Assembly (NCBI RefSeq): GCF_002214805.1
Contig: NZ_CP019914.1
Coordinates: forward strand, 1,984,001 to 2,048,000
DNA: 64,000 bases
Direction of reading: 5' to 3'
DNA from: Brachyspira hampsonii
Lineage (GTDB): Bacteria > Spirochaetota > Brachyspiria > Brachyspirales > Brachyspiraceae
Shown in pieces: positions 1 to 64,000 of the stretch (the first letter of the stretch is position 1; every line of letters starts with the position of its first letter). The translations under genes were made by a program, and so were the position numbers. Below the pieces are notes generated by a model. That model was not told the DNA's origin and did not search any database. It saw only the letters and a program-made list of their open reading frames with translations.

Positions 1-1
1 T

Positions 2-226
2 TCAAAATAGCCTCCAAGAACCTTCAACAAAAGCAGATAGAATTGCTAAATAATTATCTTCATCTGTATAATCACCTGGAACATCAAATACTTCATCTAT
101 TGACATAACATCTTTTAGAATATTCTCTTTCTGCTTAAAATCTGTTATATTTTGAGATTTGAAAAAATCTTCTACCTGATTTTTTGTTGTTAATTGGATT
201 ATATCTTCTTTCTTATAATTATACAT
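2..226 (-). CDS. small hypothetical protein (74 aa)
   Basis: A complete 74-codon reading frame ending in TGA at the extreme left of the window. The ATG is preceded by a perfect AGGAGG about 7 bases upstream, which supports translation. The product is acidic and soluble, with no signal peptide, membrane segment or recognisable motif; it ends in a hydrophobic Ser-Trp-Arg-Leu-Phe tail. I do not recognise a family. It has its own promoter and a palindromic site upstream (279-307 and 247-258), so it may be an autoregulated small gene. It stands just outside the defence-like cluster that starts at 436 and is divergent from it. Confidence 0.7.
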   Translation of the reverse strand: MYNYKKEDIIQLTTKNQVEDFFKSQNITDFKQKENILKDVMSIDEVFDVPGDYTDEDNYLAILSAFVEGSWRLF

Positions 227-246
227 AAAATCCTCCTAAAAATTTT

Positions 247-307
247 GATAAATTTATCAGATTTTATCATTTGTTATAAATATAATCTTATTTAAGAAAA
301 ATGTCAA
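247..307 (-). promoter_or_regulatory. promoter with downstream perfect palindrome for the 74-aa gene
   Basis: Reading the minus strand, TTGACA (302-307) is followed 17 bases later by TATATT (279-284). Downstream, between promoter and RBS, lies the perfect 12-bp palindrome GATAAATTTATC (247-258), with another TTTATC half-site at 264-269. The position just after the likely transcription start is typical of a repressor operator; which protein binds is unknown. Confidence 0.5.
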
Positions 308-435
308 GTGAATATAACTTTAGATAGTAATGTCTAAAATAGTTTCGCATTGTATATAGTATATATATTAATAAAAAGATTATTAGTTTATAATAAATTT
401 TATGATATAATATTAAAAAATATTAGGGATTATCT

Positions 436-3400
436 ATGAATAAAGAATATATAAATATTATAAAAAAATATATTGAAGAGATAAACTTCATCAAAGAGAA
501 AGGCTCTTCTAATGAACATAGCTATAGAACGCCTTTAGAGAATATGCTTAAATTTTTCTCTGTTAGTTTATATCCAGATAAAAGCATAAAAATTGTTCAG
601 GAATCAAGCATAGATGATGAAGATGATAAAAAGATATTCCCAGACTTTACCATAGTTAATGAAGATGATAAACTTATAGGATTTGCTGAGTGCAAGGATA
701 CTGATTTTGATTTGTATAAAGCTATTAACGGCAAAGGCAGTTATAAAAAATATAAAGAACAGCTTATAAAATATTTGTATATTCATAATAATTTAATATT
801 TACTGATTATATTAATTTTATTTTACTTTCAAAAGAAGATGACGGAAATATTATTATAAAAGATGATGTATGCCTTTATGATGATGAGGCAAAAAATAAA
901 AAAGATAAGTCAGAAGAAAATTATAAAAAACTTATAAATATATTTGATATGTTTTTTTCTGCCAAGTCGAAAGATATTGATAAAAAAGATTATTTTCTTT
1001 CTCTTCTTGCTAGAAGAACAAAAATTTTAAGAGATTTTATAAATTTAGAATTATTAAATAAAGAATCATATTTAAGCAGAGATGTAAAGGGGCTGTTTGA
1101 AAGCACTTTATTTAAAGATTTGAGCGATAAAGATTTTGCAGATGCCTTCTCACAGATTATCACTTTCTCATTATTATTTTACAGACTAAGCAAAAGAAAG
1201 AATGCTGACTTAAACAGTTTTAAGGATATGCCGGACTATATACCAATATTTAAAGAGTTTCTTTTGAAAATAGATATAAATGATTTTAATAATAACGGTA
1301 TATTTTATTCTATAGTATCAATAATGAATGCGGTTAATTCTTATAATGAAAATATATTTTACGGAGAGCTGTCATATAGAGAAAATCATGATAAAGAAGA
1401 TCCATTTATATATATGTATGAATATTTCTTGAAAGAGTTTGACGAGAAAACAAGAAATGCCAGAGGCGTATTTTATACTCCTATAGAGGCTGTGAGATAT
1501 ATTATAAAATCTATAGATGAACTTTTGAAAGATAAACTCAATATAAGCGAGGGACTTTACGGAGAGAATGTGCATATACTAGACTTTGCTTCTGGCACTG
1601 GAACATTTATGCTTGGGGCAATAGAGCTTGCATATAATAATGCCAAATCAAGCGGTATAGGAGGCGTATTGGAAAAAATAGTTTCAGATTTTATATTAAA
1701 AAGGCTTTACGGATTTGAGTTTTTAATAGTGCCTTATGTATTGGCACATTTTAGAATACATGAATACTTGAAAGATTTGAATTATGATTATAAAAGCAGG
1801 GAGAGACTGCAGTTATATTTAACAAACACTTTGGATAATAGTGCTGGCGGTTATGTGGCAATGTTTCCGAATATGAAGGCAGAAGCAGATATGGCTTATA
1901 AAATAAAAAATGAAGAGCCTATACTCGTTATAATGGGAAATCCTCCTTATAATTCAAAGTCTGAGGAAATAAACTGTAAGGAATGGATAATAGATTTATT
2001 AAAAGATTATAAAAAAGATTTAACTGTTACAGAAAAACAAAAATTAAATGATGATTATATAAAATTTTTAAGATTCGCTCATTGGAAAATGGAAAAAAGC
2101 AAGCAAGGTGTAGTAGGTGTAATAGTAAATAATTCTTTTATAGATGGTTTAAGTCATAGAGAAATGCGTAATCAGCTAATGAAAACCTTTGATGAAATAT
2201 ATATTTTTGATTTGCATGGTAATACAAATAAAGGAGAAAAATGCCCAGACGGAAGTCAGGACTTTAATATTTTTAATATAAAAAATGTAGGAGTGTGCAT
2301 AGCATTATTCGTAAAGACAGGACTAAAAAATAATAAAAACAGAGGCGTATATTTTCAGGAGATTTTCGGAAAGCAGAATTATAAAAAAGAATATTTGATT
2401 GATAAATCTGTAAATACAGACATAGAAAATAAAAAATGGAAAAAATTAGAAGATGATGAGAAATGGCATTGGTTTACTGAAGTAAAAAGCAATGAAAAAT
2501 ATCTAAACGATTTTAAAGGTTTGCATGAAATTTTTGAAAATATAAATAGTGGTATTCAAACAGAAAAAGATGAGTTAATAATTCATTTAAACGAAAATAA
2601 TTTAGATATTGCTTTAAATGATATAAAAACTTTAGATGTAGAAAATTTGTGCAGTAAATATAATTTGAAAATATCAAAAAATAAAATTGAATGTTTATAT
2701 GAAGCCAAAAATGAGGTATTGAATAATGAAGGGCTTAAAACATTAATACATTACAGACCATTTGATTTTAGAAAAATTTATTATACATCAAAAAGTAACG
2801 GCTGTATAGGAAGACCTAGATATGATATAATGAAACATTTTATAAACAGAGAAAATATAGGATTAGTGTTCCCACGTCAAATAGCTGGAGGATATGGTTT
2901 TGAGCATGGTTTAGTATCTAACTATATTATAGACAGAACGACTGGAGGGGCTAAAACAGGTTCTGAAACAAATTTCGCTCCCCTATATCTATATGAGGAT
3001 ATTAATGCGTCTTCCGATTTAAATTTTGATGAGGAATGCAAGCCTAATTTCAAGGCATCTTTTCTTGATTTCCTCAAAAAATACTTAAATGGCTCTCTAA
3101 TCAAAAGCGAAGACTGCCCATACAAAATACTTTCCTATATCTACGCCGTGCTTTATGCTCCTACATACCGCTCACGCTACAAAGAAGACCTCAAGTATGA
3201 TTATCCGCGTATTCCTTTTACTGATGACAGCTCTCTATTTTCTTCGCTTTCTTCCTTAGGCTCTGACCTCATAGATTTGCATCTGCTTAAAAAAGTACCT
3301 TCACCTTCTTCCTCTTACCCTATATCAGGAGATCACAATATTGACTTTTGCAAATTTGAAGATGGAAAAATTAAAATCAACTCTTCACAATATTTCGACA

Positions 3401-3585
3401 ATGTAAGCGAACAAGTGTACAATTATTCAATCGGAGGCTACAAGCCTATAGAAAAATATATAAAGGCTCGCGAAACTCTCACTCTTAACGACATTATGCA
3501 TATACAGAAAGTTATTGCTGTTATTGGAAGGACTATTGAGCTTCAAGGCAGTATTGATGAGGTTTATAAGAAAATTGATAAATAG
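436..3585 (+). CDS. type ISP-like / type IIG restriction-modification enzyme
   Basis: Single-chain restriction and adenine methylation enzyme (1049 aa). The N-terminus has a PD-(D/E)xK-like nuclease signature: D70 in FPDFT and E85-C86-K87 in GFAECKD. The gamma-type N6-adenine methyltransferase core has RGVFYTP at 343-349, motif I DFASGTGTF at 383-391 and catalytic motif IV NPPY at 502-505. From about residue 890 the YIYAVLYAP / YRSRYKEDLKYDYPRIP block and the closing GGYKPIEKYIK block match the C-terminal specificity region of type ISP enzymes. No helicase motifs are present between nuclease and methylase, so it is shorter than LlaGI-type ISP enzymes and closer to type IIG in layout. ATG 436 follows AGGG. 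The last ~600 bp is visibly richer in C than the rest. Role: defence against foreign DNA; the recognition site cannot be read. Confidence 0.88.
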   Translation: MNKEYINIIKKYIEEINFIKEKGSSNEHSYRTPLENMLKFFSVSLYPDKSIKIVQESSIDDEDDKKIFPDFTIVNEDDKLIGFAECKDTDFDLYKAINGKGSYKKYKEQLIKYLYIHNNLIFTDYINFILLSKEDDGNIIIKDDVCLYDDEAKNKKDKSEENYKKLINIFDMFFSAKSKDIDKKDYFLSLLARRTKILRDFINLELLNKESYLSRDVKGLFESTLFKDLSDKDFADAFSQIITFSLLFYRLSKRKNADLNSFKDMPDYIPIFKEFLLKIDINDFNNNGIFYSIVSIMNAVNSYNENIFYGELSYRENHDKEDPFIYMYEYFLKEFDEKTRNARGVFYTPIEAVRYIIKSIDELLKDKLNISEGLYGENVHILDFASGTGTFMLGAIELAYNNAKSSGIGGVLEKIVSDFILKRLYGFEFLIVPYVLAHFRIHEYLKDLNYDYKSRERLQLYLTNTLDNSAGGYVAMFPNMKAEADMAYKIKNEEPILVIMGNPPYNSKSEEINCKEWIIDLLKDYKKDLTVTEKQKLNDDYIKFLRFAHWKMEKSKQGVVGVIVNNSFIDGLSHREMRNQLMKTFDEIYIFDLHGNTNKGEKCPDGSQDFNIFNIKNVGVCIALFVKTGLKNNKNRGVYFQEIFGKQNYKKEYLIDKSVNTDIENKKWKKLEDDEKWHWFTEVKSNEKYLNDFKGLHEIFENINSGIQTEKDELIIHLNENNLDIALNDIKTLDVENLCSKYNLKISKNKIECLYEAKNEVLNNEGLKTLIHYRPFDFRKIYYTSKSNGCIGRPRYDIMKHFINRENIGLVFPRQIAGGYGFEHGLVSNYIIDRTTGGAKTGSETNFAPLYLYEDINASSDLNFDEECKPNFKASFLDFLKKYLNGSLIKSEDCPYKILSYIYAVLYAPTYRSRYKEDLKYDYPRIPFTDDSSLFSSLSSLGSDLIDLHLLKKVPSPSSSYPISGDHNIDFCKFEDGKIKINSSQYFDNVSEQVYNYSIGGYKPIEKYIKARETLTLNDIMHIQKVIAVIGRTIELQGSIDEVYKKIDK

Positions 3586-3593
3586 GGCTGCAA

Positions 3594-3661
3594 TATACAG
3601 TGATTTAATATACTGTATAAAGAATTGATTCACTTGACAAATATTATTTTTATGCTAAAAT
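3594..3661 (+). promoter_or_regulatory. dyad plus sigma-70 promoter upstream of small gene
   Basis: An inverted repeat TATACAGT (3594-3601) / ACTGTATA (3612-3619) with a 10-base loop sits just before a promoter: TTGACA at 3634-3639, 16 bases, TAAAAT at 3656-3661. The dyad lacks a T-run, so an operator or a mild hairpin after the restriction gene is more likely than a terminator. Confidence 0.5.
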
Positions 3662-3718
3662 TTATATAGAGAGAATTTATATATTTCCGAAATAATTGTA
3701 AATATAAAAGGAGGGATT

Positions 3719-3919
3719 ATGTATTATAATAACACAAAAGAAGAAAAAAAACTACTTAATCTCGCCTTGAAACATAGAGAAGAATTAACTCAAAATGATT
3801 TTGACAATATTGTAAATTTCTGTTATAGCAGAATATTGCAAAAAGAAATTAATAATTCTATAGAAAAATATATAACTCCTACATATAATAAAATAATCAA
3901 AAGAGCAATAGAAAAGTAA
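3719..3919 (+). CDS. small hypothetical protein (66 aa)
   Basis: Strong RBS (AAGGAGGG) directly before ATG 3719 and a good promoter at 3634-3661 support a real gene. The 66-residue product is highly charged and predicted helical, with no membrane segment. I recognise no family. It lies between a restriction enzyme and a Panacea-type antitoxin candidate, and a 20-codon frame follows its stop by one base, giving the same small-two-gene look as the adjacent pair at 4044-4888. Confidence 0.6.
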   Translation: MYYNNTKEEKKLLNLALKHREELTQNDFDNIVNFCYSRILQKEINNSIEKYITPTYNKIIKRAIEK

Positions 3920-3920
3920 T

Positions 3921-3983
3921 ATGTCAAATAATAAAGATAATTCTAGTAAAGAACAAAAGCAAAATTTTATTAATAAAAATTAA
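3921..3983 (+). CDS. tiny ORF (20 aa), possible truncated gene start
   Basis: ATG 3921 begins one base after the preceding stop codon; the 20-residue product begins MSNNKDNSSKEQ, resembling the start of the membrane protein at 4484 (MSSNDSKNISDE). It may be a relict of a duplicated partner gene or not translated at all. Low confidence. Confidence 0.25.
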   Translation: MSNNKDNSSKEQKQNFINKN

Positions 3984-4043
3984 TTATAACTTATAAAAAT
4001 TGATTATATTATAAAGTTTTATATAATCAAAGGAGGTGTTATT

Positions 4044-4487
4044 ATGTATGATGAAAGAATTGATTCAGTTCTTCTTGCTAAATATATAATACAGCAGGCA
4101 CAAAAAAAAGGCATATATGATATGTCAATTACAAAATTGCAGAAACTCCTTTATGCTTTAGACGGCGGATTATTATCACATAATATAAATGCAGTTGATG
4201 AGTATTGTCAAGCTTGGCAGTATGGACCAGTATATCCCAAAGTATTTACAAAAATAAACCCTGAAGATTTCAATAAAAATTATGATAATCTAAATATAGA
4301 TGAAATTGATAGTAAAGAACATGCCAATATTATAAAAAAAATGGTTGAAGTAGTATTAGATAATTTTGGTCAGTATAGTGCAGGAAAACTATCTGCTTGG
4401 AGTCATAGGGAAGGAAGTCCTTGGAGTCAAACACCAAAAAATGAAAAAATAAGTAAACTTTTAATGAAGGAATATTTTTCAAGATGA
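4044..4487 (+). CDS. Panacea (DUF4065/SocA-like) domain protein, candidate antitoxin
   Basis: 147-aa protein matching the Panacea/DUF4065 domain over residues 28-70: ITKLQKLLYALDG followed by the signature AWQYGPV at 57-63, then PKVF. Panacea proteins are known as hyper-promiscuous antitoxins (PanA) that pair with many unrelated toxins, and occur widely in prophages and defence islands. RBS AAGGAGGTG precedes ATG 4044. The next gene starts 4 bases before this one stops (ATGA overlap), implying translational coupling, with the Panacea gene first. The family assignment is firm; the antitoxin role is inferred from the family and the gene order. Confidence 0.85.
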   Translation: MYDERIDSVLLAKYIIQQAQKKGIYDMSITKLQKLLYALDGGLLSHNINAVDEYCQAWQYGPVYPKVFTKINPEDFNKNYDNLNIDEIDSKEHANIIKKMVEVVLDNFGQYSAGKLSAWSHREGSPWSQTPKNEKISKLLMKEYFSR

Positions 4488-4888
4488 GCAGTAATGATTC
4501 AAAAAATATTTCTGATGAAAATTTAGAAAATACTTTTAAAGATGATATTGAAGATATTAATAATTCAACCCCGAGTAATAAAGAAGAAAATACTTTAAAT
4601 GAATTAAAAATTCAACAACTTGAAGAAGAAATAAAAAATTTAAAAAATGATAGAAAATTAAAAACAAAGACTTTAAAATTTGTTCAAATTATTATAATGT
4701 TTAATATTATAACAACTATAGCTTTATTAATAGGATATCCTATAATATATCTCATAACAGGAAAACAAATATATAGCGAAAAATTTCTTGGGTTTATTAC
4801 AGGCTCACAATTAATAGTCATGCCGCTTGCTATACTGCAAATTATAACTAAACATCTATTTCCAAATAAAAAAGATGATGATAAGTAA
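4484..4888 (+). CDS. small two-TM membrane protein, putative toxin partner of Panacea protein
   Basis: 134-aa protein overlapping the Panacea gene by 4 bp. Residues 1-60 are very acidic and low-complexity (N, D, E, S), passing into a short coiled coil (LKIQQLEEEIKNLKND). Two hydrophobic segments follow, about residues 66-90 and 102-126, with a short GKQIYSEK loop between them, and a lysine/aspartate-rich tail. No enzyme motif is visible. Known Panacea partners include small membrane-active toxins; this protein is longer than those and could act by membrane disruption, but it could also be a membrane anchor. The toxin role is inference from position and coupling. Confidence 0.65.
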   Translation: MSSNDSKNISDENLENTFKDDIEDINNSTPSNKEENTLNELKIQQLEEEIKNLKNDRKLKTKTLKFVQIIIMFNIITTIALLIGYPIIYLITGKQIYSEKFLGFITGSQLIVMPLAILQIITKHLFPNKKDDDK

Positions 4889-4941
4889 ATCTATTTTATT
4901 TGAAAGTAATAAAAAATAAATTAACTTTGAAACATATATAA

Positions 4942-4975
4942 AAAACTCCCAAGCAAATTAATACCTGAGAGTTTT
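4942..4975 (-). terminator. Rho-independent terminator for the 5000-6094 gene
   Basis: On the minus strand the arms AAAACTCTCAGG and CTTGGGAGTTTT form an imperfect stem (4964-4975 with 4942-4953, one mismatch plus wobble) continuing into T residues, placed just after the stop of the esterase-like gene. Confidence 0.55.
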
Positions 4976-4999
4976 CCTTAATTAATGATTAACTGTATA

Positions 5000-6094
5000 T
5001 TATTTTAGATTGTCATTAAAAAACTGTGTTATTTTCTCAAAAGGTATTTTTGACATATCATCATATAATGAAACATGGTCTGCATCTTCTATTATTACTA
5101 ATTCTTTATTATTGCCAGATATTTCACTGTAAACATCTTCAGAATAATATCTTGAATGAGCTCTGTCGCCTGCTATTAAAAGTACAGGAGTAGTATCCAA
5201 ATCCCCAAGATTATCCATCAAATTAAAGTTCCAGAAAGAAAAAGGCATAGTAGCAGTCCAAGAAGTAACAAAGTTTATAGCACGAGGGTGATAAGCTCTT
5301 TTTGCATAATAGTTGTAAAAGGCAGCAAATACTGGGTCGGCATTCTCTGGAAGCTCTTCAGGTACAACCATAGCAGAAGCCTGTATATTATTATTTGCAT
5401 CAAAAGTAGGCTCATGATTACCCAAAGCATAATTTCCATTTTCAGCATCTTTCCAACGCTGCTCGCTTAAATATTCTCTTATTTTTCTTCTTTGCTCTTT
5501 TGTATAATAATCTTGATGTCCTTTGCTCATATCTCTTGACATATCATACATTGAAGCAGTTGCTACAGCTTTAATTCTAGTATCCGTACCAGCAGCAGTT
5601 ATAGCCATACCAGAAAGCCCGCATATACCTATTGCTCCAATACGGTTTCTATCTACATAATCAAGAAGCCCTAAATAATCTACAGCAGCACTGTAATCTT
5701 CTGTGAATATATCAGGTGAAGCATTGTTTCTAACTTCTCCCCCGCTTTCACCTGTGAAAGACGGATCAAAAGCTAAGGCTACAAAACCGTTATTAGCCAT
5801 TTCCTGAGCGTATAAACCAGATGCCTGTTCCTTAACTGCTCCGAATGGTCCAGACACTACCAATGCAGGATTTTTTTTATTGCTGTAGTCTTGAGGCAAA
5901 TATAAATGTCCTGCTATCTCTATACCATAGCGATTTTTGAATCTTACTTCTTTCATTTCAATATTTGTGTAAACTGTGAATACTCTGCTGTCCATATTAT
6001 CTCCTTTTTGTGAATTATTATTTTGTGTGCTGTTATTATTACAAGAAATTATAAATGCTAGTAATAATAAAATTGATGATATTGTTTTTTTCAT
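5000..6094 (-). CDS. alpha/beta-hydrolase lipoprotein (dienelactone hydrolase/YcjY-like)
   Basis: 364-aa exported hydrolase. The N-terminus is a lipoprotein signal peptide with lipobox FIISC (Cys18), followed by an Asn/Gln linker. The alpha/beta-hydrolase fold is indicated by GHLYLPQDY, ALVVSGPFG (oxyanion region) and the nucleophile elbow GAIGICGLSG, where Cys158 is the likely nucleophile, as in relatives carrying GxC. Asp310 (LLIAGDRAHS) and His340 (EDADHVSLYD) complete a plausible triad. Likely membrane-anchored in the periplasm, acting on an ester or a similar substrate that cannot be told from sequence. RBS AGGAG precedes the ATG. It is followed by its own terminator and lies 27 bp downstream of the acetyltransferase gene, so the two may be cotranscribed. 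Confidence 0.82.
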   Translation of the reverse strand: MKKTISSILLLLAFIISCNNNSTQNNNSQKGDNMDSRVFTVYTNIEMKEVRFKNRYGIEIAGHLYLPQDYSNKKNPALVVSGPFGAVKEQASGLYAQEMANNGFVALAFDPSFTGESGGEVRNNASPDIFTEDYSAAVDYLGLLDYVDRNRIGAIGICGLSGMAITAAGTDTRIKAVATASMYDMSRDMSKGHQDYYTKEQRRKIREYLSEQRWKDAENGNYALGNHEPTFDANNNIQASAMVVPEELPENADPVFAAFYNYYAKRAYHPRAINFVTSWTATMPFSFWNFNLMDNLGDLDTTPVLLIAGDRAHSRYYSEDVYSEISGNNKELVIIEDADHVSLYDDMSKIPFEKITQFFNDNLK

Positions 6095-6121
6095 ATTTTC
6101 TCCTTTATTTTAATTTTTTAT

Positions 6122-6709
6122 TTAATTTGCTATTTTTAATCTATTTATTTCTTTTATAATTTTAGCAGGCATACCTCCTACTATCACATTTGAAGGTACA
6201 TCTTTATTAACCAAAGCTCCTGCTGCTATTATAGAGTTGTCTCCTATAGTTACACCAGAAAGTATATGTACCCCTGAACCTATCCATACATTATTTCCAA
6301 TTACTACTTTTTTTGGGTAAGTTATACTTCTGTATTCTACTTCTATTCCATGATTGAGTGTTGAAATAGTGGCATTCATTCCTATAAATACATTATCTCC
6401 TATAACAATGCCGCCTCTATCCTGAAATGAACATCCGCAGTTGAAAAATACATTCTTTCCTATCTTTATATTCTTTCCAAAGTCAGTATAAAATGGAGGA
6501 AAGCATGTGAAACTTTTATCTATTTTTTCTCCTGTAAGCTCTTCAAATAATTCTCTTACTTCATCTGTAGTATGATATTTATTATTGATTTCCATAGTGA
6601 TTTTTATTGCATTTTGTGAGCATTCATATAAAAGCGGTGATAATTCTTTATCTTCGCTTGATATTGGATTGCCCTCTTTGCAGTATTTAATAAACTCTTC
6701 CATATTCAT
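6122..6709 (-). CDS. sugar O-acetyltransferase (LacA/Maa/NodL hexapeptide family)
   Basis: 195-aa acetyl-CoA dependent O-acetyltransferase. An N-terminal Mac-type helical segment (about residues 5-60, including LLYECSQNA) precedes a left-handed beta-helix of [LIV]-G-x-x hexapeptide turns ([32 protein letters not shown]). The catalytic histidine is His120 in TLNHG, and the C-terminus has the usual [11 protein letters not shown]. Length fits maltose/galactoside acetyltransferases. ATG 6709 follows AAGGA. Substrate is an unspecified sugar or Nod-like acceptor. It shares direction with the hydrolase gene downstream. Confidence 0.9.
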
Positions 6710-6910
6710 TTTAGTTTTTCCTTATGTTTTTGATTTATTTGTATTTTACAGAAAAATTAAATTATATCAAATAATTATGTGTTATATATTTTTATACCTA
6801 AAAAGTATAATTTTATTATTTAGATTAATAAATATAGTTAATATTATATATTATTGATTAATTTGATATTAATATATATAATGATATTTAAAATAGTTTG
6901 GGGTATAATA

Positions 6911-8602
6911 GTGAAATTCGAAACAATAGAAAATGGATTTATTCCTATTAATGATTTATCAAATAAAAATTTTTTTATACCAAGTTATCAGAGAGGTTAT
7001 AGATGGGATAATGAAGTAAATGCTTTATTAGGAGATATTACAGATTTTATTAATTATAAAGAAAGTGATAATGATTTTTATTCTCTCCAGCCAATAGTTG
7101 TAAAAAAATATAAAGATAAATATATTGTTATTGATGGGCAGCAAAGATTAACAACTATTTTTTTAATAATTAAATATATTAAAAATCAATCTTTCTTTTT
7201 AATAGAGTATGAAACTAGAAAGCAATCTTCAGAGTTTTTAGAAAATATTCAAAGTAAAAAAGAAAATGATGCTAAAAATATTGATTTTTATTATTTTTTT
7301 CAGGCATATAAAAATATAAGAGAGTTTTTCAGCAGTAAAGTTAATAAGAATAATTTTTATAATATATTAGTTAATAACTGTAAAGTATTATGGTATGAAA
7401 TAGCAGACGATGAAAAAGAGGAAGATGTTTTTATAAGACTCAATATAGGAAAAATTCCATTATTAGATGAGGAAAATATCAAAGCATTATTTCTTTCAAA
7501 AAGTAATGGTATTGAAAATATAGATGAAATAGCTGAAAAATGGTATGAAGAAGAAAAAGAATTAAGATATAATAATGATTACAGATATTGTGTACTAAAA
7601 AAGATAGATGAGAAATATATAACAAAAGAAAATAATACATTAAATGATGATTTTTTGAGGATTCGAGTATATCTTGAAGCTATTATGAAAAATAAAAATT
7701 ATTCTATATTTGAATATTTTTATAAGTTATATAAAGAAAATAAATTAAAAGAAACTTGGGAAAATTTAGAAAGCTGTATAGATACATTAAATAGTTTTTC
7801 ATCAGATCAAAATGGTATTGGTGAAGAAAGAAATATTTTTCATTATATTGGTTTTCTTATATTAAATAATATAATGGATATTAATGATATTTATAAAATA
7901 TGGCTAGAAGATCAAAATAAAGTAAATTTCTCTTCATCTCTTAAAAAATTAATAGAAGATAATATTAGTTTTAAAGATGAAGATTTTGAAGAAAATTTGA
8001 GAGAGTTAAATTTTAATGATAAAAATCATAAAAAAATAATTTATAAAATACTTGTTTTATTTAATATAGCTTATTTATTAAAAGATAAGGGATCTCATAA
8101 ATATTTTGAGTTTAATAGATTTCAATTAGAACAGTGGAGCATCGAACATATTTATGCACAAAATTCAAAAAGTATAAAAGAAGATATAAAGAAAAAAGAT
8201 AATGATAAAATTATTGCTTGGTTAAAAGAAGTAAGAGAATATTGTAATGAACTAAAACCCAAAATAGAAGAATTAATAAATAAAAAAAATCCATATAATG
8301 AGAAGCTATTTGATGAAATAGATGATTATTTTAAAGATGAAGATTCCTTGAATGGTATAGGTAATTTATGTTTATTAGATAAATATTCAAATAGCGAGAT
8401 AGGAAATAAAATATTTAGTAAAAAACGTAAGGATATAGAAAGATTAGGTCAGCAGGGTAAACTTATTCCAATATGTACTAAACTTGTATTTGAAAAATTT
8501 TTTTCAGATAAAATAAAAAACAAAGATTATTTTTTAAAAGAAGACAGAGAGTATTATATAAAAGCTATTATTGAAAAATTACAAATATTTTTCAAACAAT
8601 AA
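6911..8602 (+). CDS. DUF262 + DUF1524 protein, GmrSD-like type IV restriction candidate
   Basis: 563 aa from a GTG start at 6911 (GGGG 11 bases upstream). An upstream ATG at 6854 would add a short hydrophobic leader not seen in the family, so I prefer GTG. N-terminal DUF262 has IPSYQRGYRW (residues 23-32) and IDGQQRLTT (DGQQR at 75-79), the ParB-like NTP-binding or hydrolysing part (GmrS). The C-terminus has the DUF1524 HNH-like nuclease features: EHIYAQN with His413 and IGNLCLL with Asn485, then GNKIFSKKRKDI (GmrD). Single-chain GmrSD proteins cut modified phage DNA. The next gene starts 19 bp later and also carries DUF262. The proline usual in the HxxP motif is alanine here (HIYA). Confidence 0.85.
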   Translation: MKFETIENGFIPINDLSNKNFFIPSYQRGYRWDNEVNALLGDITDFINYKESDNDFYSLQPIVVKKYKDKYIVIDGQQRLTTIFLIIKYIKNQSFFLIEYETRKQSSEFLENIQSKKENDAKNIDFYYFFQAYKNIREFFSSKVNKNNFYNILVNNCKVLWYEIADDEKEEDVFIRLNIGKIPLLDEENIKALFLSKSNGIENIDEIAEKWYEEEKELRYNNDYRYCVLKKIDEKYITKENNTLNDDFLRIRVYLEAIMKNKNYSIFEYFYKLYKENKLKETWENLESCIDTLNSFSSDQNGIGEERNIFHYIGFLILNNIMDINDIYKIWLEDQNKVNFSSSLKKLIEDNISFKDEDFEENLRELNFNDKNHKKIIYKILVLFNIAYLLKDKGSHKYFEFNRFQLEQWSIEHIYAQNSKSIKEDIKKKDNDKIIAWLKEVREYCNELKPKIEELINKKNPYNEKLFDEIDDYFKDEDSLNGIGNLCLLDKYSNSEIGNKIFSKKRKDIERLGQQGKLIPICTKLVFEKFFSDKIKNKDYFLKEDREYYIKAIIEKLQIFFKQ

Positions 8603-8621
8603 TCTAATTGGAGAAAAAATC

Positions 8622-10805
8622 ATGAATATAAATAATTTAAAAAATTTATTAAATGAATATAATGTTGTTATTCCTATGCTTCAAAGAGATTATGTACAAG
8701 GTAAAAAATCAAAAATTAGTATAGCCGAATCTTTTTTGCGTAATATATTTGAGGTTCTTGAGGGTAATCAAAATAAGTTACATATAGATTTTATTTACGG
8801 ATATTTAGAAGATAATAATTTTATACTTATAGATGGTCAGCAGAGGGTAACAACATTATGGCTTTTATATTTAATTATATATAAAATTAATAATGATTTT
8901 GATAATATAAAGGAATTATTATCTAATTTTTCATATAGAATAAGAGAAAGTTCATATAAATTTTGTAAAAACCTTATAAATAAAGAATTAAAGTTAGATG
9001 TAAATCCCAAAGAATATATTTTAAATAGCACAGGAACTTTTGGCAAAACTGATGAATTAAACAATGATCCTACTATAAGAGCTATTCTTAATATGATGGA
9101 TTTAATTTATAAAAAAATAGAAGATAAAGATACTCAAACATTGAATAAATATAAAAATAATTTAGATAATATTACTTTTTCTATTTTCAATATGGGTGAA
9201 TATGATCTAGGTGAAGAATTATATATAAAAATGAATGCCAGAGGAAAGCAATTAAGTAAGTACGAAAATCTTAAAGCATATATAGAGAGTGATTTAAATT
9301 TAAAAGAACATTATGATTTACTTGCAAGTATAGATAATTTATGGAGTGATTATTTTTTTGACATAAAAAATAAAGACAAATTTGATAATAGAGCCTTATC
9401 TTTCTTATATTATTCTGCTTTGTTTTTTCATATCGATTCAAATATTTCTAATAAAGATTTAATAAATTATTTGGATAGTAATATCGAAATTATAGATCAT
9501 AGCTTTTTTAGTATACTAAAATTATATAAGAATATTAAACTACTTAATAATGCTATTGAAGTATTATATAAATATAAAGATATTTTAAATATTAAAATAT
9601 TTGATGATATAAAATTATTAAGAAAAGATATATGCTACTTTTATGCTTTCTTATTTTTTATAAAAAAATTAAATAATGATAATTTTGATAAAAAGATATT
9701 TAATGATTATTACAGAGTATGCAGACATTTTATAGAAAATCATAGATTGGATAAACCTGAACATATTAAAAGTTTTTATGATTTATTTGCTGATTTATCT
9801 AATGGATATAGTGATATATATAAATATTTATCTTGTAAATCTAAATTGAGTTCTTTTCATACAGAAATATATGAATTAGAAATAAAAAAAGCTAAACTAA
9901 TTTTAGAAAGCAGATATGGTGGGGATAATTGGGAAGACATTTTGAATAAAACAAGCGATAATAATTTTTTAGTTGGCTGGGTAGGATTTCTATTAGATTT
10001 TAGTAAAAAAAATAAGAAAGAAGATTTTGATAAATTTACAAAGTATACTAATTTAACAATTGAAATTATTGATAGAATAATAAAACAAGATGGTTTTCTA
10101 AATTTATTTCAAAGAGCTTTGTTAATTTTTGGAGATTATGGATTTTATTCTAGAAATTATTATTATTATTATGGTAATATACCTCAAGTAAGTGTATACA
10201 GAGACAGAGAAGCTTGGAATTGGTTACTGTCAGGATATAAAAATGATTTTGGAAATAAAAATTATTTAAAACAATTATTTGATAAAATAATTTTGCATAG
10301 AGAAAATGATATTGAAAAAGCACTAATATCAATTATAAATAATGCAAATTTAAAAAATAAGTTATGGTTTGAATATTTATTGATAAAAGATAAAAAATTA
10401 TTTGAATATATAGACAAAGAAGAAACATTTCAAAAATGTGGAAGAATAAGAAAACATTTTGATAATAATGATCATATTATAGATTGTCTGCTTCTTCCAC
10501 CTGCTAAAGGTAAAAGAGAATCAATAGATTTACTATCATATTCTTTCTATTTGTATATCAAAGATAAACTAGAAGTTTCAGAGTTTAAAGCTGATAAAGT
10601 GAAATATGATAAATATGAAGATAATAGAAATAAAAATTCTTACTTTGATATAATAATAAAATCTAAAAACAAAGAAATTATATGTGATAGTATTAATTCT
10701 ATAATAAAAATAGGAACTAAAAAATATAATATAAATTTGGGAATTGGTTCTGATATTTTTGTTGAATTTAATAGAATATTAAAAGAAGCAAAGTTAATAA
10801 AATAA
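8622..10805 (+). CDS. second DUF262 protein without recognisable nuclease domain
   Basis: 727 aa from ATG 8622 (RBS TTGGAGA). A longer frame starting inside the upstream gene lacks an RBS and adds residues outside the domain. DUF262 hallmarks are MLQRDYVQG (QRDY at 21-24) and IDGQQRVTTLW (DGQQR 71-75), plus KMNARGKQLSKYENLKA, a typical DUF262 helix. The long C-terminal part (about 300-727) contains RALLIFGDYGF and AWNWLLSGYKNDF but no His/Asn pattern of DUF1524 that I can see. It is separated from the first DUF262 gene by 19 bp and was probably made from the same mRNA. Probably the two proteins work together as a defence module; the activity of this subunit is unknown. Confidence 0.75.
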   Translation: MNINNLKNLLNEYNVVIPMLQRDYVQGKKSKISIAESFLRNIFEVLEGNQNKLHIDFIYGYLEDNNFILIDGQQRVTTLWLLYLIIYKINNDFDNIKELLSNFSYRIRESSYKFCKNLINKELKLDVNPKEYILNSTGTFGKTDELNNDPTIRAILNMMDLIYKKIEDKDTQTLNKYKNNLDNITFSIFNMGEYDLGEELYIKMNARGKQLSKYENLKAYIESDLNLKEHYDLLASIDNLWSDYFFDIKNKDKFDNRALSFLYYSALFFHIDSNISNKDLINYLDSNIEIIDHSFFSILKLYKNIKLLNNAIEVLYKYKDILNIKIFDDIKLLRKDICYFYAFLFFIKKLNNDNFDKKIFNDYYRVCRHFIENHRLDKPEHIKSFYDLFADLSNGYSDIYKYLSCKSKLSSFHTEIYELEIKKAKLILESRYGGDNWEDILNKTSDNNFLVGWVGFLLDFSKKNKKEDFDKFTKYTNLTIEIIDRIIKQDGFLNLFQRALLIFGDYGFYSRNYYYYYGNIPQVSVYRDREAWNWLLSGYKNDFGNKNYLKQLFDKIILHRENDIEKALISIINNANLKNKLWFEYLLIKDKKLFEYIDKEETFQKCGRIRKHFDNNDHIIDCLLLPPAKGKRESIDLLSYSFYLYIKDKLEVSEFKADKVKYDKYEDNRNKNSYFDIIIKSKNKEIICDSINSIIKIGTKKYNINLGIGSDIFVEFNRILKEAKLIK

Positions 10806-10882
10806 TTTTAATGAATTTGATTTTTTTATTTTTATGTATCATACTATAAGTAGGGAAATACAAACAAAAAGGATTTGCGATA

Positions 10883-12238
10883 ATGATAGAAAATTTTATA
10901 CCTAATAAAAAAGTATTCGTATTTGATACTAATGTGATACTTCATGATTTTAAGTCAATATTTTCTTTTGAAGAAACTAATATAGTTATACCTATTACAG
11001 TTTTAGAAGAGGTTGATAAGTTTAAAAAAGGAAGCGATACAATAAATTTCAATGCCAGAGAGTTCATAAGAGAGCTTGATGTTATAGTAGAGAAAAATGA
11101 AGAGCTTCAGGGTACTAAAGATATTTTTAAAAAAGGTGCTTTTCTTGATAATAAAAGTAAAGTGTTTATAGATGTTAATAATGAAGAGAGAGATGATTTT
11201 AAAAAAATATTTTCAAATAGTATTCCAGATCATAAAATACTATCATGTGCCTATAATATAAAATGTGAAAATCAGCGTGTCATTCTCATAACTAAAGATA
11301 TTAATATGAGAATGAAGGCTAGAAGTTTAGGTATTGATACACAAGACTATAATACTGACAAGATAGAAAAATTATCATCATTATTTACAGGTATAGAAAG
11401 TATATCAGGAGATAATGCACGCATTTATATAAAAGATCTTAATGAAAATAAAGAGATAGCAGTAAAAGGAGAACATTCCATATATCCAAATACATATTTC
11501 TGCTACAGAGTAAAAGAAGATGATGAGGCAGTAATAGGCAAATATAAAGATGATACAAAAACAATAGTTCATGTTGATACTAATATTGATGCCTACGGAA
11601 TAAAGCCTAGAAATGAAGAGCAGGCTATGGCTTTGGACGTTTTACTTGATAATGATATACCTCTAGTAACAATAATGGGTAAGGCAGGTACTGGTAAAAC
11701 TCTTCTCGCACTTGCAGCTGCTTTAGCCAAGAGAAGAGAGTACAGACAGATACTTTTAGCACGTCCTGTAGTTGCACTTTCTAATAAAGATTTGGGCTTT
11801 CTTCCGGGGGATATTAACAGCAAATTAGATCCTTATATGCAGCCTTTATTTGATAATCTTTCTGTTATACAGCATATTCATTCTGATGATAGTGATGAAA
11901 GCAAAAACATAAAAAAAATGCTTGAAAATGAAAAGATAGTTATATCTCCTTTAGCATATATAAGAGGAAGAAGTTTGAATAAAATATATTTTATAGTAGA
12001 TGAAGCTCAGAACTTAACGCCTCATGAAATAAAAACTATAATAACTAGAGCGGGAGAAGGTACAAAAATAGTGTTCACAGGAGATATTCATCAGATAGAC
12101 ACTCCGTATTTGGACGAAAGAAACAATGGTCTTACTTATTTAATAGACCGCACAAAAGCAGAAGTATTAAGCGGTACTGTAACACTTGAAAAAGGAGAGC
12201 GTTCAAAACTTGCAGAGCTTGCTGCTAATGTATTATAA
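10883..12238 (+). CDS. PhoH family ATPase with N-terminal PIN domain (YlaK/PhoH2-like)
   Basis: 451-aa PIN-PhoH fusion. PIN nuclease domain: FDTNVILHD (Asp15, Asp22) at the start, IPITVLEEVDKFKKG, and the acidic VILITKDINMRMKARSLG segment around 130-155. The PhoH ATPase domain has Walker A GKAGTGKT at 266-273, the LARPVV motif, DEAQN (373-377) as Walker B, and FTGDIHQID as the sensor-like region. Such proteins are RNA helicase/ribonuclease enzymes. RBS AAGGA precedes ATG 10883. It is followed by a strong terminator and appears monocistronic. Its presence in this cluster may be incidental, since the family is near-universal. Confidence 0.92.
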   Translation: MIENFIPNKKVFVFDTNVILHDFKSIFSFEETNIVIPITVLEEVDKFKKGSDTINFNAREFIRELDVIVEKNEELQGTKDIFKKGAFLDNKSKVFIDVNNEERDDFKKIFSNSIPDHKILSCAYNIKCENQRVILITKDINMRMKARSLGIDTQDYNTDKIEKLSSLFTGIESISGDNARIYIKDLNENKEIAVKGEHSIYPNTYFCYRVKEDDEAVIGKYKDDTKTIVHVDTNIDAYGIKPRNEEQAMALDVLLDNDIPLVTIMGKAGTGKTLLALAAALAKRREYRQILLARPVVALSNKDLGFLPGDINSKLDPYMQPLFDNLSVIQHIHSDDSDESKNIKKMLENEKIVISPLAYIRGRSLNKIYFIVDEAQNLTPHEIKTIITRAGEGTKIVFTGDIHQIDTPYLDERNNGLTYLIDRTKAEVLSGTVTLEKGERSKLAELAANVL

Positions 12239-12266
12239 AATTATTTAATATTTATTAACAATTAAG

Positions 12267-12308
12267 GCATGGAGTGCGGTGAAGAAATCCCCACTTTATG
12301 CTTTTTTT
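12267..12308 (+). terminator. strong Rho-independent terminator after the PhoH gene
   Basis: Ten-pair stem GCATGGAGTG (12267-12276) with CACTTTATGC (12292-12301), including two G-U pairs in RNA, followed by seven T (12302-12308). Confidence 0.85.
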
Positions 12309-12334
12309 GTTTTTGACTAAAGTTTATATTTACT

Positions 12335-12478
12335 TTTTTTATTCAATTTTAAAAGACACACCATCCCAAGTATTAATTAGATTTACAATCTATTTAACGC
12401 ACGGTGAAAAATATTTAAAATATTAATAAAATTTGAATTGAAAATAAATTTTTAATTTTATTCTGCGTGCGGTAAGTA
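12335..12478 (+). repeat. intergenic repeat, family 1 copy A
   Basis: Ordered blocks shared with copies at 38347-38465 (reverse orientation) and 39400-39585: TTTTTATTCAATTT, a CACC-rich box ending in CCCAAG, TTTAACGCACG (to 12403), an AT spacer, then the inverted partner CGTGCG at 12466-12471 followed by GTAAGTAAA. The CGCACG/CGTGCG ends could pair. The rest of the 12238-12646 gap is AT-rich, with GGTGAG and GGCGGT fragments that may be worn pieces of the same repeat. Confidence 0.6.
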
Positions 12479-12645
12479 AAACATTAAATTAAAGCTTGTG
12501 ATGGTGAGAACTTTTTAATCTAAATATAGTTTAAAATAAAAACTAGTTAATAGATATTAGAGGCGGTAGTTAAAATAAAATTTAAAACTTGATAAATATA
12601 GACTAAATTATATAATTTAATCACTAAAAATTATTTGGAAATATT

Positions 12646-13065
12646 ATGTCAGAGAATATTCGTTGGAAACAGAGATTTTATAATTTTGAAAAAGCTTTTA
12701 ATTTATTAAAAAGTGTATTTGAAGAAAAAGAAATAAATGACTTATCATTACTAGAACAGGAAGGTGTTGTTCAAAGATTTGAATATACTTATGAATTAGC
12801 TTGGAAAACTTTGAAAGATTATTTAGAATATAATGGAAGTTTAAACAATATAGATATTTCCCCTAGAAATATTTTTAAAGAAGCATATTCAGCAAAGATT
12901 ATCAAAAATCAAGATGATTTTATTGATATGATGTTAAGCCGTAATTTACTTTCGCATACTTATGATTTTATTAAATTCAAAGAAATTATTATCAAGGTAG
13001 AAAATAATTATTTAAAAATACTTAATGAATTATATAGTTTCTTTTTGGATAAAATAAATGATTAA
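12646..13065 (+). CDS. HEPN-domain protein, HI0074/HepT family (toxin of HEPN/MNT pair)
   Basis: 139-aa all-helical protein of the HI0074 nucleotidyltransferase substrate-binding family. N-terminal RWKQRFYNFEKAFNLLK and the YELAWKTLKDYLE helix are characteristic. The HEPN RNase motif R-x4-H-x-Y is intact: Arg99-Asn100...His104-Thr-Tyr106. In HepT-type toxins this motif cleaves RNA and the tyrosine is the site modified by the partner. The partner nucleotidyltransferase begins 14 bp downstream in the same direction. Start ATG 12646 has GGAA upstream. As HEPN/MNT (type VII) toxin-antitoxin modules go, gene order toxin-first is normal. Confidence 0.88.
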   Translation: MSENIRWKQRFYNFEKAFNLLKSVFEEKEINDLSLLEQEGVVQRFEYTYELAWKTLKDYLEYNGSLNNIDISPRNIFKEAYSAKIIKNQDDFIDMMLSRNLLSHTYDFIKFKEIIIKVENNYLKILNELYSFFLDKIND

Positions 13066-13078
13066 AGGATAAATATTA

Positions 13079-13369
13079 ATGCTTGATGAAAAGATAAAAG
13101 AAGGTATAAAAAATATATGCAGTTCTTATGGGAATATAGAAAAAGTTATACTGTTTGGTTCTAGGGCAATGGATAAAGAAAAATATAATTCGGATATAGA
13201 TTTGGCTGTAATAGGAAAGTTTGATTTGCTATTTTGCGAAAGATTAAAAGAAGAATTATCAGAACTTCCTACTCTTTTGAAATTCGATGTGATTTCTTAT
13301 AATGATATAGAAAATCAAGAATTAATAAATGATATAAAAAATCATGGAAAAATTATTTATAAAAAATAG
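13079..13369 (+). CDS. MNT nucleotidyltransferase, HI0073/MntA family (antitoxin)
   Basis: 96-aa minimal nucleotidyltransferase. Signature GS-x10-D-x-D is complete: Gly27-Ser28 in LFGSRAMD and Asp39-Ile-Asp41. This active site transfers nucleotides; in characterised MntA antitoxins it AMPylates a tyrosine next to the HEPN active site and so neutralises HepT. RBS AAAGGA lies 10 bases before ATG 13079. Cotranscribed with the HEPN gene. Confidence 0.88.
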   Translation: MLDEKIKEGIKNICSSYGNIEKVILFGSRAMDKEKYNSDIDLAVIGKFDLLFCERLKEELSELPTLLKFDVISYNDIENQELINDIKNHGKIIYKK

Positions 13370-13418
13370 TATTAATTATATTTGATGAATAATGTATCAT
13401 TATAGCAGGAAAATATTT

Positions 13419-13465
13419 CATCATTAATATATTCTATAATCAAGTTTATTTATATATACTTAAAC
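13419..13465 (-). pseudogene. relict 5' end of an ankyrin-lipoprotein gene
   Basis: On the minus strand the sequence around ATGAAATATTT closely matches the leader and start codon of the intact ankyrin gene at 14788 (shared AACTTGA-TATAG-ATA-ATT blocks), but the frame stops after 17 codons. A promoter-like TTGACA / 17 bases / TATATA lies upstream of it (13458-13481). It looks like the remaining start of a deleted paralogue. Confidence 0.5.
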
Positions 13466-13473
13466 GATTATAT

Positions 13474-13743
13474 TTTGTCAATTTTAGTTTTTTCAATTTT
13501 ATTGTTTGTGGGGGCTTTACCCTTACGAAGAGCACCACACTTCTTTTGCGACCGTATGGAGTGCCTGTGGTATTGCCAAAAAGAAGCTTATATCCTCGAC
13601 AAGTTCGGATACGCTTTGCGAAAGATTATATTTTAGCTTAAATTAATAGTTTATATTACATGTAATACAATTATAGTATGATTTAGTACTAATTTTATAC
13701 TTGCACTTTTTGCAGCGGGAAAAAGTTGCAAAAAAATGACAAA
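13474..13743. repeat. about 270-bp intergenic repeat, family 2 copy 1
   Basis: Bounded by TTTGTCA (13474-13480) and TGACAAA (13737-13743). It contains a GGGGGCTTTACCC block, CACCACACTTCTTTT, and near its right end a hairpin-forming ACTTTTTGCAGCGGG with AAAAAGTTG. The same order occurs at 41286-41562. It is richer in G+C than the surroundings. It fills the gap between the MNT gene and the 3' end of the ankyrin gene. Confidence 0.55.
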
Positions 13744-13774
13744 CTTAAAAAATTTCAGTATATATTACAAAGTA

Positions 13775-14788
13775 TTAATTATATTTTTCAAGAAGCTCAA
13801 CTATATCCTTATAATCTTCTTCTTTTGCCAAATCAAGTGCAGTACGTCCATATTCATCAGTTACAGAAGTATCTGCATTATTTTCTAAAAGTACTTTTGC
13901 AGCTTCAAACTGATTAAAACTAGCAGCCATCATCAAAGCAGTCATTCCAAAGTCAGTGGTATAATTAATATCAGCACCATTTTCTAATAACATATTTATT
14001 ATATTAGTATTACCTCTATAAGCAGCATTCATTAAAGGAGTAGAAGATATATCCGTATGTTCATTTTTTATTTCGCATACTGTATTGGCGTCAGCTCCCT
14101 TTTCAAGTAAAAATTTTACCATATCTTCATTATTATAAGTTGAGGCATAAACTAAAGCATTAATGTCGTCATCATCCCTTGCTTCAATATCAGCACCTTT
14201 TTCAATTAAAAGATCTGCTATAGCAATATTATGACGACCTGCACTTGCCATAAGTGGAGTAAATCCTGACTCAGTAGTTAAATTTACATCGGCTCCTAAA
14301 TCTATAAGTTTACGAACAAGTCCTTCATCATAATACATAGCTTCTATTAATGGAGTAGAATATCCCAAAGCTAAATTAACATCTGCATTATTTTCTAATA
14401 AATAATTTATGATATCAGTTTGTTTATATTTTATAGCTTGTATTAAAGGTGTTGACTTGGAATATTCATCTATCTCTAAGTTATAATTAACATCTAAACT
14501 TTTTGATTCAATTAATTTTTTGATTGTTTGAAAATCTCCTGATTCTATAAAAGATATAATTTCTTTATCTGTGTATGAATAATATTCTGTTTCTTCCGTT
14601 TCTTCTGTATTTATTGATGAATTATTTGATTTATTATCTTTATCGTCTGTATTTGATTGTTCTGTTATATTATTATCTGTATTGTCATCTAAATTTATAG
14701 TTACTTTATCTGTATTATTATTGTTTGATTCTTTGGTATTACAAGAAAATATAATTATAGAAAGTAAAAAAATTAATAAATATTTCAT
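13775..14788 (-). CDS. ankyrin-repeat lipoprotein
   Basis: 337 aa from ATG 14788 (AGGA 10 bases upstream); a TTG two codons earlier is less likely. Lipoprotein signal peptide with lipobox IIFSC (Cys16), then a 75-residue acidic, Asn/Asp/Thr-rich linker, then about seven ankyrin repeats with classic TPLIQAIKY, GADVNL, TPLMASAGRHN and TALDLAKEE motifs up to the C-terminus. Predicted to be anchored to the membrane facing the periplasm or outside and to bind proteins. Ankyrin lipoproteins of this kind are abundant in Brachyspira. A broken relative lies divergently at 14974 and a relict start at 13419. Confidence 0.88.
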   Translation of the reverse strand: MKYLLIFLLSIIIFSCNTKESNNNNTDKVTINLDDNTDNNITEQSNTDDKDNKSNNSSINTEETEETEYYSYTDKEIISFIESGDFQTIKKLIESKSLDVNYNLEIDEYSKSTPLIQAIKYKQTDIINYLLENNADVNLALGYSTPLIEAMYYDEGLVRKLIDLGADVNLTTESGFTPLMASAGRHNIAIADLLIEKGADIEARDDDDINALVYASTYNNEDMVKFLLEKGADANTVCEIKNEHTDISSTPLMNAAYRGNTNIINMLLENGADINYTTDFGMTALMMAASFNQFEAAKVLLENNADTSVTDEYGRTALDLAKEEDYKDIVELLEKYN

Positions 14789-14851
14789 AAACAATGTATC
14801 CTATAGTCAAGTTTTTATTTATTATATTATAAAAATGTATTTTTTCAAGTT

Positions 14852-14879
14852 TTGATATTAAATCCCTATAGAGTATAAT
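14852..14879 (+). promoter_or_regulatory. sigma-70-type promoter upstream of ankyrin pseudogene
   Basis: TTGATA (14852-14857), 16 bases, perfect TATAAT (14874-14879), about 95 bases before the broken ankyrin gene. The rest of the gap between 14788 and 14974 is AT-rich without other features. Confidence 0.6.
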
Positions 14880-14973
14880 CTTTCATTTAAAGTATATTGA
14901 TAATAATAAAATGAAATAATTATAAAAAATATAGACTATTTTTTATGTATAAAAATATTATTAAGGAGAGTTT

Positions 14974-15293
14974 ATGAAAATTACTAAAACATTAATAACC
15001 ATAATATTTTCATTAGCTTTATTTAATTCATTAAAACTAATAAGAACAGGCACTGATGTTAATACAAAAGATGATAAAAGAGTAAGTGCTTTGATGTATG
15101 CTGTTAAAAGCGGAAATTTAGATTTAGTAAAATAGAGGCAGGGGCAGATTATAATGCAAAAAATTCTGACATCATAAATGCTTTAATGGTTGAGGCTTCT
15201 GAAGGCATAGAAGATATTATTGAAGTGTTGGAAAAATATGGTGGTAAAATTAGTTTTGAAATAAGTCTCAAAATAATTTATATAATTTTATAA
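14974..15293 (+). pseudogene. frameshifted ankyrin-repeat gene
   Basis: RBS AAGGAG and ATG 14974 open a signal-peptide-like start (KITKTLITIIFSLALFNS), which runs directly into an ankyrin repeat (GTDVNTKDDKRVSALMYAV) and stops at TAG 15133. The -1 frame from 15132 continues the repeat (IEAGADYNAKNSDIINALM) and ends at TAA 15291. So one indel near 15130 splits the gene, and the start region already lacks most repeats. A promoter and a terminator still flank it, so it may be transcribed. Confidence 0.75.
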
Positions 15294-15296
15294 AAG

Positions 15297-15342
15297 ATAG
15301 TATAATGCGATTAACTTGTAATTATTGCATTATACTATTTTT
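15297..15342 (+). terminator. Rho-independent terminator
   Basis: Perfect 12-bp inverted repeat ATAGTATAATGC (15297-15308) / GCATTATACTAT (15327-15338) followed by T residues to 15342; it ends the ankyrin pseudogene unit and lies just before the next gene. Confidence 0.7.
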
Positions 15343-15378
15343 GTAGTAAAATACTTTCATTATTTAGGATTTTTAATA

Positions 15379-17889
15379 ATGAAAAAAACAAATAGTAGTA
15401 TAAAAGATAACAACAATTTTGATGAGTGTTTTGAAGAAAGCATAAAAGATAATGTAATATTTTTTCCAATCAGACATCACTCTCCTGCATGTTCATATCA
15501 TTTGAAGAAAATTTTTGAGAGCTTTAAGCCTGATGCTGTACTTATAGAGGGACCAAATGACTGTAATGATTTGATGAAGTATATGATTGAAGAAGACACC
15601 AAAGCACCATTTTGTATTTATTCAAGCTATGTTGACGGAAATAATGAGAAGTACAGATGCTATTATCCTTTTTTAGACTATTCTCCGGAGTTTACAGCTA
15701 TAAGAGAATCACTTAAAAATAATATTCACTGCCGTTTTATAGATATGAATTATGCTTTTATGATAGAGAATTCTATAGACAATTCAGAGGCTGAAAAAGA
15801 AAATAATGAAGAAGAAGAAAATTCTGAAGAAGTCAATAATGATACATATACAAAAAGAAAAAAATTAATATCTGTTTATGATAATGATGATAATAAATTC
15901 AATGTTAATGCTTATACTGTAGATCTGACCAAAAAAGCAGGACTTAGAAGTTTTGCCGAGCTTTGGGAGAGAGATTTTGAGATAAACGGAATACTTAAAG
16001 AAAGCAAAGATTTTATAAAAAGTGTTTATGCTTTAGGCTATTATATGCGTTTGATAGAAGATGAAGATTTTGAAACTAGAAACAGAGAATATGTAATGGC
16101 TTTAAATGTTAAAGAGGCATTAGAAAAATATAATAAAGTTTTAGTAGTTACAGGAAGTTTTCATACTAAAGGTATAATAGATAAATTAAAAGAGGATGAA
16201 AAAGATAATAAAAAATTAAATAAAGAATATAAAAAATTAAATAAATATATAATATCAAATACAGCCAACTATTTAATACCATATTCTTTTGAAGATGCTG
16301 ATGCCAGAAAAGGATATAGGGCAGGCATAGAGTTTCCAGCATTTTATAATTTAGTTTATAAAGAACTTGAAAATTACACAAGTAAAAATAATACCGGTAA
16401 TATAGGTAATATGTATTTAGATGTTGTAATGTCATTTATAATAAAGGCATCAAATATAGACAGATACAATCATAATGTAAGCATACCGGACTGTATTAAT
16501 GCTTATTATATGGCGGTTAATCTTGCCAAATTAAGAGGTAAGTATTCAGCAGGAGTTTATGAGCTTATAGATGCAGCTAAAAGTGCATTTGTTAAGGGGG
16601 ATATATCTTTGGAGAATACAAGCAATCTTGATTTGATGCTTAAACTTCTTTCCGGTATATCAAATGGTCAGGTATCATCAAAAAGTATAGTTCCTCCTGT
16701 TGTTATAGATTTTAGAAATAAATGCAAAGAATATAAAATAAAAACTGATAAAACAGAAGAAATCGAATCGGCATTAGATATAGTAAAAAATAAAAGTCAT
16801 TTTGAAAAGAGTAAATTTTTTCATAAGATGCTATTTTTAGATACGGGCTTTTGCAAATTAGAAAGGGGACCTGACTATGTAAATAAGGTTAATAAGAATT
16901 TAGCAAGAGAAATTTGGAAATATGAATACAAAACAGCGGTAGAATCAGTTTTAATAGATAAATCTGTTTACGGCGTAACAATAGAAGAATTAGCATCAAA
17001 TTTAATAGTTGAAAAGCTAAATAGCCGTATAGAAGCTAGAGAGGTTTCAAAACTTTTAATAGAAGCTAATGTTATGGGGCTTTACAGCTTTTTTACTGAT
17101 AATTATAATAAAATAGAAGAAAGTATACTTAGTGATAATAATTTTGTGAGTCTTTGCTTATGCCTTAATAACTTATCATATTTAGCTAATATGGAAGCTA
17201 TTAATAATAATTTATCAAAAGATAGGGAATCTTTATTTTGTAATTATGATATAATATCTGTTATAGAATCTTTAGCCAAGCAGGTATTTACTATTGCTGT
17301 TATTAATATGGATTCTATGAAAAATCTTAATGAAGAAGAAGCGTTAAAAAATTCACATTATATAAAAAATCTATATTCATTTACATTAGAAAACCCTAAT
17401 TGGTGCGATATGGAGATTTTCAATAATAAAATAGACTTAATGCTTGATAATACATTCGGAAGTTCTCATATATATGCAGTTTGCTTATCCTTAAAATATA
17501 AATCCGGAAGATTAACAGCAGATGAATTTTCTCATATAATATCATCTTTTATGGAATCTTCTGATATAGAAGCTGCTTCATATTTTTTGAACGGCATACT
17601 TTTAGCGGCAAGGGATATACTATTCATAAATGAGAATATTATAGAAAGTATAGACTCTGTAATAAAAAAATTAGATGAAGATAAATTTTTAGAGATACTT
17701 CCTAATTTCAGGTATGCCTTTTCAAATTTAAGCCCCATAGAAATAGAGCGTTTATCATATATTATAGCTGATAAATATAATATCAGTAAAAACAAAATAT
17801 TAATAGATGTTAATCTGCCTATAGAAGAAATACAATTAGCTTCCAAAATAGATAATGAAGTTTTCGATTTAATTATTAAAACTTTATGA
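15379..17889 (+). CDS. DUF5682 family protein
   Basis: 836 aa from ATG 15379 (AGGA 9 bases upstream); the frame is open further upstream but overlaps the terminator. The N-terminus shows the DUF5682 signature: FFPIRHHSPACSYHL, DAVLIEGPNDCNDL, and later NREYVMALNVKEALE with KVLVVTGSFHTKGI. The HHSP, EGP and GSFH blocks resemble the metal-dependent EreA/ChaN/TraB (TIKI-like) hydrolase fold, which is my inference. The remaining ~550 residues are helical with no motif I can name. Relatives are usually encoded beside a MoxR-type AAA ATPase and VWA-domain proteins; none are in this window, so this copy is isolated. No signal peptide; cytoplasmic. Confidence 0.8.
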   Translation: MKKTNSSIKDNNNFDECFEESIKDNVIFFPIRHHSPACSYHLKKIFESFKPDAVLIEGPNDCNDLMKYMIEEDTKAPFCIYSSYVDGNNEKYRCYYPFLDYSPEFTAIRESLKNNIHCRFIDMNYAFMIENSIDNSEAEKENNEEEENSEEVNNDTYTKRKKLISVYDNDDNKFNVNAYTVDLTKKAGLRSFAELWERDFEINGILKESKDFIKSVYALGYYMRLIEDEDFETRNREYVMALNVKEALEKYNKVLVVTGSFHTKGIIDKLKEDEKDNKKLNKEYKKLNKYIISNTANYLIPYSFEDADARKGYRAGIEFPAFYNLVYKELENYTSKNNTGNIGNMYLDVVMSFIIKASNIDRYNHNVSIPDCINAYYMAVNLAKLRGKYSAGVYELIDAAKSAFVKGDISLENTSNLDLMLKLLSGISNGQVSSKSIVPPVVIDFRNKCKEYKIKTDKTEEIESALDIVKNKSHFEKSKFFHKMLFLDTGFCKLERGPDYVNKVNKNLAREIWKYEYKTAVESVLIDKSVYGVTIEELASNLIVEKLNSRIEAREVSKLLIEANVMGLYSFFTDNYNKIEESILSDNNFVSLCLCLNNLSYLANMEAINNNLSKDRESLFCNYDIISVIESLAKQVFTIAVINMDSMKNLNEEEALKNSHYIKNLYSFTLENPNWCDMEIFNNKIDLMLDNTFGSSHIYAVCLSLKYKSGRLTADEFSHIISSFMESSDIEAASYFLNGILLAARDILFINENIIESIDSVIKKLDEDKFLEILPNFRYAFSNLSPIEIERLSYIIADKYNISKNKILIDVNLPIEEIQLASKIDNEVFDLIIKTL

Positions 17890-18123
17890 AAAATCATAAA
17901 AATGAACATATTAATATTAAATTTGTATTATATGTATAAACTTATTTATTAATTCATTATTATTTATTTATATTTCTTATTTATTGATAAAAAATATAAA
18001 TAAAAGTATTGTAAGTATAGTTTACAATATTATAATTTTATTGTTATAAATTTATAAAGATATCAGGAACTATTTTTAAATTTATTCGTCTAATAATACG
18101 AAATTTACAGTTTATATAAAAAC

Positions 18124-18151
18124 TTGATATTTTCTATTCTAAGTTTATAAT
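18124..18151 (+). promoter_or_regulatory. promoter of the RND efflux operon
   Basis: TTGATA (18124-18129), 16 bases, perfect TATAAT (18146-18151). Transcription would start near 18158, giving a leader of about 50 bases. The rest of the 17889-18207 gap is AT-rich with no other feature seen. Confidence 0.6.
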
Positions 18152-18206
18152 ATAAAGATTTATTACTAAACTTTATAATATGATAAATTGACATTAGGAG
18201 CATGTA

Positions 18207-19592
18207 GTGAGATTTTATGTTACTCTGGTTTTGATTTTAATATTAAATATATCTTTATATTCACAAGATACAAATTTAACAGATAATATTACAAATGATA
18301 CTAATGCATTAAATGAAACAAAAATATCTATAACTTTAGAAGATGCTCTAAATATGGCTTTTGATGCTAGTAAAACATTAAAACAGGCTGAATATGATGT
18401 TAGAATAGCACAAGTTCAAAAGGATGCCTCTTTTTCTGATTTATTTATGCCTTCTTTAAGTATAAGCGGCGGATTGAATTTAGCAGAATCCCAGGAATAT
18501 ACAGTAAATGATATGTCAACAGGTGTTTATACAAGCCCTGATACTTGGTCAGCTTCGGCCACTTTATCCAAAACATTATTTACAGGATTTAGAAATTGGA
18601 ATACAGATAGGGCTAGAGATGTTAATTTAAAAATGAAAAAAGATACTTATTACGATGAAAGGCTTAATGTAGATCTTAATACTAAATTAAATTTTTATAA
18701 TACATTTGTAGCTCAGGAGAATTACCGAGTATATTTACAGCAGCAGCTTAATTATAGTAATAGAATGAGAGAATCGTATATAAAGTATAGAAACGGACAG
18801 GTTTCAGAATATGAATATTTGAATGCTAAGGTGCAATATGAAACTACAAAACCTCAAGTTATAAATTTAAGCAATCAATATCAAAGTTTGAAATTAACAT
18901 TTATCAGACAGATAGGCTTAACTAATGTTGCTGATGATGTAGATTTAGTAGGTAATATATTGGATGCCACAAATATAGCATTGCCTGATATGGAATATGA
19001 TGATTTGCTTACTATTATAATGAATAATAATATAGAATTAAAAAATATGGCTAGCAATTTAGAGATGTTAGAGTATAATAGAAAGGTAGCTAGAAGTTAT
19101 TTATGGCCAAATCTTTCAGCTAATGCTAATGTAGGTATTACTACAGTAGATAAAGTAAAAATGGAGAATGGTACATTTAAGAAAGATAGAGCAGGCGAGT
19201 TTAATTGGGGAGTAGGTTTTTCTCTGTCATATAGTCTTGACTCTCTTTTACCTTTTTCTTCTACAGCGAAAGGTGCTGAAGAAATTGAGCTTAGTATAAA
19301 GCAAATGGAAGTAAGCTATGATGAGTTAAGAGATACTATAGAAATAAGCAGCAGAGATTTGATTTCTACAGCAAGGTCTCAAGCAGTGAATTTGCAGTCG
19401 CAGGCAGAGAATGCCAGAACAGCAGCTTATGCTTTACAAATGGCACAAAGGCAGTATAGAGGCGGTACAATATCAACACTTGAGCTTAGTGATGCCGAAA
19501 TTACATATTTGAATGCACAGCTTGCATATTTGCAGGCTATATATGATTATTTTTCAAGCACTTTACAAATATTAAAGCTTTTAGGTGCTTAA
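18207..19592 (+). CDS. TolC family outer-membrane efflux protein
   Basis: 461 aa starting at GTG 18207, chosen because AGGAG lies 6 bases upstream and the signal peptide (RFYVTLVLILILNISLYSQ) begins there. Two repeats of the outer-membrane efflux protein family are visible: ITLEDALNMAFDASKTLKQAEYDVRIAQ at the N-terminal half, and the paired ELRDTIEISSRDLISTARSQ / AQRQYRGGTISTLELSDAE near the end. It forms the trimeric outer-membrane channel of the tripartite pump encoded with the next two genes; the adaptor's RBS overlaps this gene's stop codon. Confidence 0.92.
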   Translation: MRFYVTLVLILILNISLYSQDTNLTDNITNDTNALNETKISITLEDALNMAFDASKTLKQAEYDVRIAQVQKDASFSDLFMPSLSISGGLNLAESQEYTVNDMSTGVYTSPDTWSASATLSKTLFTGFRNWNTDRARDVNLKMKKDTYYDERLNVDLNTKLNFYNTFVAQENYRVYLQQQLNYSNRMRESYIKYRNGQVSEYEYLNAKVQYETTKPQVINLSNQYQSLKLTFIRQIGLTNVADDVDLVGNILDATNIALPDMEYDDLLTIIMNNNIELKNMASNLEMLEYNRKVARSYLWPNLSANANVGITTVDKVKMENGTFKKDRAGEFNWGVGFSLSYSLDSLLPFSSTAKGAEEIELSIKQMEVSYDELRDTIEISSRDLISTARSQAVNLQSQAENARTAAYALQMAQRQYRGGTISTLELSDAEITYLNAQLAYLQAIYDYFSSTLQILKLLGA

Positions 19593-19602
19593 GGAGATTA
19601 TG

Positions 19603-20847
19603 ATGAGAAGAGTAAATATTATAATATTATCAATTGTTTTAATTTTATCTTTTTTATCTGCTTCCTGTAAAAAATCAGCAGTAGATTTAAAGAAAAAAGA
19701 GAATCCTATAAGTGTATTAGTAGCAGCACCTATAAAGCAGCATTTGGAAGAGTATTTGGATTTATCAGCTGAGATTAAGGCTATTAAAGAAGTAGAAATA
19801 TCTTCTGATGTACCAGGAAAAATTGCAAGTATATTAAAATACGAAGGAAGTTTTGTTAATAAGGGAGACACTATAGCATTAATAGACAGATTTGTAATAG
19901 GTGCAAATTATGCTTATGCTCCTGCAAGAACTCCTATTTCAGGATATGTTACCACTACATATATGGCAGCAGGGGCATCAATAGCCGCTTCTACGCCTAT
20001 AGCAAATGTTGCTGATATCAGCCAATTAGAGGTAGAAATACAAGTTCCTGAACGTTCCATTTCCGGAATAGAATTAGGTCAGAAAGTAATTATAAGAGTT
20101 CCTTCAGCTCCTAATAAAGAAATAGAAGCTGAAATAACAAAAAGGGATTATGCGGTTAATCCTTCTACTCGTACTTTAATGGTAAAAGCTCTAATAGATA
20201 ATAAAGACAGACTTCTTTTACCGGGTATGTTTTCTGATGTATCAATACTTTTGAATTCAGCTGATAATGTATTTGTTATACCAAACAGTGCTATGTTCAG
20301 TGATGATTTAGGTAAGAATTATATATATGTTGTAAAAGAGGATAATTCAAATAATCCTCCATCAGAAGTTCAGGCTGCAAATTCAACTAATGTTCAATAC
20401 AGAGCATATACAAGAGAAGTTAATGTATTATTTACTTCCAAAGATAAAGTAGCTTTAAGCGGAGGGCTTGAAGAAGGAGAAGAAGTAGTAATGTTTGGAC
20501 GCGAATTCCTTAAAAATGGTTCATTAGTTAATAGAATAGAAAATGACCCTACTATATTGGAATATATTACACCTCAGGCTACAGCAGTTGCTTCGGCTAA
20601 TACTAATCAAAATACATCGGCAAATCAAACTGCAGCTGTTAAAAAAGAAGATACTTCTGCATCTAAACAAACAACTACAGCTAAACCTTCAAGCACTGCA
20701 GCACCTAAACAAACAACTACAACTAATCCTGCAGCTGCTGCTAAACAAACCACATCTCAGCCTAAAACAACATCTACTAATACAGCAAAAACTGCAGATA
20801 CTGACAATAGCAGCAGTGATAATGGTATTTATTCCATTGGCGGTTAA
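19603..20847 (+). CDS. RND efflux periplasmic adaptor lipoprotein (MFP/HlyD-like)
   Basis: 414 aa from ATG 19603 (AAGGAG spans the TolC stop; ATG 19600 is an alternative). Lipobox LSASC gives Cys22. Domains: split lipoyl motif (EISSDVPGKIASILKYEGSFV, then ARTPISGYVTTTYMAAGASI), beta-barrel (LEVEIQVPERSISGIELGQKV) and membrane-proximal part ending near residue 310. The last ~90 residues are Ala/Thr/Gln/Lys low complexity (AAPKQTTTT type repeats), unusual for adaptors and encoded by a CA-rich repetitive stretch. It links the TolC channel to the inner-membrane RND pump. Confidence 0.92.
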   Translation: MRRVNIIILSIVLILSFLSASCKKSAVDLKKKENPISVLVAAPIKQHLEEYLDLSAEIKAIKEVEISSDVPGKIASILKYEGSFVNKGDTIALIDRFVIGANYAYAPARTPISGYVTTTYMAAGASIAASTPIANVADISQLEVEIQVPERSISGIELGQKVIIRVPSAPNKEIEAEITKRDYAVNPSTRTLMVKALIDNKDRLLLPGMFSDVSILLNSADNVFVIPNSAMFSDDLGKNYIYVVKEDNSNNPPSEVQAANSTNVQYRAYTREVNVLFTSKDKVALSGGLEEGEEVVMFGREFLKNGSLVNRIENDPTILEYITPQATAVASANTNQNTSANQTAAVKKEDTSASKQTTTAKPSSTAAPKQTTTTNPAAAAKQTTSQPKTTSTNTAKTADTDNSSSDNGIYSIGG

Positions 20848-20876
20848 TTATATGTTTAATTAAAGGAGCGATTTTT

Positions 20877-23800
20877 ATGAGAAGTTTTATTGAACTAATA
20901 GTGAAAAGACCAGTAGCAGTTTTCATGGGGATAATTGCACTGGTTATACTTGGTGCAGTAAGTCTTTCAAGGCTTCCTGTAGATTTTTTACCGGATATGG
21001 AGCTTCCTTTTATCAGTATCAGAACTACTTACGACAATGCAGGTCCTGAAGAAGTAGAAAAATCTGTTTCTAAAATAATTGAAGGAGCAGTTTCAAGCGT
21101 TAATAACATTAAAGAAGTAAGTTCTTCTTCGGAAGAAGAGGACTCAAGAGTTTTTATTGAGTTTAACTGGGGAAGTGATTTAGCTTCTGCTACTGCTGAT
21201 ATAAGAGAGGCAATAGATAGAATAAGAAAATCGCTTCCTGATGATGCAGAAAGTCCTGCAGTTTATAAATTTTCAACAGATAATATTCCGGTTATGGAAA
21301 TATCTTTCTATGGTACCGACAATTTATCTGCTTTATACAATTTGGTTGATAATCAAATATTAACTAGTATAGAACAGGTAGGCGGTGTTGCTATGGCTGA
21401 AATCAGAGGAGGGCTTAAAACTCAGATTAAAGTTGATGTTGATATGAATAGACTTCAGGCTTACGGACTTGATATTAATACTATTGTAAGCACTTTAGCT
21501 ACTGAAAATCAGAACATATCAGGCGGTGAGACTTATGAGGGTGTTTATAAATATACTTTAAGAACTACAGGTGAGTTTAAAACCGTTGATGATATAGGAA
21601 ATGTTGTTGTGGCTTTAAAAACTAACAGTACACCTATAAGACTTAGAGAGCTGGCAACTATATATGAAGGTTATGATGAGGACGGAGATGTTATTAAAGT
21701 TAATGGTACTCCTGCTGTTAATGTTTCTATCAATAAAGAATCTGGTGCTAATACAGTTGCTGTTTCTGACGGTATAAAGAAAAGACTTGATACTCTAAAT
21801 CTTCCTGAAGGTATAAAATATGAAGTATTATTTAACAGTGCGGATAATGTTAATAATGCTATAAAAGGTGTTCTTGATACTGCTTGGCAGGGAGGATTAT
21901 TTGCTGTTATAATACTTATGCTTTATTTATGGAATGTGAGAACTGTACTTATCATAGCAATATCTATTCCTATGTCTATTATAGTTACATTTACTTTGAT
22001 GTATTTCTTCGGAACTACTTTAAATATTATTTCTTTATCAGGTCTTGTACTTGGTATTGGTATGATGGTTGATAACTCTATCGTTGTGCTTGAAAATATA
22101 TTCTTCTATAGAAATAATGGTTATGGTAAGTATTCATCTGCTATAGATGGTACTTCTACTGTAGCTCTTGCGATATCTGCTTCCACTCTTACTACAATAG
22201 CAGTATTTTTACCTTTCCTTTTTGTAGAAGGTCAGACTGGTCAGATGTTTAGAGACTTATGTATTACTGTTACTGTTTCTATGATAGCTTCTTTGGCTGT
22301 TGCTTTGACTATTGTACCTATGCTTGGAGCTAGACTTGTAACTACTAAAAAATCGAAATTCTTATCCAAATTTGAAGATTTCTTTGATAAGCATTTCCAC
22401 TCAAAAGTTAATTATATATATGAAAAAATATTAACTTATTCAGTTTATCATAAAAACAGAGTATTAATTCCTGTTATAACTATAGTATTTTCTGTAATTA
22501 TTGTTGGATTAATATTTATAGGTAAAGAAGGTTTCCCTGAATCTGATGAAGGACAATTTAGAGCTAGTATTACTATGCCTATAGGTACTAGAAAAGAACA
22601 GACAGGTACTTTTATTGACAGAATGAGAAAAGATGTAGAAGCGGTTGTCGGAAAAGATTTAAGCAGAATACAAACTAGAGCAAGATCTGGTTCTGATGCC
22701 AATAAAGGTGAAATCAGAGCTAAACTTATAGATAAATCTGATGGAAGAACTATGGAGACTGCTGAATATGTTGAGCTTGTAAGAAAAAAATTAGCAAGCT
22801 ATCCTGCTACAATTAATGTTGATTTAGTAAGCAGTATGAGGGGCGGCGGAAATAGTGATTCCAGCGGTATTGACATAGATATAGTTGGTGAAGATTTAAC
22901 TAGAGCCAGAGAGCTTGCTAATAATGTAATAGCAGCATTACAGGATGTTCCGGGACTTAGAGATGTTCGTTTGAAAAAAAGTGATGCTAGTCCTGAACTT
23001 AATGTTACTGTTAATAGAGATTTGGCTTCTAAAATGGGACTTAATATAAATACTGTTGCTAACTCTATTAAAACAAGTTTCGGCGGTACTACTGCTACTA
23101 GAATGACTCCGGATAATTCTGATGTTACTGATATTGATGTTATAGTAAGATTAAATGAGAGAGACAGAATCAATATAGATGATGTTAATAGAATGCTTAT
23201 ACCAACTCCTGCAGGAATGGTTCCGGTATCTGCTATAGCTGATGTAGATAAAAGTTTTGCTCCTTCAGAAATAGAAAGAAAAAATGACAGCAGAATAACT
23301 TCAATTACTGCTTCAGGATATGGAAGACCTATGAATCAGATAATGGCTGATGTACAGGCTGCTATAAATGAGAAAGTATTCTTACCTTCCGGCTTCTCAA
23401 TAGTTTATTCAGGAGACTATGAAGATATGAATGAGGCTTTCGGTCAGCTTATACAGGCTTTATTCTTGGCTTTAGTATTAGTTTATGCTATTATGGCAAG
23501 TCAGTTTGAATCTTATATAGCTCCTTTTGTTATTGCTTTAGCTATACCTTTCGGTTTTGCAGGATCGCTTACATTGTTATTTATTACAGGACAAACTTTG
23601 AGTGTATACAGCGGTATTGGGGTTATAGTTCTTATTGGTATAGTAGTTAATAATGGTATTGTACTTATTGACTATATGAATCAGCTTATGCATGAGAAAA
23701 AGATTAACGGTGATAAAGCTGCTTTAATAGCAGGTCCTAGGAGATTAAGACCGGTTTTAATGACTTCTCTTACTACAATATTAGGACTTCTTCCTATGGC

Positions 23801-24017
23801 TTTGTCAAGCGGTGAAGGTAATGAGATGTATCAGCCTTTATCATTAGCTGTACTTGGAGGATTAACAGTTTCTACTATGTTTACTCTTGTTATAGTACCA
23901 ACTGTTTATGCTGCTATTAGAAACAGAATACCTCTTAAAGATTATGATGCTAAAGATTTGGCTAGTGTTGAAACAGGAACAGGTATTGATGATGCTTTGA
24001 GTACTCCGGGTAAATAA
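20877..24017 (+). CDS. RND efflux transporter (AcrB/HAE-1-like permease)
   Basis: 1046 aa, the usual size for a 12-TM RND proton antiporter. TM1 is preceded by LIVKRPVAVFMGIIALVIL; the two large periplasmic loops and the duplicated architecture are clear. TM4 has GMMVDNSIVVLENI: one of the two AcrB proton-relay aspartates is present and the second position is Asn, as in many spirochaete and Bacteroidetes pumps. TM10-11 carry the GIVVNNGIVLIDYMNQL repeat. RBS AAAGGAG precedes ATG 20877, 29 bp after the adaptor. Export of drugs, bile salts or similar compounds is likely; substrate unknown. Confidence 0.95.
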   Translation: MRSFIELIVKRPVAVFMGIIALVILGAVSLSRLPVDFLPDMELPFISIRTTYDNAGPEEVEKSVSKIIEGAVSSVNNIKEVSSSSEEEDSRVFIEFNWGSDLASATADIREAIDRIRKSLPDDAESPAVYKFSTDNIPVMEISFYGTDNLSALYNLVDNQILTSIEQVGGVAMAEIRGGLKTQIKVDVDMNRLQAYGLDINTIVSTLATENQNISGGETYEGVYKYTLRTTGEFKTVDDIGNVVVALKTNSTPIRLRELATIYEGYDEDGDVIKVNGTPAVNVSINKESGANTVAVSDGIKKRLDTLNLPEGIKYEVLFNSADNVNNAIKGVLDTAWQGGLFAVIILMLYLWNVRTVLIIAISIPMSIIVTFTLMYFFGTTLNIISLSGLVLGIGMMVDNSIVVLENIFFYRNNGYGKYSSAIDGTSTVALAISASTLTTIAVFLPFLFVEGQTGQMFRDLCITVTVSMIASLAVALTIVPMLGARLVTTKKSKFLSKFEDFFDKHFHSKVNYIYEKILTYSVYHKNRVLIPVITIVFSVIIVGLIFIGKEGFPESDEGQFRASITMPIGTRKEQTGTFIDRMRKDVEAVVGKDLSRIQTRARSGSDANKGEIRAKLIDKSDGRTMETAEYVELVRKKLASYPATINVDLVSSMRGGGNSDSSGIDIDIVGEDLTRARELANNVIAALQDVPGLRDVRLKKSDASPELNVTVNRDLASKMGLNINTVANSIKTSFGGTTATRMTPDNSDVTDIDVIVRLNERDRINIDDVNRMLIPTPAGMVPVSAIADVDKSFAPSEIERKNDSRITSITASGYGRPMNQIMADVQAAINEKVFLPSGFSIVYSGDYEDMNEAFGQLIQALFLALVLVYAIMASQFESYIAPFVIALAIPFGFAGSLTLLFITGQTLSVYSGIGVIVLIGIVVNNGIVLIDYMNQLMHEKKINGDKAALIAGPRRLRPVLMTSLTTILGLLPMALSSGEGNEMYQPLSLAVLGGLTVSTMFTLVIVPTVYAAIRNRIPLKDYDAKDLASVETGTGIDDALSTPGK

Positions 24018-24039
24018 TAGATAAACATAAATAAAAAAT

Positions 24040-24075
24040 AAAGAGCTTGAGTTATAATACTTAAGCTCTTTATTT
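24040..24075 (+). terminator. terminator of the RND operon
   Basis: Thirteen-pair stem AAAGAGCTTGAGT (24040-24052) with ACTTAAGCTCTTT (24059-24071), loop TATAAT, followed by ATTTTTAT. Confidence 0.88.
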
Positions 24076-24106
24076 TTATATAAGAATTAATTATATTATA
24101 TTGAAA

Positions 24107-24205
24107 TTAGAATATAATTCCAATTAAGAAACGAATCAACACTAGAAAATTTAAAATTATTTCCTTTAGCTTTCATTAAAGGAATATCATAAGAAACATA
24201 TCAGT
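24107..24205 (-). pseudogene. relict C-terminus of an outer-membrane barrel gene
   Basis: Minus-strand translation gives YVSYDIPLMKAKGNN, then KFSSVDSF and, after a one-base shift, LIGIIF followed by TAA. This parallels the C-terminus of the intact barrel protein at 24342 (YFSYDIPLIETTNP, KLSSFDLG, final Phe). It is a decayed partial duplicate lying just downstream of the intact gene. The remainder of the 24017-24342 gap holds only the two terminators. Confidence 0.65.
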
Positions 24206-24293
24206 TAACTATTATTTTTTATTTATAAATAATCATTAGTGAGAATAATATATTTATAAATAAAAAATACTATGTTGTCAGCTTATAAAAAAT

Positions 24294-24321
24294 GGGAATG
24301 CTTTTATATATAAGCATTCCC
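24294..24321 (-). terminator. terminator of the barrel protein gene
   Basis: Perfect 10-bp stem GGGAATGCTT (24294-24303) / AAGCATTCCC (24312-24321), loop 8; on the minus strand it runs into ATTTTTTATA. Confidence 0.85.
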
Positions 24322-24341
24322 AAAATATTATTTTATATTAA

Positions 24342-24986
24342 TTAGAATCTTAAACCAATTTCAGCACCTAAATCAAAAGATGAAAGTTTTACATTTAAAG
24401 TAGGATTTGTAGTTTCAATTAAAGGTATATCATAAGAAAAATATGCACCCACAACTATATTTAAAGGCAATAAGAAATCAACTACAGCCTTCACATAAGG
24501 TATATATGGATTTTTAAAATTATCTTTAAGTTTTTTATAATCATATCCTTGAGATTGATATCCGCCGTCGCTTTCTCTGAAATAACTGCTTCCTGCTAAA
24601 GGTATTTTTACTCCTGCACCTACACCTATAGATACAAAAGCAATATCTATTCTAGGCAAAACACCTATCATTAAGCTGTCAAAAGTTACTCCGCCTTTGG
24701 ATTTTTCATCAATTGCAGATTTGAATGCAAATGCATCTCTGTTATATCCTAAGTCTAAACCTAAACCAAGTGATAAATATTGAAATCCTAAGTAATAAGC
24801 AGGCTGAACATGAATACCAAATTCAAAACCGGCATCGGATTTTAAACTTGAAGCATCATTTCCTGTGAAACCGCTGAAGCTTGCACCAATAGGAATAATC
24901 AAACCTAAACTGAATCCTGTTTTAGCCATTAATCCGCTGCTTAAGCTCATTATTAATATACTTGTTATTATAATTAATTTTTTCAT
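24342..24986 (-). CDS. outer-membrane beta-barrel protein
   Basis: 214 aa from ATG 24986 (AGGAG 11 bases upstream); an ATG 33 bases earlier has no RBS and would precede the signal peptide with a charged extension. Signal peptide KKLIIITSILIMSLSSGLMAK, then alternating amphipathic strands rich in Gly, Tyr and Phe (GFSLGLIIPIGASFSG, YLSLGLGLDLGY), ending with Phe, as expected for BAM-dependent outer-membrane barrels. Small porin-like or surface protein; no known ligand. A broken copy of the last strands lies downstream (24107-24205). Confidence 0.75.
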   Translation of the reverse strand: MKKLIIITSILIMSLSSGLMAKTGFSLGLIIPIGASFSGFTGNDASSLKSDAGFEFGIHVQPAYYLGFQYLSLGLGLDLGYNRDAFAFKSAIDEKSKGGVTFDSLMIGVLPRIDIAFVSIGVGAGVKIPLAGSSYFRESDGGYQSQGYDYKKLKDNFKNPYIPYVKAVVDFLLPLNIVVGAYFSYDIPLIETTNPTLNVKLSSFDLGAEIGLRF

Positions 24987-25019
24987 TTTATTATTTTCTC
25001 CTAAATAAAATTTATACAT

Positions 25020-25316
25020 CTATATAAAATTATAAATATAAAAAATAAACTATATATAATTTGTTTTTTGTTTATTTATTCTATATGTTATAACATAATT
25101 TAAATATTTACTTTGTTATAATTGTAAGTATATTCTAACTTTTTTCAAGTATTTTTTGTATTTTTTAACATTCGACTAAATTGTTAAAACATACAAAAGT
25201 TATGAAATACCATTGCAATAAATAAGAAATAGTTATATGTTTCTTTAACTAGTCATTTAAATTTTTGTTTAAAATCTAATAGTTAGATAAAAAATCTAAT
25301 AAGGACTTAAAGAAAT
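25020..25316. other. AT-rich intergenic gap, divergent promoters expected
   Basis: About 300 bases between the divergent barrel gene and mmdA. It holds a TATAAT on the plus strand near 25115 without a convincing -35, and a direct repeat of AAAATCTAAT-like decamers shortly before mmdA (about 25270-25305). I see no ORF or RNA structure. Confidence 0.3.
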
Positions 25317-26861
25317 ATGCAAGAAAAAATCAATGAATTAAGAAAAAGAAAAGAAAAAATAGAAGAAGGCGGTGGCATAGAAAAAAATGAAGAGCGTCAT
25401 AAAAAAGGTAAATTAACAGCAAGAGAGCGTATATTACATCTTTTAGATGAAGGTACTTTCTGCGAGATAGATGCTTTTATAGAGCATAGATGCAGTGATT
25501 TCGGTATGGAAAAAAATAAAGTTGCCGGAGAAGGTGTAGTTACAGGATACGGTAAAATAAATGGAAGACAGGTATGTATATATGCTCAGGACTTTACTGT
25601 TATAGGCGGTTCATTAGGACAAATGCATGCTGCTAAAATTTGTAAGGTGCAGGATATGGCTATAAAATTAGGCTGCCCTTGTATAGGTATTAATGATTCA
25701 GGCGGAGCTAGAATACAAGAGGGTATTGACTCTTTAAGAGGATATGGTGATATCTTCTACAGAAATGTTCAGGCTTCCGGAGTGATACCTCAGATATGTG
25801 TTATAATGGGACCTTGTGCAGGAGGAGCTGTTTATTCACCTGCTTTGATGGACTTCATATTTATGACTGATAAAGGCTCTAATATGTTTATAACAGGTCC
25901 TCAGGTAGTAAAAGCGGTTACAGGAGAACAGGTTTCTGCTGAAGAGCTTGGAGGAGCTTATGTTCATAGTAAAACTTCAGGTGTTGCTTCTTTGATGTTC
26001 CCTGATGAGGTTTCTACATTAGAAGGTGTTAAGAAATTATTATCTTATATACCTCAGAATAATTTGGAAGATGTGCCTTTAGAGAATACAGACGATGATC
26101 CTAACAGAGCAGATGAAGAATTATCTAATGTTCTTCCAGACAGCCCAAATAAACCTTATGATATAAAAGAGATTATAAAAAGAGTGGTTGATAATGGAGA
26201 GTTTTTTGAGCTTCAGCCTTTATTTGCTACTAATATAGTTATATGTTTTGCCCGTCTTGATGGAAAGTCTGTTGGTATAATAGCTAATCAGCCTAATTCT
26301 ATGGCGGGTGTACTTGATATTAATGCAGCAGATAAAGCGGCAAGATTCATTCGTTTCTGCGATAGTTTTAATATTCCTCTTATCACATTAGTTGATACTG
26401 CAGGATATTTACCGGGTGTAGGACAGGAGCATAATGGTGTTATTAGGCATGGTGCTAAACTTTTATATGCTTATTCAGAGGCTACTGCTCCTAAAATTAC
26501 TCTTATTATAAGAAAGTCTTATGGGGGAGCTTATATTGCTATGTGTTCTAAGCATTTGGGTGCTGATATGGTTTATGCTTGGCCTTCTGCTGAGATTGCT
26601 GTTATGGGACCGGATGGTGCTGCTAATATCATATTTAAAAAAGAAATAGATAAAGCTGATGATCCTAAAAAAGTAAGAGCTGAAAAAATAGAAGAATACA
26701 AAAAAGAATTTGCTAATCCTTACAGAGCTGCTGTTAGAGGTTATGTAGATGATGTAATAGAGCCGGAATATACTAGAAGCTATTTGATTAATGCATTGCA
26801 TATTTTAGCAAGCAAGAGAGAAACTAGACTTCCTAGAAAACATGGCAATATACCTCTATAA
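25317..26861 (+). CDS. mmdA: methylmalonyl-CoA decarboxylase alpha subunit (acyl-CoA carboxyltransferase)
   Basis: 514-aa biotin-dependent carboxyltransferase of the acyl-CoA carboxylase beta/MmdA type. It has the two crotonase-like halves with the acyl-CoA oxyanion motifs: NDSGGARIQEG and GPCAGGAVYSPAL in the first half, and GYLPGVGQEHNGVIRHGAK plus SYGGAYIAMCSK in the second. Length (~510) and the start region (KLTARERILHLLDEGTF, GEGVVTGYG) follow Veillonella MmdA. The neighbours (OadG-like, biotin carrier, OadB-like membrane subunit) make a sodium-pumping decarboxylase rather than an ATP-driven carboxylase. Glutaconyl- or malonyl-CoA remain possible substrates. AAGGA lies 12 bases before ATG 25317. 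Confidence 0.85.
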   Translation: MQEKINELRKRKEKIEEGGGIEKNEERHKKGKLTARERILHLLDEGTFCEIDAFIEHRCSDFGMEKNKVAGEGVVTGYGKINGRQVCIYAQDFTVIGGSLGQMHAAKICKVQDMAIKLGCPCIGINDSGGARIQEGIDSLRGYGDIFYRNVQASGVIPQICVIMGPCAGGAVYSPALMDFIFMTDKGSNMFITGPQVVKAVTGEQVSAEELGGAYVHSKTSGVASLMFPDEVSTLEGVKKLLSYIPQNNLEDVPLENTDDDPNRADEELSNVLPDSPNKPYDIKEIIKRVVDNGEFFELQPLFATNIVICFARLDGKSVGIIANQPNSMAGVLDINAADKAARFIRFCDSFNIPLITLVDTAGYLPGVGQEHNGVIRHGAKLLYAYSEATAPKITLIIRKSYGGAYIAMCSKHLGADMVYAWPSAEIAVMGPDGAANIIFKKEIDKADDPKKVRAEKIEEYKKEFANPYRAAVRGYVDDVIEPEYTRSYLINALHILASKRETRLPRKHGNIPL

Positions 26862-26890
26862 ATTTAATTTTAGATATTAAGGAGAATTGA

Positions 26891-27211
26891 ATGGAACATA
26901 ATTCAGCTATTACCATATTTGGTATAATGTCTGTTTTTATAGTTGCTTTAGTTTTTTATATATTGTCTTTAGTTTTGGGAATGATTTTCAAAACTAGGAA
27001 TATAAAAAAAGAAGAAGAAATTATAAAAGTAGTAGAGGAAAGCAAAACTAAAGAAGAGGATTTAATAGATGATACTGAACTTGTTGCGGTTCTTACAGCT
27101 TCAATATCAGCTTATACAGGTATGTCTAATAATAAATTTATTATTACATCTATTAAAGAATCTAAGACTCCTATATGGGGAATGGTGGATAGAGTAAATA
27201 AATTAAAATGA
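26891..27211 (+). CDS. OadG/MmdD-like small membrane subunit of the decarboxylase
   Basis: 106 aa with one N-terminal membrane helix (about residues 7-30), a charged Glu/Lys linker, and a C-terminal soluble segment VAVLTASISAYTG...FIITSIKES ending in the WGMVDRVNKLK motif often found in OadG-like proteins. It links the carboxyltransferase to the membrane pump. RBS AAGGAG 5 bases before ATG; 29 bp after mmdA. A 175-bp gap without ORF separates it from the biotin carrier gene. Confidence 0.8.
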   Translation: MEHNSAITIFGIMSVFIVALVFYILSLVLGMIFKTRNIKKEEEIIKVVEESKTKEEDLIDDTELVAVLTASISAYTGMSNNKFIITSIKESKTPIWGMVDRVNKLK

Positions 27212-27386
27212 TAATGTAGTAATATAAAAAATAGTTAGCTTAAAAAAGCTGTATATTTTTATTAAAAGTATCACAGAGTAAGCAATCTATTTTTATTAAT
27301 AAAAGATTGATAGTCTTATAACTAAAGTTGTTATAGATTAGAATTTTTTAATTATAAATTAAAAACATTTTGTGGAGAATAATATT

Positions 27387-27779
27387 ATGACTAAGCAATA
27401 TAAAATCACAGTTAATGGAAAAACTTATGATGTATCAGTAGAGGAGATAAGAGCCGTAGCTTCAAATAAAACAGTATCTACTATAGTTAATGCTCCGGTA
27501 AATACACCTAAGCCTGTTGCAGCACCAAAACCTGCAGCAGCTCCGGCAGTACCAATAGATGAGAATGCTATATCAGTAAAAGCAACTATGCCCGGCACTA
27601 TAGTATCATTTAATGTTGCGGTAGGAGATAAAGTACAAGAAGGTCAGGTTGTAGCTATATTAGAAGCTATGAAGATGGAAAATGAAATTACAGCTCCTGC
27701 ATCAGGAGAAGTAAAATCTATACATGTTGAAAAGGGTTCTTCAGTTGTAGAGGGTCAGGTTATATTACAAATCAAGTAA
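27387..27779 (+). CDS. mmdC: biotin carboxyl carrier subunit
   Basis: 130 aa from ATG 27387 (GGAG 9 bases upstream; an in-frame GTG at 27372 is inside the RBS region). N-terminal YKITVNGKTYDVSVEE lobe, then a flexible Ala/Pro linker (about 36-57), then a biotinyl domain with the EAMKMEN motif; Lys96, 35 residues from the end, is the biotin attachment site. It carries CO2 from the carboxyltransferase to the membrane beta subunit. The BirA ligase at 44695-45678 would biotinylate it. Confidence 0.92.
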   Translation: MTKQYKITVNGKTYDVSVEEIRAVASNKTVSTIVNAPVNTPKPVAAPKPAAAPAVPIDENAISVKATMPGTIVSFNVAVGDKVQEGQVVAILEAMKMENEITAPASGEVKSIHVEKGSSVVEGQVILQIK

Positions 27780-27794
27780 TATAAAGGGGTGAAT

Positions 27795-28922
27795 ATGAAT
27801 AACGCTTTAGGTTTGGATTTTAACAATTTATTTACAGGTTTTTATCCGCCGACTTTAGCCCAAGTTATAATGATGCTTTTAGGAGCATATCTTATATATA
27901 TGTCTATATATTATAAGAAAAAACCTTTGCTTCTTCTTCCTATGGGAGTTGCAATATTAGCTGCTAATATGCCTCTTCCTAAAATGACAGAAGATGTAGT
28001 AAGCGGTTTTTTGGGTTTAATTCATAGCGGTGCAGACAGCGGAGTTTATCCTGTATTGGTATTTTTTGCAGTTGGTACTATGATAGATTTAGGACTTGTG
28101 CTTGCAGATCCTAAAAATTTCTTTATAGGTGCTAGTTCTCAGATTGGAATACTTATAGTATTTTATATTATGAGTTCTTTGAATTTAGGTGAAGATTTAT
28201 CTGCTGCTACTTCGATTATAGGCGCTGCTGACGGATCTTTGGCTATGTATATGACTTCTCTCATTACAGAGCCTAGATATTTTGCCGCTATTGTTATGGC
28301 TGCATATCTATATATGGAGCTTCTTCCTTTACTTCAGTCAGGACTTACAAAGGTTTTAACTACTGCAAAAGAAAGAAAAATTCCTATGAATTATTTGAGA
28401 CAGGTTTCAAGAGGAGAGAAAATTATATTTGCCGTTATTGCTATGGGGCTTTGCGGAATATTTTTAGCAAACTCATTTCCTCTTATAGCTGCTCTTTTAT
28501 TTGGAAGTATTTTGAGAGAATCAGATATTATAAAAAATTTCTCAGTTAGTTTGCAGAAATCTTTAACAGAAATACTTACTATGCTTATAGGAATAGCAAT
28601 AGGCTCTTCTGCTTCAGCTGAATATTTTATGACATTAAATACAGTGATGATATTTGCTTTCGGATTATTGTCATTGATATTAAGCACTACAATAGGTATA
28701 ATTGCTGCTAAAGTTATTAATATATTATCAGGCGGTAAAGTTAATCCTATAATAGGTTCTGCAGGTTTAAGTGCTTTTCCTGTTCCTGCTTGGGGAGCCC
28801 ATGTTTACGGACAGGAAAATAGTTCATCTAACTGTCTGCTTCTTCATGCAATGGCAGTTAATATTTCAGGTATAATATCCGGTGCTATTGTTATGGGTAT
28901 ACTCCTTACATTCTTCCATTAA
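27795..28922 (+). CDS. mmdB: Na+-pumping decarboxylase beta subunit (OadB/MmdB/GcdB family)
   Basis: 375 aa from ATG 27795 (AAAGGGG 5 bases upstream; an in-frame GTG at 27789 overlaps the RBS). Multi-pass membrane protein with the family's hallmark SIIGAADGSLAMYMTS segment, whose Asp corresponds to the conserved sodium- and proton-relay aspartate of OadB, and the C-terminal IIGSAGLSAFPVPAWGAHVYGQ region. It decarboxylates carboxybiotin and exports Na+. It closes the operon, followed by a terminator at 28961-28994. Confidence 0.93.
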   Translation: MNNALGLDFNNLFTGFYPPTLAQVIMMLLGAYLIYMSIYYKKKPLLLLPMGVAILAANMPLPKMTEDVVSGFLGLIHSGADSGVYPVLVFFAVGTMIDLGLVLADPKNFFIGASSQIGILIVFYIMSSLNLGEDLSAATSIIGAADGSLAMYMTSLITEPRYFAAIVMAAYLYMELLPLLQSGLTKVLTTAKERKIPMNYLRQVSRGEKIIFAVIAMGLCGIFLANSFPLIAALLFGSILRESDIIKNFSVSLQKSLTEILTMLIGIAIGSSASAEYFMTLNTVMIFAFGLLSLILSTTIGIIAAKVINILSGGKVNPIIGSAGLSAFPVPAWGAHVYGQENSSSNCLLLHAMAVNISGIISGAIVMGILLTFFH

Positions 28923-28960
28923 TAAATATAAAAAATAAATTTAATGATTATATAATACTT

Positions 28961-28994
28961 AAACCCTGTTTATTAATTTAAATAGGGTTTTTTT
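28961..28994 (+). terminator. terminator of the decarboxylase operon
   Basis: Stem AAACCCTGTTT (28961-28971) with AAATAGGGTTT (28980-28990), one G-U pair, followed by TTTT. Confidence 0.85.
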
Positions 28995-29081
28995 ATATAA
29001 AAAATCTTATTCATTACACTGTAAAAAATAATAAAATTAATATATAATATTATTAGTATAAAAAATATTTGTGGAAAAAAT

Positions 29082-30347
29082 ATGGTAAAAAGATTAACAT
29101 TAAAAAACGGTACAAGAGTTGTTTTAGAAAAAATGCCGATGCTTGATACTGTTTCTATAGGCTTTCTATTTTTAACAGGCAGTGCCAATGAAAAAAAAGA
29201 AGAAAACGGATATACTCATTTTATAGAGCATATGCTTTTTAAAGGCACTGATAAAATTAGTGCAAAAGAACTTATTAGAAATATAGAAGGGGTTGGCGGT
29301 ATATTCAATGCTTTTACTTCAAGACATTTAACTTCTTTTTATATCAATATAATATCTAAATATTTTGACAGAGCAGTTGATACTTTGGAAAATATTATGC
29401 TTTATTCTGCTTTCAGAGAAGATGATATAAACAGAGAAAAAAAAGTTATAATTGAAGAGCTTAAAATGTCAAATGATACTCCTGAAGAAATATCAGCCAA
29501 TCAATTTTTTGCTGCTGCTTATAAAGGCACTTCTATGAGTTTTCCTATAGGAGGGAATATCAATAATATAAAAAAAATAAGCAGAGAAAAAATTTATTCT
29601 TATTTTAAAGAGCATTTTAATTCTAATAATTTAATTATATCTATAGCCGGAAATTTTGATATTGATTATGCCGTAGACAGACTTGAAAAAATAAAATTAG
29701 AAAAAGGAACTAGAACAGTTAATGATGATCTTCCTTTTTATTATAAAACTATAACTAAAGAAAAACAGGAAATTAATCAGGTTTATTTTTCGCTTGTAAC
29801 ACCTTCATATAATGCATGCGATAATAAAAAAAGATATGCTATGAATATAGTTAATGATATATTCGGAGGAAGTTCCTATTCAAGATTATTTCAATCAATA
29901 AGAGAAAATAAGGGACTTTGTTATAATATATACAGTTATAATTCCAGCTTTATAAACGGTGGTACATTTGAGATACATGGTTCTACTAGTTTGGATAAAT
30001 ATGCTCAGACTATAGAAAGTATATATTATGAAATAGAAAAATTAGTTAATGAAAGAATATCAGAAGAAGAGCTTGAAGAGGCTAAAGAGAGCTATAAAGG
30101 TTCTATGGCATTTAGTAAATTTAGTGAGAAATTTATAATGAATAAAAATGCAAGGCATGAATTATATACATCCAAATATATTTCATTTAAAGAGCTTTAT
30201 AATATAATAGATAAAGTAGATTTAAAACTAGTTAATAATGTTATAGATGAAAAATTGATGAATAAAAAATTCTTCTTAACATCTGTAGGAGCAAGCGGTA
30301 CTAAAGATATAAGTAATGCTTTAAGCAGAAAACTTAAATTAAATTGA
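29082..30347 (+). CDS. M16 family zinc metallopeptidase (processing peptidase-like)
   Basis: 421-aa single-unit M16 peptidase of the MPP/YmxG type. Inverted zinc motif HxxEH is at His46-x-x-Glu49-His50 in YTHFIEHMLFKGT; the distal zinc ligand is in KKVIIEELKMSNDTPEE. The second, inactive half contains GGSSYSRLFQSIRENKGLCY, the substrate-binding R/Y element. No signal peptide. ATG 29082 follows GTGGA. It sits alone between the decarboxylase operon and ffh. Confidence 0.92.
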   Translation: MVKRLTLKNGTRVVLEKMPMLDTVSIGFLFLTGSANEKKEENGYTHFIEHMLFKGTDKISAKELIRNIEGVGGIFNAFTSRHLTSFYINIISKYFDRAVDTLENIMLYSAFREDDINREKKVIIEELKMSNDTPEEISANQFFAAAYKGTSMSFPIGGNINNIKKISREKIYSYFKEHFNSNNLIISIAGNFDIDYAVDRLEKIKLEKGTRTVNDDLPFYYKTITKEKQEINQVYFSLVTPSYNACDNKKRYAMNIVNDIFGGSSYSRLFQSIRENKGLCYNIYSYNSSFINGGTFEIHGSTSLDKYAQTIESIYYEIEKLVNERISEEELEEAKESYKGSMAFSKFSEKFIMNKNARHELYTSKYISFKELYNIIDKVDLKLVNNVIDEKLMNKKFFLTSVGASGTKDISNALSRKLKLN

Positions 30348-30408
30348 TAATAATGTTTGAAATGTATTGAATAATTATTTTGTTATTATATATAATTTTT
30401 TATAAATA

Positions 30409-30436
30409 TTGACTTTTAAAATATATTATGTATAAT
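30409..30436 (+). promoter_or_regulatory. ffh promoter
   Basis: TTGACT (30409-30414), 16 bases, perfect TATAAT (30431-30436), about 38 bases before the GTG start of ffh. Confidence 0.65.
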
Positions 30437-30474
30437 ATTACTAGGAATTAATATATTTATAAGGTTGTTTTTTA

Positions 30475-31830
30475 GTGTTTGGTAATTTAACTAAATCTAT
30501 ATCTAATGTATTCTCTAAAATACAAGGAAAAAAAGTCCTTACAGATAAGGATATAACAGATAGTCTATTAACTATAAAAGAAGCCTTGCTTTCTGCCGAT
30601 GTATCTTTAGAAGCTGCTGATAAGTTTCTTGAAGAAGCTACAAACAGAGCTATAGGTAAAGAAAAATTAGAGGGCGTAGAGCCTGCTAATCAATTTGTGG
30701 CTGATGTTCATGATACATTGGTTAATATGATAGGTGAGGGTGAAAGCGGTTTAAAATTAGAACCTGTTGAGAAAACTACTATTACATTATTATTTGGTTT
30801 GCAGGGTTCAGGTAAAACTACTACAACAGCTAAATTAGCAAAATACTATAAAGATAAAAGACGAGTTATGATGGTTGGTCTTGATGTTCACAGACCTGCA
30901 GCTATGGAGCAGCTTGCCGTTTTAGCTAGAGAAGTAGGCGTTCCTTATCATATAGATACTAAAGAAAAAAAAGCATATAAAATACTTAAAAAAGCACTTT
31001 CAATCGCTAAAAAAGAGCAGTATAACATGATATTAGTGGATACTGCAGGACGTTTAGAGATAGATGAAGAAATGATGCTTGAATTAAGACGCGTTGTAAA
31101 CTCTGCTAATGTTACTGAAAAATTATTAGTAGTTGATTCTACAGCAGGTCAAAGTGTTTATGATGTTGCAAAAAGTTTCCAAAATAACATTGGAATTAAT
31201 GGTGTTATACTTACAAAATTTGATTCCGGAGTTAGAGGCGGTGCAGCTTTATCTTTAAAATATGCTACCGGTTCATCTGTTAAGTTTGTCGGAGTAGGTG
31301 AGCATTTAGATGATATTGATGTATTTGATGCTAAGAGAGTAGCAGGACAAATACTTGGTATGGGCGATATAGTAAAATTAGTAGAAAAAGCCCGTGCCGC
31401 TATAAGCGAAAAAGAAGCTCAGGAAATGCTTCAGAAAGTTATAGAAAATAATTTTGATTATAATGATTTCTTAAAACAAATTGAAGCTACTGCTAAAATG
31501 GGCGGTCTTAGCAAAATGACTTCTATGATTCCGGGTATGGCTAATGTAGATACTGAACTTCTAAGCCGTGAAGAAGAAAAATTTAAAAAGTATAAAGCTA
31601 TTATACAGTCAATGACTAAAAAAGAAAGATTAGCCCTATTTCCTTTGAATAATTCAAGAAAAATGAGAATATCCAAAGGAAGCGGTCAAAGTGTTTATGA
31701 TGTAAATCAGTTAATAAAACAGTTTACTATGATGAAAAACATGATGGGCAGTACTAAAAAGATGGATAAGCTCGCAAAGTCCCTAGAGGGTATGGGTATG
31801 TCTATAGATGATTTAAACAAATTAATGTAA
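30475..31830 (+). CDS. ffh: signal recognition particle protein Ffh
   Basis: 451-aa SRP GTPase. N domain (residues 1-100), then the G domain with GLQGSGKTTTTAKLA (P-loop GLQGSGKTT at 108-116), DTAGR (G3) and TKFD (G4), and a methionine-bearing M domain with GMANVDTELLSREEEKFKKY and the RNA-binding RKMRISKGSGQSVYDVNQL segment. Start is GTG 30475 with AAGG upstream; no ATG fits. It binds signal peptides and SRP RNA and targets ribosomes to the membrane. The ribosomal S16 gene follows by 22 bp, as in many bacteria. Confidence 0.97.
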   Translation: MFGNLTKSISNVFSKIQGKKVLTDKDITDSLLTIKEALLSADVSLEAADKFLEEATNRAIGKEKLEGVEPANQFVADVHDTLVNMIGEGESGLKLEPVEKTTITLLFGLQGSGKTTTTAKLAKYYKDKRRVMMVGLDVHRPAAMEQLAVLAREVGVPYHIDTKEKKAYKILKKALSIAKKEQYNMILVDTAGRLEIDEEMMLELRRVVNSANVTEKLLVVDSTAGQSVYDVAKSFQNNIGINGVILTKFDSGVRGGAALSLKYATGSSVKFVGVGEHLDDIDVFDAKRVAGQILGMGDIVKLVEKARAAISEKEAQEMLQKVIENNFDYNDFLKQIEATAKMGGLSKMTSMIPGMANVDTELLSREEEKFKKYKAIIQSMTKKERLALFPLNNSRKMRISKGSGQSVYDVNQLIKQFTMMKNMMGSTKKMDKLAKSLEGMGMSIDDLNKLM

Positions 31831-31852
31831 ATAAACTTGGAGGAAAAGAAAG

Positions 31853-32212
31853 GTGGTAAAATTAAGATTAAAACGTATAGGTCGCAAACATGAGCCTCAT
31901 TATCGTATAGTGGCTGCAGATGCTCGTTTCCCACGCGATGGTCGTTTTATTGAAGAGCTAGGTTGGTTTAACCCTAAAGCTAAAGATGTATTATATAAGT
32001 TGAATGTAGAAGGCTTAAAAAAATGGCTTTCTAATGGTGCACAGCCGACTTATGTAGTAAAAAGCATTCTTGTCAAAGAAGGCTTGATGGAAAAAGATAA
32101 AGGTGCTCCTCTTGAAAGAAAGAAAAAAAGAGCATTGAAAAATCCTGAAAAAAGGCGCAAACATCGTAAACAAGCTAAGCCTGAATCTACTGAGGAGAAA
32201 AGCGAAGCTTAA
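31853..32212 (+). CDS. rpsP: 30S ribosomal protein S16
   Basis: 119 aa. [23 protein letters not shown] and GWFNPKAKD are diagnostic of S16; the C-terminal ~40 residues are a Lys/Arg/Glu-rich extension. Start GTG 31853 with GGAGG 10 bases upstream. Second gene of the ffh-rpsP-khpA-rimM cluster. Confidence 0.97.
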
Positions 32213-32242
32213 TTACGTCTATAATATATAAAGGAGTGTGCT

Positions 32243-32485
32243 ATGACGGAAGAAAAAGAGCTTATTGAGTATTTGGCTAAAAAGTTAGTGGATGAGCCTG
32301 AGGGTGTGAGTGTTAAGGTTATTGAAGGTGAGAAGAGTACGATTCTGGAATTGAAAGTGAACCAAAGCGACATAGGTAAAATTATAGGTAAAAGAGGTCG
32401 TATTGCTCATGCATTGCGTACTATTCTTTTTGCTGCTTCCATGAAAAGTGGTAAACGTGTAATGCTTGAGATTATTGACAATTGA
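32243..32485 (+). CDS. khpA: KH-domain RNA-binding protein KhpA
   Basis: 80-aa single KH domain of the YlqC/KhpA type: LVDEPEGVSVKVIEGE and the GxxG-bearing IGKIIGKRGRIAHALRTIL loop. RNA-binding partner of KhpB in other bacteria. RBS AAAGGAG before ATG 32243. Its stop overlaps the start of rimM (TTGA). Confidence 0.93.
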   Translation: MTEEKELIEYLAKKLVDEPEGVSVKVIEGEKSTILELKVNQSDIGKIIGKRGRIAHALRTILFAASMKSGKRVMLEIIDN

Positions 32486-32991
32486 TTTTTTTTTACGGCA
32501 AAATCACAGGTTTACATGGTTTAAAAGGAGAGGTAGAAATTGCTTTTTCTGATAAGAGTTATTTTGCCTCTCTTCCTATTTTAAATAAAAATATACCTGT
32601 TATAATTGATAATCAGACATTTACTCTATTAAATGTTAAAAAGAAGAACAAATCTTTTGTGTTTCAATTAAAAGATATAAATACTATAGAAGAGGCTGAA
32701 AAATTAATAGGGCTTGATATATTTATAGATTCTTCATATTTGCCTCAATTAGATGATGATACTTTTTATGAGGCTGAATTAATCGGATATAAAATCATAG
32801 ATACTGACAATAATATTTATGGTGAGATAACAGATTTATACAGTCTTCCTTCAAATTATGTATTTGAAATTAAATTGAAAGAAAATAATAATATAGTTTC
32901 AATACCATTTGTTAAGGCATATTTCGGCAATTCTGATAAGATAAATAAGACTATAACAATAATACAAAAACCTATATTTGATGACGATTAG
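32482..32991 (+). CDS. rimM: 16S rRNA processing protein RimM
   Basis: 169 aa. N-terminal domain with FFYGKITGLHGLKGEVEI, and a PRC-barrel C-terminal half (YEAELIGYKIIDTDNNIYGEI; VSIPFVKAYFGN). Starts at TTG 32482 overlapping the khpA stop by four bases; no ATG is available, so start by translational coupling is likely. It assists 30S maturation and binds S19. trmD and rplS, which usually follow rimM, are absent here; a decayed DUF305 gene follows instead. Confidence 0.92.
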   Translation: MIFFYGKITGLHGLKGEVEIAFSDKSYFASLPILNKNIPVIIDNQTFTLLNVKKKNKSFVFQLKDINTIEEAEKLIGLDIFIDSSYLPQLDDDTFYEAELIGYKIIDTDNNIYGEITDLYSLPSNYVFEIKLKENNNIVSIPFVKAYFGNSDKINKTITIIQKPIFDDD

Positions 32992-33065
32992 TATCAATAA
33001 ATATTATTTTTACCTTTGATTATATTACCAAGTTATTAAACTTAAATAAAATTAAAAGATATAAA

Positions 33066-33419
33066 ATGAAACAAATTATAACAATATTGATTGCTTTAAT
33101 GTATGCTTTTATAATATCATGCGGACAAAAAACTTCAATATAGATAATCATTCATCGCATTCTATGGATAGTATGAATGTTAAAGGCTCTGAAATTATAG
33201 ACTTAATGCACGCTTCTATGATGGAACAGCCATTTCAAAAAACTAAGAATATTGATGATGATTTTTTATTTAATATGATACCTCATCATCAGGCATCTCT
33301 TGATGTTTCAAAGAAGATATTAGAATACACTAAAGATGATAAAATAAATTGCAAATAGGATAGTAGCAGCACAAGAAAAATAAATAAATGATATGAATAA
33401 TATATTAAATAATCATTAA
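33066..33419 (+). pseudogene. DUF305 lipoprotein gene with frameshifts and a nonsense codon
   Basis: ATG 33066 opens a lipoprotein signal peptide (KQIITILIALMYAFIISCGQK, lipobox IISC) that stops at TAG 33141. The frame shifts at a six-A run (33127-33132) into NIDNHSSHSMDSMN and the DUF305 core FLFNMIPHHQASLDVSKKIL, which stops at TAG 33356. A third frame restores IVAAQEK, a TAA, then INDMNNILNNH to TAA 33417. Three lesions indicate a dead gene rather than phase variation. DUF305 proteins are small exported His-rich, probably metal-binding proteins. Confidence 0.8.
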
Positions 33420-33480
33420 TATTTACTTTTTAATAATAGGTGTATTTAATACCTTCTATTTTTTACTTTTAAGTTTAGAA

Positions 33481-33508
33481 TTGACAAATTGATTAATTTT
33501 AGTATAAT
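33481..33508 (+). promoter_or_regulatory. consensus smpB promoter
   Basis: Perfect TTGACA (33481-33486) and perfect TATAAT (33503-33508) with a 16-base spacer, about 28 bases before ATG 33537. Confidence 0.85.
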
Positions 33509-33536
33509 CTATATACTTAAATTATGGTAATGTATT

Positions 33537-34025
33537 ATGGCTAGTAAAAAGGATAAAAAATCAGGCAGTAATGCTATTTCATCTGGAGAGATAGTAAGAA
33601 ATAAAAAGGCTCTATTCAATTACGAGCTTATAGAGAAATTTGAAGCGGGCATTGTTTTGCTTGGTACTGAACTAAAATCTCTTAGAGAAAGAAGTGTTAA
33701 TATGGCTGACAGTTATGCTTCTTTTAAAAAGAATGGAGAGCTTTTTATAGTTAATATGCATATATCACCTTATCATTTCGGAAATAGAAATAATCATGAA
33801 CCTTTAAGAGAAAGAAAGCTATTGATGAAAAAAAGAGAATTAAGGAGATTATACGGAAAAATAAAGGAACAAGGGCTTACTTTAATTCCTGTTAGATTGT
33901 ATTTCTCAAGAGGAAAAGTTAAAGTAGAATTAGCTTTGGCAAGAGGTAAAAAACTTCATGATAAAAGAGAGACTCTAAAGGGAAAAACTTTAGATAGAGA
34001 AATGGAAAGATATATAAAAAGATAG
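33537..34025 (+). CDS. smpB: SsrA (tmRNA)-binding protein SmpB
   Basis: 162 aa. NKKALFNYELIEKFEAGIVLLGTELKSLRERSVNMADSYA and ISPYHFGNRNNHEPLRERKLLM are the family core; the C-terminal ALARGKKLHDKRETLKGKTLDREMER tail is intact. It brings tmRNA to stalled ribosomes. Only a weak RBS (GGTAA) is visible. No tmRNA gene is in the window. Confidence 0.96.
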   Translation: MASKKDKKSGSNAISSGEIVRNKKALFNYELIEKFEAGIVLLGTELKSLRERSVNMADSYASFKKNGELFIVNMHISPYHFGNRNNHEPLRERKLLMKKRELRRLYGKIKEQGLTLIPVRLYFSRGKVKVELALARGKKLHDKRETLKGKTLDREMERYIKR

Positions 34026-34032
34026 AATAATT

Positions 34033-34311
34033 TTATTCATAAGATAAAGAATTTCTTATATAGAATTCTATTTTGGCAATATTATCTGATACTTCCTTAA
34101 TATTTGTTTTTTTATCTTTTTCTGATTTGTATTTTTTTAATGAATCTATAAATTCTATTAATAAATTTTTTATGTTTTCCATAGAAATTTTTTCGAATTT
34201 TTTTGCTAAAACTTCTATTTTTTCTATAGTGCTGTAATCTATATTGTTTATACCGCTGAAAACTATATCAGATAAAAGCAATTCTAAATCTCTTAATAAA
34301 TCAAAAATCAT
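34033..34311 (-). CDS. small helical hypothetical protein (92 aa)
   Basis: 92 aa, mostly charged helices (KIEVLAKKFEKISMENIKNLLIEFIDSLKKYKSE), no signal or membrane segment. ATG 34311 begins 3 bases after the stop of the membrane-protein gene 34315-35541 and its AGG RBS lies inside that gene, so the two are translationally coupled. Unknown function; probably works with its neighbour. Confidence 0.65.
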   Translation of the reverse strand: MIFDLLRDLELLLSDIVFSGINNIDYSTIEKIEVLAKKFEKISMENIKNLLIEFIDSLKKYKSEKDKKTNIKEVSDNIAKIEFYIRNSLSYE

Positions 34312-34314
34312 ACA

Positions 34315-35541
34315 TTACCTGTTATTATCTTTTATTTTTAATAAATTAAGTCTATATAGAAATAGAAAAGGTATATCTTTTTTTACTATAACAATATAAA
34401 GAATAGAAGATATAAATATTCCTATTAAAGCTGCCACTAAAGATAAATTACTCATAACAAATACAGTTTGATATAATATTAATATACATATAGGTATATA
34501 TATTCCTCCTGCTAAGGCAGTAAGTATTAAAAAGAAAAAGAATACAAATATTGGGTTTCCCATAACTGTATTATTAAATATATATTCACTGCCTATATGA
34601 ATGGCAAATGTTTCAAGATATAAATATATTGTCGAAATACATGCAAGAATAAAAAAAGCTATAGCATATATTTTTTCTCTTTTCATTAAGAATCCTGCTA
34701 TAAAAAATACTATAAGTATAACAGAAAAAATATAACTGTCTAAAAGCAGAAAACAAGCTGATATTAATAACTCTGTCAATATTATCAATATCATGAGTGT
34801 GAAGTTCTTTTTAATAGAGGCAAAGCCGAAGAAAGTATATATTATAATTTTTGATTTACTATTTCTATATTCTTCATATATATGTTTAAAGTAGCTTATA
34901 AATATTAATGCTATAGATACCAAAAACAGAGTTGGAAATAAAGTTGATGTTATTAATATTGAACTTTTAATATTTAAATTATCAGTATCACCTATTAATA
35001 ATTTTGAAGATATTCTATTTCCTTTTTCTTCTTTTATATTTACATAAGCATATTCTTCATAGGATATATTAGTATTTCCCGTTGAACCTACATAAAGTAT
35101 ATGCATAAGTACAATACCATTCCCAGGATTTTTTAAATTTAATTTAGCTTTTGCTATTCCATTTTCATCGGTAGGAACAACATATATATTAGTATACATA
35201 TTAACTGCTTCATTAGTATTTAATTGAGCATCTGCATTTTCATCTATTTCTTTTAAAAGTATTTCTTCTTTTTGATCCTCATCTATTTCAAAATCAAACA
35301 TATCAGGGTTTAATGATGTGAATCTCACCAATCTATTAACAAGAGGAAATCCTCTTCTTTCAAGCATTATAGATATTTCATTTTGTGTATTTGTTTCATC
35401 TGATTCATTAGTTTCATTATATATGATAAAATTATTTTCTTTTTCATAAGTAAATTTATATTCAGGATCTTTGTTAGTTGTATTATTTTGAGCATACACT
35501 ATATTTAATATTGCAAGAAATATTATGAAATATTTTAGCAT
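34315..35541 (-). CDS. exported multi-pass membrane protein with N-terminal beta domain
   Basis: 408 aa. Signal peptide (LKYFIIFLAILNIVYAQ), then an extracytoplasmic domain to about residue 190 with Ig/Big-like strands (FPLVNRLVRFTSLN, TDENGIAKAKLNLKNPGNGIVLMHI), then about eight membrane helices in the C-terminal half. The first part reads like an Ig-like domain of the kind used in adhesins or in sensory proteins. I do not recognise the family. RBS AGGAG before ATG 35541; cotranscribed with the 92-aa gene. Confidence 0.65.
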   Translation of the reverse strand: MLKYFIIFLAILNIVYAQNNTTNKDPEYKFTYEKENNFIIYNETNESDETNTQNEISIMLERRGFPLVNRLVRFTSLNPDMFDFEIDEDQKEEILLKEIDENADAQLNTNEAVNMYTNIYVVPTDENGIAKAKLNLKNPGNGIVLMHILYVGSTGNTNISYEEYAYVNIKEEKGNRISSKLLIGDTDNLNIKSSILITSTLFPTLFLVSIALIFISYFKHIYEEYRNSKSKIIIYTFFGFASIKKNFTLMILIILTELLISACFLLLDSYIFSVILIVFFIAGFLMKREKIYAIAFFILACISTIYLYLETFAIHIGSEYIFNNTVMGNPIFVFFFFLILTALAGGIYIPICILILYQTVFVMSNLSLVAALIGIFISSILYIVIVKKDIPFLFLYRLNLLKIKDNNR

Positions 35542-35712
35542 TTATAAAAATCTCCTGATAAAGATATGAAATTAATGATTTTTATTAATTATCGAACAAA
35601 TTAATAAAATTAAATAATATAATTTTTATATTATTTAACCTTATTAATTCTTTATGATACGAAAAAGTTTTATTAACAATATTAATAACTGCTGAAAATA
35701 ATAATTGTAAAA

Positions 35713-35748
35713 AAAGAACACCATCTTTTTTAAAGATTAGTGTTCTTT
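35713..35748 (-). terminator. terminator of groES
   Basis: Imperfect long stem AAAGAACAC...ATCTTT (from 35713) with AAAGAT...GTGTTCTTT (to 35748); on the minus strand it runs into seven or more T. The AT-rich gap 35541-35713 shows nothing else. Confidence 0.7.
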
Positions 35749-35772
35749 ATTTTTTATTTGTATAGCTATTAA

Positions 35773-36039
35773 TTATTTTATAAGAGCAACTATCTCTTCA
35801 TTTTTTACTATTAAATATTCTGTATCGCCTTCTTTTATTTGAATACCAGCATATTTATCATATATAACTATATCGCCTTTTTTTACTTTTATATCTTCGC
35901 TGTCGCCTACTTCTATAACTTCTGCTTTTTGTGTTTTTTCTTTAGCTGTATCTGGAAGAAGTATTCCGCTTGAAGTTTTTTCTTCTTGTTCTAATACTTT
36001 TAGAAGTACTCTATCTGCTAATGGTTTAATAGATGACAT
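35773..36039 (-). CDS. groS: co-chaperonin GroES
   Basis: 88 aa, normal GroES length. IKPLADRVLLKVLEQEEKTSSGILLPDTAKEK contains the mobile loop (EEKTSSGILLP), and GDIVIYDKYAG plus EEIVALI close the beta-barrel. RBS AAGGAG. groEL is not adjacent: the next genes are apt upstream and a terminator downstream. No CIRCE inverted repeat is seen before it, so HrcA control of the classical kind is not evident. Confidence 0.96.
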   Translation of the reverse strand: MSSIKPLADRVLLKVLEQEEKTSSGILLPDTAKEKTQKAEVIEVGDSEDIKVKKGDIVIYDKYAGIQIKEGDTEYLIVKNEEIVALIK

Positions 36040-36097
36040 ATTTTATATCTCCTTAAAATGTATTTATTTCGATAATTTTTTTAATAATTTTTGCTAT

Positions 36098-36126
36098 ATT
36101 CTATAATAAAAAATGTTAAAAGTCAA
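36098..36126 (-). promoter_or_regulatory. groES promoter
   Basis: Minus strand: TTGACT (36121-36126), 17 bases, TAGAAT (36098-36103), about 60 bases upstream of the groES ATG. Confidence 0.5.
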
Positions 36127-36149
36127 TAACTTATAAAGAGTAATATTAT

Positions 36150-36662
36150 TTAGTATTGTATAACAACATTAATAGGATATTTATCTATTTCTTTTCTTCC
36201 GTTTAATTCTTTTAATTCTATTAAAAAAGATGAGCCTACAACTATGCCTTCTAATTTTTCAACCATTTTTATCATAGCAAGTGCAGTACCTCCTGTAGCA
36301 ATTAAATCATCAACTATTAAAACTCTTTCACCTTTTTTAATAGCATCTTCATGCATATATAGAGTATCTGTACCGTATTCTAAAGCATATTCTTCTGAAA
36401 TGGTTTTATAAGGAAGTTTTCCTTTTTTTCTTACAGGGATAAAGCCGCAGTTCATTTTATAGGCTAATGCTGAACCTATTAAAAATCCTCTGCTTTCTGC
36501 TCCGACTATATAATCTATTTTTTCATTACTTATTTGTTCTGCCATTTTATCTATTGCATATTTGAATGCATCTTTATTTTGAAGTAAAGTAGTGATATCT
36601 CTAAAAAGTATTCCTTTTTTAGGATAATCTTGAATATTTCTTATATAATCTTTTAACTCCAT
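36150..36662 (-). CDS. apt: adenine phosphoribosyltransferase
   Basis: 170 aa. N-terminal IRNIQDYPKKGILFRDITTLL, then VGAESRGFLIG and the PRPP-binding loop VLIVDDLIATGGT (114-126). Catalyses adenine + PRPP to AMP (purine salvage). RBS GAGGTG before ATG 36662; own promoter at 36717-36744. groES lies 111 bp downstream but has a separate promoter. Confidence 0.96.
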   Translation of the reverse strand: MELKDYIRNIQDYPKKGILFRDITTLLQNKDAFKYAIDKMAEQISNEKIDYIVGAESRGFLIGSALAYKMNCGFIPVRKKGKLPYKTISEEYALEYGTDTLYMHEDAIKKGERVLIVDDLIATGGTALAMIKMVEKLEGIVVGSSFLIELKELNGRKEIDKYPINVVIQY

Positions 36663-36716
36663 GTAACACCTCGTTTTAATAAAAAAATAGTTATGTAAAC
36701 AATTACACAGTTTTTT

Positions 36717-36744
36717 ATTATAATACTTTTATTAAAAAAATCAA
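36717..36744 (-). promoter_or_regulatory. apt promoter
   Basis: Minus strand: TTGATT (36739-36744), 16 bases, perfect TATAAT (36717-36722). Confidence 0.55.
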
Positions 36745-36809
36745 TTAAAAATATTGCTTTTAATAAACTAATTTTAATGTATATTATTTATATATATTAG
36801 GAGAAAATT

Positions 36810-38327
36810 ATGAATTACTATATTGGTATAGATTTAGGAACTTCATCTGTAAAGACTTTAATAATGACATCAAATGGAAAAACAGCAGCATTATCTCAAA
36901 AAGATTATGATTTTGATAAACCTTATTACAATTTTGCAGAGCAGGATGTTAATGTATGGTGGGAAAGCACTGTATTTACAATAAAAGATTCTTTAAAGCA
37001 ATTAGTAAAAATAGATTCAAATTATAATATTAAGGGAATAGGCTTTTCCGGACAAATGCATGGACTTGTGGCTTTAGATAAAAATGGAAATGCTTTGAGA
37101 AAAGCTATATTATGGTGTGATTCAAGGAGCCTTAAAGAGATTGAGTACATAAACACTAAAATAGGTTTAGAAAATATAATGCAGATAAATCATAGTCCTA
37201 TAGCTGCAGGATTTTTACTTCCTTCTTTGCTTTGGATAAAAAATAATGAGCCTCATATTTATAAAAATATTGATAAGGTAATACTTCCTAAAGATTATAT
37301 AAGATATAAATTAACAAACATCATTGCCTCTGATATAACAGATGCGGCTGCTTCAGGAGTTTTTGATAGTAATAAATCTTGTTGGTATGATTACATAATA
37401 GAAAAATTAGGTTTAGATATAAATATTTTTCCTGATATTTTTTATCCTTATGAAGTATCTGGTACTATTACAGAAAAGGCAAGTAAAGAAACAGGATTAA
37501 AAAAGGGCATACAAGTTTCTTATGGAGGGGCTGATCAAGTTATGCAGGCTATAGGCAACGGCATAATAAATACAAATACTGCATCAATTACTATAGGTAC
37601 AGGCGGACAAATTTTAATGCCTATAGATAAACCTGTTTATGATAAAAAGAATATGGCTTCTCATACATTTAATTTTTTATTTCCAAATACTTGGTATTAT
37701 TTAGGTGCTGCTTTATCTTCCGGTTTAGCATTGAAATGGGCTAAGAATAATTTTTGCAATGCAGGTGAAACTTTTAAAGATATAGATTTAAAAGTAAAAG
37801 ATATAAAAGCAGGCAGCAATGGAATAATATTTCTTCCTTATTTAGCTGGAGAGAGGACTCCTTATATGAATAGTAATGCTTCTGCTATGTTTTTAGGATT
37901 AACTTTAAGTCATGATAGATATCATATTTTAAGATCTGTTATGGAGGGAGTAGTATATTCTTTAAAAGACTGTTTTATAATTTTGACTGATGATTTAAAT
38001 ATGGAATGCAGTAAATTAATAGCTTCTGGAGGAGGATCTTATAGTGATGTATGGCTTCAGATTCAGGCTGATATTTTAAATAGAGAAATTTATGTTTCAA
38101 AAACTAAAGAGCAGGCTGCATTGGGGGCGGCTATAACTTCGGCTGTTGCGAATAAAGAGTATCAAAGTTATGAAGAAGCTTTAAAAAACATTATAACTTA
38201 TAATGATAGACCTATAACTCCGATTAATGAGAATGTGAAAATTTACTTTGAATATTATGAGATATTCAAAGAATGTTATAAAAGAAATTCTGAGTTAATG
38301 TATGCAATAAAAAATATAGCTTACTAA
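36810..38327 (+). CDS. xylB: xylulokinase
   Basis: 505-aa FGGY kinase. N-terminal phosphate motif YIGIDLGTSSVKTLI, the xylulokinase-specific FSGQMHGLVALD and AILWCDSRS segments, and in the second domain TIGTGGQILMP, LAGERTPYMN and IASGGGSYSDVWLQIQADIL. Phosphorylates D-xylulose to xylulose-5-phosphate. RBS AGGAG before ATG. No xylose isomerase or sugar transporter lies beside it, so it is an isolated gene. It is followed by an intergenic repeat, not by an obvious terminator. Confidence 0.93.
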   Translation: MNYYIGIDLGTSSVKTLIMTSNGKTAALSQKDYDFDKPYYNFAEQDVNVWWESTVFTIKDSLKQLVKIDSNYNIKGIGFSGQMHGLVALDKNGNALRKAILWCDSRSLKEIEYINTKIGLENIMQINHSPIAAGFLLPSLLWIKNNEPHIYKNIDKVILPKDYIRYKLTNIIASDITDAAASGVFDSNKSCWYDYIIEKLGLDINIFPDIFYPYEVSGTITEKASKETGLKKGIQVSYGGADQVMQAIGNGIINTNTASITIGTGGQILMPIDKPVYDKKNMASHTFNFLFPNTWYYLGAALSSGLALKWAKNNFCNAGETFKDIDLKVKDIKAGSNGIIFLPYLAGERTPYMNSNASAMFLGLTLSHDRYHILRSVMEGVVYSLKDCFIILTDDLNMECSKLIASGGGSYSDVWLQIQADILNREIYVSKTKEQAALGAAITSAVANKEYQSYEEALKNIITYNDRPITPINENVKIYFEYYEIFKECYKRNSELMYAIKNIAY

Positions 38328-38346
38328 AATTAATATTTAATATATT

Positions 38347-38465
38347 ACGCACGCAGAGAAGATTATAAATATGATAAGATTATATTATAAACTAATCTCT
38401 ATTTCTAAACTTCATTAATCGTGCGTTAATAGGCATAAAAAAATTATTTAACACTTAGGGTGGGT
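38347..38465 (-). repeat. intergenic repeat, family 1 copy B (reverse orientation)
   Basis: ACGCACG (38347-38353) and CGTGCGT (38420-38426) bound an 80-bp inverted-repeat unit; AGGGTGGGTG follows at 38456-38465. Read on the minus strand the order (CACCCACCC, AACGCACGAT-AATGAA, CTGCGTGCG) equals copies A and C. A second GGGTGGGC fragment lies at about 38536. The rest of the 38327-38629 gap has no convincing gene; a 35-codon frame near 38510 is doubtful. Confidence 0.65.
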
Positions 38466-38628
38466 GTTAAAATGACTGTTTTGATTAAGGGTAAAAAATA
38501 ATACAAAAATGACTGATAAGGCAGTAAAATCTATAGGGTGGGCAGATGAAAATAAATTTTACAAAGATATAAATATCAATGTTTATAAAATATACCACTT
38601 TTTTATATTATTTTAGGAAATTTTATAT

Positions 38629-39267
38629 ATGGCTCTATCAAGAAAAATATTTGTTATATTGACATTATTAATATTATTTTCTTTTAATCTTTTTGCTAAT
38701 TTTAAGTTTGGAATTAGTCCTAGAATTGGGGCTGATATAAATATAGCTGAAACCAAAGATTATAATAGTGTATTATTAGATCCTAGATTAGATATCAATT
38801 TTCAAATAGGATATGGATTTAAATTAAATAATGTTAATTTATTAAGCGGTATAGATCTTTTATTTGATTTTGGAATTAATGAACACATGGTATCTATAAT
38901 GGATAATAATACATCTTTGATTAATAGGGTAACAGCTTTTGGAATATATACAGGAGCAGCTTTGAAATTTGATTTAACTAAAAATAATCAGCATCTTCTT
39001 GCAGGAATAGCTTTAGGTGTGCAGTTTAATCCTTTAGTAGATGCTAATTATAAATCAGTACCAATATCTCCTTATATAAGATTATCATTTGAAAGAAAAT
39101 TCTTTGAAACAGAAAAAATAGATTTTATTGCCGGTGTACATTTATCTTATGAGAATATGATTTTTAATGCTAATGATATGAATAATTTATTTTCTTCTCA
39201 TAATGTAAGGCAATATCATTCTGTAGGTTTGATGCTGAGCTTTGGATTTTTCTTTGAGAATAGATAA
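38629..39267 (+). CDS. outer-membrane beta-barrel protein
   Basis: 212 aa with signal peptide (RKIFVILTLLILFSFNLFA) and repeating amphipathic strands (FKFGISPRIGADINI, LDINFQIGYGFKL, GIYTGAALKFDL, LLAGIALGVQF, SVGLMLSFGFFF). Predicted small barrel of 8 or so strands in the outer membrane; ends with FENR instead of a bare Phe. Similar in kind to the 24342 gene but not obviously the same family. RBS AGGA before ATG 38629, terminator at 39280. Confidence 0.72.
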   Translation: MALSRKIFVILTLLILFSFNLFANFKFGISPRIGADINIAETKDYNSVLLDPRLDINFQIGYGFKLNNVNLLSGIDLLFDFGINEHMVSIMDNNTSLINRVTAFGIYTGAALKFDLTKNNQHLLAGIALGVQFNPLVDANYKSVPISPYIRLSFERKFFETEKIDFIAGVHLSYENMIFNANDMNNLFSSHNVRQYHSVGLMLSFGFFFENR

Positions 39268-39279
39268 AACTTATACAAA

Positions 39280-39322
39280 ATGATAACATCTAAACTAATT
39301 TTTATGTTATCATATATTTTTT
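39280..39322 (+). terminator. terminator of the 38629 barrel gene
   Basis: Perfect 10-bp stem ATGATAACAT (39280-39289) / ATGTTATCAT (39304-39313) followed by ATATTTTTT. Confidence 0.8.
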
Positions 39323-39399
39323 AATTTAGCTTATATATAGCAATAATTAAAAATTAATAAAATCAAGAATTTATTTACATACCCCGCCCTTTATTCCTT

Positions 39400-39585
39400 T
39401 TTATTCAATTTAGAATTTTTAACTTTCATTATATCTTTATAGCTTATTTAGAAATTTTAGCACCCACCCAAGATTTTATTAGACTAAAAAAAATTGTTTA
39501 ACGCACGATAAATGAAATTTTAAATATGAATTTAGCTTCAAATACAAATTTTCATTATATATAAAAATCTACTTACCATGCGTTT
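39400..39585 (+). repeat. intergenic repeat, family 1 copy C
   Basis: TTTTTATTCAATTT near 39400, GCACCCACCCAAG (39460-39472), TTTAACGCACGAT (39497-39509), then an AT spacer with AATGAAATTTTAAATATG, and ACTTACCATGCGTTT at 39571-39585. It matches copies A and B block by block. It fills most of the gap between the barrel terminator and the 3' end of the oppA-like gene; ACCCCGCCC at about 39381 is a further G+C-rich fragment. Confidence 0.65.
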
Positions 39586-39599
39586 GGAAATAAATAAAA

Positions 39600-41207
39600 C
39601 TACTCTAAATATGCATTAAAAAATCTATATAAACCCTGAGAATCATATTCAACATTTTTTAGTTTAGGTGAAACAAGCAAGGCTTCAGAATAAAAATATA
39701 TTGGTACTATTGAATTGTCATTCATAAAAATATTTTCTGCTAAATGAAGTGCATGCATTCTTATATTATTATTTTTATTTGTGGAGGCTATGTCAATGTA
39801 TTCATCAAAAGCCTTATTTGAATATGAGCCGTAATTGTTTGGAGCATCACTTTTAAAAATGTTCAAAAAGTTTATAGGATCATTATAATCGGCATACCAT
39901 AAATAAACGGCTAAATCAAAATTTCTATCATACATGTTTTGAAGATAAGAAGCCCATTCATGCTTAACTATCCTTACATCGATATTTAAATTTTCTTTAA
40001 GCATAGTCTGAACAGCATCAGCAATATTTATATCAAACTCTCTTGTCGCTATAAGCAAATCAATAACAGGGAAATTTTTACCGTTTTTATATCCAGCCTG
40101 CGATAATAATTTTTTAGCTTCTTCCAAATTTTTCTGATAGTTGGAAGATATTATATGCTCTCCGCCTTTTTCTCTGAAATCTACATTTACATCATTAATT
40201 CCATAAGGAACTAAACTTCCAGCAGGACGCTCTCCGCATTTTGTTATTGATTTTACTATATAATCTCTGTCTATAGCCAAAGATAATGCACGTCTTACTC
40301 TATTATCTTTTAAAGCTTCTTTATTGTTTAAATTAAATCTATAGTAGTATGAGGCAGCAACCGGTACTATATGAACTACTCCTTTTTTCTTTAGAGTTTC
40401 TATATCATTTCTTGGAAAAGGTTTTGCAAAATGAATAGAACCATTAAGAACTCCTGCAAGCGAAGTATTAGGCTCTTCCATCAAAAGAAAAGTTAATTTG
40501 TTTGGCTTTATATTTTCATTATTCCAATAATTAGTATTTCTCTCTAGTATTATGCTTTTATCGAAGTTTCTTTCTGTCATCTTAAAAGCACCATTTCCAA
40601 TATAGCTTTCTGGCTTTAATGTCCATTCATCACCGTATTTGTTTATTATATCTTCTCGTACAGGATAAAAAGGAGGGTAGGCTGTAAGCTCTAAAAAGTA
40701 CGCTGTAGGACTATTTAACTCTGCTTCAAAAGTATAATCATCTATTGCTCTAACTCCAAGTTCTTCTATAGATTTTTCACCGCTTATTACTTCTTTGGCA
40801 TTTTTTATTACTTCAAAATAATAGCTGTATTTATTAGCGGTTTTTGGGTCAACTGCACGCCTCCAAGTATAAACAAAATCTTTTGCAGTAACACTTTTTC
40901 CGTCGTTCCATTTGGCATTAGTTCTTATATGAAAAGTATAAATATTTCCTTCTCTGTTAATATCCCAGCTTTCTGCTGCTCCGCCTATTATTTTATTATT
41001 TGCATCTTTTTTTGTAAGTCCTTCAAATGCATGAAGAATGTATATCATAGTAAGATTGTCTGTATTTAAAGTTGGGTCAATGGTTAAAGGTTCAGGGGCT
41101 AGATTTATAACTATATCATTATTTGTATTAATTTCTTTTTTTGAAACTTTTGAACATGATATTATCGAAAGTATTAGTAAATTGAAAGCAATTATTTTTT
41201 TAAGCAT
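39600..41207 (-). CDS. oppA: oligopeptide ABC transporter substrate-binding lipoprotein (OppA-like, SBP family 5)
   Basis: 535 aa. Lipobox LSIISC with Cys18. Family 5 motifs: INLAPEPLTIDPTL, YILHAFEGLTKKD, the signature region AESWDINREGNIYTFHIRTNAKWNDGKSVTAKDFVYTWRRA (only parts quoted as key blocks WNDG and DFVYTW), and LWYADYNDPINFLNIF. Length fits OppA. It captures peptides for import; the permease and ATPase genes are not in this window, so it is an orphan receptor here, as is common in Brachyspira. RBS AAAGGA before ATG; promoter at 41265-41293. Confidence 0.9.
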   Translation of the reverse strand: MLKKIIAFNLLILSIISCSKVSKKEINTNNDIVINLAPEPLTIDPTLNTDNLTMIYILHAFEGLTKKDANNKIIGGAAESWDINREGNIYTFHIRTNAKWNDGKSVTAKDFVYTWRRAVDPKTANKYSYYFEVIKNAKEVISGEKSIEELGVRAIDDYTFEAELNSPTAYFLELTAYPPFYPVREDIINKYGDEWTLKPESYIGNGAFKMTERNFDKSIILERNTNYWNNENIKPNKLTFLLMEEPNTSLAGVLNGSIHFAKPFPRNDIETLKKKGVVHIVPVAASYYYRFNLNNKEALKDNRVRRALSLAIDRDYIVKSITKCGERPAGSLVPYGINDVNVDFREKGGEHIISSNYQKNLEEAKKLLSQAGYKNGKNFPVIDLLIATREFDINIADAVQTMLKENLNIDVRIVKHEWASYLQNMYDRNFDLAVYLWYADYNDPINFLNIFKSDAPNNYGSYSNKAFDEYIDIASTNKNNNIRMHALHLAENIFMNDNSIVPIYFYSEALLVSPKLKNVEYDSQGLYRFFNAYLE

Positions 41208-41264
41208 GTATTTTCCTTTTGAAGTTATAATTTTTTATAAATAGGTATACTCATTATTTTTTAG

Positions 41265-41293
41265 TATATACCTAAACAAATATAGTTTGTCAA
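41265..41293 (-). promoter_or_regulatory. oppA promoter with dyad around the -10
   Basis: Minus strand: TTGACA (41288-41293), 17 bases, TATATA (41265-41270). TAGGTATACT (41242-41251) and AGTATATACCTA (41263-41274) form an imperfect inverted repeat across the start region, a possible operator. Confidence 0.55.
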
Positions 41294-41562
41294 AAAATTA
41301 TTTTTTTATATTGAAAATATTGCAGGGCTTTGCCCACCACGCTGTGTGCTACGCAGCACCCCAGTTCTTTTATTGGTATAAAAGAACCAAAAGAACTGCA
41401 TTTCTAACCCAAATTTTAAGTATTACTGTATATTTAATACATATATTTGAAATATAAAGTTTTATTAATTGCGTTTTTCGCTCTGCGTGCCTTTGGCAGC
41501 AACTTTTGGCGAAGGCGGCAAAAAAGTTTATAATTTATATATAATCTACATCATTTGACAAA
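41286..41562. repeat. about 277-bp intergenic repeat, family 2 copy 2
   Basis: Bounded by TTTGTCAAA (41286-41294) and TTTGACAAA (41554-41562), perfect 9-bp inverted ends, although the left end coincides with the oppA -35. Inside are AGGGCTTTGCCC, a CGCTG/CAGCG-type dyad, GTTCTTTTA/TAAAAGAAC (9-bp arms), CTCTGCGTGCC and the hairpin AACTTTTGGC...GGCAAAAAAGTT. It fills the gap 41207-41610; same order as 13474-13743. Confidence 0.6.
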
Positions 41563-41609
41563 ATAAAATTGTTCCAGTATTACTAAGAGGTTAAATAAAA
41601 TTATATTTT

Positions 41610-42950
41610 TTAACCTAAAATATCATTTATCGATTTTACACATAAATCAACAGCCTTATCTATCTCTTCTTCATTAATTATAATGGGCGGATTAAAATAT
41701 ATAACATTACCCAAAGGTCTTAATAATAATCCTCTCTGAAGTGCTTTTTTATATATTTGATAACCCATTCTAAGTTTAGAATCAAAACCTTCTTTTGTAT
41801 TTTTATCAGTAACTAATTCGATAGCATTAATAAGTCCTATATTTCTAATCTCTCCTATATTTGTATGATTTAATAATTTTTCTTTTAATTTATTATTTAA
41901 ATATTTTGCTCTTATTTGTGCCTTATTTAGAATATTATCTTCTCTTAAAACTTTTTGTACCGCCAAAGCAGCAGAACAGCCTAGAGGATTTCCGCTATAG
42001 GTATGGCTATGCATAAAAGCCTTGCCTTCATTATAGTCAGCATAAAAGGCATTGTATATTTTATCTGTTGTGATTGTTATAGCCATAGGCATGTATCCGC
42101 CTGTTAAACCTTTTGAAACGCACATTATATCAGGGCTTATATTGGCATGATCGCATGCAAACATCTTTCCTGTGCGTCCGAAATTTGTGGCTATTTCATC
42201 AGCTATAAAAACTACATTATATTTATCACAAAGCTCTCTTAACTTTTTTAAATAAAGCGGAGGATATATTCTCATTCCAGCAGAAGCCTGAAGCAAAGGC
42301 TCTATTATAACAGCACAAGTTTCATCAGCATATTTTTCAAATTTTTTTTCTGCATCTAAAAAGCATTCGCATTTGCAAGTTTCTCTATTTTGATTATATT
42401 TGCATCTATAACAGTCAGGTGCTTCTATATGTATAGTTTCCATAAGCATAGGCTTGTATATTTTGGCATACAAGTCCAAACTTCCAACGGATAATGCCCC
42501 TATAGTTTCTCCATGATAACCGTCAGTAAAGCACATAAACTTTATCTTTTTGGTATTGCCTATTTGATGATGATACTGAAAAGCCATTTTTAATGCTGCT
42601 TCTACTGATGATGAGCCATTATCTGAAAAATTAAATTTACTAAGTCCTTTAGGAAGTATTTTTACAAGCTCTTCGCATAGTTTAATAGCTCCTTCATGTG
42701 AGAAGTTTGCAAATATTACATGCTCTAATCTGTCAAGCTGTGATTTTATAGAAGCATTTATTTTTTCATTGCAATGTCCAAGCAGATTGCACCACCAAGA
42801 ACTTACAATATCAATATATTCTTTTCCATTTTTATCATAAAGATATATTCCATTTGCTCTGTCTATTATTATAGGAGGAAGTTCCTTATAATCTTTCATC
42901 TGCGAACAAGGATGCCAAATATATTTTAAATCCTTTTCTTCTAATGTCAT
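41610..42950 (-). CDS. bioA: adenosylmethionine-8-amino-7-oxononanoate aminotransferase
   Basis: 446-aa class III PLP aminotransferase: converts KAPA to DAPA with SAM as amino donor. HPCSQMKDY at the N-terminus and SSWWCNLLGH are BioA-type; FTDGYHGETIGALSVG, IADEIATNFGRTG (PLP-binding Asp) and SKGLTGG with Schiff-base Lys280 are intact. It has a cysteine cluster insertion (Cys180, 183, 192, 194, 196) seen in some anaerobe BioA proteins. RBS AGGA before ATG; last gene of the birA-bioB-bioD-bioA operon, 37 bp after bioD. Confidence 0.96.
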   Translation of the reverse strand: MTLEEKDLKYIWHPCSQMKDYKELPPIIIDRANGIYLYDKNGKEYIDIVSSWWCNLLGHCNEKINASIKSQLDRLEHVIFANFSHEGAIKLCEELVKILPKGLSKFNFSDNGSSSVEAALKMAFQYHHQIGNTKKIKFMCFTDGYHGETIGALSVGSLDLYAKIYKPMLMETIHIEAPDCYRCKYNQNRETCKCECFLDAEKKFEKYADETCAVIIEPLLQASAGMRIYPPLYLKKLRELCDKYNVVFIADEIATNFGRTGKMFACDHANISPDIMCVSKGLTGGYMPMAITITTDKIYNAFYADYNEGKAFMHSHTYSGNPLGCSAALAVQKVLREDNILNKAQIRAKYLNNKLKEKLLNHTNIGEIRNIGLINAIELVTDKNTKEGFDSKLRMGYQIYKKALQRGLLLRPLGNVIYFNPPIIINEEEIDKAVDLCVKSINDILG

Positions 42951-42987
42951 AATGAATCCTTTATATTTTCATGAACTCTGAAAAATA

Positions 42988-43653
42988 TTATTCAAAAAGA
43001 TTTTCTATATTTCTATCATCTAATTTTAAAATACCGTCTATAACAAAGCCTATAATTTTTATTCCCGTAATATCTTCTATCATTTTTTTATTATCATCAT
43101 GCATTTCATTTGCTATTTCAAATCTATTTAATATCACACCATTAATTTTTAATTTTTTACTTCTCATATATTCTATAGTTAAGACAGTAGAATTGATTGT
43201 TCCAAGTCCTGCATCAGCTACTATTAAAGAAGGCAAGTCAAGTTCTTTTATGATATCTTCCAAAAAAATTTTTTTATTATTATCATATCGAATAGGGCAT
43301 ATTATACCGCCGCTTCCTTCTACTATCATATAATCATGTACTTTATCTATATTTTTATAAGCATTTTTTATAAACTCCATATTGGGAGGATTCCCCTCAA
43401 TTTGTGCTGCCAAATGAGGGGAATAGGCATGCTTATAAGTGTATGACACCATTTCATCATAAGAATCTTTTAAATTTGCTTTTTCTTTTACATACCAAGC
43501 ATCGCTGTCTGTTATATCATCACTTCCGCTTAATGCTGCTTTATAATAACCTATATTTAATCCTTTATCTTTCATGTTTTTAGCGATTAATGCTGATACA
43601 TAAGTTTTACCTATATCTGTACCTGTTGCAGTTATAAAAAGTGCTTTAGCCAT
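42988..43653 (-). CDS. bioD: dethiobiotin synthetase
   Basis: 221 aa. P-loop ATGTDIGKTYVSA (Gly11 to Thr17), AALSGSDDITDSD, YMIVEGSGGIICPI and ADAGLGTINSTVLTIEY are BioD hallmarks. ATP-dependent closure of the ureido ring: DAPA + CO2 to dethiobiotin. Third gene of the operon, 24 bp after bioB. Confidence 0.96.
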   Translation of the reverse strand: MAKALFITATGTDIGKTYVSALIAKNMKDKGLNIGYYKAALSGSDDITDSDAWYVKEKANLKDSYDEMVSYTYKHAYSPHLAAQIEGNPPNMEFIKNAYKNIDKVHDYMIVEGSGGIICPIRYDNNKKIFLEDIIKELDLPSLIVADAGLGTINSTVLTIEYMRSKKLKINGVILNRFEIANEMHDDNKKMIEDITGIKIIGFVIDGILKLDDRNIENLFE

Positions 43654-43677
43654 ATTAATAAAATCCTAATAAAAAAA

Positions 43678-44679
43678 TTAATCTTCAGTTAAAATAATTT
43701 TATATCCCAAATCTTCAGCCATTTTTTTATCTGTTTCTATAGATATTCCGGCAGTGGTGAGCATATCTCCTGTTATGGCTGCATTTGCCCCGGATAAGAA
43801 GCATGCTCTTCCTTTATCTTTTAAAAGTCCTCTTCCGCCTGCAAGTCTTATAAATGCTTTAGGGTTAATAAATCTGTATATTGCTACTATTCTTTTCATA
43901 TCATCTTCAGTGAGAGGCTTAATATTTTCAAAAGGAGTGCTTGCTATAGGATTAAGCATATTAACAGGAATAGACATAATGCCTAAATCTCTTAATTCTA
44001 AAGCCATGTCAATTCTGTCTTCCCAAGTTTCTCCCATTCCCATAATGCCTCCGCTGCATACAACCATTCCGGCTTTTTGTGCCGCTTTTATTGCTTTAAT
44101 TTTATCATCATAACTATGAGTAGTACAAACATTAGGAAAGAAGTTTCTTGAGGCTTCCAAATTATTATGCACTCTTCTAAGTCCGGCTCCTTTCATCTTT
44201 TTAAACCCTTCTTCATCTAAAAGTCCCAAAGATGCACATACATATCCGTCTGTTTCTTTATTAAGAGTTTCTATTGCATTATATACTTCATCAATCTCTT
44301 TTCCGTATAATGCTCTGCCTGATGTTACTATAGAGTATCTTAAAACTCCTTTATCAAAATCGCTTTTTCCCTGCTCCAAAATTTCTTCTTTATTTAGAAT
44401 ATCATATTCATCGCATTTTGTATCATAGTGAGATGACTGAGCACAGAATTTACAGTTTTCAGAACATTTTCCGCTTTTGGCGTTTATTATAGAACACATA
44501 TCAAATACATTAGAACAGAAATGTTTTCTTATTCTATTAGCTAAAAAACATAAATTATCTAATGGTGCTTCAACTAACTGCATAGCCTCTTCTTTGGTTA
44601 TATTATATCCATTAATTATTTTATTTCTTAATTCTTCAATATTTATTTCTTCTTTTATAATTAAATCTATATTACTCAT
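43678..44679 (-). CDS. bioB: biotin synthase
   Basis: 333-aa radical SAM enzyme. The [4Fe-4S] motif CxxxCxxC is Cys72, Cys76, Cys79 in GKCSENCKFCAQS; YSIVTSGRAL, VHNNLEASRNFF, CSGGIMGMGE and RLAGGR are family motifs. It inserts sulfur into dethiobiotin. RBS AGGAG just upstream of ATG 44679; 15 bp after birA. Confidence 0.97.
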   Translation of the reverse strand: MSNIDLIIKEEINIEELRNKIINGYNITKEEAMQLVEAPLDNLCFLANRIRKHFCSNVFDMCSIINAKSGKCSENCKFCAQSSHYDTKCDEYDILNKEEILEQGKSDFDKGVLRYSIVTSGRALYGKEIDEVYNAIETLNKETDGYVCASLGLLDEEGFKKMKGAGLRRVHNNLEASRNFFPNVCTTHSYDDKIKAIKAAQKAGMVVCSGGIMGMGETWEDRIDMALELRDLGIMSIPVNMLNPIASTPFENIKPLTEDDMKRIVAIYRFINPKAFIRLAGGRGLLKDKGRACFLSGANAAITGDMLTTAGISIETDKKMAEDLGYKIILTED

Positions 44680-44694
44680 TTTTTAATCTCCTAT

Positions 44695-45678
44695 TTATGA
44701 TAATCTATGATTTATACTTCCTGATACTATTCTGTCTACTTTGCCGTCCTGAAATTCTGCTATAAGAGCAAAAGTTTTATCTATATCCAATACTTTTACT
44801 ATATGCTCCTGATTATCTATATTAAGCAAAACTTTTTTTCCTATTAAAAAAGACCTTTTTTTATATTCATCATAGAATGAAGCATTATTAAAATAGTATT
44901 CATATATTCTTTCTAATATTTTGGCTATTAAAATATTTCTTATATCTTTGCTGTTTTGTGTATTATTAATTGAAATAGCTATATTATTTATCTCTTCAGG
45001 AAAGCCGTTTTTAGGGAAATTAACATTTATACCTATTCCTATAACAGCATAATCAAGTTTTCCGTCTTCAAAACTGAAAGCCCCTTCGGTAAGTATTCCG
45101 CATACTTTTTTATCATTAATAAATACATCATTAACCCATTTTATCTGTGTATTTTCATTTGAAATTTCTTCTATAGATTTTGACACCGCCATAGCTGCTG
45201 CAGTAGTTATAAAAGAACTGTTAAAAATCTTTTTTTCTTTTTTTAGATTAAGTATAATGCTCATATATATGCCTGTACCATAGGGAGAGAAAAAAGATTT
45301 TCCGTTTCTTCCGTATCCGCTTGTCTGCTCTTCTGCAATTACTACGGTTCCGCTTTCAGCCCCGTTTATTGCCATTCCTCTTGCTATAGTGTTTGTTGAT
45401 TCTACGGTTTTGTATATCAAGAATCTGAATTTATCTCTATATTTAGTCATATTATCTTTTATTATTTTTGATGATAAGATGTCAGTTTCTTTTGAGAGTG
45501 CATAGCCTTTATTTGATACAGAAAGAATATCGTATCCTTCATCTTTTAGAGATTTTATCACTTTCCAAACAGCCGCTCTGCTTACATTGAGATTATTAGC
45601 GAGCTTTTCTCCGGATATAAATAAACCCTTATTGGATTCTAATATTGATATTATATTTTCTTTTAAATTTTTTCTCAT
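44695..45678 (-). CDS. birA: bifunctional biotin-protein ligase / biotin operon repressor BirA
   Basis: 327 aa. N-terminal winged helix (residues 4-60, GEKLANNLNVSRAAVWKVIK) gives the repressor form, then the ligase domain with STNTIAR, the biotinyl-AMP loop GYGRNGK (121-127; GRGRRG-like), WVNDVFI and GIGINVN, then a C-terminal SH3-like domain. It joins biotin to acceptor lysines such as Lys96 of MmdC, and holo-BirA represses biotin genes. The start is ATG 45678: a longer frame with ATG 45696 lies inside the promoter, so it cannot be transcribed from it. No Shine-Dalgarno is visible and the promoter lies 8 bases upstream, suggesting a leaderless mRNA. First gene of the operon. Confidence 0.93.
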   Translation of the reverse strand: MRKNLKENIISILESNKGLFISGEKLANNLNVSRAAVWKVIKSLKDEGYDILSVSNKGYALSKETDILSSKIIKDNMTKYRDKFRFLIYKTVESTNTIARGMAINGAESGTVVIAEEQTSGYGRNGKSFFSPYGTGIYMSIILNLKKEKKIFNSSFITTAAAMAVSKSIEEISNENTQIKWVNDVFINDKKVCGILTEGAFSFEDGKLDYAVIGIGINVNFPKNGFPEEINNIAISINNTQNSKDIRNILIAKILERIYEYYFNNASFYDEYKKRSFLIGKKVLLNIDNQEHIVKVLDIDKTFALIAEFQDGKVDRIVSGSINHRLS

Positions 45679-45686
45679 AATGCAGA

Positions 45687-45714
45687 ATGATAACATAATA
45701 AATATAATTGTCAA
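45687..45714 (-). promoter_or_regulatory. birA-bioBDA promoter, apparently leaderless
   Basis: Minus strand: perfect TTGACA (45709-45714), 16 bases, TATCAT (45687-45692), then only eight bases to the birA ATG. Transcription would begin within a few bases of the start codon. Confidence 0.75.
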
Positions 45715-45740
45715 CTTTAAAATATAAAAAGGTTTACAAT
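45707..45740. promoter_or_regulatory. BirA-type operator
   Basis: ATTGTCAAC (45707-45715), 16-base AT-rich spacer, GTTTACAAT (45732-45740): inverted arms identical at 8 of 9 positions and matching the BirA consensus TTGTAAAC / GTTTACAA. It covers the -35 box of the birA-bioBDA promoter, so holo-BirA would block the operon including its own gene. Confidence 0.75.
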
Positions 45741-45922
45741 TATGATTTAAATTGTATAGAGTATAAACAGGCGATTTTAATTTTAGTATATATTGTATAA
45801 TAGGAGTACATACTCTGAAATTTAAATGTATTAATATTATACATATTTTATTATTAATATTGTATATATAGGGTTTTAATAGTAGATAGTGTATTATAAA
45901 TATACATAGATATAAAAATAAT

Positions 45923-45938
45923 TGGCATATTTATTGCA
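45923..45938 (+). promoter_or_regulatory. sigma-54-type promoter for hsp20 genes
   Basis: TGGCATATTTATTGCA: GG at -24 (45924-45925) and GC at -12 (45936-45937) with exactly ten bases between, matching the consensus TGGCAC-N5-TTGCA at all invariant positions. Transcription would start near 45949. No good sigma-70 promoter is closer to the hsp20 gene. Confidence 0.6.
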
Positions 45939-45952
45939 TATATAATAGTGTA

Positions 45953-45999
45953 AGCGATGATGACTCGGTGAGAGTTAAAACAAATGATAGTTAATCGCT
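45953..45999 (+). promoter_or_regulatory. hairpin in the hsp20 leader
   Basis: AGCGAT (45953-45958) pairs with ATCGCT (45994-45999) and encloses a smaller hairpin around GACTC/GAGAGT. It would begin almost at the 5' end of the sigma-54 transcript, 45 bases before the RBS; it could stabilise the mRNA. It does not itself mask the RBS. Confidence 0.4.
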
Positions 46000-46044
46000 G
46001 ATTAAATTAGAAATATAAAAGTTTATATAAAAGGAGTTTTAATT

Positions 46045-46494
46045 ATGACTAAAAGATTATTTTTTCCAGCTTTACATTCTATGTTAGATGATTTTAGAAG
46101 TTTTGATGAGGCATTCGGCAATTTATACAGCAATGATGAGGTGAGAAAATTATCTCATTACAATATAGAAGAAGATGATAAGAGCTATACTATAGAGATG
46201 GATATGCCGGGTGTGAGAAAAGAAGATTTAGAAATAGGTATAAAAGAAAATGTACTTTCTATATATGCTGAACGCAAAAAAGTAAGTAAACAAAAACTTG
46301 AAAATAGTGAAAATAAAGAGGAAAATGACAGCGGCAATGAAGTAATAGTTTCTAAATATGAACAGAGCTTTAATATCAGCACAAAAGGAATTGATGTTGA
46401 GAATATAGAAGCTAATTTGACAGACGGGGTTTTAAAAATAGTTCTTCCTAAAAAAGAAGAAGTAAAATATGAGAAAAAAATAAATATAGGCTGA
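46045..46494 (+). CDS. small heat-shock protein Hsp20 (first copy)
   Basis: 149-aa alpha-crystallin-domain chaperone. The domain runs from about residue 36: SYTIEMDMPGVRKEDLEIGI, NVLSIYAERKK, a Ser/Asn/Glu-rich loop (ENSENKEENDSGNE) replacing the usual short loop, then YEQSFNISTKGIDVENIEANLTDGVLKIVLPKK with the A-x-x-x-DGVL motif. ATP-independent holdase of denatured proteins. RBS AAAGGAG before ATG 46045. A near-copy follows 107 bp downstream. Confidence 0.93.
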   Translation: MTKRLFFPALHSMLDDFRSFDEAFGNLYSNDEVRKLSHYNIEEDDKSYTIEMDMPGVRKEDLEIGIKENVLSIYAERKKVSKQKLENSENKEENDSGNEVIVSKYEQSFNISTKGIDVENIEANLTDGVLKIVLPKKEEVKYEKKINIG

Positions 46495-46601
46495 TTATTT
46501 TATCGTTAATTAAATGAAGGCTGTAAATTATAGAGGTTTATGAAAAATTGTTAAAAATTAAAATATAAGATAAGAGTTAATATAAATTAAGGAGTTTTAA
46601 T

Positions 46602-47030
46602 ATGTCAAGAAGAATATTTGTACCAACATTACATTCAATTTTTTCAAATGCTAACAGATGCAATTCTTTAGGAAACTGCAGTCCTTATGGTGATTATCAT
46701 AATAGAGTATCAAACTATAGAATAGAGGAAGATGATAAAAATTATATTATAGAGATGGATATGCCGGGAGTAAAAAAAGAGGATTTAGAAATAGGAATAA
46801 AAGAGAATATACTTTCTATTTCTGCTAAGAGGAAAAAAGCAGTAAAAACAGAAAACGGCGAATCAAAAGAGGAAGTTATTTCAAGCTATGAGCAAAGCTT
46901 TAATATCAGCACAAAAGGAATTGATGTTGAAAATATAGCGGCTAATTTGAATAACGGCGTTCTTATGGTAACACTTCCAAAGAAAGAAGAGCTTAAATAT
47001 GAGAAAAAAATAGAGATAAAAGGAGAATAA
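46602..47030 (+). CDS. small heat-shock protein Hsp20 (second copy)
   Basis: 142-aa paralogue of the preceding gene; from the alpha-crystallin domain onward the proteins are largely identical (MDMPGVKKEDLEIGIKEN, YEQSFNISTKGIDVENIAANLNNGVLMV), and DNA identity is high over FNISTKGIDVENI. The N-terminus differs and includes NRCNSLGNCSPYGDY with two Cys. Tandem duplication is evident. RBS AAGGAG. No separate promoter is obvious in the 107-bp gap; terminator at 47082. Confidence 0.93.
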   Translation: MSRRIFVPTLHSIFSNANRCNSLGNCSPYGDYHNRVSNYRIEEDDKNYIIEMDMPGVKKEDLEIGIKENILSISAKRKKAVKTENGESKEEVISSYEQSFNISTKGIDVENIAANLNNGVLMVTLPKKEELKYEKKIEIKGE

Positions 47031-47081
47031 TTAAAACCTATATATAAATTCAATTCATAAGATATAATCCATAATAATAGG

Positions 47082-47116
47082 GACACAGGGTAGATAAAAT
47101 ATCCTGTGTCTTTTTT
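47082..47116 (+). terminator. terminator of the hsp20 operon
   Basis: GACACAGG (47082-47089) / CCTGTGTC (47103-47110) with six T after it. It separates the hsp20 genes from the minus-strand phage-like module. Confidence 0.88.
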
Positions 47117-47179
47117 ATTTGCATTGATATAAGAAAGATTTTGAATTTTTTATATATCATAGTATAATATACTAAAGAA

Positions 47180-47509
47180 TTACATATTATATTTAATAGA
47201 GGCATATTTAGGTATACCCAAAGACAAACATATCCTTTTTTCAAGCATAGCACCTTTCGATTCATAGCTTTCATTTTCTATGTCTATTAAACAATCACTA
47301 TCTAGTAATAATTTAATGTCATTTTTTAGATACTCTTCCCATATTCCAGTTTTATTAAGATAATCATAATCACAAGGCACTATAACTTCGCAGTCAATAT
47401 TTCTGCTTTTCATAAAGTCAGCAACTTTATCCCTTGCCTCATAAAACTCTTGTTCATAGTTTTCTCTACCTGTTATAGCACCGCTTAAATATATTTTTAT
47501 TTTCTCCAT
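47180..47509 (-). CDS. DUF4406 protein (nucleoside 2-deoxyribosyltransferase-like fold)
   Basis: 109 aa from ATG 47509 (GGAGG 11 bases upstream). A longer frame begins inside the upstream gene. IKIYLSGAITGRENYEQEFYEARDKV at the N-terminus and LLLDSDCLIDIENESYESKGAMLEKRICLSLGIP show the DUF4406 Rossmann-like pattern common in phage genes. It may bind or hydrolyse nucleotides. Last gene of the module, 2 bp after the preceding stop. Confidence 0.72.
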   Translation of the reverse strand: MEKIKIYLSGAITGRENYEQEFYEARDKVADFMKSRNIDCEVIVPCDYDYLNKTGIWEEYLKNDIKLLLDSDCLIDIENESYESKGAMLEKRICLSLGIPKYASIKYNM

Positions 47510-47511
47510 TT

Positions 47512-47718
47512 TTATTTTTCCTCCAACTCTATTAAGTTCTTTATGTCTTTGCCTCTCCAATTACCATAAAAATCTCTAAAAGAATCGCAGTCTAAATCTT
47601 CAACTTTTAAATTAGCTGCTTCCATATATATGTTATCAGAGATCATCTCTATACATATTTCTTTTGTATCTACCTCTTGCTTTTCCAAAATAGGTATACC
47701 GTATTTATTTATGTTCAT
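47512..47718 (-). CDS. small hypothetical phage-module protein (68 aa)
   Basis: 68 aa, acidic, no motif recognised (NINKYGIPILEKQEVDTKE start). A G-rich RBS (GGGGGGA) precedes ATG 47718, and the DUF4406 gene starts 2 bases after its stop with its RBS inside this gene, so expression is coupled. Confidence 0.6.
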   Translation of the reverse strand: MNINKYGIPILEKQEVDTKEICIEMISDNIYMEAANLKVEDLDCDSFRDFYGNWRGKDIKNLIELEEK

Positions 47719-47742
47719 TCTATCCCCCCAATTATTTTTTAT

Positions 47743-48039
47743 TTAAAATAAGCTCCACTGAATATTTTTATTAATACTCAAAACTATACTTGTTACATTA
47801 GTAATTTTGTCTTTTCTTTTTCCTGCCTCAAGCAATACGCCTTGTTCTTTTAATTCATTTATCCTAGCCGATATTGTAGAAGCCTCCATTTTTAGATAAT
47901 TAGCTATTTCTCTGCATGTAGAAGGTTCTTTTAATTCTCTTATGGCTCTTAATACTTCTTTGTATAAATTAGCCTTCATATCTTTTACAGTAGTGTTATA
48001 GCAGTCAATAGAGGTTTCTCTCACTTTCTTTTTATTCAT
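47743..48039 (-). CDS. winged helix-turn-helix regulator (MarR/phage-type)
   Basis: 98 aa. Residues 22-75 form a wHTH: LYKEVLRAIRELKEPSTCREIANYLKMEASTISARINELKEQGVLLEAG, with the STISARINEL recognition helix and a wing. Probably DNA-binding. The ATG lies 8 bases inside the upstream gene, with AAGGAGG in that gene's end. Confidence 0.75.
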   Translation of the reverse strand: MNKKKVRETSIDCYNTTVKDMKANLYKEVLRAIRELKEPSTCREIANYLKMEASTISARINELKEQGVLLEAGKRKDKITNVTSIVLSINKNIQWSLF

Positions 48040-48661
48040 TGACTACCTCCTTAACTGTTTTCATTATTTGTTTATTAATAGCTTTATTTCTTTTTATCTC
48101 TTCATAACTGTCAAACTCAAAAGTATTATCTCCTTCAAAATGTTCATTACTTGAAGTTTGATTATGTTTGATCATCTCTTTTACAGCATTTATATCATCT
48201 TCAAAAATATTATTATGAATATATATGCTAGGTTCTATAAAATTATTATAGGCAGGAGCAACTATTAAACCGCATTCTGCTTTTAAATCATCAAGAAAAT
48301 CAAGATAAAAGCCATTATTTGAAAAATCTCTTATATTATCAATACATTTAAGTATTAATTTTAAAGCCTTATATATTTTTCTTTTATTCTTTAAATCCGA
48401 TAAGTATACTGCCAATTTTTCAATAAATATTTCATCTTTATTCTCAAAGCATTTATAAACACTATCTATATTATCTTCAGCATATATACCATAATTTCTA
48501 AGAAGAACATAAAAATGTAAAATTGTCTTTGAATTAATAGAATATTCTTCTTTTATACTGTTTAATAAATTACAAAGCTCTTTTTTATATTTATTTCTAT
48601 GCTCTCCATAATTAATTACTAATACATTTCCTTTATTTTCACTGCTGCCGTTTCTTCCCAT
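48032..48661 (-). CDS. hypothetical phage-module protein (209 aa)
   Basis: 209 aa, mostly helical and charged; no motif recognised. It begins GRNGSSENKGNVLVINYGEHRN. RBS AAGGGG before ATG 48661. It lies 3 bases after the replisome organiser gene and overlaps the wHTH gene, so it is part of the replication operon and may be a loader or accessory protein, but nothing proves this. Confidence 0.55.
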   Translation of the reverse strand: MGRNGSSENKGNVLVINYGEHRNKYKKELCNLLNSIKEEYSINSKTILHFYVLLRNYGIYAEDNIDSVYKCFENKDEIFIEKLAVYLSDLKNKRKIYKALKLILKCIDNIRDFSNNGFYLDFLDDLKAECGLIVAPAYNNFIEPSIYIHNNIFEDDINAVKEMIKHNQTSSNEHFEGDNTFEFDSYEEIKRNKAINKQIMKTVKEVVNE

Positions 48662-48664
48662 TTT

Positions 48665-49603
48665 CTACCCCTTAAAATAGTCAAAACTAGGATTCTCATA
48701 ATGTCCTATGCCTTCAGTATTAATTCCATCTTCCTGAGCTAAACGCATATCTGATAAACGCATTATTATACCATCATAATAATTAGAGGCTCTAAGATAA
48801 ACATTTTGATGACAATCTTTGTTTTGAGCTATATATTCCAAAGTCTCAAATATTGCTACTCCAGCATTGACTTTGCGTTTATTAAAAGCATTCTCAAGCC
48901 AAGTTATTTTATCCGAGCCTATGTCTTTTTTAGGCAAAGTCTGAATAATGCTGTTTACAGGTTTCCCAGTAAGCACTGAATACCAGTACACATAAACACT
49001 CTGAAAATTATCCCAATCCCAATTCGGATAATTCAAAAGCCCGTATGGTTTTGTGAAGTCATTACACGCAGTATTTGTTAAATTATTTGTTAATGTATCT
49101 GTTAAACTATTTGTTAAATTATCTGTATGTGATTTCTGAAAATTACTGCTTCCATTTTGGAAATTTTCCTCTTCCATTTCTGAAAAATCCGAAATGGATT
49201 TCTGAAAATTACTATTTCCATTTTGTATATTTTCGCCTTCCTTTTCTGAATTTTCTTCTTTCTTTTCTTCTTTTTTATAAGGGTTTGGTATAACAGTTAA
49301 ATCTTCAGGCTCTTCACAGAAAGCATACCAAGTCGTTCTGTTGTATTTATTGTCATTATGAACAGCTTTCACTAATATGTTATTGACTGTAAGTTTTTTT
49401 AAAGCGTATTCTATCTTATTTTCAGTTAGATATGGAAATAGCTTATTTAAATCTTTTATAGTATAGTAACACCAAAACTTGCCGTCTTTATAATTTCTTC
49501 CGTCTGCTTTATTTTTTCTTATCCAAAAAAGAAAATGATTATAAAGAACAGCTGCAGTCATTCCATATTCTTTTGCTATATCTGTATTAAATGAATGTTC
49601 CAT
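48665..49603 (-). CDS. phage-type replisome organiser / replication initiator
   Basis: 312 aa from ATG 49603, overlapping the upstream stop as TGATG, with GAGG upstream. The N-terminus resembles phage replisome organiser winged-helix domains: SFNTDIAKEYGMTAAVLYNHFLFWIRKNKADG, GKFWCYYTIKDLNKLFPYL, and KIEYALKKLTVNNILV. A repetitive linker follows (NFQKS twice, then NLTNSLTDTL-type repeats), then a DnaD-like helical C-terminal part (WDNFQSVYVYWYSVLTGKP). The DNA of the linker contains iterons (49074-49121). It likely binds the origin and loads helicase. Confidence 0.78.
   Translation of the reverse strand: MEHSFNTDIAKEYGMTAAVLYNHFLFWIRKNKADGRNYKDGKFWCYYTIKDLNKLFPYLTENKIEYALKKLTVNNILVKAVHNDNKYNRTTWYAFCEEPEDLTVIPNPYKKEEKKEENSEKEGENIQNGNSNFQKSISDFSEMEEENFQNGSSNFQKSHTDNLTNSLTDTLTNNLTNTACNDFTKPYGLLNYPNWDWDNFQSVYVYWYSVLTGKPVNSIIQTLPKKDIGSDKITWLENAFNKRKVNAGVAIFETLEYIAQNKDCHQNVYLRASNYYDGIIMRLSDMRLAQEDGINTEGIGHYENPSFDYFKG
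49074..49121 (-). repeat. four 12-bp iterons inside the replication gene
   Basis: On the plus strand: TTTGTTAAATTA, TTTGTTAATGTA, TCTGTTAAACTA, TTTGTTAAATTA in direct tandem, with a fifth partial TCTGT following. Just to the right, a 40-bp block with ATTTCTGAAAATTACT repeats at about 49131 and 49198. Origins of many phages and plasmids lie inside the initiator gene as such repeats. Confidence 0.6.
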
Positions 49604-50073
49604 CAGCAAACCTCTACATTAATACCTGTTCTATCAGAAAAGTTTTTTACTGCTTCTTTTAATTCTTCCTGAAGTTCTTTAACTTCTTTTTCTTCTTCAG
49701 AATTATTCTCTTTACTCTCATCATCAAATAAACTAGGTTCATCGCTTATAATATGGTATTTACTTGAAAAGTTTTTATCTTTTATGATTTTTGCTTTTTT
49801 CATATATTTTATATCTGAGCCATCTTTATCAGAAACAAAATCATCTATAACCACCCAATAACCCACAGGTACATTAGTATATTTTATTCGTGCTGGTTCT
49901 TTTTTCTTTGCTGTCTGATATTCTCCAGTCTTTACAAAAAGACTTCTGTCATCTGGCTGATTAGGTATAATAAAAGCTAATTTTAAATCTATAGCTTTTT
50001 GAATATCTTCATTTAATATGCCGTCCCACTTAAAAGCTATTTCTTCTTTTTGATGTTTAATTATTTTATCCAT
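49603..50073 (-). CDS. hypothetical phage-module protein (156 aa)
   Basis: 156 aa. N-terminal part positively charged (DKIIKHQKEEIAFKWDGILN); a central beta-rich segment (NVPVGYWVVIDDFVSDKDGS); C-terminal coiled coil (EEEKEVKELQEELKEAVKNF). No family recognised. G-rich RBS (GGGGGAT) before ATG; it overlaps the replication initiator start by one base. Confidence 0.6.
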   Translation of the reverse strand: MDKIIKHQKEEIAFKWDGILNEDIQKAIDLKLAFIIPNQPDDRSLFVKTGEYQTAKKKEPARIKYTNVPVGYWVVIDDFVSDKDGSDIKYMKKAKIIKDKNFSSKYHIISDEPSLFDDESKENNSEEEKEVKELQEELKEAVKNFSDRTGINVEVC

Positions 50074-50095
50074 TGTGCTATCCCCCTAATAATTT

Positions 50096-50305
50096 TTATA
50101 TTTTTCTATCTTTATCAAATGCCAATATAAAAGCCGTAAGTGCCTGTCCTCCATTTATTATTTCATATTTATTTTTCACTTTATAAATTGATTTTCCTTC
50201 TTTATTTTTTTTAGGCTCTTGCTTTTTTTGTTCTGCTATATATAGAGGAATATCTTTATTTTCAACCTCATTAAGAAGTTCTATTAATTGTCTTACCGTT
50301 ATCAT
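50096..50305 (-). CDS. small hypothetical protein (69 aa)
   Basis: 69 aa from ATG 50305, chosen because AAGGAG lies 5 bases upstream; a longer frame starting at 50338 has no RBS. Starts ITVRQLIELLNEVENKDIPLYIAEQKK, which resembles small phage proteins of unknown role whose first half reads TVKELIELLKKYP; the link is tentative. Confidence 0.6.
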   Translation of the reverse strand: MITVRQLIELLNEVENKDIPLYIAEQKKQEPKKNKEGKSIYKVKNKYEIINGGQALTAFILAFDKDRKI

Positions 50306-50327
50306 TTTCACTCCTTCAAAAAAATAT

Positions 50328-50576
50328 TTAATCATCAAATGGAGTAGGCATATCTCCGAAATATTTATTTATATCCGAATTGCTTTCTCTATTATCACTA
50401 TATACCAAAGGAAGCTCATTAATTTTACAGCCGATTTTTTTTGACTTATAAATATTAATTAAGTTTCTTTTTACTATTCTGTCTTTTAATGTTGGTATTA
50501 TCTCTTCTAATTCTTCCATACTTAAATCTTCAGGTTCTTTGCCTCTCAAAAGTTTTGTTAATTCTTCTTCACGCAT
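50328..50576 (-). CDS. small hypothetical protein (82 aa)
   Basis: 82 aa, acidic N-terminal helices (REEELTKLLRGKEPEDLSMEELEEIIPTLKDR), C-terminal PTPFDD tail. Function unknown. Weak RBS (AGAG) before ATG 50576. It sits between the SSB-like gene and the 69-aa gene. Confidence 0.55.
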   Translation of the reverse strand: MREEELTKLLRGKEPEDLSMEELEEIIPTLKDRIVKRNLINIYKSKKIGCKINELPLVYSDNRESNSDINKYFGDMPTPFDD

Positions 50577-50611
50577 TTATAATTCTCTTTAATATTCACC
50601 ATTACTTATTA

Positions 50612-51250
50612 TTAAAATGATACTTCTTCATCATCTTCTTCACCCAAATATGCATCAGAATATCCTCTTATAGGTTCAGATAATTCATCAGGGTTTACTT
50701 CAGGTCTTAAAGCTATTTTTCTAGCCAAGCCGTCAGGCAAATATCCGATATTATTTTCTCTTATCATACCTGATTCGCCTTTAGGAAGTTTATATATTTC
50801 AGTAATAGCAATATAGCTTTTTTCTTTACCTATATCTTCTAGCTTCAGCATACAATGTATACCTTCCAAACTTTCTGTTTTAAACTCTGTTTCTTCTACT
50901 TGTCCAGTTTCATTATTTATTTTTTTTGTCATCAGTGTAACCGTGCCGTCATTATTTACTCTCTCTCCGAATCTTACCCCCCTCCAATGTTCTAAATCTT
51001 TCCTAAATCTTGAATCAGGGCTTGATGATAATGTGTACTCTTTACTTATCACCATATTTTTACCGATAAACTGTACTTCACCTCTTGTAATTTTTTGATT
51101 TATCTCAAAAATTAAAAATACTCTTCTTGACCAATACTTTATTCCTTTATAATCAGAACAATCATAACGTCCGTCTGCTACTGTCAGACAAACTGCTTTA
51201 ATCAAACCTGCTTTAGGCTGTTCATAACCTGCTTTGCTTGTTACTTCCAT
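50612..51250 (-). CDS. SSB-like phage replication protein (putative)
   Basis: 212 aa with beta-rich core (AVCLTVADGRYDCSDYKGIKYWSRRVFLIFEI; GEVQFIGKNMVISKEYTL; LEGIHCMLKLEDIG) and a conspicuous acidic tail ending DDEEVSF. Single-strand DNA-binding proteins of bacteria and phages end in an acidic tip plus Phe that docks replication partners, so this protein may fill the SSB role in the module. No firm family match; it is placed between the zinc-finger gene and the replication initiator. Confidence 0.5.
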   Translation of the reverse strand: MEVTSKAGYEQPKAGLIKAVCLTVADGRYDCSDYKGIKYWSRRVFLIFEINQKITRGEVQFIGKNMVISKEYTLSSSPDSRFRKDLEHWRGVRFGERVNNDGTVTLMTKKINNETGQVEETEFKTESLEGIHCMLKLEDIGKEKSYIAITEIYKLPKGESGMIRENNIGYLPDGLARKIALRPEVNPDELSEPIRGYSDAYLGEEDDEEVSF

Positions 51251-51278
51251 AATAAAAGTTCTCCTTACAAAATATTTT

Positions 51279-51485
51279 TTAATACAAAGTTTTTACTTTT
51301 TTAAGTTTTAATTTATAGTCTGCTTCTTTGAGTTTTAATTCGCATTCTCTATGAACAGCATAAGCTCCAACAGTACCGTCCACATTAAGACTTAAAACTC
51401 TGCAACTATTTTCCACATTATTCCCGCATATAGGACATACCAAATATTTTTTAGGCTTAAAAAAGTTTTTAATAGTTTTTATCAT
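51279..51485 (-). CDS. small zinc-ribbon-like protein (68 aa)
   Basis: 68 aa from ATG 51485 (GGGGGTG upstream). CPICGNN near residue 17 and a later HRECE give a Cx2C...Hx3C pattern of a treble-clef or zinc ribbon, followed by a Lys-rich helix. Possibly DNA-binding; no named family. Confidence 0.6.
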   Translation of the reverse strand: MIKTIKNFFKPKKYLVCPICGNNVENSCRVLSLNVDGTVGAYAVHRECELKLKEADYKLKLKKVKTLY

Positions 51486-51503
51486 TGAACACCCCCTCAA
51501 AAA

Positions 51504-51790
51504 TTATTTTTTATTAATATTCTCTTTCATTCTTTCAGCAATTTTGAAATTTCTTATATATTTGTATACTGCTTTATACATTGTTTTTTCAGCTTCATTC
51601 AAACAGTCGATAAATGATACGCTGTCAAGTGTTCCGTTTTTTCAAAAATACCCACATTATCATTTAATTCTAATCCATGTTCTTTCCATATCTTAACCAT
51701 CTCTGAAGTCTTTGCCTCAAGTCATTCATCAAGTTCCATTTCTGTCATCATTATTGACCATTCTATTGGTTTTCTATGTTCCATAGCCAT
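51504..51790 (-). pseudogene. broken phage-module gene
   Basis: AGGAGG and ATG 51790 open AMEHRKPIEWSIMMTEMELDE followed by an in-frame TGA (probably once TGG) and then LEAKTSEMVKIWKEHGLELNDNVG; the frame then shifts into GTLDSVSFIDCLNEAEKTM and KAVYKYIRNFKIAERMKEN, stopping at TAA 51504. One nonsense change and one indel break it. Unknown family. It accounts for the 300-base gap between the methylase and zinc-ribbon genes. Confidence 0.65.
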
Positions 51791-51799
51791 AATTGCCTC

Positions 51800-52504
51800 C
51801 TATATATTTTTAGTAAATAGTCTTTCAATATTTTTTTTACTTCCTGTATTTTTTGTTAAAGAAATACTCCTCTCTTTTTCCCAAATACATTTAAAATCTT
51901 TAGGGGCATCAAAACTTGAAATATACACGAAATGTTTTTTAGATAATGTTCTACACCAATTCCAAAACTCTTCATAATTTATGTCATTATATTTATATTT
52001 TTTAGTATTAGAGTAAGGAGGATCACAATACACTATACAAGGTTCATCAGGAAATATTACATCTTTATAATCAGAACATATAAACTCTATATTTCCTAAA
52101 TTAACTCTTTGTTTTTCAAGATTACTACAATATTCTTTATAATAATTTCTTTTACCTAAAGAATCTCTGCAAAATCCTTCAAAAAATCTAGCTCCATAAC
52201 AATTAAAGCCTATAAATCCAACTATAGCAGGGTCGAATTCATATTTATGATCCCTAACATATTTATAATACTCATTATCATATTCATCAGGGTAATTCCA
52301 TTGTTCATTTTGTAATGCTTTAAGTAATGCTATTAAATAAGGATTTAAGTCGCTGCCTTTTTTTATTAAAGAATTATCAACCTTACATATTACATTAGCT
52401 CCGCCTACAAAAGGCTCAAAATAATACTTTACTTCATTTTTATGTTCTAAAATAAAAGGTAAAATATATTTTGCTATTCTATTTTTACTCCCCATATATT
52501 TCAT
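51800..52504 (-). CDS. DNA adenine methylase (Dam/D12 class)
   Basis: 234 aa from ATG 52504 (AGGA 8 bases upstream). Alpha-type N6-adenine methyltransferase: KYMGSKNRI start (SAM-binding), PFVGGANV (31-38) as motif I and DPPY at 161-164 as catalytic motif IV. Shorter than E. coli Dam (278). Probably protects or regulates the mobile module; target sequence not deducible. Confidence 0.92.
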   Translation of the reverse strand: MKYMGSKNRIAKYILPFILEHKNEVKYYFEPFVGGANVICKVDNSLIKKGSDLNPYLIALLKALQNEQWNYPDEYDNEYYKYVRDHKYEFDPAIVGFIGFNCYGARFFEGFCRDSLGKRNYYKEYCSNLEKQRVNLGNIEFICSDYKDVIFPDEPCIVYCDPPYSNTKKYKYNDINYEEFWNWCRTLSKKHFVYISSFDAPKDFKCIWEKERSISLTKNTGSKKNIERLFTKNI

Positions 52505-52601
52505 AATAAATGTCCTAAATAAATTGATATTCAATTATTAAACCATCATTATATTTTCTTATCTGTTTTTCTATTTCTTCTGTCTTAATTGTCTTATCTG
52601 T

Positions 52602-52814
52602 CTATACAAAATAAATCTTACATATTTTTTTCTTACAGCTTGAAATCAAATGAGTTTTTTCTGTGAACACTCCATTATATTTATTTACTGTAATATCTTT
52701 TATTTCACTGTCTTTAATAGACATAGCATTATTATTAGAAATAAACTCTACTTTGTCATCATCTTTTATATCTTTAAGCATTTCTAATATTTGCTTTTTA
52801 CTATAGAAAGCCAT
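52602..52814 (-). CDS. small hypothetical protein (70 aa)
   Basis: 70 aa; N-terminal AFYSKKQILEMLKDIKDDDKVEFI, a short Cys-Lys-rich tail (SSCKKKICKIYFV). AGGAGG before ATG 52814. Function unknown; between the Dam and the Cys-rich genes. The 52504-52602 gap shows only AT-rich sequence with TTATCTGT repeats. Confidence 0.55.
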   Translation of the reverse strand: MAFYSKKQILEMLKDIKDDDKVEFISNNNAMSIKDSEIKDITVNKYNGVFTEKTHLISSCKKKICKIYFV

Positions 52815-53000
52815 TTATTCCTCCTTACCAAAAATACTTTTTCTTTCTTTTTGTTTTTCATAATAGTTTTCTATATAACTTCTTACTTTATAAGCACAGT
52901 CTTCACATAAATTATATTGAGGAAACCCCTCAATATATTCAAAATTTAATTCGACTGTATCATCATCATCAAAATATTTTCTACACATTTCACATTTCAT
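52815..53000 (-). CDS. small Cys-rich (zinc-finger-like) protein (61 aa)
   Basis: 61 aa from ATG 53000 (AAAGGGGG upstream). Paired CxxC motifs: KCEMCRKYF near the start and LCEDCAYKV, a likely four-cysteine zinc site. One of four Cys-rich small proteins in the module. Confidence 0.6.
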   Translation of the reverse strand: MKCEMCRKYFDDDDTVELNFEYIEGFPQYNLCEDCAYKVRSYIENYYEKQKERKSIFGKEE

Positions 53001-53004
53001 TTTC

Positions 53005-53235
53005 TTACCCCCTTTCAGCATCATGTATGTTATAATCAGGGAATAATGTACTCATAACACAATTATCAAGAGGTATTAATCTATTAGATTTTTTAGCAAT
53101 AGCATGAAACCAATATTTGCAATATGTTACGCCTGCTTCATTAACACCAATATGTTTACAATCATCTGCACAGGAAAAAAATCTCTTATTATCATTTATT
53201 CCTACTATAATTTTAGATTCAAATTGTTTATACAT
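53005..53235 (-). CDS. small Cys-rich protein (76 aa)
   Basis: 76 aa. Cys-containing core FFSCADDCKHIG...TYCKYW...DNCVM with spacing that resembles the gene at 53741 (GCSNNCEHL...MKCCYF...TCEEC). AAGGAG before ATG 53235. Likely metal-binding; function unknown. Confidence 0.6.
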   Translation of the reverse strand: MYKQFESKIIVGINDNKRFFSCADDCKHIGVNEAGVTYCKYWFHAIAKKSNRLIPLDNCVMSTLFPDYNIHDAERG

Positions 53236-53259
53236 TTTTCACTCCTTAACATAGTTGTA

Positions 53260-53559
53260 TTAAGATTTTTTATTCTCTTCTAATAATTCATCTAATAATT
53301 CAACTTGAAGTTCTAAATATCTGATATGTTCCCACTTAGTATTACATTTAGCAGTAGCTGAAGTCCTTTGTGCTTTACTAGGATTATTAGAAAGAATTTC
53401 TCTTAATTTTTGACTAGACTTTTCTGCCGCTTTTTTCTCCTTTTCTATCATTTTTAATAATTTCTGCTTGTATTCTAACAAAGCAAAATTACATACTTGT
53501 TTTTTAGTAGTTTCCCTTTGTTTTTCAACCATTTCATCATTTACTGAATATTGCCACAT
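53260..53559 (-). CDS. coiled-coil hypothetical protein (99 aa)
   Basis: 99 aa, almost entirely helical: LLEYKQKLLKMIEKEKKAAEKSSQKLREIL and LELQVELLDELLEENKKS. AAGGA before ATG 53559. Unknown role. Confidence 0.55.
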   Translation of the reverse strand: MWQYSVNDEMVEKQRETTKKQVCNFALLEYKQKLLKMIEKEKKAAEKSSQKLREILSNNPSKAQRTSATAKCNTKWEHIRYLELQVELLDELLEENKKS

Positions 53560-53563
53560 TTTT

Positions 53564-53737
53564 TTAATCCTTAATTGATTTGAATAATGGAACTATGACT
53601 CCAGCACCTGATTCAGTTTTGCTTATTCTGCCAAAATCTACTAATACAATTTTTCCATCTTTATCTTTTACACGAACAAGTATTTGAGTATTATCTTCAA
53701 ATTTTTTTAATTCTTCTTTTAAGTCTTTTACTAACAT
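53564..53737 (-). CDS. small hypothetical protein (57 aa)
   Basis: 57 codons from ATG 53737 to TAA 53564, preceded by AAGGAG, which includes the stop of the previous gene. It reads MLVKDLKEELKKFEDNTQIL, then beta-rich KIVLVDFGRISK. Resembles other tiny phage proteins that start with a helical DLxxxL segment. Coupled to its neighbours. Confidence 0.6.
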   Translation of the reverse strand: MLVKDLKEELKKFEDNTQILVRVKDKDGKIVLVDFGRISKTESGAGVIVPLFKSIKD

Positions 53738-53740
53738 TCT

Positions 53741-53998
53741 TTACTCCTTAAAATGATTTCTCTTATCGTAAGTAGTCATATTTGGACTAGCAAATTCCGT
53801 TTGGCTATATGCCATAAAACATTCTTCACAAGTCTGATAATTATCTTCTTCTCCTTCAATTTCTTTTTCAAAATAGCAGCATTTCATTTTGCCATTTTTT
53901 TCTTCAAGATGTTCACAATTATTTGAACAGCCTATATATTTTTTACCTTCTCTAATTATTACCCACCAGCTAGGATTGAATTTTTCTTCTTTTTCCAT
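53741..53998 (-). CDS. small Cys-rich protein (85 aa)
   Basis: 85 aa with WWVIIREGKKYIGCSNNCEHLEE, CCYFEKE and TCEECFMAY: three Cys pairs, likely zinc-binding. Paralogous in spacing to the 53005 gene. AAGGAG before ATG 53998. First gene of the module on its strand. Confidence 0.6.
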   Translation of the reverse strand: MEKEEKFNPSWWVIIREGKKYIGCSNNCEHLEEKNGKMKCCYFEKEIEGEEDNYQTCEECFMAYSQTEFASPNMTTYDKRNHFKE

Positions 53999-54091
53999 TT
54001 CTTACTCCTTGAAAATTATTTTTTATATATTTTTTGTCTTTACAGACTAGACCTACAATTTTAGAAATATTTAATACATTTGAAACAAAAA

Positions 54092-54130
54092 AACGCAGAC
54101 TATTAACTTTTTTAGTTAATAATCTGCGTT
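54092..54130 (-). terminator. long hairpin at the right edge of the phage-like module
   Basis: Seventeen-position stem AACGCAGA-TATTAACT (54092-54108) with AGTTAATA-TCTGCGTT (54114-54130), one mismatch, loop five T. On the minus strand it is followed by TTTTTTTG, so it would terminate leftward transcripts entering the module. No gene is seen to its right on that strand until 55436. Confidence 0.7.
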
Positions 54131-54194
54131 CTAATATGTTTTTAGTTCTTTTATCTTTTGAAAAATAGACTTGTTTTTTTAAATTTGAGAAATT

Positions 54195-54220
54195 AGACTT
54201 GTTTGTTTTGAAACAAGTCT
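54195..54220. repeat. perfect hairpin with a direct-repeat arm
   Basis: AGACTTGTTT (54195-54204) / AAACAAGTCT (54211-54220), loop GTTTTG. A further direct copy AGACTTGTTT lies at 54167-54176. It may be a regulatory or attachment site at the module's edge. Confidence 0.5.
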
Positions 54221-54223
54221 ATT

Positions 54224-54297
54224 GTTATGTTCTCCGAAACCTATAAATGTATTCCAGCTAAAGCTGTAATACGGTTTCGGCTCACTATTATATTATT
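54224..54297. repeat. solitary diverged copy related to the 91-bp repeats
   Basis: Begins GTTATGTTCTCC and ends TTTCGGCTCACTATTATATT, which mirrors the start (GTTATGCTCGCC) and end (TTCGGCTCGCTTATTTTATT) of the 91-bp unit at 56427-56930, but the interior differs: CCGAAACC and GGTTTCGG are an 8-bp inverted pair around AGCTAAAGCT. A further CCTTCGGTAACGGCTCG patch is at about 54428-54444. The 240-base reading frame covering this stretch is not credible as a gene. Confidence 0.5.
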
Positions 54298-54472
54298 TAG
54301 GGATTACTTTTTATTTATATGTTTGCATTATAGAATGTTATATCTTTTTATTTTAATATTTTGTTGTATAATGAAGAGTAATCAGCCGAACTTACATTGT
54401 ACTATCTTAAAAGTTAAACGATACCGTCCTTCGGTAACGGCTCGTGCCGACAAATACAAGGAGTAATTTATT

Positions 54473-55429
54473 ATGACCAAACCTAAAATAGCAGTGCTTG
54501 ACGGAGCTATATTGAATCCCGGAGATATATCTTGGGGCGAAATAGAAAGCATATCAGATTTAACAGTTTATGATAGAACCGATTATGATAAAGTGCCTGA
54601 AGCTGCTAAAGATGCTTGGGGTATATTGAACAGTAAAGTTGTTATTGATAGAAAATTAATGAAATTATTGCCTAATTTAAGATATATAGGAATGCTTGCA
54701 ACAGGATATAACTGCATAGATATTGAAGCTGCTAAAGAATTGGGGATTACTGTTACAAATGTTAGGGGATACGGTCCTCAGTTTGTGGCTCAGCTTGTAA
54801 TGGCTTTTGTATTATCGCTTTCTTTTAGGATAGTTGAACATAATAATCAGGTTCATAATGGCGATTGGGTAAGATGTAAGGATTATTCTTTTAGTTCTTA
54901 TCCTTTAATGGAGATAGAAAATAAAACTATGGGTATATTTGGTTTCGGCGATATAGGAAAAGAAGTTGCCAAAATGGCTTCGGCTATGGGTATGAAAGTT
55001 TTAGTTTATTCAAGAAGCAAAAAAGAAAATGTTGAAAATGCTTCTAGTATAGATGAGCTTTTTGAGAGATCCGATTTCTTATCGCTCAATGCACCTTTAA
55101 ATAAAGAAACAGAAAATATTGTCAATAAAGATTTGCTTTCAAAGATGAAAAAAACAGCATTTTTAATTAATACTTCAAGGGGAGGATTGATAGTTGAAAA
55201 AGATTTAGCATATTCTCTTAATAACGACATCATAGCAGGGGCAGCTTTAGATGTGCTTTCAAAAGAGCCGCCTACAGGAGATAATCCTCTGCTTACAGCT
55301 AAGAATTGTTATATAACTCCTCATTTTGCCGGAAATACTTTAGAGGCTAGAACAAGGCTTATGCATAAAGTTTATGAGAATATAAAGGCATTCTTGGAAG
55401 GAAATCCTATAAATGTTTTAACTAAATAA
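54473..55429 (+). CDS. D-2-hydroxyacid dehydrogenase (glycerate dehydrogenase-like)
   Basis: 318 aa. NAD-binding Rossmann motif GFGDIG at 157-162, catalytic Arg236 in NTSRGG, and the Glu/His pair further on, His in ITPHFAG. N-terminal domain KIAVLDGAILNPGDISW and the TGYNCIDIEAAKELGI segment are typical of HprA-like enzymes that reduce hydroxypyruvate or a similar 2-oxoacid. AAGGAG before ATG 54473. It converges with the HisC-like gene 6 bp away with no terminator between. Confidence 0.88.
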   Translation: MTKPKIAVLDGAILNPGDISWGEIESISDLTVYDRTDYDKVPEAAKDAWGILNSKVVIDRKLMKLLPNLRYIGMLATGYNCIDIEAAKELGITVTNVRGYGPQFVAQLVMAFVLSLSFRIVEHNNQVHNGDWVRCKDYSFSSYPLMEIENKTMGIFGFGDIGKEVAKMASAMGMKVLVYSRSKKENVENASSIDELFERSDFLSLNAPLNKETENIVNKDLLSKMKKTAFLINTSRGGLIVEKDLAYSLNNDIIAGAALDVLSKEPPTGDNPLLTAKNCYITPHFAGNTLEARTRLMHKVYENIKAFLEGNPINVLTK

Positions 55430-55435
55430 AATTGA

Positions 55436-56422
55436 TTAATTATTATATAAAATATCTTTTAATGTATTTATAAGGATATTATTTATTTTATGAGCGGATA
55501 TTGTAACTCTTAGAAAATCAGATAGTATGTTTTCTTTATCATATTTTTTTACGAATATATTTCTTTTTATAAGTTCTTCGTATATATAATCAGATTCTTT
55601 ATTTACATGTTTTATTAAGAGGAAATTTGCTTTTGAAGGTATTACGATAAAACCTTCTTTGCTTAATATTGTATCCAATCTCTCTCTTTCCAAAACTATA
55701 TCGAATATATTATTATACGAAGTTTTTTCATCTTGCAAGGCTGCTGTCATTATAGTTTCAGAGATTTTATTTACTGAGTATTTCTGTCTTAATTTTGACA
55801 TATTTTCTATATTTTCTGAACTAGATACTATAAAGTTAATATTAAGTCCTGATATAGAATGAGAATGTGCAATGGATCTTATTATAATTAAATTTTTATA
55901 TTCATTAATTAATTTGACAGCACTTTCACCGGCAAAATTGATATATGATTCATCTATAACATATATTCCTTCATACTCTTTTAAAAACTCTTCTATTTCT
56001 TTTATATTTATAAACATACCGGTTTCAGCATTAGGATTGCTTGCTATTATAATTGAATTTTTATTTTTGATATTGTTTTTAAGAGAAATATTATAATCTT
56101 CTCTAGCTTTAATCACATCATAATGCATTTTATAATACGAAAAAATCATGATATATAAATCTCTGTAAGGCTCCTGAAGAAATATTTTATATTTATCATA
56201 AGAGTTGATAATGCATGCAAAAGCCTCATACATACCATTAACAGAAATTATATTATCATTTTCTATATTAAGATATTTAGCAATTTGCTCGTCTAATTTC
56301 TGAGGGCTGTACTCAGGAAAAAATCTTAGAGACTCAATATCAAATTTCTCAAGCTCTTTAATAATATTTTTTGACGGCTTGTATGGATTTTCATTTTTAT
56401 CTAAAAAAATTTTTTTGTTCAT
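55436..56422 (-). CDS. HisC-like aminotransferase paralogue lacking the PLP lysine
   Basis: 328 aa with clear HisC (histidinol-phosphate aminotransferase) architecture: LDKNENPYKPS, RFFPEYSP, SVNGMYEAF (HisC has GNGSDE), SNPNAETG, VIDESYINFAGES and the C-terminal FLRVTISAHKIN. In true HisC enzymes the Schiff-base lysine sits in a R-T-x-S-K-x-x-G-L-A-G motif; here the corresponding segment is RSIAHSHSISGL, so His186 replaces the lysine. It is therefore probably not a normal transaminase. No Shine-Dalgarno is visible before ATG 56422, and the 91-bp repeat array begins 5 bp upstream of the ATG. Confidence 0.75.
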   Translation of the reverse strand: MNKKIFLDKNENPYKPSKNIIKELEKFDIESLRFFPEYSPQKLDEQIAKYLNIENDNIISVNGMYEAFACIINSYDKYKIFLQEPYRDLYIMIFSYYKMHYDVIKAREDYNISLKNNIKNKNSIIIASNPNAETGMFINIKEIEEFLKEYEGIYVIDESYINFAGESAVKLINEYKNLIIIRSIAHSHSISGLNINFIVSSSENIENMSKLRQKYSVNKISETIMTAALQDEKTSYNNIFDIVLERERLDTILSKEGFIVIPSKANFLLIKHVNKESDYIYEELIKRNIFVKKYDKENILSDFLRVTISAHKINNILINTLKDILYNN

Positions 56423-56426
56423 TATC

Positions 56427-56930
56427 GTTATGCTCGCCTACGCCCAAAGAATTTACTTAATAAATTAATTCACACGCTGTGTACCTTAGGTAATTTCTTC
56501 GGCTCGCTTATTTTATTGTTATGCTCGCCTGCACCAAAAGTATTTACTTCATAAATTAACTCACACGCTGTGTACCTTCGGTAATTGCTTCGGCTCGCTT
56601 ATTTTATTGTTATGCTCGCCTGCACCAAAAGTATTTACTTCATAAATTAACTCACACGCTGTGTACCTTAGGTAATTTCTTCGGCTCGCTTATTTTATTG
56701 TTATGCTTGCCTGCACCAAAAGTATTTACTTAATAAATTAATTCACACACTGTGTACCTTCGGTAATTTCTTCGGCTCGCTTATTTTATTGTTATGCTTG
56801 CCTGCACCAAAAGTATTTACTTAATAAATTAATTCACACACTGTGTACCTTCGGTAATTTCTCAGGCTTGCTTATTTTATTGTTATGCTCGCCTGCACCA
56901 AAAGTATTTACTTAATAAATTAATTCACAC
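56427..56930. repeat. tandem array of a 91-bp unit, 5.5 copies
   Basis: Units start at GTTATGCT (56427, 56518, 56609, 56700, 56791, 56882), exactly 91 bp apart; five full units and a final 49-bp part. Each holds GCTCGCCTGCACCAAAAG, TTCACACGCTGTGTACC, TACC-TTC-GGTA (also TACC-TTA-GGTA) and TTCTTCGGCTCGC. ACAC/GTGT and TACC/GGTA can pair into small hairpins, and substitutions keep the TACC/GGTA pairing. 91 is not a multiple of three and each unit carries stops, so it is not coding. The remaining 56930-57167 is AT-rich intergenic sequence before the Xer gene. Confidence 0.97.
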
Positions 56931-57166
56931 ATATATGTTCATATATTTAGCTTTCTAATATTTAAAATGTATCATTGATAATTATCTTAATATTTTTAAA
57001 TTAGTTTACACTTTTAAATTTTATGTTTAGTTAATGTAATATTTTTATTAAGTAATGTATTATGTTTAAATAAATGGCAAATCTTGTCGATAATTAATCT
57101 AGGTTGATCATTCATAAATCAGCTTAAATTTTGTATATTATATCTTAAATTAAGAGGCAGATTTCA

Positions 57167-58099
57167 ATGTCAGTAAAACAGGTTTCCGATCAAGAAATAT
57201 TATCAATGTATTTAAACTATGAAGCAGTGGAGAAAGGATTATCATCAAATACTTTAGAATCCTATAAAAGAGATATTGTGATATATCTTGATTTTTTAAA
57301 CAGAAATAAAAAATCTATTTTAAAAGCTACAAGAAAAGATATTGAAAAATTTTTAAGTGAAAGAAAAGAACAGGGTTCAAAATCAAGAACTGTGGCTAGA
57401 AACAAAGTAAGTATAGTTAATCTTTATAAATTTTTGGTTATGGAGAATTATATTTCTAAAAACCCTACAGATAATTTAGAGGTTATACGCTTAAAAAGGG
57501 TATTGCCCGAATCACTTACAACAACAGAAGTAGATGATTTGCTTTCAGTTCATAATGAAAAAACTGATAAGGGATTAAGGGATAAAGCTATATTTGAGCT
57601 TATGTATTCTTCCGGTCTTAGAGTTAGTGAAATTTGCTCTTTAAAGATAGATGATATATTTTTTGAAGGTAAGTATTTAAAGATATGCGGTAAGGGAAAA
57701 AGAGAGAGAATAGTACCTATTAATGACAGGGCTTTAGATATTCTGCAAAGATATATTCAGACAAGCAGAGTTATAATGGTGAAAGGTAAAAAGACTTCGG
57801 AATTATTTTTAAACTTCAGAGGAGATAAGATTTCAAGAGTAGGTATTTGGAAAATAGTTAAAGAGGCGATGAAAAAAAGTAAAATAGAAAAGAATATTTA
57901 TCCTCATACTTTAAGACATAGTTTTGCAACACATCTTATACAGCATGGTGCAGATCTAAGAGCAGTACAGAGAATGCTCGGACATTCTGATATCACTACG
58001 ACAGAGATTTATACTCATGTTGATTCTGCACATCTTAAAAAACAAATATCAAAGCACCCTAAGCATTCTAAACATGCTAGACAAAATACTAATATATAA
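57167..58099 (+). CDS. tyrosine recombinase, XerC/XerD family
   Basis: 310 aa. N-terminal core-binding domain (residues 8-100, SMYLNYEAVEKGLSSNTLESYKRDI), then the catalytic domain with Arg152 (SGLRVSEI), Lys176, His247-x-x-Arg250 (PHTLRHSFATHLIQHGADL), His273 (MLGHSDITTT) and Tyr282 nucleophile. Size and sequence fit the housekeeping Xer dimer-resolution enzyme rather than a phage integrase. The C-terminus adds a His/Lys-rich tail. GAGG before ATG 57167. It could in principle also integrate mobile elements, such as the module at 47-54 kb. Confidence 0.9.
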   Translation: MSVKQVSDQEILSMYLNYEAVEKGLSSNTLESYKRDIVIYLDFLNRNKKSILKATRKDIEKFLSERKEQGSKSRTVARNKVSIVNLYKFLVMENYISKNPTDNLEVIRLKRVLPESLTTTEVDDLLSVHNEKTDKGLRDKAIFELMYSSGLRVSEICSLKIDDIFFEGKYLKICGKGKRERIVPINDRALDILQRYIQTSRVIMVKGKKTSELFLNFRGDKISRVGIWKIVKEAMKKSKIEKNIYPHTLRHSFATHLIQHGADLRAVQRMLGHSDITTTEIYTHVDSAHLKKQISKHPKHSKHARQNTNI

Positions 58100-58126
58100 T
58101 AAAATATTATGGGTTGGAAGTAATCA

Positions 58127-60400
58127 ATGAAAAGAAGCATAATAGCCACAACAATATTACTACTTATATCTATATCATTGGTAGCATTGACTTTTGGTAT
58201 AGGTGAAAGAATGACAATAGTCAGTTACAATGATAATGATCCTAATTATATTTTTGATGAAACAGAAAAAAATCATAGAATAGATATGTATAACCCTGAT
58301 TCTCTTTCTCTTGTTACATCAAAGCCTATATATGATTATGATTTATCCGTAGATTTGGAAGATATATATACTGAAGAAGAAATTAGTGCAGATTCTGATA
58401 TAGAATATTTAAATCAGAATATGCTTCTTAGTGATGAAGAATTAAGCAGCGAAATGCCTAATCCGAATGTGCTTCCGGCTATGGCATTTAATGCTAATAA
58501 TGTAGATAAAGCTGCAGATAAATTAAGTGCGGCTGTAGATTTGGCTATACAAAATTCAAGAAGCAGAGAAGCTCCTAGAGTAGCAATAGATTTATCAAAA
58601 ATATCAGTATTCAGATATGAGCCTGTAGTTATTAATGCTTCTGTATATACTGAAGATGTAGTACAAAATATAAGTATATATGTAAGATATAAAAAAGATA
58701 AAATAGTTAGAGTGAATGGAGATGAAAGATATTCTATAAATGTATTTAAAGTAAAAAATGCAGAGTATAAAGGAACTTATCTTCATCCTTTTGGAGGAGT
58801 TTTAGGAGAGTATCAGGCTGTAGTATTGGTGCAGACTAAAAATGGTGTTTATGGTTATACTAAAGATTTTACGGTTAAAGGAAGACAATCTCCTCCTGCC
58901 AAAGAAACTAAAAAAATAGCAACATTAGAATATGCAATAGATTTAACAACTAAAAAAATCCCTAGCGTAGAAACAGGTGAGCTTACTACTTATGATGCCA
59001 TATATGATTGGATTAGATATATGAAATGCGATATGTTCTGGGCTATAGGCGGACAGACTACAGGATGGACTGCAGGAATTACTCCGGAAGAGCCTTGGGC
59101 TAGAGATATGATTAAAAATATAGAAAATCTTGCTTCCAGCAAAGCTAAAGGTAATGTTGAGCTTGGTGCTTATGTTATGAGTTATTTTGCTGCAGGCGGC
59201 GGTGCTAGAAAAGGCGGTTATGATGTTTCTATAGGATATAATTCTGCTACTCAGAGTCTTGTGGAAAGCAGACATATATCTTTAGATGATCCTAAGAGAG
59301 TTCAGGATATTATAGATATATTAAAAAGATATGATTCTAATCCTAATATATCATATTTAGGTCTTGACTTCATAAGAACAGGCGAGGTTGATGGATATGA
59401 AATGGTTGATGAGATGGTAGAGCTTACAGGTGTTTATGTGCCTGCTAATTGGTCTACTATGAGTAAAGCTGCTCGTATGCGTTGGCTTGCTGTTAATAGA
59501 GGCAGAAAAGAAATAGGTATGAAATGGAGATGGTTCAGAGCTCATAAAGAGTCTTTAATAATAAAAGCCATAAAAGATTCAGGAATAAGAAAAAAATTAT
59601 GGGCATTTACTTTGGGCTGGAATCATGGTCAGGAACATGGTCAGGATCCTTATATGTTCTTTGATGCTGGTATTGATTATGATGCAGTTATGATATATGA
59701 AGCTAGCCGTCCTCAGCATGTAAGTATGCTTACTGCTTGGCCTCAATACTTATCAGGCGAATATAATGTACTAGTTGGAAATATGATAGATAATAGACTT
59801 CAGGACGGAAGTTTAAGACCGGAACTTGAATATATGAGAAGAGTATATGAATCTGAAGCTAAGTTTAATAGAAGCAGCAGAATAAGAGGAGTATTTTTCC
59901 ATGATATATCAAGAATGTTATGGTCTAAATTTAGAGGTTCAGGAAACAGTATAAGAGAATGGGCTAATATAAACGCTTCTATTGTTTCAAGAATAGAAGA
60001 GAAATATTCTGAAAATCCATTTAATGTTACTGTAAAATTAGATGAGAGAAACAGAACAGGTGTGCTTACTATAGTTAATAGAACTTCTAAAAGACAAAAT
60101 AATGTAACTATAAAAACAGATTTGGCTCAGGCTTTATCTACTATAGTACTTGATACTGAAACTATTGATATTGAAGCCGGGGAAACTGTTGAGATAGGTT
60201 TCAGATACGCTTATGGCAGAAGCAGATATTCTTCGCTTATGTCATTTAGGGTTGCTTCTTCTTCAGGTGAAGAGAATGTTGCTGTTGCTTATACTTTACT
60301 CAATTCTTTAAGGGCAAAACCTAAGCAGGAAGAAAGTGCTACTTTAGCTAAAAGCAGTGAAGATAAAAAAGAAGAAGATGAAAAAGTGAAAGATAATTAA
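58127..60400 (+). CDS. large exported protein with TIM-barrel (glycoside hydrolase-like) domain
   Basis: 757 aa. Signal peptide (RSIIATTILLLISISLVALTFG); an acidic low-complexity region to about 110; an Ig-like beta domain about 145-260 (VAIDLSKISVFRYEPVVINASVYT); then a barrel-like region about 265-600, with acidic residues at strand ends: Asp414 in YLGLDFIR and Glu525 in VMIYEAS, plus DMFWAIGG and LWAFTLGWNHGQEHG. A beta domain of about 85 residues and a charged tail close it. The Asp/Glu pair is compatible with a retaining glycosidase, but no named family can be assigned. Probably periplasmic or surface. Confidence 0.65.
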   Translation: MKRSIIATTILLLISISLVALTFGIGERMTIVSYNDNDPNYIFDETEKNHRIDMYNPDSLSLVTSKPIYDYDLSVDLEDIYTEEEISADSDIEYLNQNMLLSDEELSSEMPNPNVLPAMAFNANNVDKAADKLSAAVDLAIQNSRSREAPRVAIDLSKISVFRYEPVVINASVYTEDVVQNISIYVRYKKDKIVRVNGDERYSINVFKVKNAEYKGTYLHPFGGVLGEYQAVVLVQTKNGVYGYTKDFTVKGRQSPPAKETKKIATLEYAIDLTTKKIPSVETGELTTYDAIYDWIRYMKCDMFWAIGGQTTGWTAGITPEEPWARDMIKNIENLASSKAKGNVELGAYVMSYFAAGGGARKGGYDVSIGYNSATQSLVESRHISLDDPKRVQDIIDILKRYDSNPNISYLGLDFIRTGEVDGYEMVDEMVELTGVYVPANWSTMSKAARMRWLAVNRGRKEIGMKWRWFRAHKESLIIKAIKDSGIRKKLWAFTLGWNHGQEHGQDPYMFFDAGIDYDAVMIYEASRPQHVSMLTAWPQYLSGEYNVLVGNMIDNRLQDGSLRPELEYMRRVYESEAKFNRSSRIRGVFFHDISRMLWSKFRGSGNSIREWANINASIVSRIEEKYSENPFNVTVKLDERNRTGVLTIVNRTSKRQNNVTIKTDLAQALSTIVLDTETIDIEAGETVEIGFRYAYGRSRYSSLMSFRVASSSGEENVAVAYTLLNSLRAKPKQEESATLAKSSEDKKEEDEKVKDN

Positions 60401-60422
60401 TAAAAAATATAATTAAAATATG

Positions 60423-60458
60423 AAATAGGAAGTAAAAATTACTTCCTATTTTTTTATT
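60423..60458 (+). terminator. terminator of the exported-protein gene
   Basis: AAATAGGAAGTAA (60423-60435) / TTACTTCCTATTT (60439-60451) stem followed by TTTTT. Between here and 60649, CCCACCCACCCGCCCC at 60616-60631 looks like a fragment of repeat family 1; the rest is AT-rich. Confidence 0.88.
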
Positions 60459-60648
60459 TAAAAAATATTAGCATGTTTAATACCAAATTAATAAAAGTTT
60501 TAAGTATATGATTTTTATTTATTAAAAATTTAAATAAATTTATATGGATGTACATAAATAATATTTTATTGTCTATTTAAAAAAATGTTATACTTTTTCT
60601 TTTTGATTTATTCTGCCCACCCACCCGCCCCAATATCATATTTGTTTT

Positions 60649-61017
60649 TTAATCTTTTATATAATATCTATATCCTGATTCTTTTATGGCTTCTTCAAAT
60701 ACTTTATCATCTAATTGTTTTTTAGTTAGTATTGCAGCTTCCTCATTATCAAAACTCACCTTTGCATATACATCTTCAATCTTGTTAAAATTATTCTCTA
60801 TTATTTTTGCACAATGATTACAAGTCATTCCGCCTATTTTAATTATTTTTTTATATGGGTAGTTTTTTTTATTTTTATCTTTTACTTTAACTTTTTCTAT
60901 AATTTGAGATGTATTGCCTGATGAACAGCAACTGCCTGATTTAATCTTTTTTATATAGCTTATTATAGATATTATAGCTATTATAATTATGATTGATATT
61001 ATTATTATATTTTCCAT
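60649..61017 (-). CDS. membrane-anchored HMA (heavy-metal) domain protein
   Basis: 122 aa from ATG 61017 (an in-frame TTG four codons upstream is less likely). One N-terminal membrane helix of isoleucine-rich sequence, then KIKSGSCCSSGN with a Cys-Cys pair, a Lys-rich linker, and a C-terminal HMA fold: IKIGGMTCNHCAKIIENN (CxxC copper/metal site), VSFDNEEAAI and the closing IKESGYRYY. Resembles small copper chaperones but tethered to the inner membrane; no ATPase gene is next to it. Probably binds Cu+ or Zn2+. Confidence 0.85.
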   Translation of the reverse strand: MENIIIISIIIIIAIISIISYIKKIKSGSCCSSGNTSQIIEKVKVKDKNKKNYPYKKIIKIGGMTCNHCAKIIENNFNKIEDVYAKVSFDNEEAAILTKKQLDDKVFEEAIKESGYRYYIKD

Positions 61018-61177
61018 TGCATTTTCCAAAGTTATATTAGTATTATAAAATGTTAAACTATTCTAATACTTGTAGTGCTATTGTCAATAAAATTTTATAA
61101 AAAAATAATTATTATATTTAATTTTAAGTTTTAAATTCCGTATTTATTAATGCTATAAATTATTTAAGGAAATTAAA

Positions 61178-61795
61178 ATGAATAGATATATATTATTAAT
61201 TTCATTTTTTATTATATTATTAAGTTCCTCTTTTGCTTATTCTCAAAATAATACGGATAATAATCCTACTAATGCTTTAAAAAGCAGATTATTTTTTACA
61301 GAAAGAGATAAATTAACTTCTAAAATGAATATATACACATCTTGGAAGGAAACATACAAATATTTGAGAGATAATAGATTCAGATTTTATAAAAGAGCAG
61401 GAAGAACTTTAACATTAGAATTCAGATATAAATATCCTAGCAGCTTACATGTTAATAGCGGAACTCCTATTATATTTACATTTGATGATGGAAGTACAAT
61501 TCAATTAACTAATATACAAAAGGTTATATACAATCCATATCTAATGGGCGATATTAATTATTATGATTTTGAAGTGAGATACAAATTTAATCAGGACAGC
61601 GAATTTGAAAGTTTTACTAGTAAATCTATATCAAATATAAGATTCAATTTTATAAATCAATTTGGCGAAGAAGATTATGAGGATATAGGCATATCTATAT
61701 TAACAACAAGTAATTGGCAGGAAATATTCAATGCTTTTAAAAATGGTGTTGATGCTTTAGAAGAATTACAGGGAACTAATAATAATACTTATTAA
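61178..61795 (+). CDS. exported hypothetical protein (205 aa)
   Basis: 205 aa with signal peptide NRYILLISFFIILLSSSFAYSQ followed by an Asn-rich linker and mainly beta sequence (RTLTLEFRYKYPSSLHVNSGTPIIFTFDDGSTIQLTNIQKV). No Cys for lipidation, so probably periplasmic. No family recognised. AAGGA before ATG. It converges with the HD gene; a weak AT-rich inverted repeat (61797-61839) overlaps that gene's stop. Confidence 0.6.
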   Translation: MNRYILLISFFIILLSSSFAYSQNNTDNNPTNALKSRLFFTERDKLTSKMNIYTSWKETYKYLRDNRFRFYKRAGRTLTLEFRYKYPSSLHVNSGTPIIFTFDDGSTIQLTNIQKVIYNPYLMGDINYYDFEVRYKFNQDSEFESFTSKSISNIRFNFINQFGEEDYEDIGISILTTSNWQEIFNAFKNGVDALEELQGTNNNTY

Positions 61796-61828
61796 AAATT
61801 AATATAGCTCAAGTTTGTAATTCCTATA

Positions 61829-63280
61829 TTATATTAATTTGCAGGCCATTAAATCTTGTTCTATAGAATTGCTTAAAAATTCTACAAATACATCGTATAA
61901 TATGGGGTCTAATTTAACATGCTTTTCCACAAAATCTTCTCTCATAATATTAAGAGCTTCTTCAGGTGTAAATGTTTTTCCTCCCCTATACTTTCTAGCC
62001 GGATCTATTAGAGCATCATATACATCTATTATTTCAAGCATTTTAGCGGGGAAATAAGCAAAAGCCTCGCATTCATCTATAGCTTTAGCATCATAAGTCA
62101 TGATTCTTTGTATTTGGAAATTAGGATATTTTTTTAATTTTAAAGCATGCAAATGTTCATAAGGTCCGTATCCTAATCCATAATATTCATGGTGTAAAGC
62201 TACTGTAAGTATAACTTCAAGCGGATATTCAGAAGTTTGACTTACTAAAGCATAACTATTAAATAAGTGTTTTTTTATTCTTTCATAATCTCTTCCGTTT
62301 GCTCCTTCAAAATAGTCCAAATCTTTAACTTTACCTATATCATGAAGCAAAGCACCTACAGAATAAAGATTCATATCTTTTTCTTCTATAATTTTAATAC
62401 CTTTGTCTATACAATCTTCAACAGTTGCTAAGTTTTTATGTATTCCTTCTTTATTGAATACGGCTTCAACTTGTTCGTAAAATTTTTTATATTTATTAGT
62501 ATATGAAGTTCTTATTTTATGTACTAAATGTCTTCTGTTTATTAAATTATTGTAAAACACCATAAAATTAACATAAGATATAAATACTCTGTTAGAATGC
62601 GACATAACACCGCCGTCAGAATAATTTCTAAGTTCATCAAATACTTTCTGTGTTTCTGTATTTGCAGCAAGCATGTCAACTATAGTTGTAACCAAATTTG
62701 TAGTTGTTTCAGTTATTTCCTGATTTTCTATTTTAGCCTGTTCCTGAGTAATTTCTTCGCCTTTAATCTTTTGAATACTTTCAAACATAGTAACTTTTGC
62801 TATAAGTCCTACATCATTTCCAACATTTACTATTTCCTGAGCCGTATTTCTATTGATTCCTTTTTCTTTATCTACAGTAATTTCTTTTAATTTATCATCA
62901 TAATTTTTTATTGTGTTAACTTTTTCCTTATATGTCATTTTAGAGATTTCTGATATTCTTTTACCCATCTCTTTTTCTGATTCTTTAGGTGTTCTAAATA
63001 CATAAGGAGCAGATTCATTTGAAGTATTATCTGAATTGTTTGTTTGAGTAATAGATTTGAATTCTTCTATAAACATAGAAAAATTTTTAGGTATGTATAT
63101 TTTTAAACTGCTGTATTTTTCATTATCAATAATTAAACTTAATTGTTCGGTAGGAAATATTATAAGTTTTTTTTCTTTATCTAATCTAAATAATGGTATA
63201 TTATGGGCAACTAGCTGATCTTTTATATCTTTTAGTTCTTTTACTGTTAGAATATCATATTTTTCCATCAAATCATTCAT
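61829..63280 (-). CDS. HD-domain protein, degenerate HD-GYP-like (putative phosphohydrolase)
   Basis: 483 aa. N-terminal ~260 residues lack a recognised domain; the C-terminal HD domain has LLHDIGKVKD (His313-Asp314), HHEYYGLGYGP (His363, His364) and the DVYDALIDPARKYR end-motif typical of HD-GYP c-di-GMP phosphodiesterases. But the GYP motif reads GYGP with altered spacing, so it is not a canonical HD-GYP. It may hydrolyse a nucleotide second messenger or have lost this. AAGG before ATG. Confidence 0.82.
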   Translation of the reverse strand: MNDLMEKYDILTVKELKDIKDQLVAHNIPLFRLDKEKKLIIFPTEQLSLIIDNEKYSSLKIYIPKNFSMFIEEFKSITQTNNSDNTSNESAPYVFRTPKESEKEMGKRISEISKMTYKEKVNTIKNYDDKLKEITVDKEKGINRNTAQEIVNVGNDVGLIAKVTMFESIQKIKGEEITQEQAKIENQEITETTTNLVTTIVDMLAANTETQKVFDELRNYSDGGVMSHSNRVFISYVNFMVFYNNLINRRHLVHKIRTSYTNKYKKFYEQVEAVFNKEGIHKNLATVEDCIDKGIKIIEEKDMNLYSVGALLHDIGKVKDLDYFEGANGRDYERIKKHLFNSYALVSQTSEYPLEVILTVALHHEYYGLGYGPYEHLHALKLKKYPNFQIQRIMTYDAKAIDECEAFAYFPAKMLEIIDVYDALIDPARKYRGGKTFTPEEALNIMREDFVEKHVKLDPILYDVFVEFLSNSIEQDLMACKLI

Positions 63281-63365
63281 TATAAAAAACTACCTTAAAC
63301 AAAAATTACATAATACTTTCGTATTATATTATATCTCATATTGAAAAAAAAAGAAATATATAAAG

Positions 63366-63743
63366 CTATTTTTTTATTTTTACACCGGGGCAGGCTCTTT
63401 TGAATTTTCCTGATATTAAATTACCATTTTTATCCATATATTCTTTCCAATATGGAAAAGTAGAACATTGCTCAGGTTTTGAACTATTAATAGTGCATCT
63501 ATTGTTTTCATCTAAAAATGTACAAGGTTTATCATCTGTTACTTTTATATAATAACCGTACCCTTCTTCATATTCTAAATATTTATTAATAAAAACTAAA
63601 GGAGATATTTCTAATAATTTGGCCGCTCTTTTTATATCGTTATCATTAAAAAATACATATCCTTTTTCTCGGCAGCATATACCGCATCCTGTACATGAAA
63701 ATGTTAATATAGAATTTTTATTATTTTTGTTTGATTTTTTCAT
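63366..63743 (-). CDS. YkgJ-like cysteine cluster protein
   Basis: 125 aa. Cluster motif CTGCGICCREKGYVFF near residue 16 (Cx2Cx2C-C), further Cys in PCTFLD, RCTINSSKPEQCSTFPYWKEY and ACPGV, as in the YkgJ/DUF Fe-S or zinc-binding family. About 125 residues, the usual length. It may coordinate a metal cluster; substrate unknown. It lies upstream of the HD gene (86 bp) on the same strand. Confidence 0.85.
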   Translation of the reverse strand: MKKSNKNNKNSILTFSCTGCGICCREKGYVFFNDNDIKRAAKLLEISPLVFINKYLEYEEGYGYYIKVTDDKPCTFLDENNRCTINSSKPEQCSTFPYWKEYMDKNGNLISGKFKRACPGVKIKK

Positions 63744-63767
63744 TTTGTTGATTTTTGCTGTATTAGA

Positions 63768-64000
63768 TTATTTTAATATGGAATTGGCTTGATTTTTTAT
63801 TGTATTAGCTAGATTTTGCTTACCCATTTTTAAGTACATTTCAGAAACTTTTATGTAATCATTGTATAAAGCTCTTTTTTCATTGTCATTCATATCTTCA
63901 ATTTTTTTTTTACCCCCATTAGGGATTTTAATATTTATATTGAAAACTATGCTGTCAGGATTATTGTTTATAATATTTTGATTAAGTACTGCTATTGAAG
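63768..64000 (-). CDS. partial gene cut by the right edge (C-terminal end)
   Basis: Stop TAA at 63768; the frame stays open to the window edge, so the start lies beyond. The visible 77 residues are charged: NNNPDSIVFNINIKIPNGGKKKIEDMNDNEKRALYNDY... ending ANTIKNQANSILK. A run of ten T (63902-63911) encodes the Lys-Lys-Lys stretch and is a slippage-prone homopolymer. The product is unknown, probably tetratricopeptide-like or structural. Confidence 0.5.
   Translation of the reverse strand, partial: SIAVLNQNIINNNPDSIVFNINIKIPNGGKKKIEDMNDNEKRALYNDYIKVSEMYLKMGKQNLANTIKNQANSILK

Follow-up and report, generated by a model that had tools for sequence, protein, structure and literature searches.

What is the tandem array that abuts the start of an aminotransferase gene in Brachyspira hampsonii, and does it belong to something wider than this locus? 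A preliminary description of the window (the whole stretch of 64,000 nucleotides analysed here) had offered a regulatory function, an array for an RNA-binding protein or a variable-number tandem repeat (VNTR), choosing none of them. We found that it represents a single locus within a genus-wide family of elements linked to ribosome-binding sites.

The tandem array in front of the HisC-like gene

Tandem Repeats Finder placed 5.6 copies of a 91-bp unit at 56422-56930, read on the minus strand towards the HisC-like gene, with a score of 885; the next-best tandem repeat in the window scored 100. The array described earlier as five and a half exact repeats is therefore real, although the repetition is imperfect, with pairwise identities of 88-98% among the five full units. 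Its G+C content (0.34-0.37) exceeds that of the flanks (0.20-0.28), as had been noted. On the minus strand, the covariance model described below matched unit 1 (56422-56509; E 3.3e-10), unit 2 (56513-56600; E 1.4e-9), unit 3 (56604-56691; E 4.6e-9), unit 4 (56695-56782; E 3.5e-8) and unit 5 (56786-56873; E 5.9e-6), and a partial unit 6 (56877-56930), most distant from the gene, keeps the 3' part only (98% identity over 54 bp). The gene-adjacent unit 1 carries the tail CATAACGATAA, whose final base coincides with the A of this gene's ATG, so that the array reaches into the start codon rather than beginning 5 bp upstream of it as first reported. Since every unit belongs to a dispersed hairpin family, the array is more than a local VNTR: it is an expanded tandem copy of a dispersed Brachyspira hairpin element.

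The array unit is a longer form of the family, with extra small hairpins inside. Fourteen columns vary among the five full units, and they contain no compensatory pair; the compensated changes previously seen in the units (TTCG versus TTAG), like the CACGC/CACAC differences, are loop changes. Paired G-to-A changes fall on a conserved GA/GA mismatch, which has become AA/AA in unit 5. Compensation is genuine across the element family, but not within this array. Two units folded singly showed weak structure on the minus strand (z -0.6 and -2.1), and the entire array leader gave a more stable fold than every shuffle (z -3.47). Specificity for that strand is seen in fold and context alike, in agreement with the suggestion that transcription towards the HisC-like gene would yield a leader of repeated hairpins.

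The gene downstream of the array (55436-56422, minus strand) encodes a class I/II aminotransferase (Pfam PF00155). Its top NCBIfam model is hisC, below the cut-off (184 of 276 bits), and more distant homologues lie elsewhere in the genome, making its substrate uncertain. No Shine-Dalgarno (SD) sequence was found before its ATG or 5' of the window array (L220), and the orthologues with empty leaders are also SD-less. As proposed in the preliminary description, repeat number was compared: the HisC-like orthologues of different species carry 0-6 tail-like ends: genomes G011 and G012 have 0 units, six species have 1-3 ends, G003 has 5 and this genome has 6. A search of the genome with the 91-bp unit, also proposed there, returned this array and two other loci only. 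For the window array itself, leader position, fold and copy-number variation are thus what we observed; there is no SD for it to bridge.

The tyrosine recombinase gene adjoining the array scores as XerD (TIGR02225, 341.9 bits versus a cut-off of 329.6). A shorter relative of the unit, first placed at 54224-54297 and said to bracket the hprA/HisC-like pair with the array, does belong to the family (54219-54287, minus strand; covariance model E 7e-11; fold z -5.2) and stands alone, with a different interior, away from gene starts. However, the bracketing looks coincidental, because this copy lies in a 223-bp exact duplication (54205-54427; partner at C1:2790826-2791048; BLASTN 223/223).

Extent and fold of the element family

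Family members share their ends only, AAGYGAGCCGAAGC on the 5' side and GCGTAGGCGARCATARCAATAA on the 3' side, around many kinds of interior. From 21 short members we derived a covariance model with 67 positions and 17 pairs; at E <= 0.1 it matched about 58 places in this genome, of which the lowest-scoring are uncertain. The family was present in 22 of 26 Brachyspira genomes, with up to 92 members per genome, and four genomes had no matches; note that 150 candidates per genome were scored by the model, so that copy numbers may be underestimates, and that model matches are biased towards the short form of the element. When an exact pattern was run against 84,980 species genomes, it hit 48 stretches, all of them in Brachyspira. 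Rfam 15 gave no gathering-score match in the window and none at E <= 1 for 54100-57200. The array had no match in a plasmid collection, a bridging element (see below) none in a phage collection, and a pattern scan of IMG/VR for the element returned nothing. In word searches, the repeats were unmentioned in the genome papers of B. intermedia, B. hyodysenteriae and B. pilosicoli, and wider literature searches likewise brought up nothing about them. This family of small folded-RNA elements is previously undescribed and was found in Brachyspira only. Its members, which are 67-115 bp long, non-coding, dispersed, structured and taxon-limited, fit the broad class of BOX-type small interspersed repeats. 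Because the target genes share no common pathway and four Brachyspira genomes lack matches, the element is dispensable.

In the fold, stem P1 pairs G-Y with R-C and is followed by GA opposite GA, and P2 usually pairs GCC with GGC. Above P2 there are usually GAA opposite GTA, 2-3 pairs and a hairpin of 10 pairs whose loop is often UUUA, this upper part being free in sequence and made up of one hairpin or of several; a bulge of about 7 unpaired AU-rich 3' bases is usual, and the single-stranded 3' tail AUARCAAUAA is conserved. This fold is strongly supported by covariation. A structure-free alignment had 92.4% of cells paired, versus 70.7 when shuffled and at most 39 when slid. Among 133 distinct members, 93.3% of cells pair (66.4% after shuffling, 28-39% after sliding), 538 cells carry changes on both sides, and compensatory changes occur at 16 of the 17 pairs, the large pair-counting alignments having been fitted to the model, whereas the starting set was aligned without it. 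Whole stems are exchanged in P1 (GC..GC and GT..AC) and, in some copies, at P2 (GAAAAAGCC..GGCTTTTTC or GAACGAGGC..GCCGAGTTC). On the other hand, the internal loops GA/GA and GAA/GTA are conserved while the stems vary, and the GA/GA mismatch was intact in 42 of 60 early copies. The sequence GGCGAGCC is the classic context of tandem sheared G-A pairs. A kink-turn was considered and rejected, since the three-base bulge is absent beside the G-A pairs. The folding strand is the sense strand, as G-U outnumbers A-C (93 versus 39) and for 100 of 110 elements the sense RNA gives the more stable fold (mean z -3.2 versus -2.0).

Elements of equivalent structure occur at G000:C1:1949763, 3042750, 1270066, 2320100 and 2655432 (L206, L205, L208, L207 and L217, respectively). 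Their P1 stems are unrelated (GCAATAAAC..GTTTATTGC, AAAAATTGT..ACAATTTTT, AAAAAATC..GATTTTTT and others), the core GAGC-hairpin-7 nt-GCGA is kept, and several have the common tail TAGCAATAATAA; a bigger superfamily of structurally equivalent elements with other P1 stems seems to exist. A chimeric element of the same genome (C1:2379169-2379234, L073) joins a 5' half from one family to a 3' half from a second, and its P1 stem is broken as a result; such a chimera suggests that elements recombine with one another. Furthermore, a subset (L025, L137, L164, L173, L269, L303, L315, L317 and similar ones) has in common an extra 5' flank of about 30 bp, TTTTTAAATATTAGAATTGAAATATAA, and stands away from gene starts; these are perhaps a longer composite repeat.

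Position relative to gene starts and empty sites

Among 60 arrays from named Brachyspira records, an open reading frame started within 80 nt on the sense side in 44, versus 2 of 55 on the opposite strand (Fisher 8e-16). Context was classified for 144 arrays, deduplicated by junction sequence. Class I comprises 59 arrays, in which the tail is followed by an SD and then by ATG, at a tail-to-SD distance of 0-2 nt in 53 of the 59. In class II (22 arrays, among which L163:5915, L285, L296 and L332 are probably mis-called starts that truly belong to class I), the tail lies at the start codon with no intervening SD. The other 63 arrays fit neither arrangement, 58 being class III and 5 having a start but no SD. 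Since 58 of the 144 are not start-adjacent in the manner of class I or II, one role cannot cover all copies.

An SD abuts the 5' side of the element in 13 of the 22 arrays of class II, none of the 59 in class I and 1 of the 63 others, that is, 13/22 versus 1/122 (Fisher 6e-12); because each orthologous locus enters the context statistics as a separate count, the P values are optimistic. These 13 SD-element-ATG arrays, all elsewhere in the genus than the window array, represent about ten genes, many of them of prophages, including prophage portal, tail sheath and baseplate genes, and have a linear SD-to-ATG spacing of 66-75 nt with the hairpin between. All 13 have a single element between the last SD and the ATG, whereas several elements are present in 26 of 59 others (p 0.003); in the two-element cases (L136, L324), AAAGGAGGA lies between the elements. 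In predicted folds of four bridging leaders, SD and AUG were outside the stem in three, and the lowest-energy fold of the fourth pairs the SD with coding sequence.

Other placements were also seen. Two near-identical inverted segments with phage-like genes (G000:C1:1831000-1835500 and 2902000-2906800; L070 and L071) have two elements each, 1,226 bp apart, one of them between TATAGGAGT and TAATG. An eight-unit array of 69 bp (L072, G000:C1:923518-924067) lies 27 nt past a stop codon, and a conserved AAATCTATTGTGTAAAAATGC motif follows its orthologous arrays in other species; this location, away from starts, is conserved.

Comparison of orthologues revealed empty sites with normal SD spacing and showed that one site may carry different interiors. 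The empty site of the sheath gene reads GGAGGAAATAAATAATG (L364), and the occupied gene reads GGAGGA[element]ATG in two species (L141, L363), whose elements differ in interior. At another phage gene ('prot'), most genomes have (A)AGGAG-5 nt-ATG and G006 has AAAAAAGGA[GGGTGAGCC...]TATG. At pgk, serA and an alanine/sodium symporter-like gene, element gain, loss and array growth occur just 5' of a retained SD, and direct tail-like copies flank the pgk element on both sides in two genomes. In the empty-site comparison, the spacer was replaced rather than cleanly duplicated as a target.

Interpretation and comparison with known systems

We consider it fairly probable that the array arose by tandem expansion of a dispersed element, specific to Brachyspira, which works as a folded RNA in 5' leaders, with structure-bridged initiation. 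Elements would spread by a DNA process and multiply locally, probably through unequal recombination or slippage. Copies stand immediately 5' of an SD or separate the SD from the start codon, the tail then being the spacer. If transcribed and folded in the cell, the element would, by folding on itself, keep SD and AUG exposed at a workable distance, so that insertion would be tolerated; it may then set translation or mRNA stability. A structured leader that leaves SD and AUG free would account for both the sense-strand constraint and the near-fixed SD/AUG geometry. Counting against this reading are the 58 arrays away from start codons, the SD-less start and weakly folding single units of the window array, the bridging leader whose SD pairs with coding sequence, and the dispensability of the element. 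A bolder form of this reading, put forward tentatively, is that of a mobile hairpin nearly invisible to the ribosome, which might insert at or inside the ribosome-binding site, its stem looping out and its tail replacing the SD-AUG spacer, as a translation-start counterpart of self-removing introns and inteins. Excision of the element from RNA with religation was rejected, because only 0-5 nt, mostly 0-3, would remain between SD and AUG of the bridged genes.

The strongest competitor, possible but rather unlikely, is a selfish REP- or MITE-like DNA repeat with no host role, whose insertion favours the polypurine SD, which survives only where it is harmless, and whose fold serves mobility, for example as a single-strand hairpin that an enzyme recognises. 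Patchy presence across species, differing interiors at one site, copies away from gene starts and the tail copies flanking pgk in two genomes would all suit such a repeat, and comparable pneumococcal repeats were judged parasitic (PMC3049150). However, the RNA-like constraints are strand-specific, and the fact that no more than one element intervenes between SD and ATG argues for selection on translation. Nor was a larger parent element with the same ends recognised, and the REP-associated Y1 transposase (PF01797) was found in 0 of 26 Brachyspira genomes (positive controls, 5 of 14). As mobilisers, both Y1, absent from these genomes, and the neighbouring recombinase, which scores as XerD, were rejected.

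We regard as improbable a regulatory RNA whose GA/GA loops are read by a trans-acting protein or small RNA, with arrays adding binding sites to a scattered regulon. Unpaired loops and tail are indeed conserved within otherwise free stems, but the targets are incoherent (pgk, serA, rpe-like, prophage portal, sheath and baseplate genes, and the aminotransferase) and presence of the element at a gene shifts between close species. Template switching can perfect palindromes of this kind, and changes among the array units look unselected; that the covariation is such a replication effect and the copies neutral debris is nevertheless very improbable, since the same process should erase the GA/GA and GAA/GTA mismatches, yet both persist, and orientation and the 0-2 nt SD distance are left unexplained. 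An assembly artefact, which had been raised as a possible refutation, or an ordinary neutral VNTR is barely credible even though tandem copy number varies by species, since a comparable array, 88% identical over 464 bp, is present in the independently assembled near relative G003, the units are non-identical, and single units are dispersed across the genus, which excludes either of the two as a full explanation.

If structure-bridged initiation is right, the family offers natural, replicated with/without pairs for studying how initiation depends on structure that lies beside the SD and AUG or between them, a question usually approached with designed leaders, and it may tune glycolytic, serine-pathway and prophage genes. 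As an unrecognised repeat family in a gut spirochaete genus, it may also confuse start-site annotation.

Several known systems resemble the element in part. The pneumococcal BOX, RUP and SPRITE repeats are likewise short, non-coding and dispersed, with strong secondary structure, a modular interior, variable tandem number and near-restriction to one group. They are over-represented between convergent genes (PMC3049150), whereas the Brachyspira elements, compared with them in sequence through Rfam, are co-oriented with gene starts and abut them. REP/BIME sequences are also imperfect palindromes with conserved stem mismatches (here GA/GA and GAA/GTA), single or clustered. However, they have RAYT (IS200/IS605-type Y1) transposases, which the 26 genomes lack; they lie at 3' rather than 5' ends of genes; and their foot GTAG/CTAC is replaced here by AAGYGAGCC...GGCGARC. 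Integron attC sites (Vibrio cholerae repeats) share folded palindromes with a conserved foot and variable top, and a tyrosine recombinase gene adjoins the window array, but that recombinase scores as XerD, and the boxes GTTRRRY/RYYYAAC and gene cassettes are absent; in the plus-strand end, GYTATGYTCGCC, position 5 is T and GTT is variable at its third base. In T4 genes 38 and 25, a hairpin brings together SD and AUG at linear spacings of 22 and 27 nt (PMC3014915), and in the same way a hairpin between SD and AUG would shorten the long spacing of 66-75 nt in Brachyspira. The T4 hairpins are single and gene-specific, whereas in Brachyspira one dispersed family stands at about ten genes, where it may affect translation.
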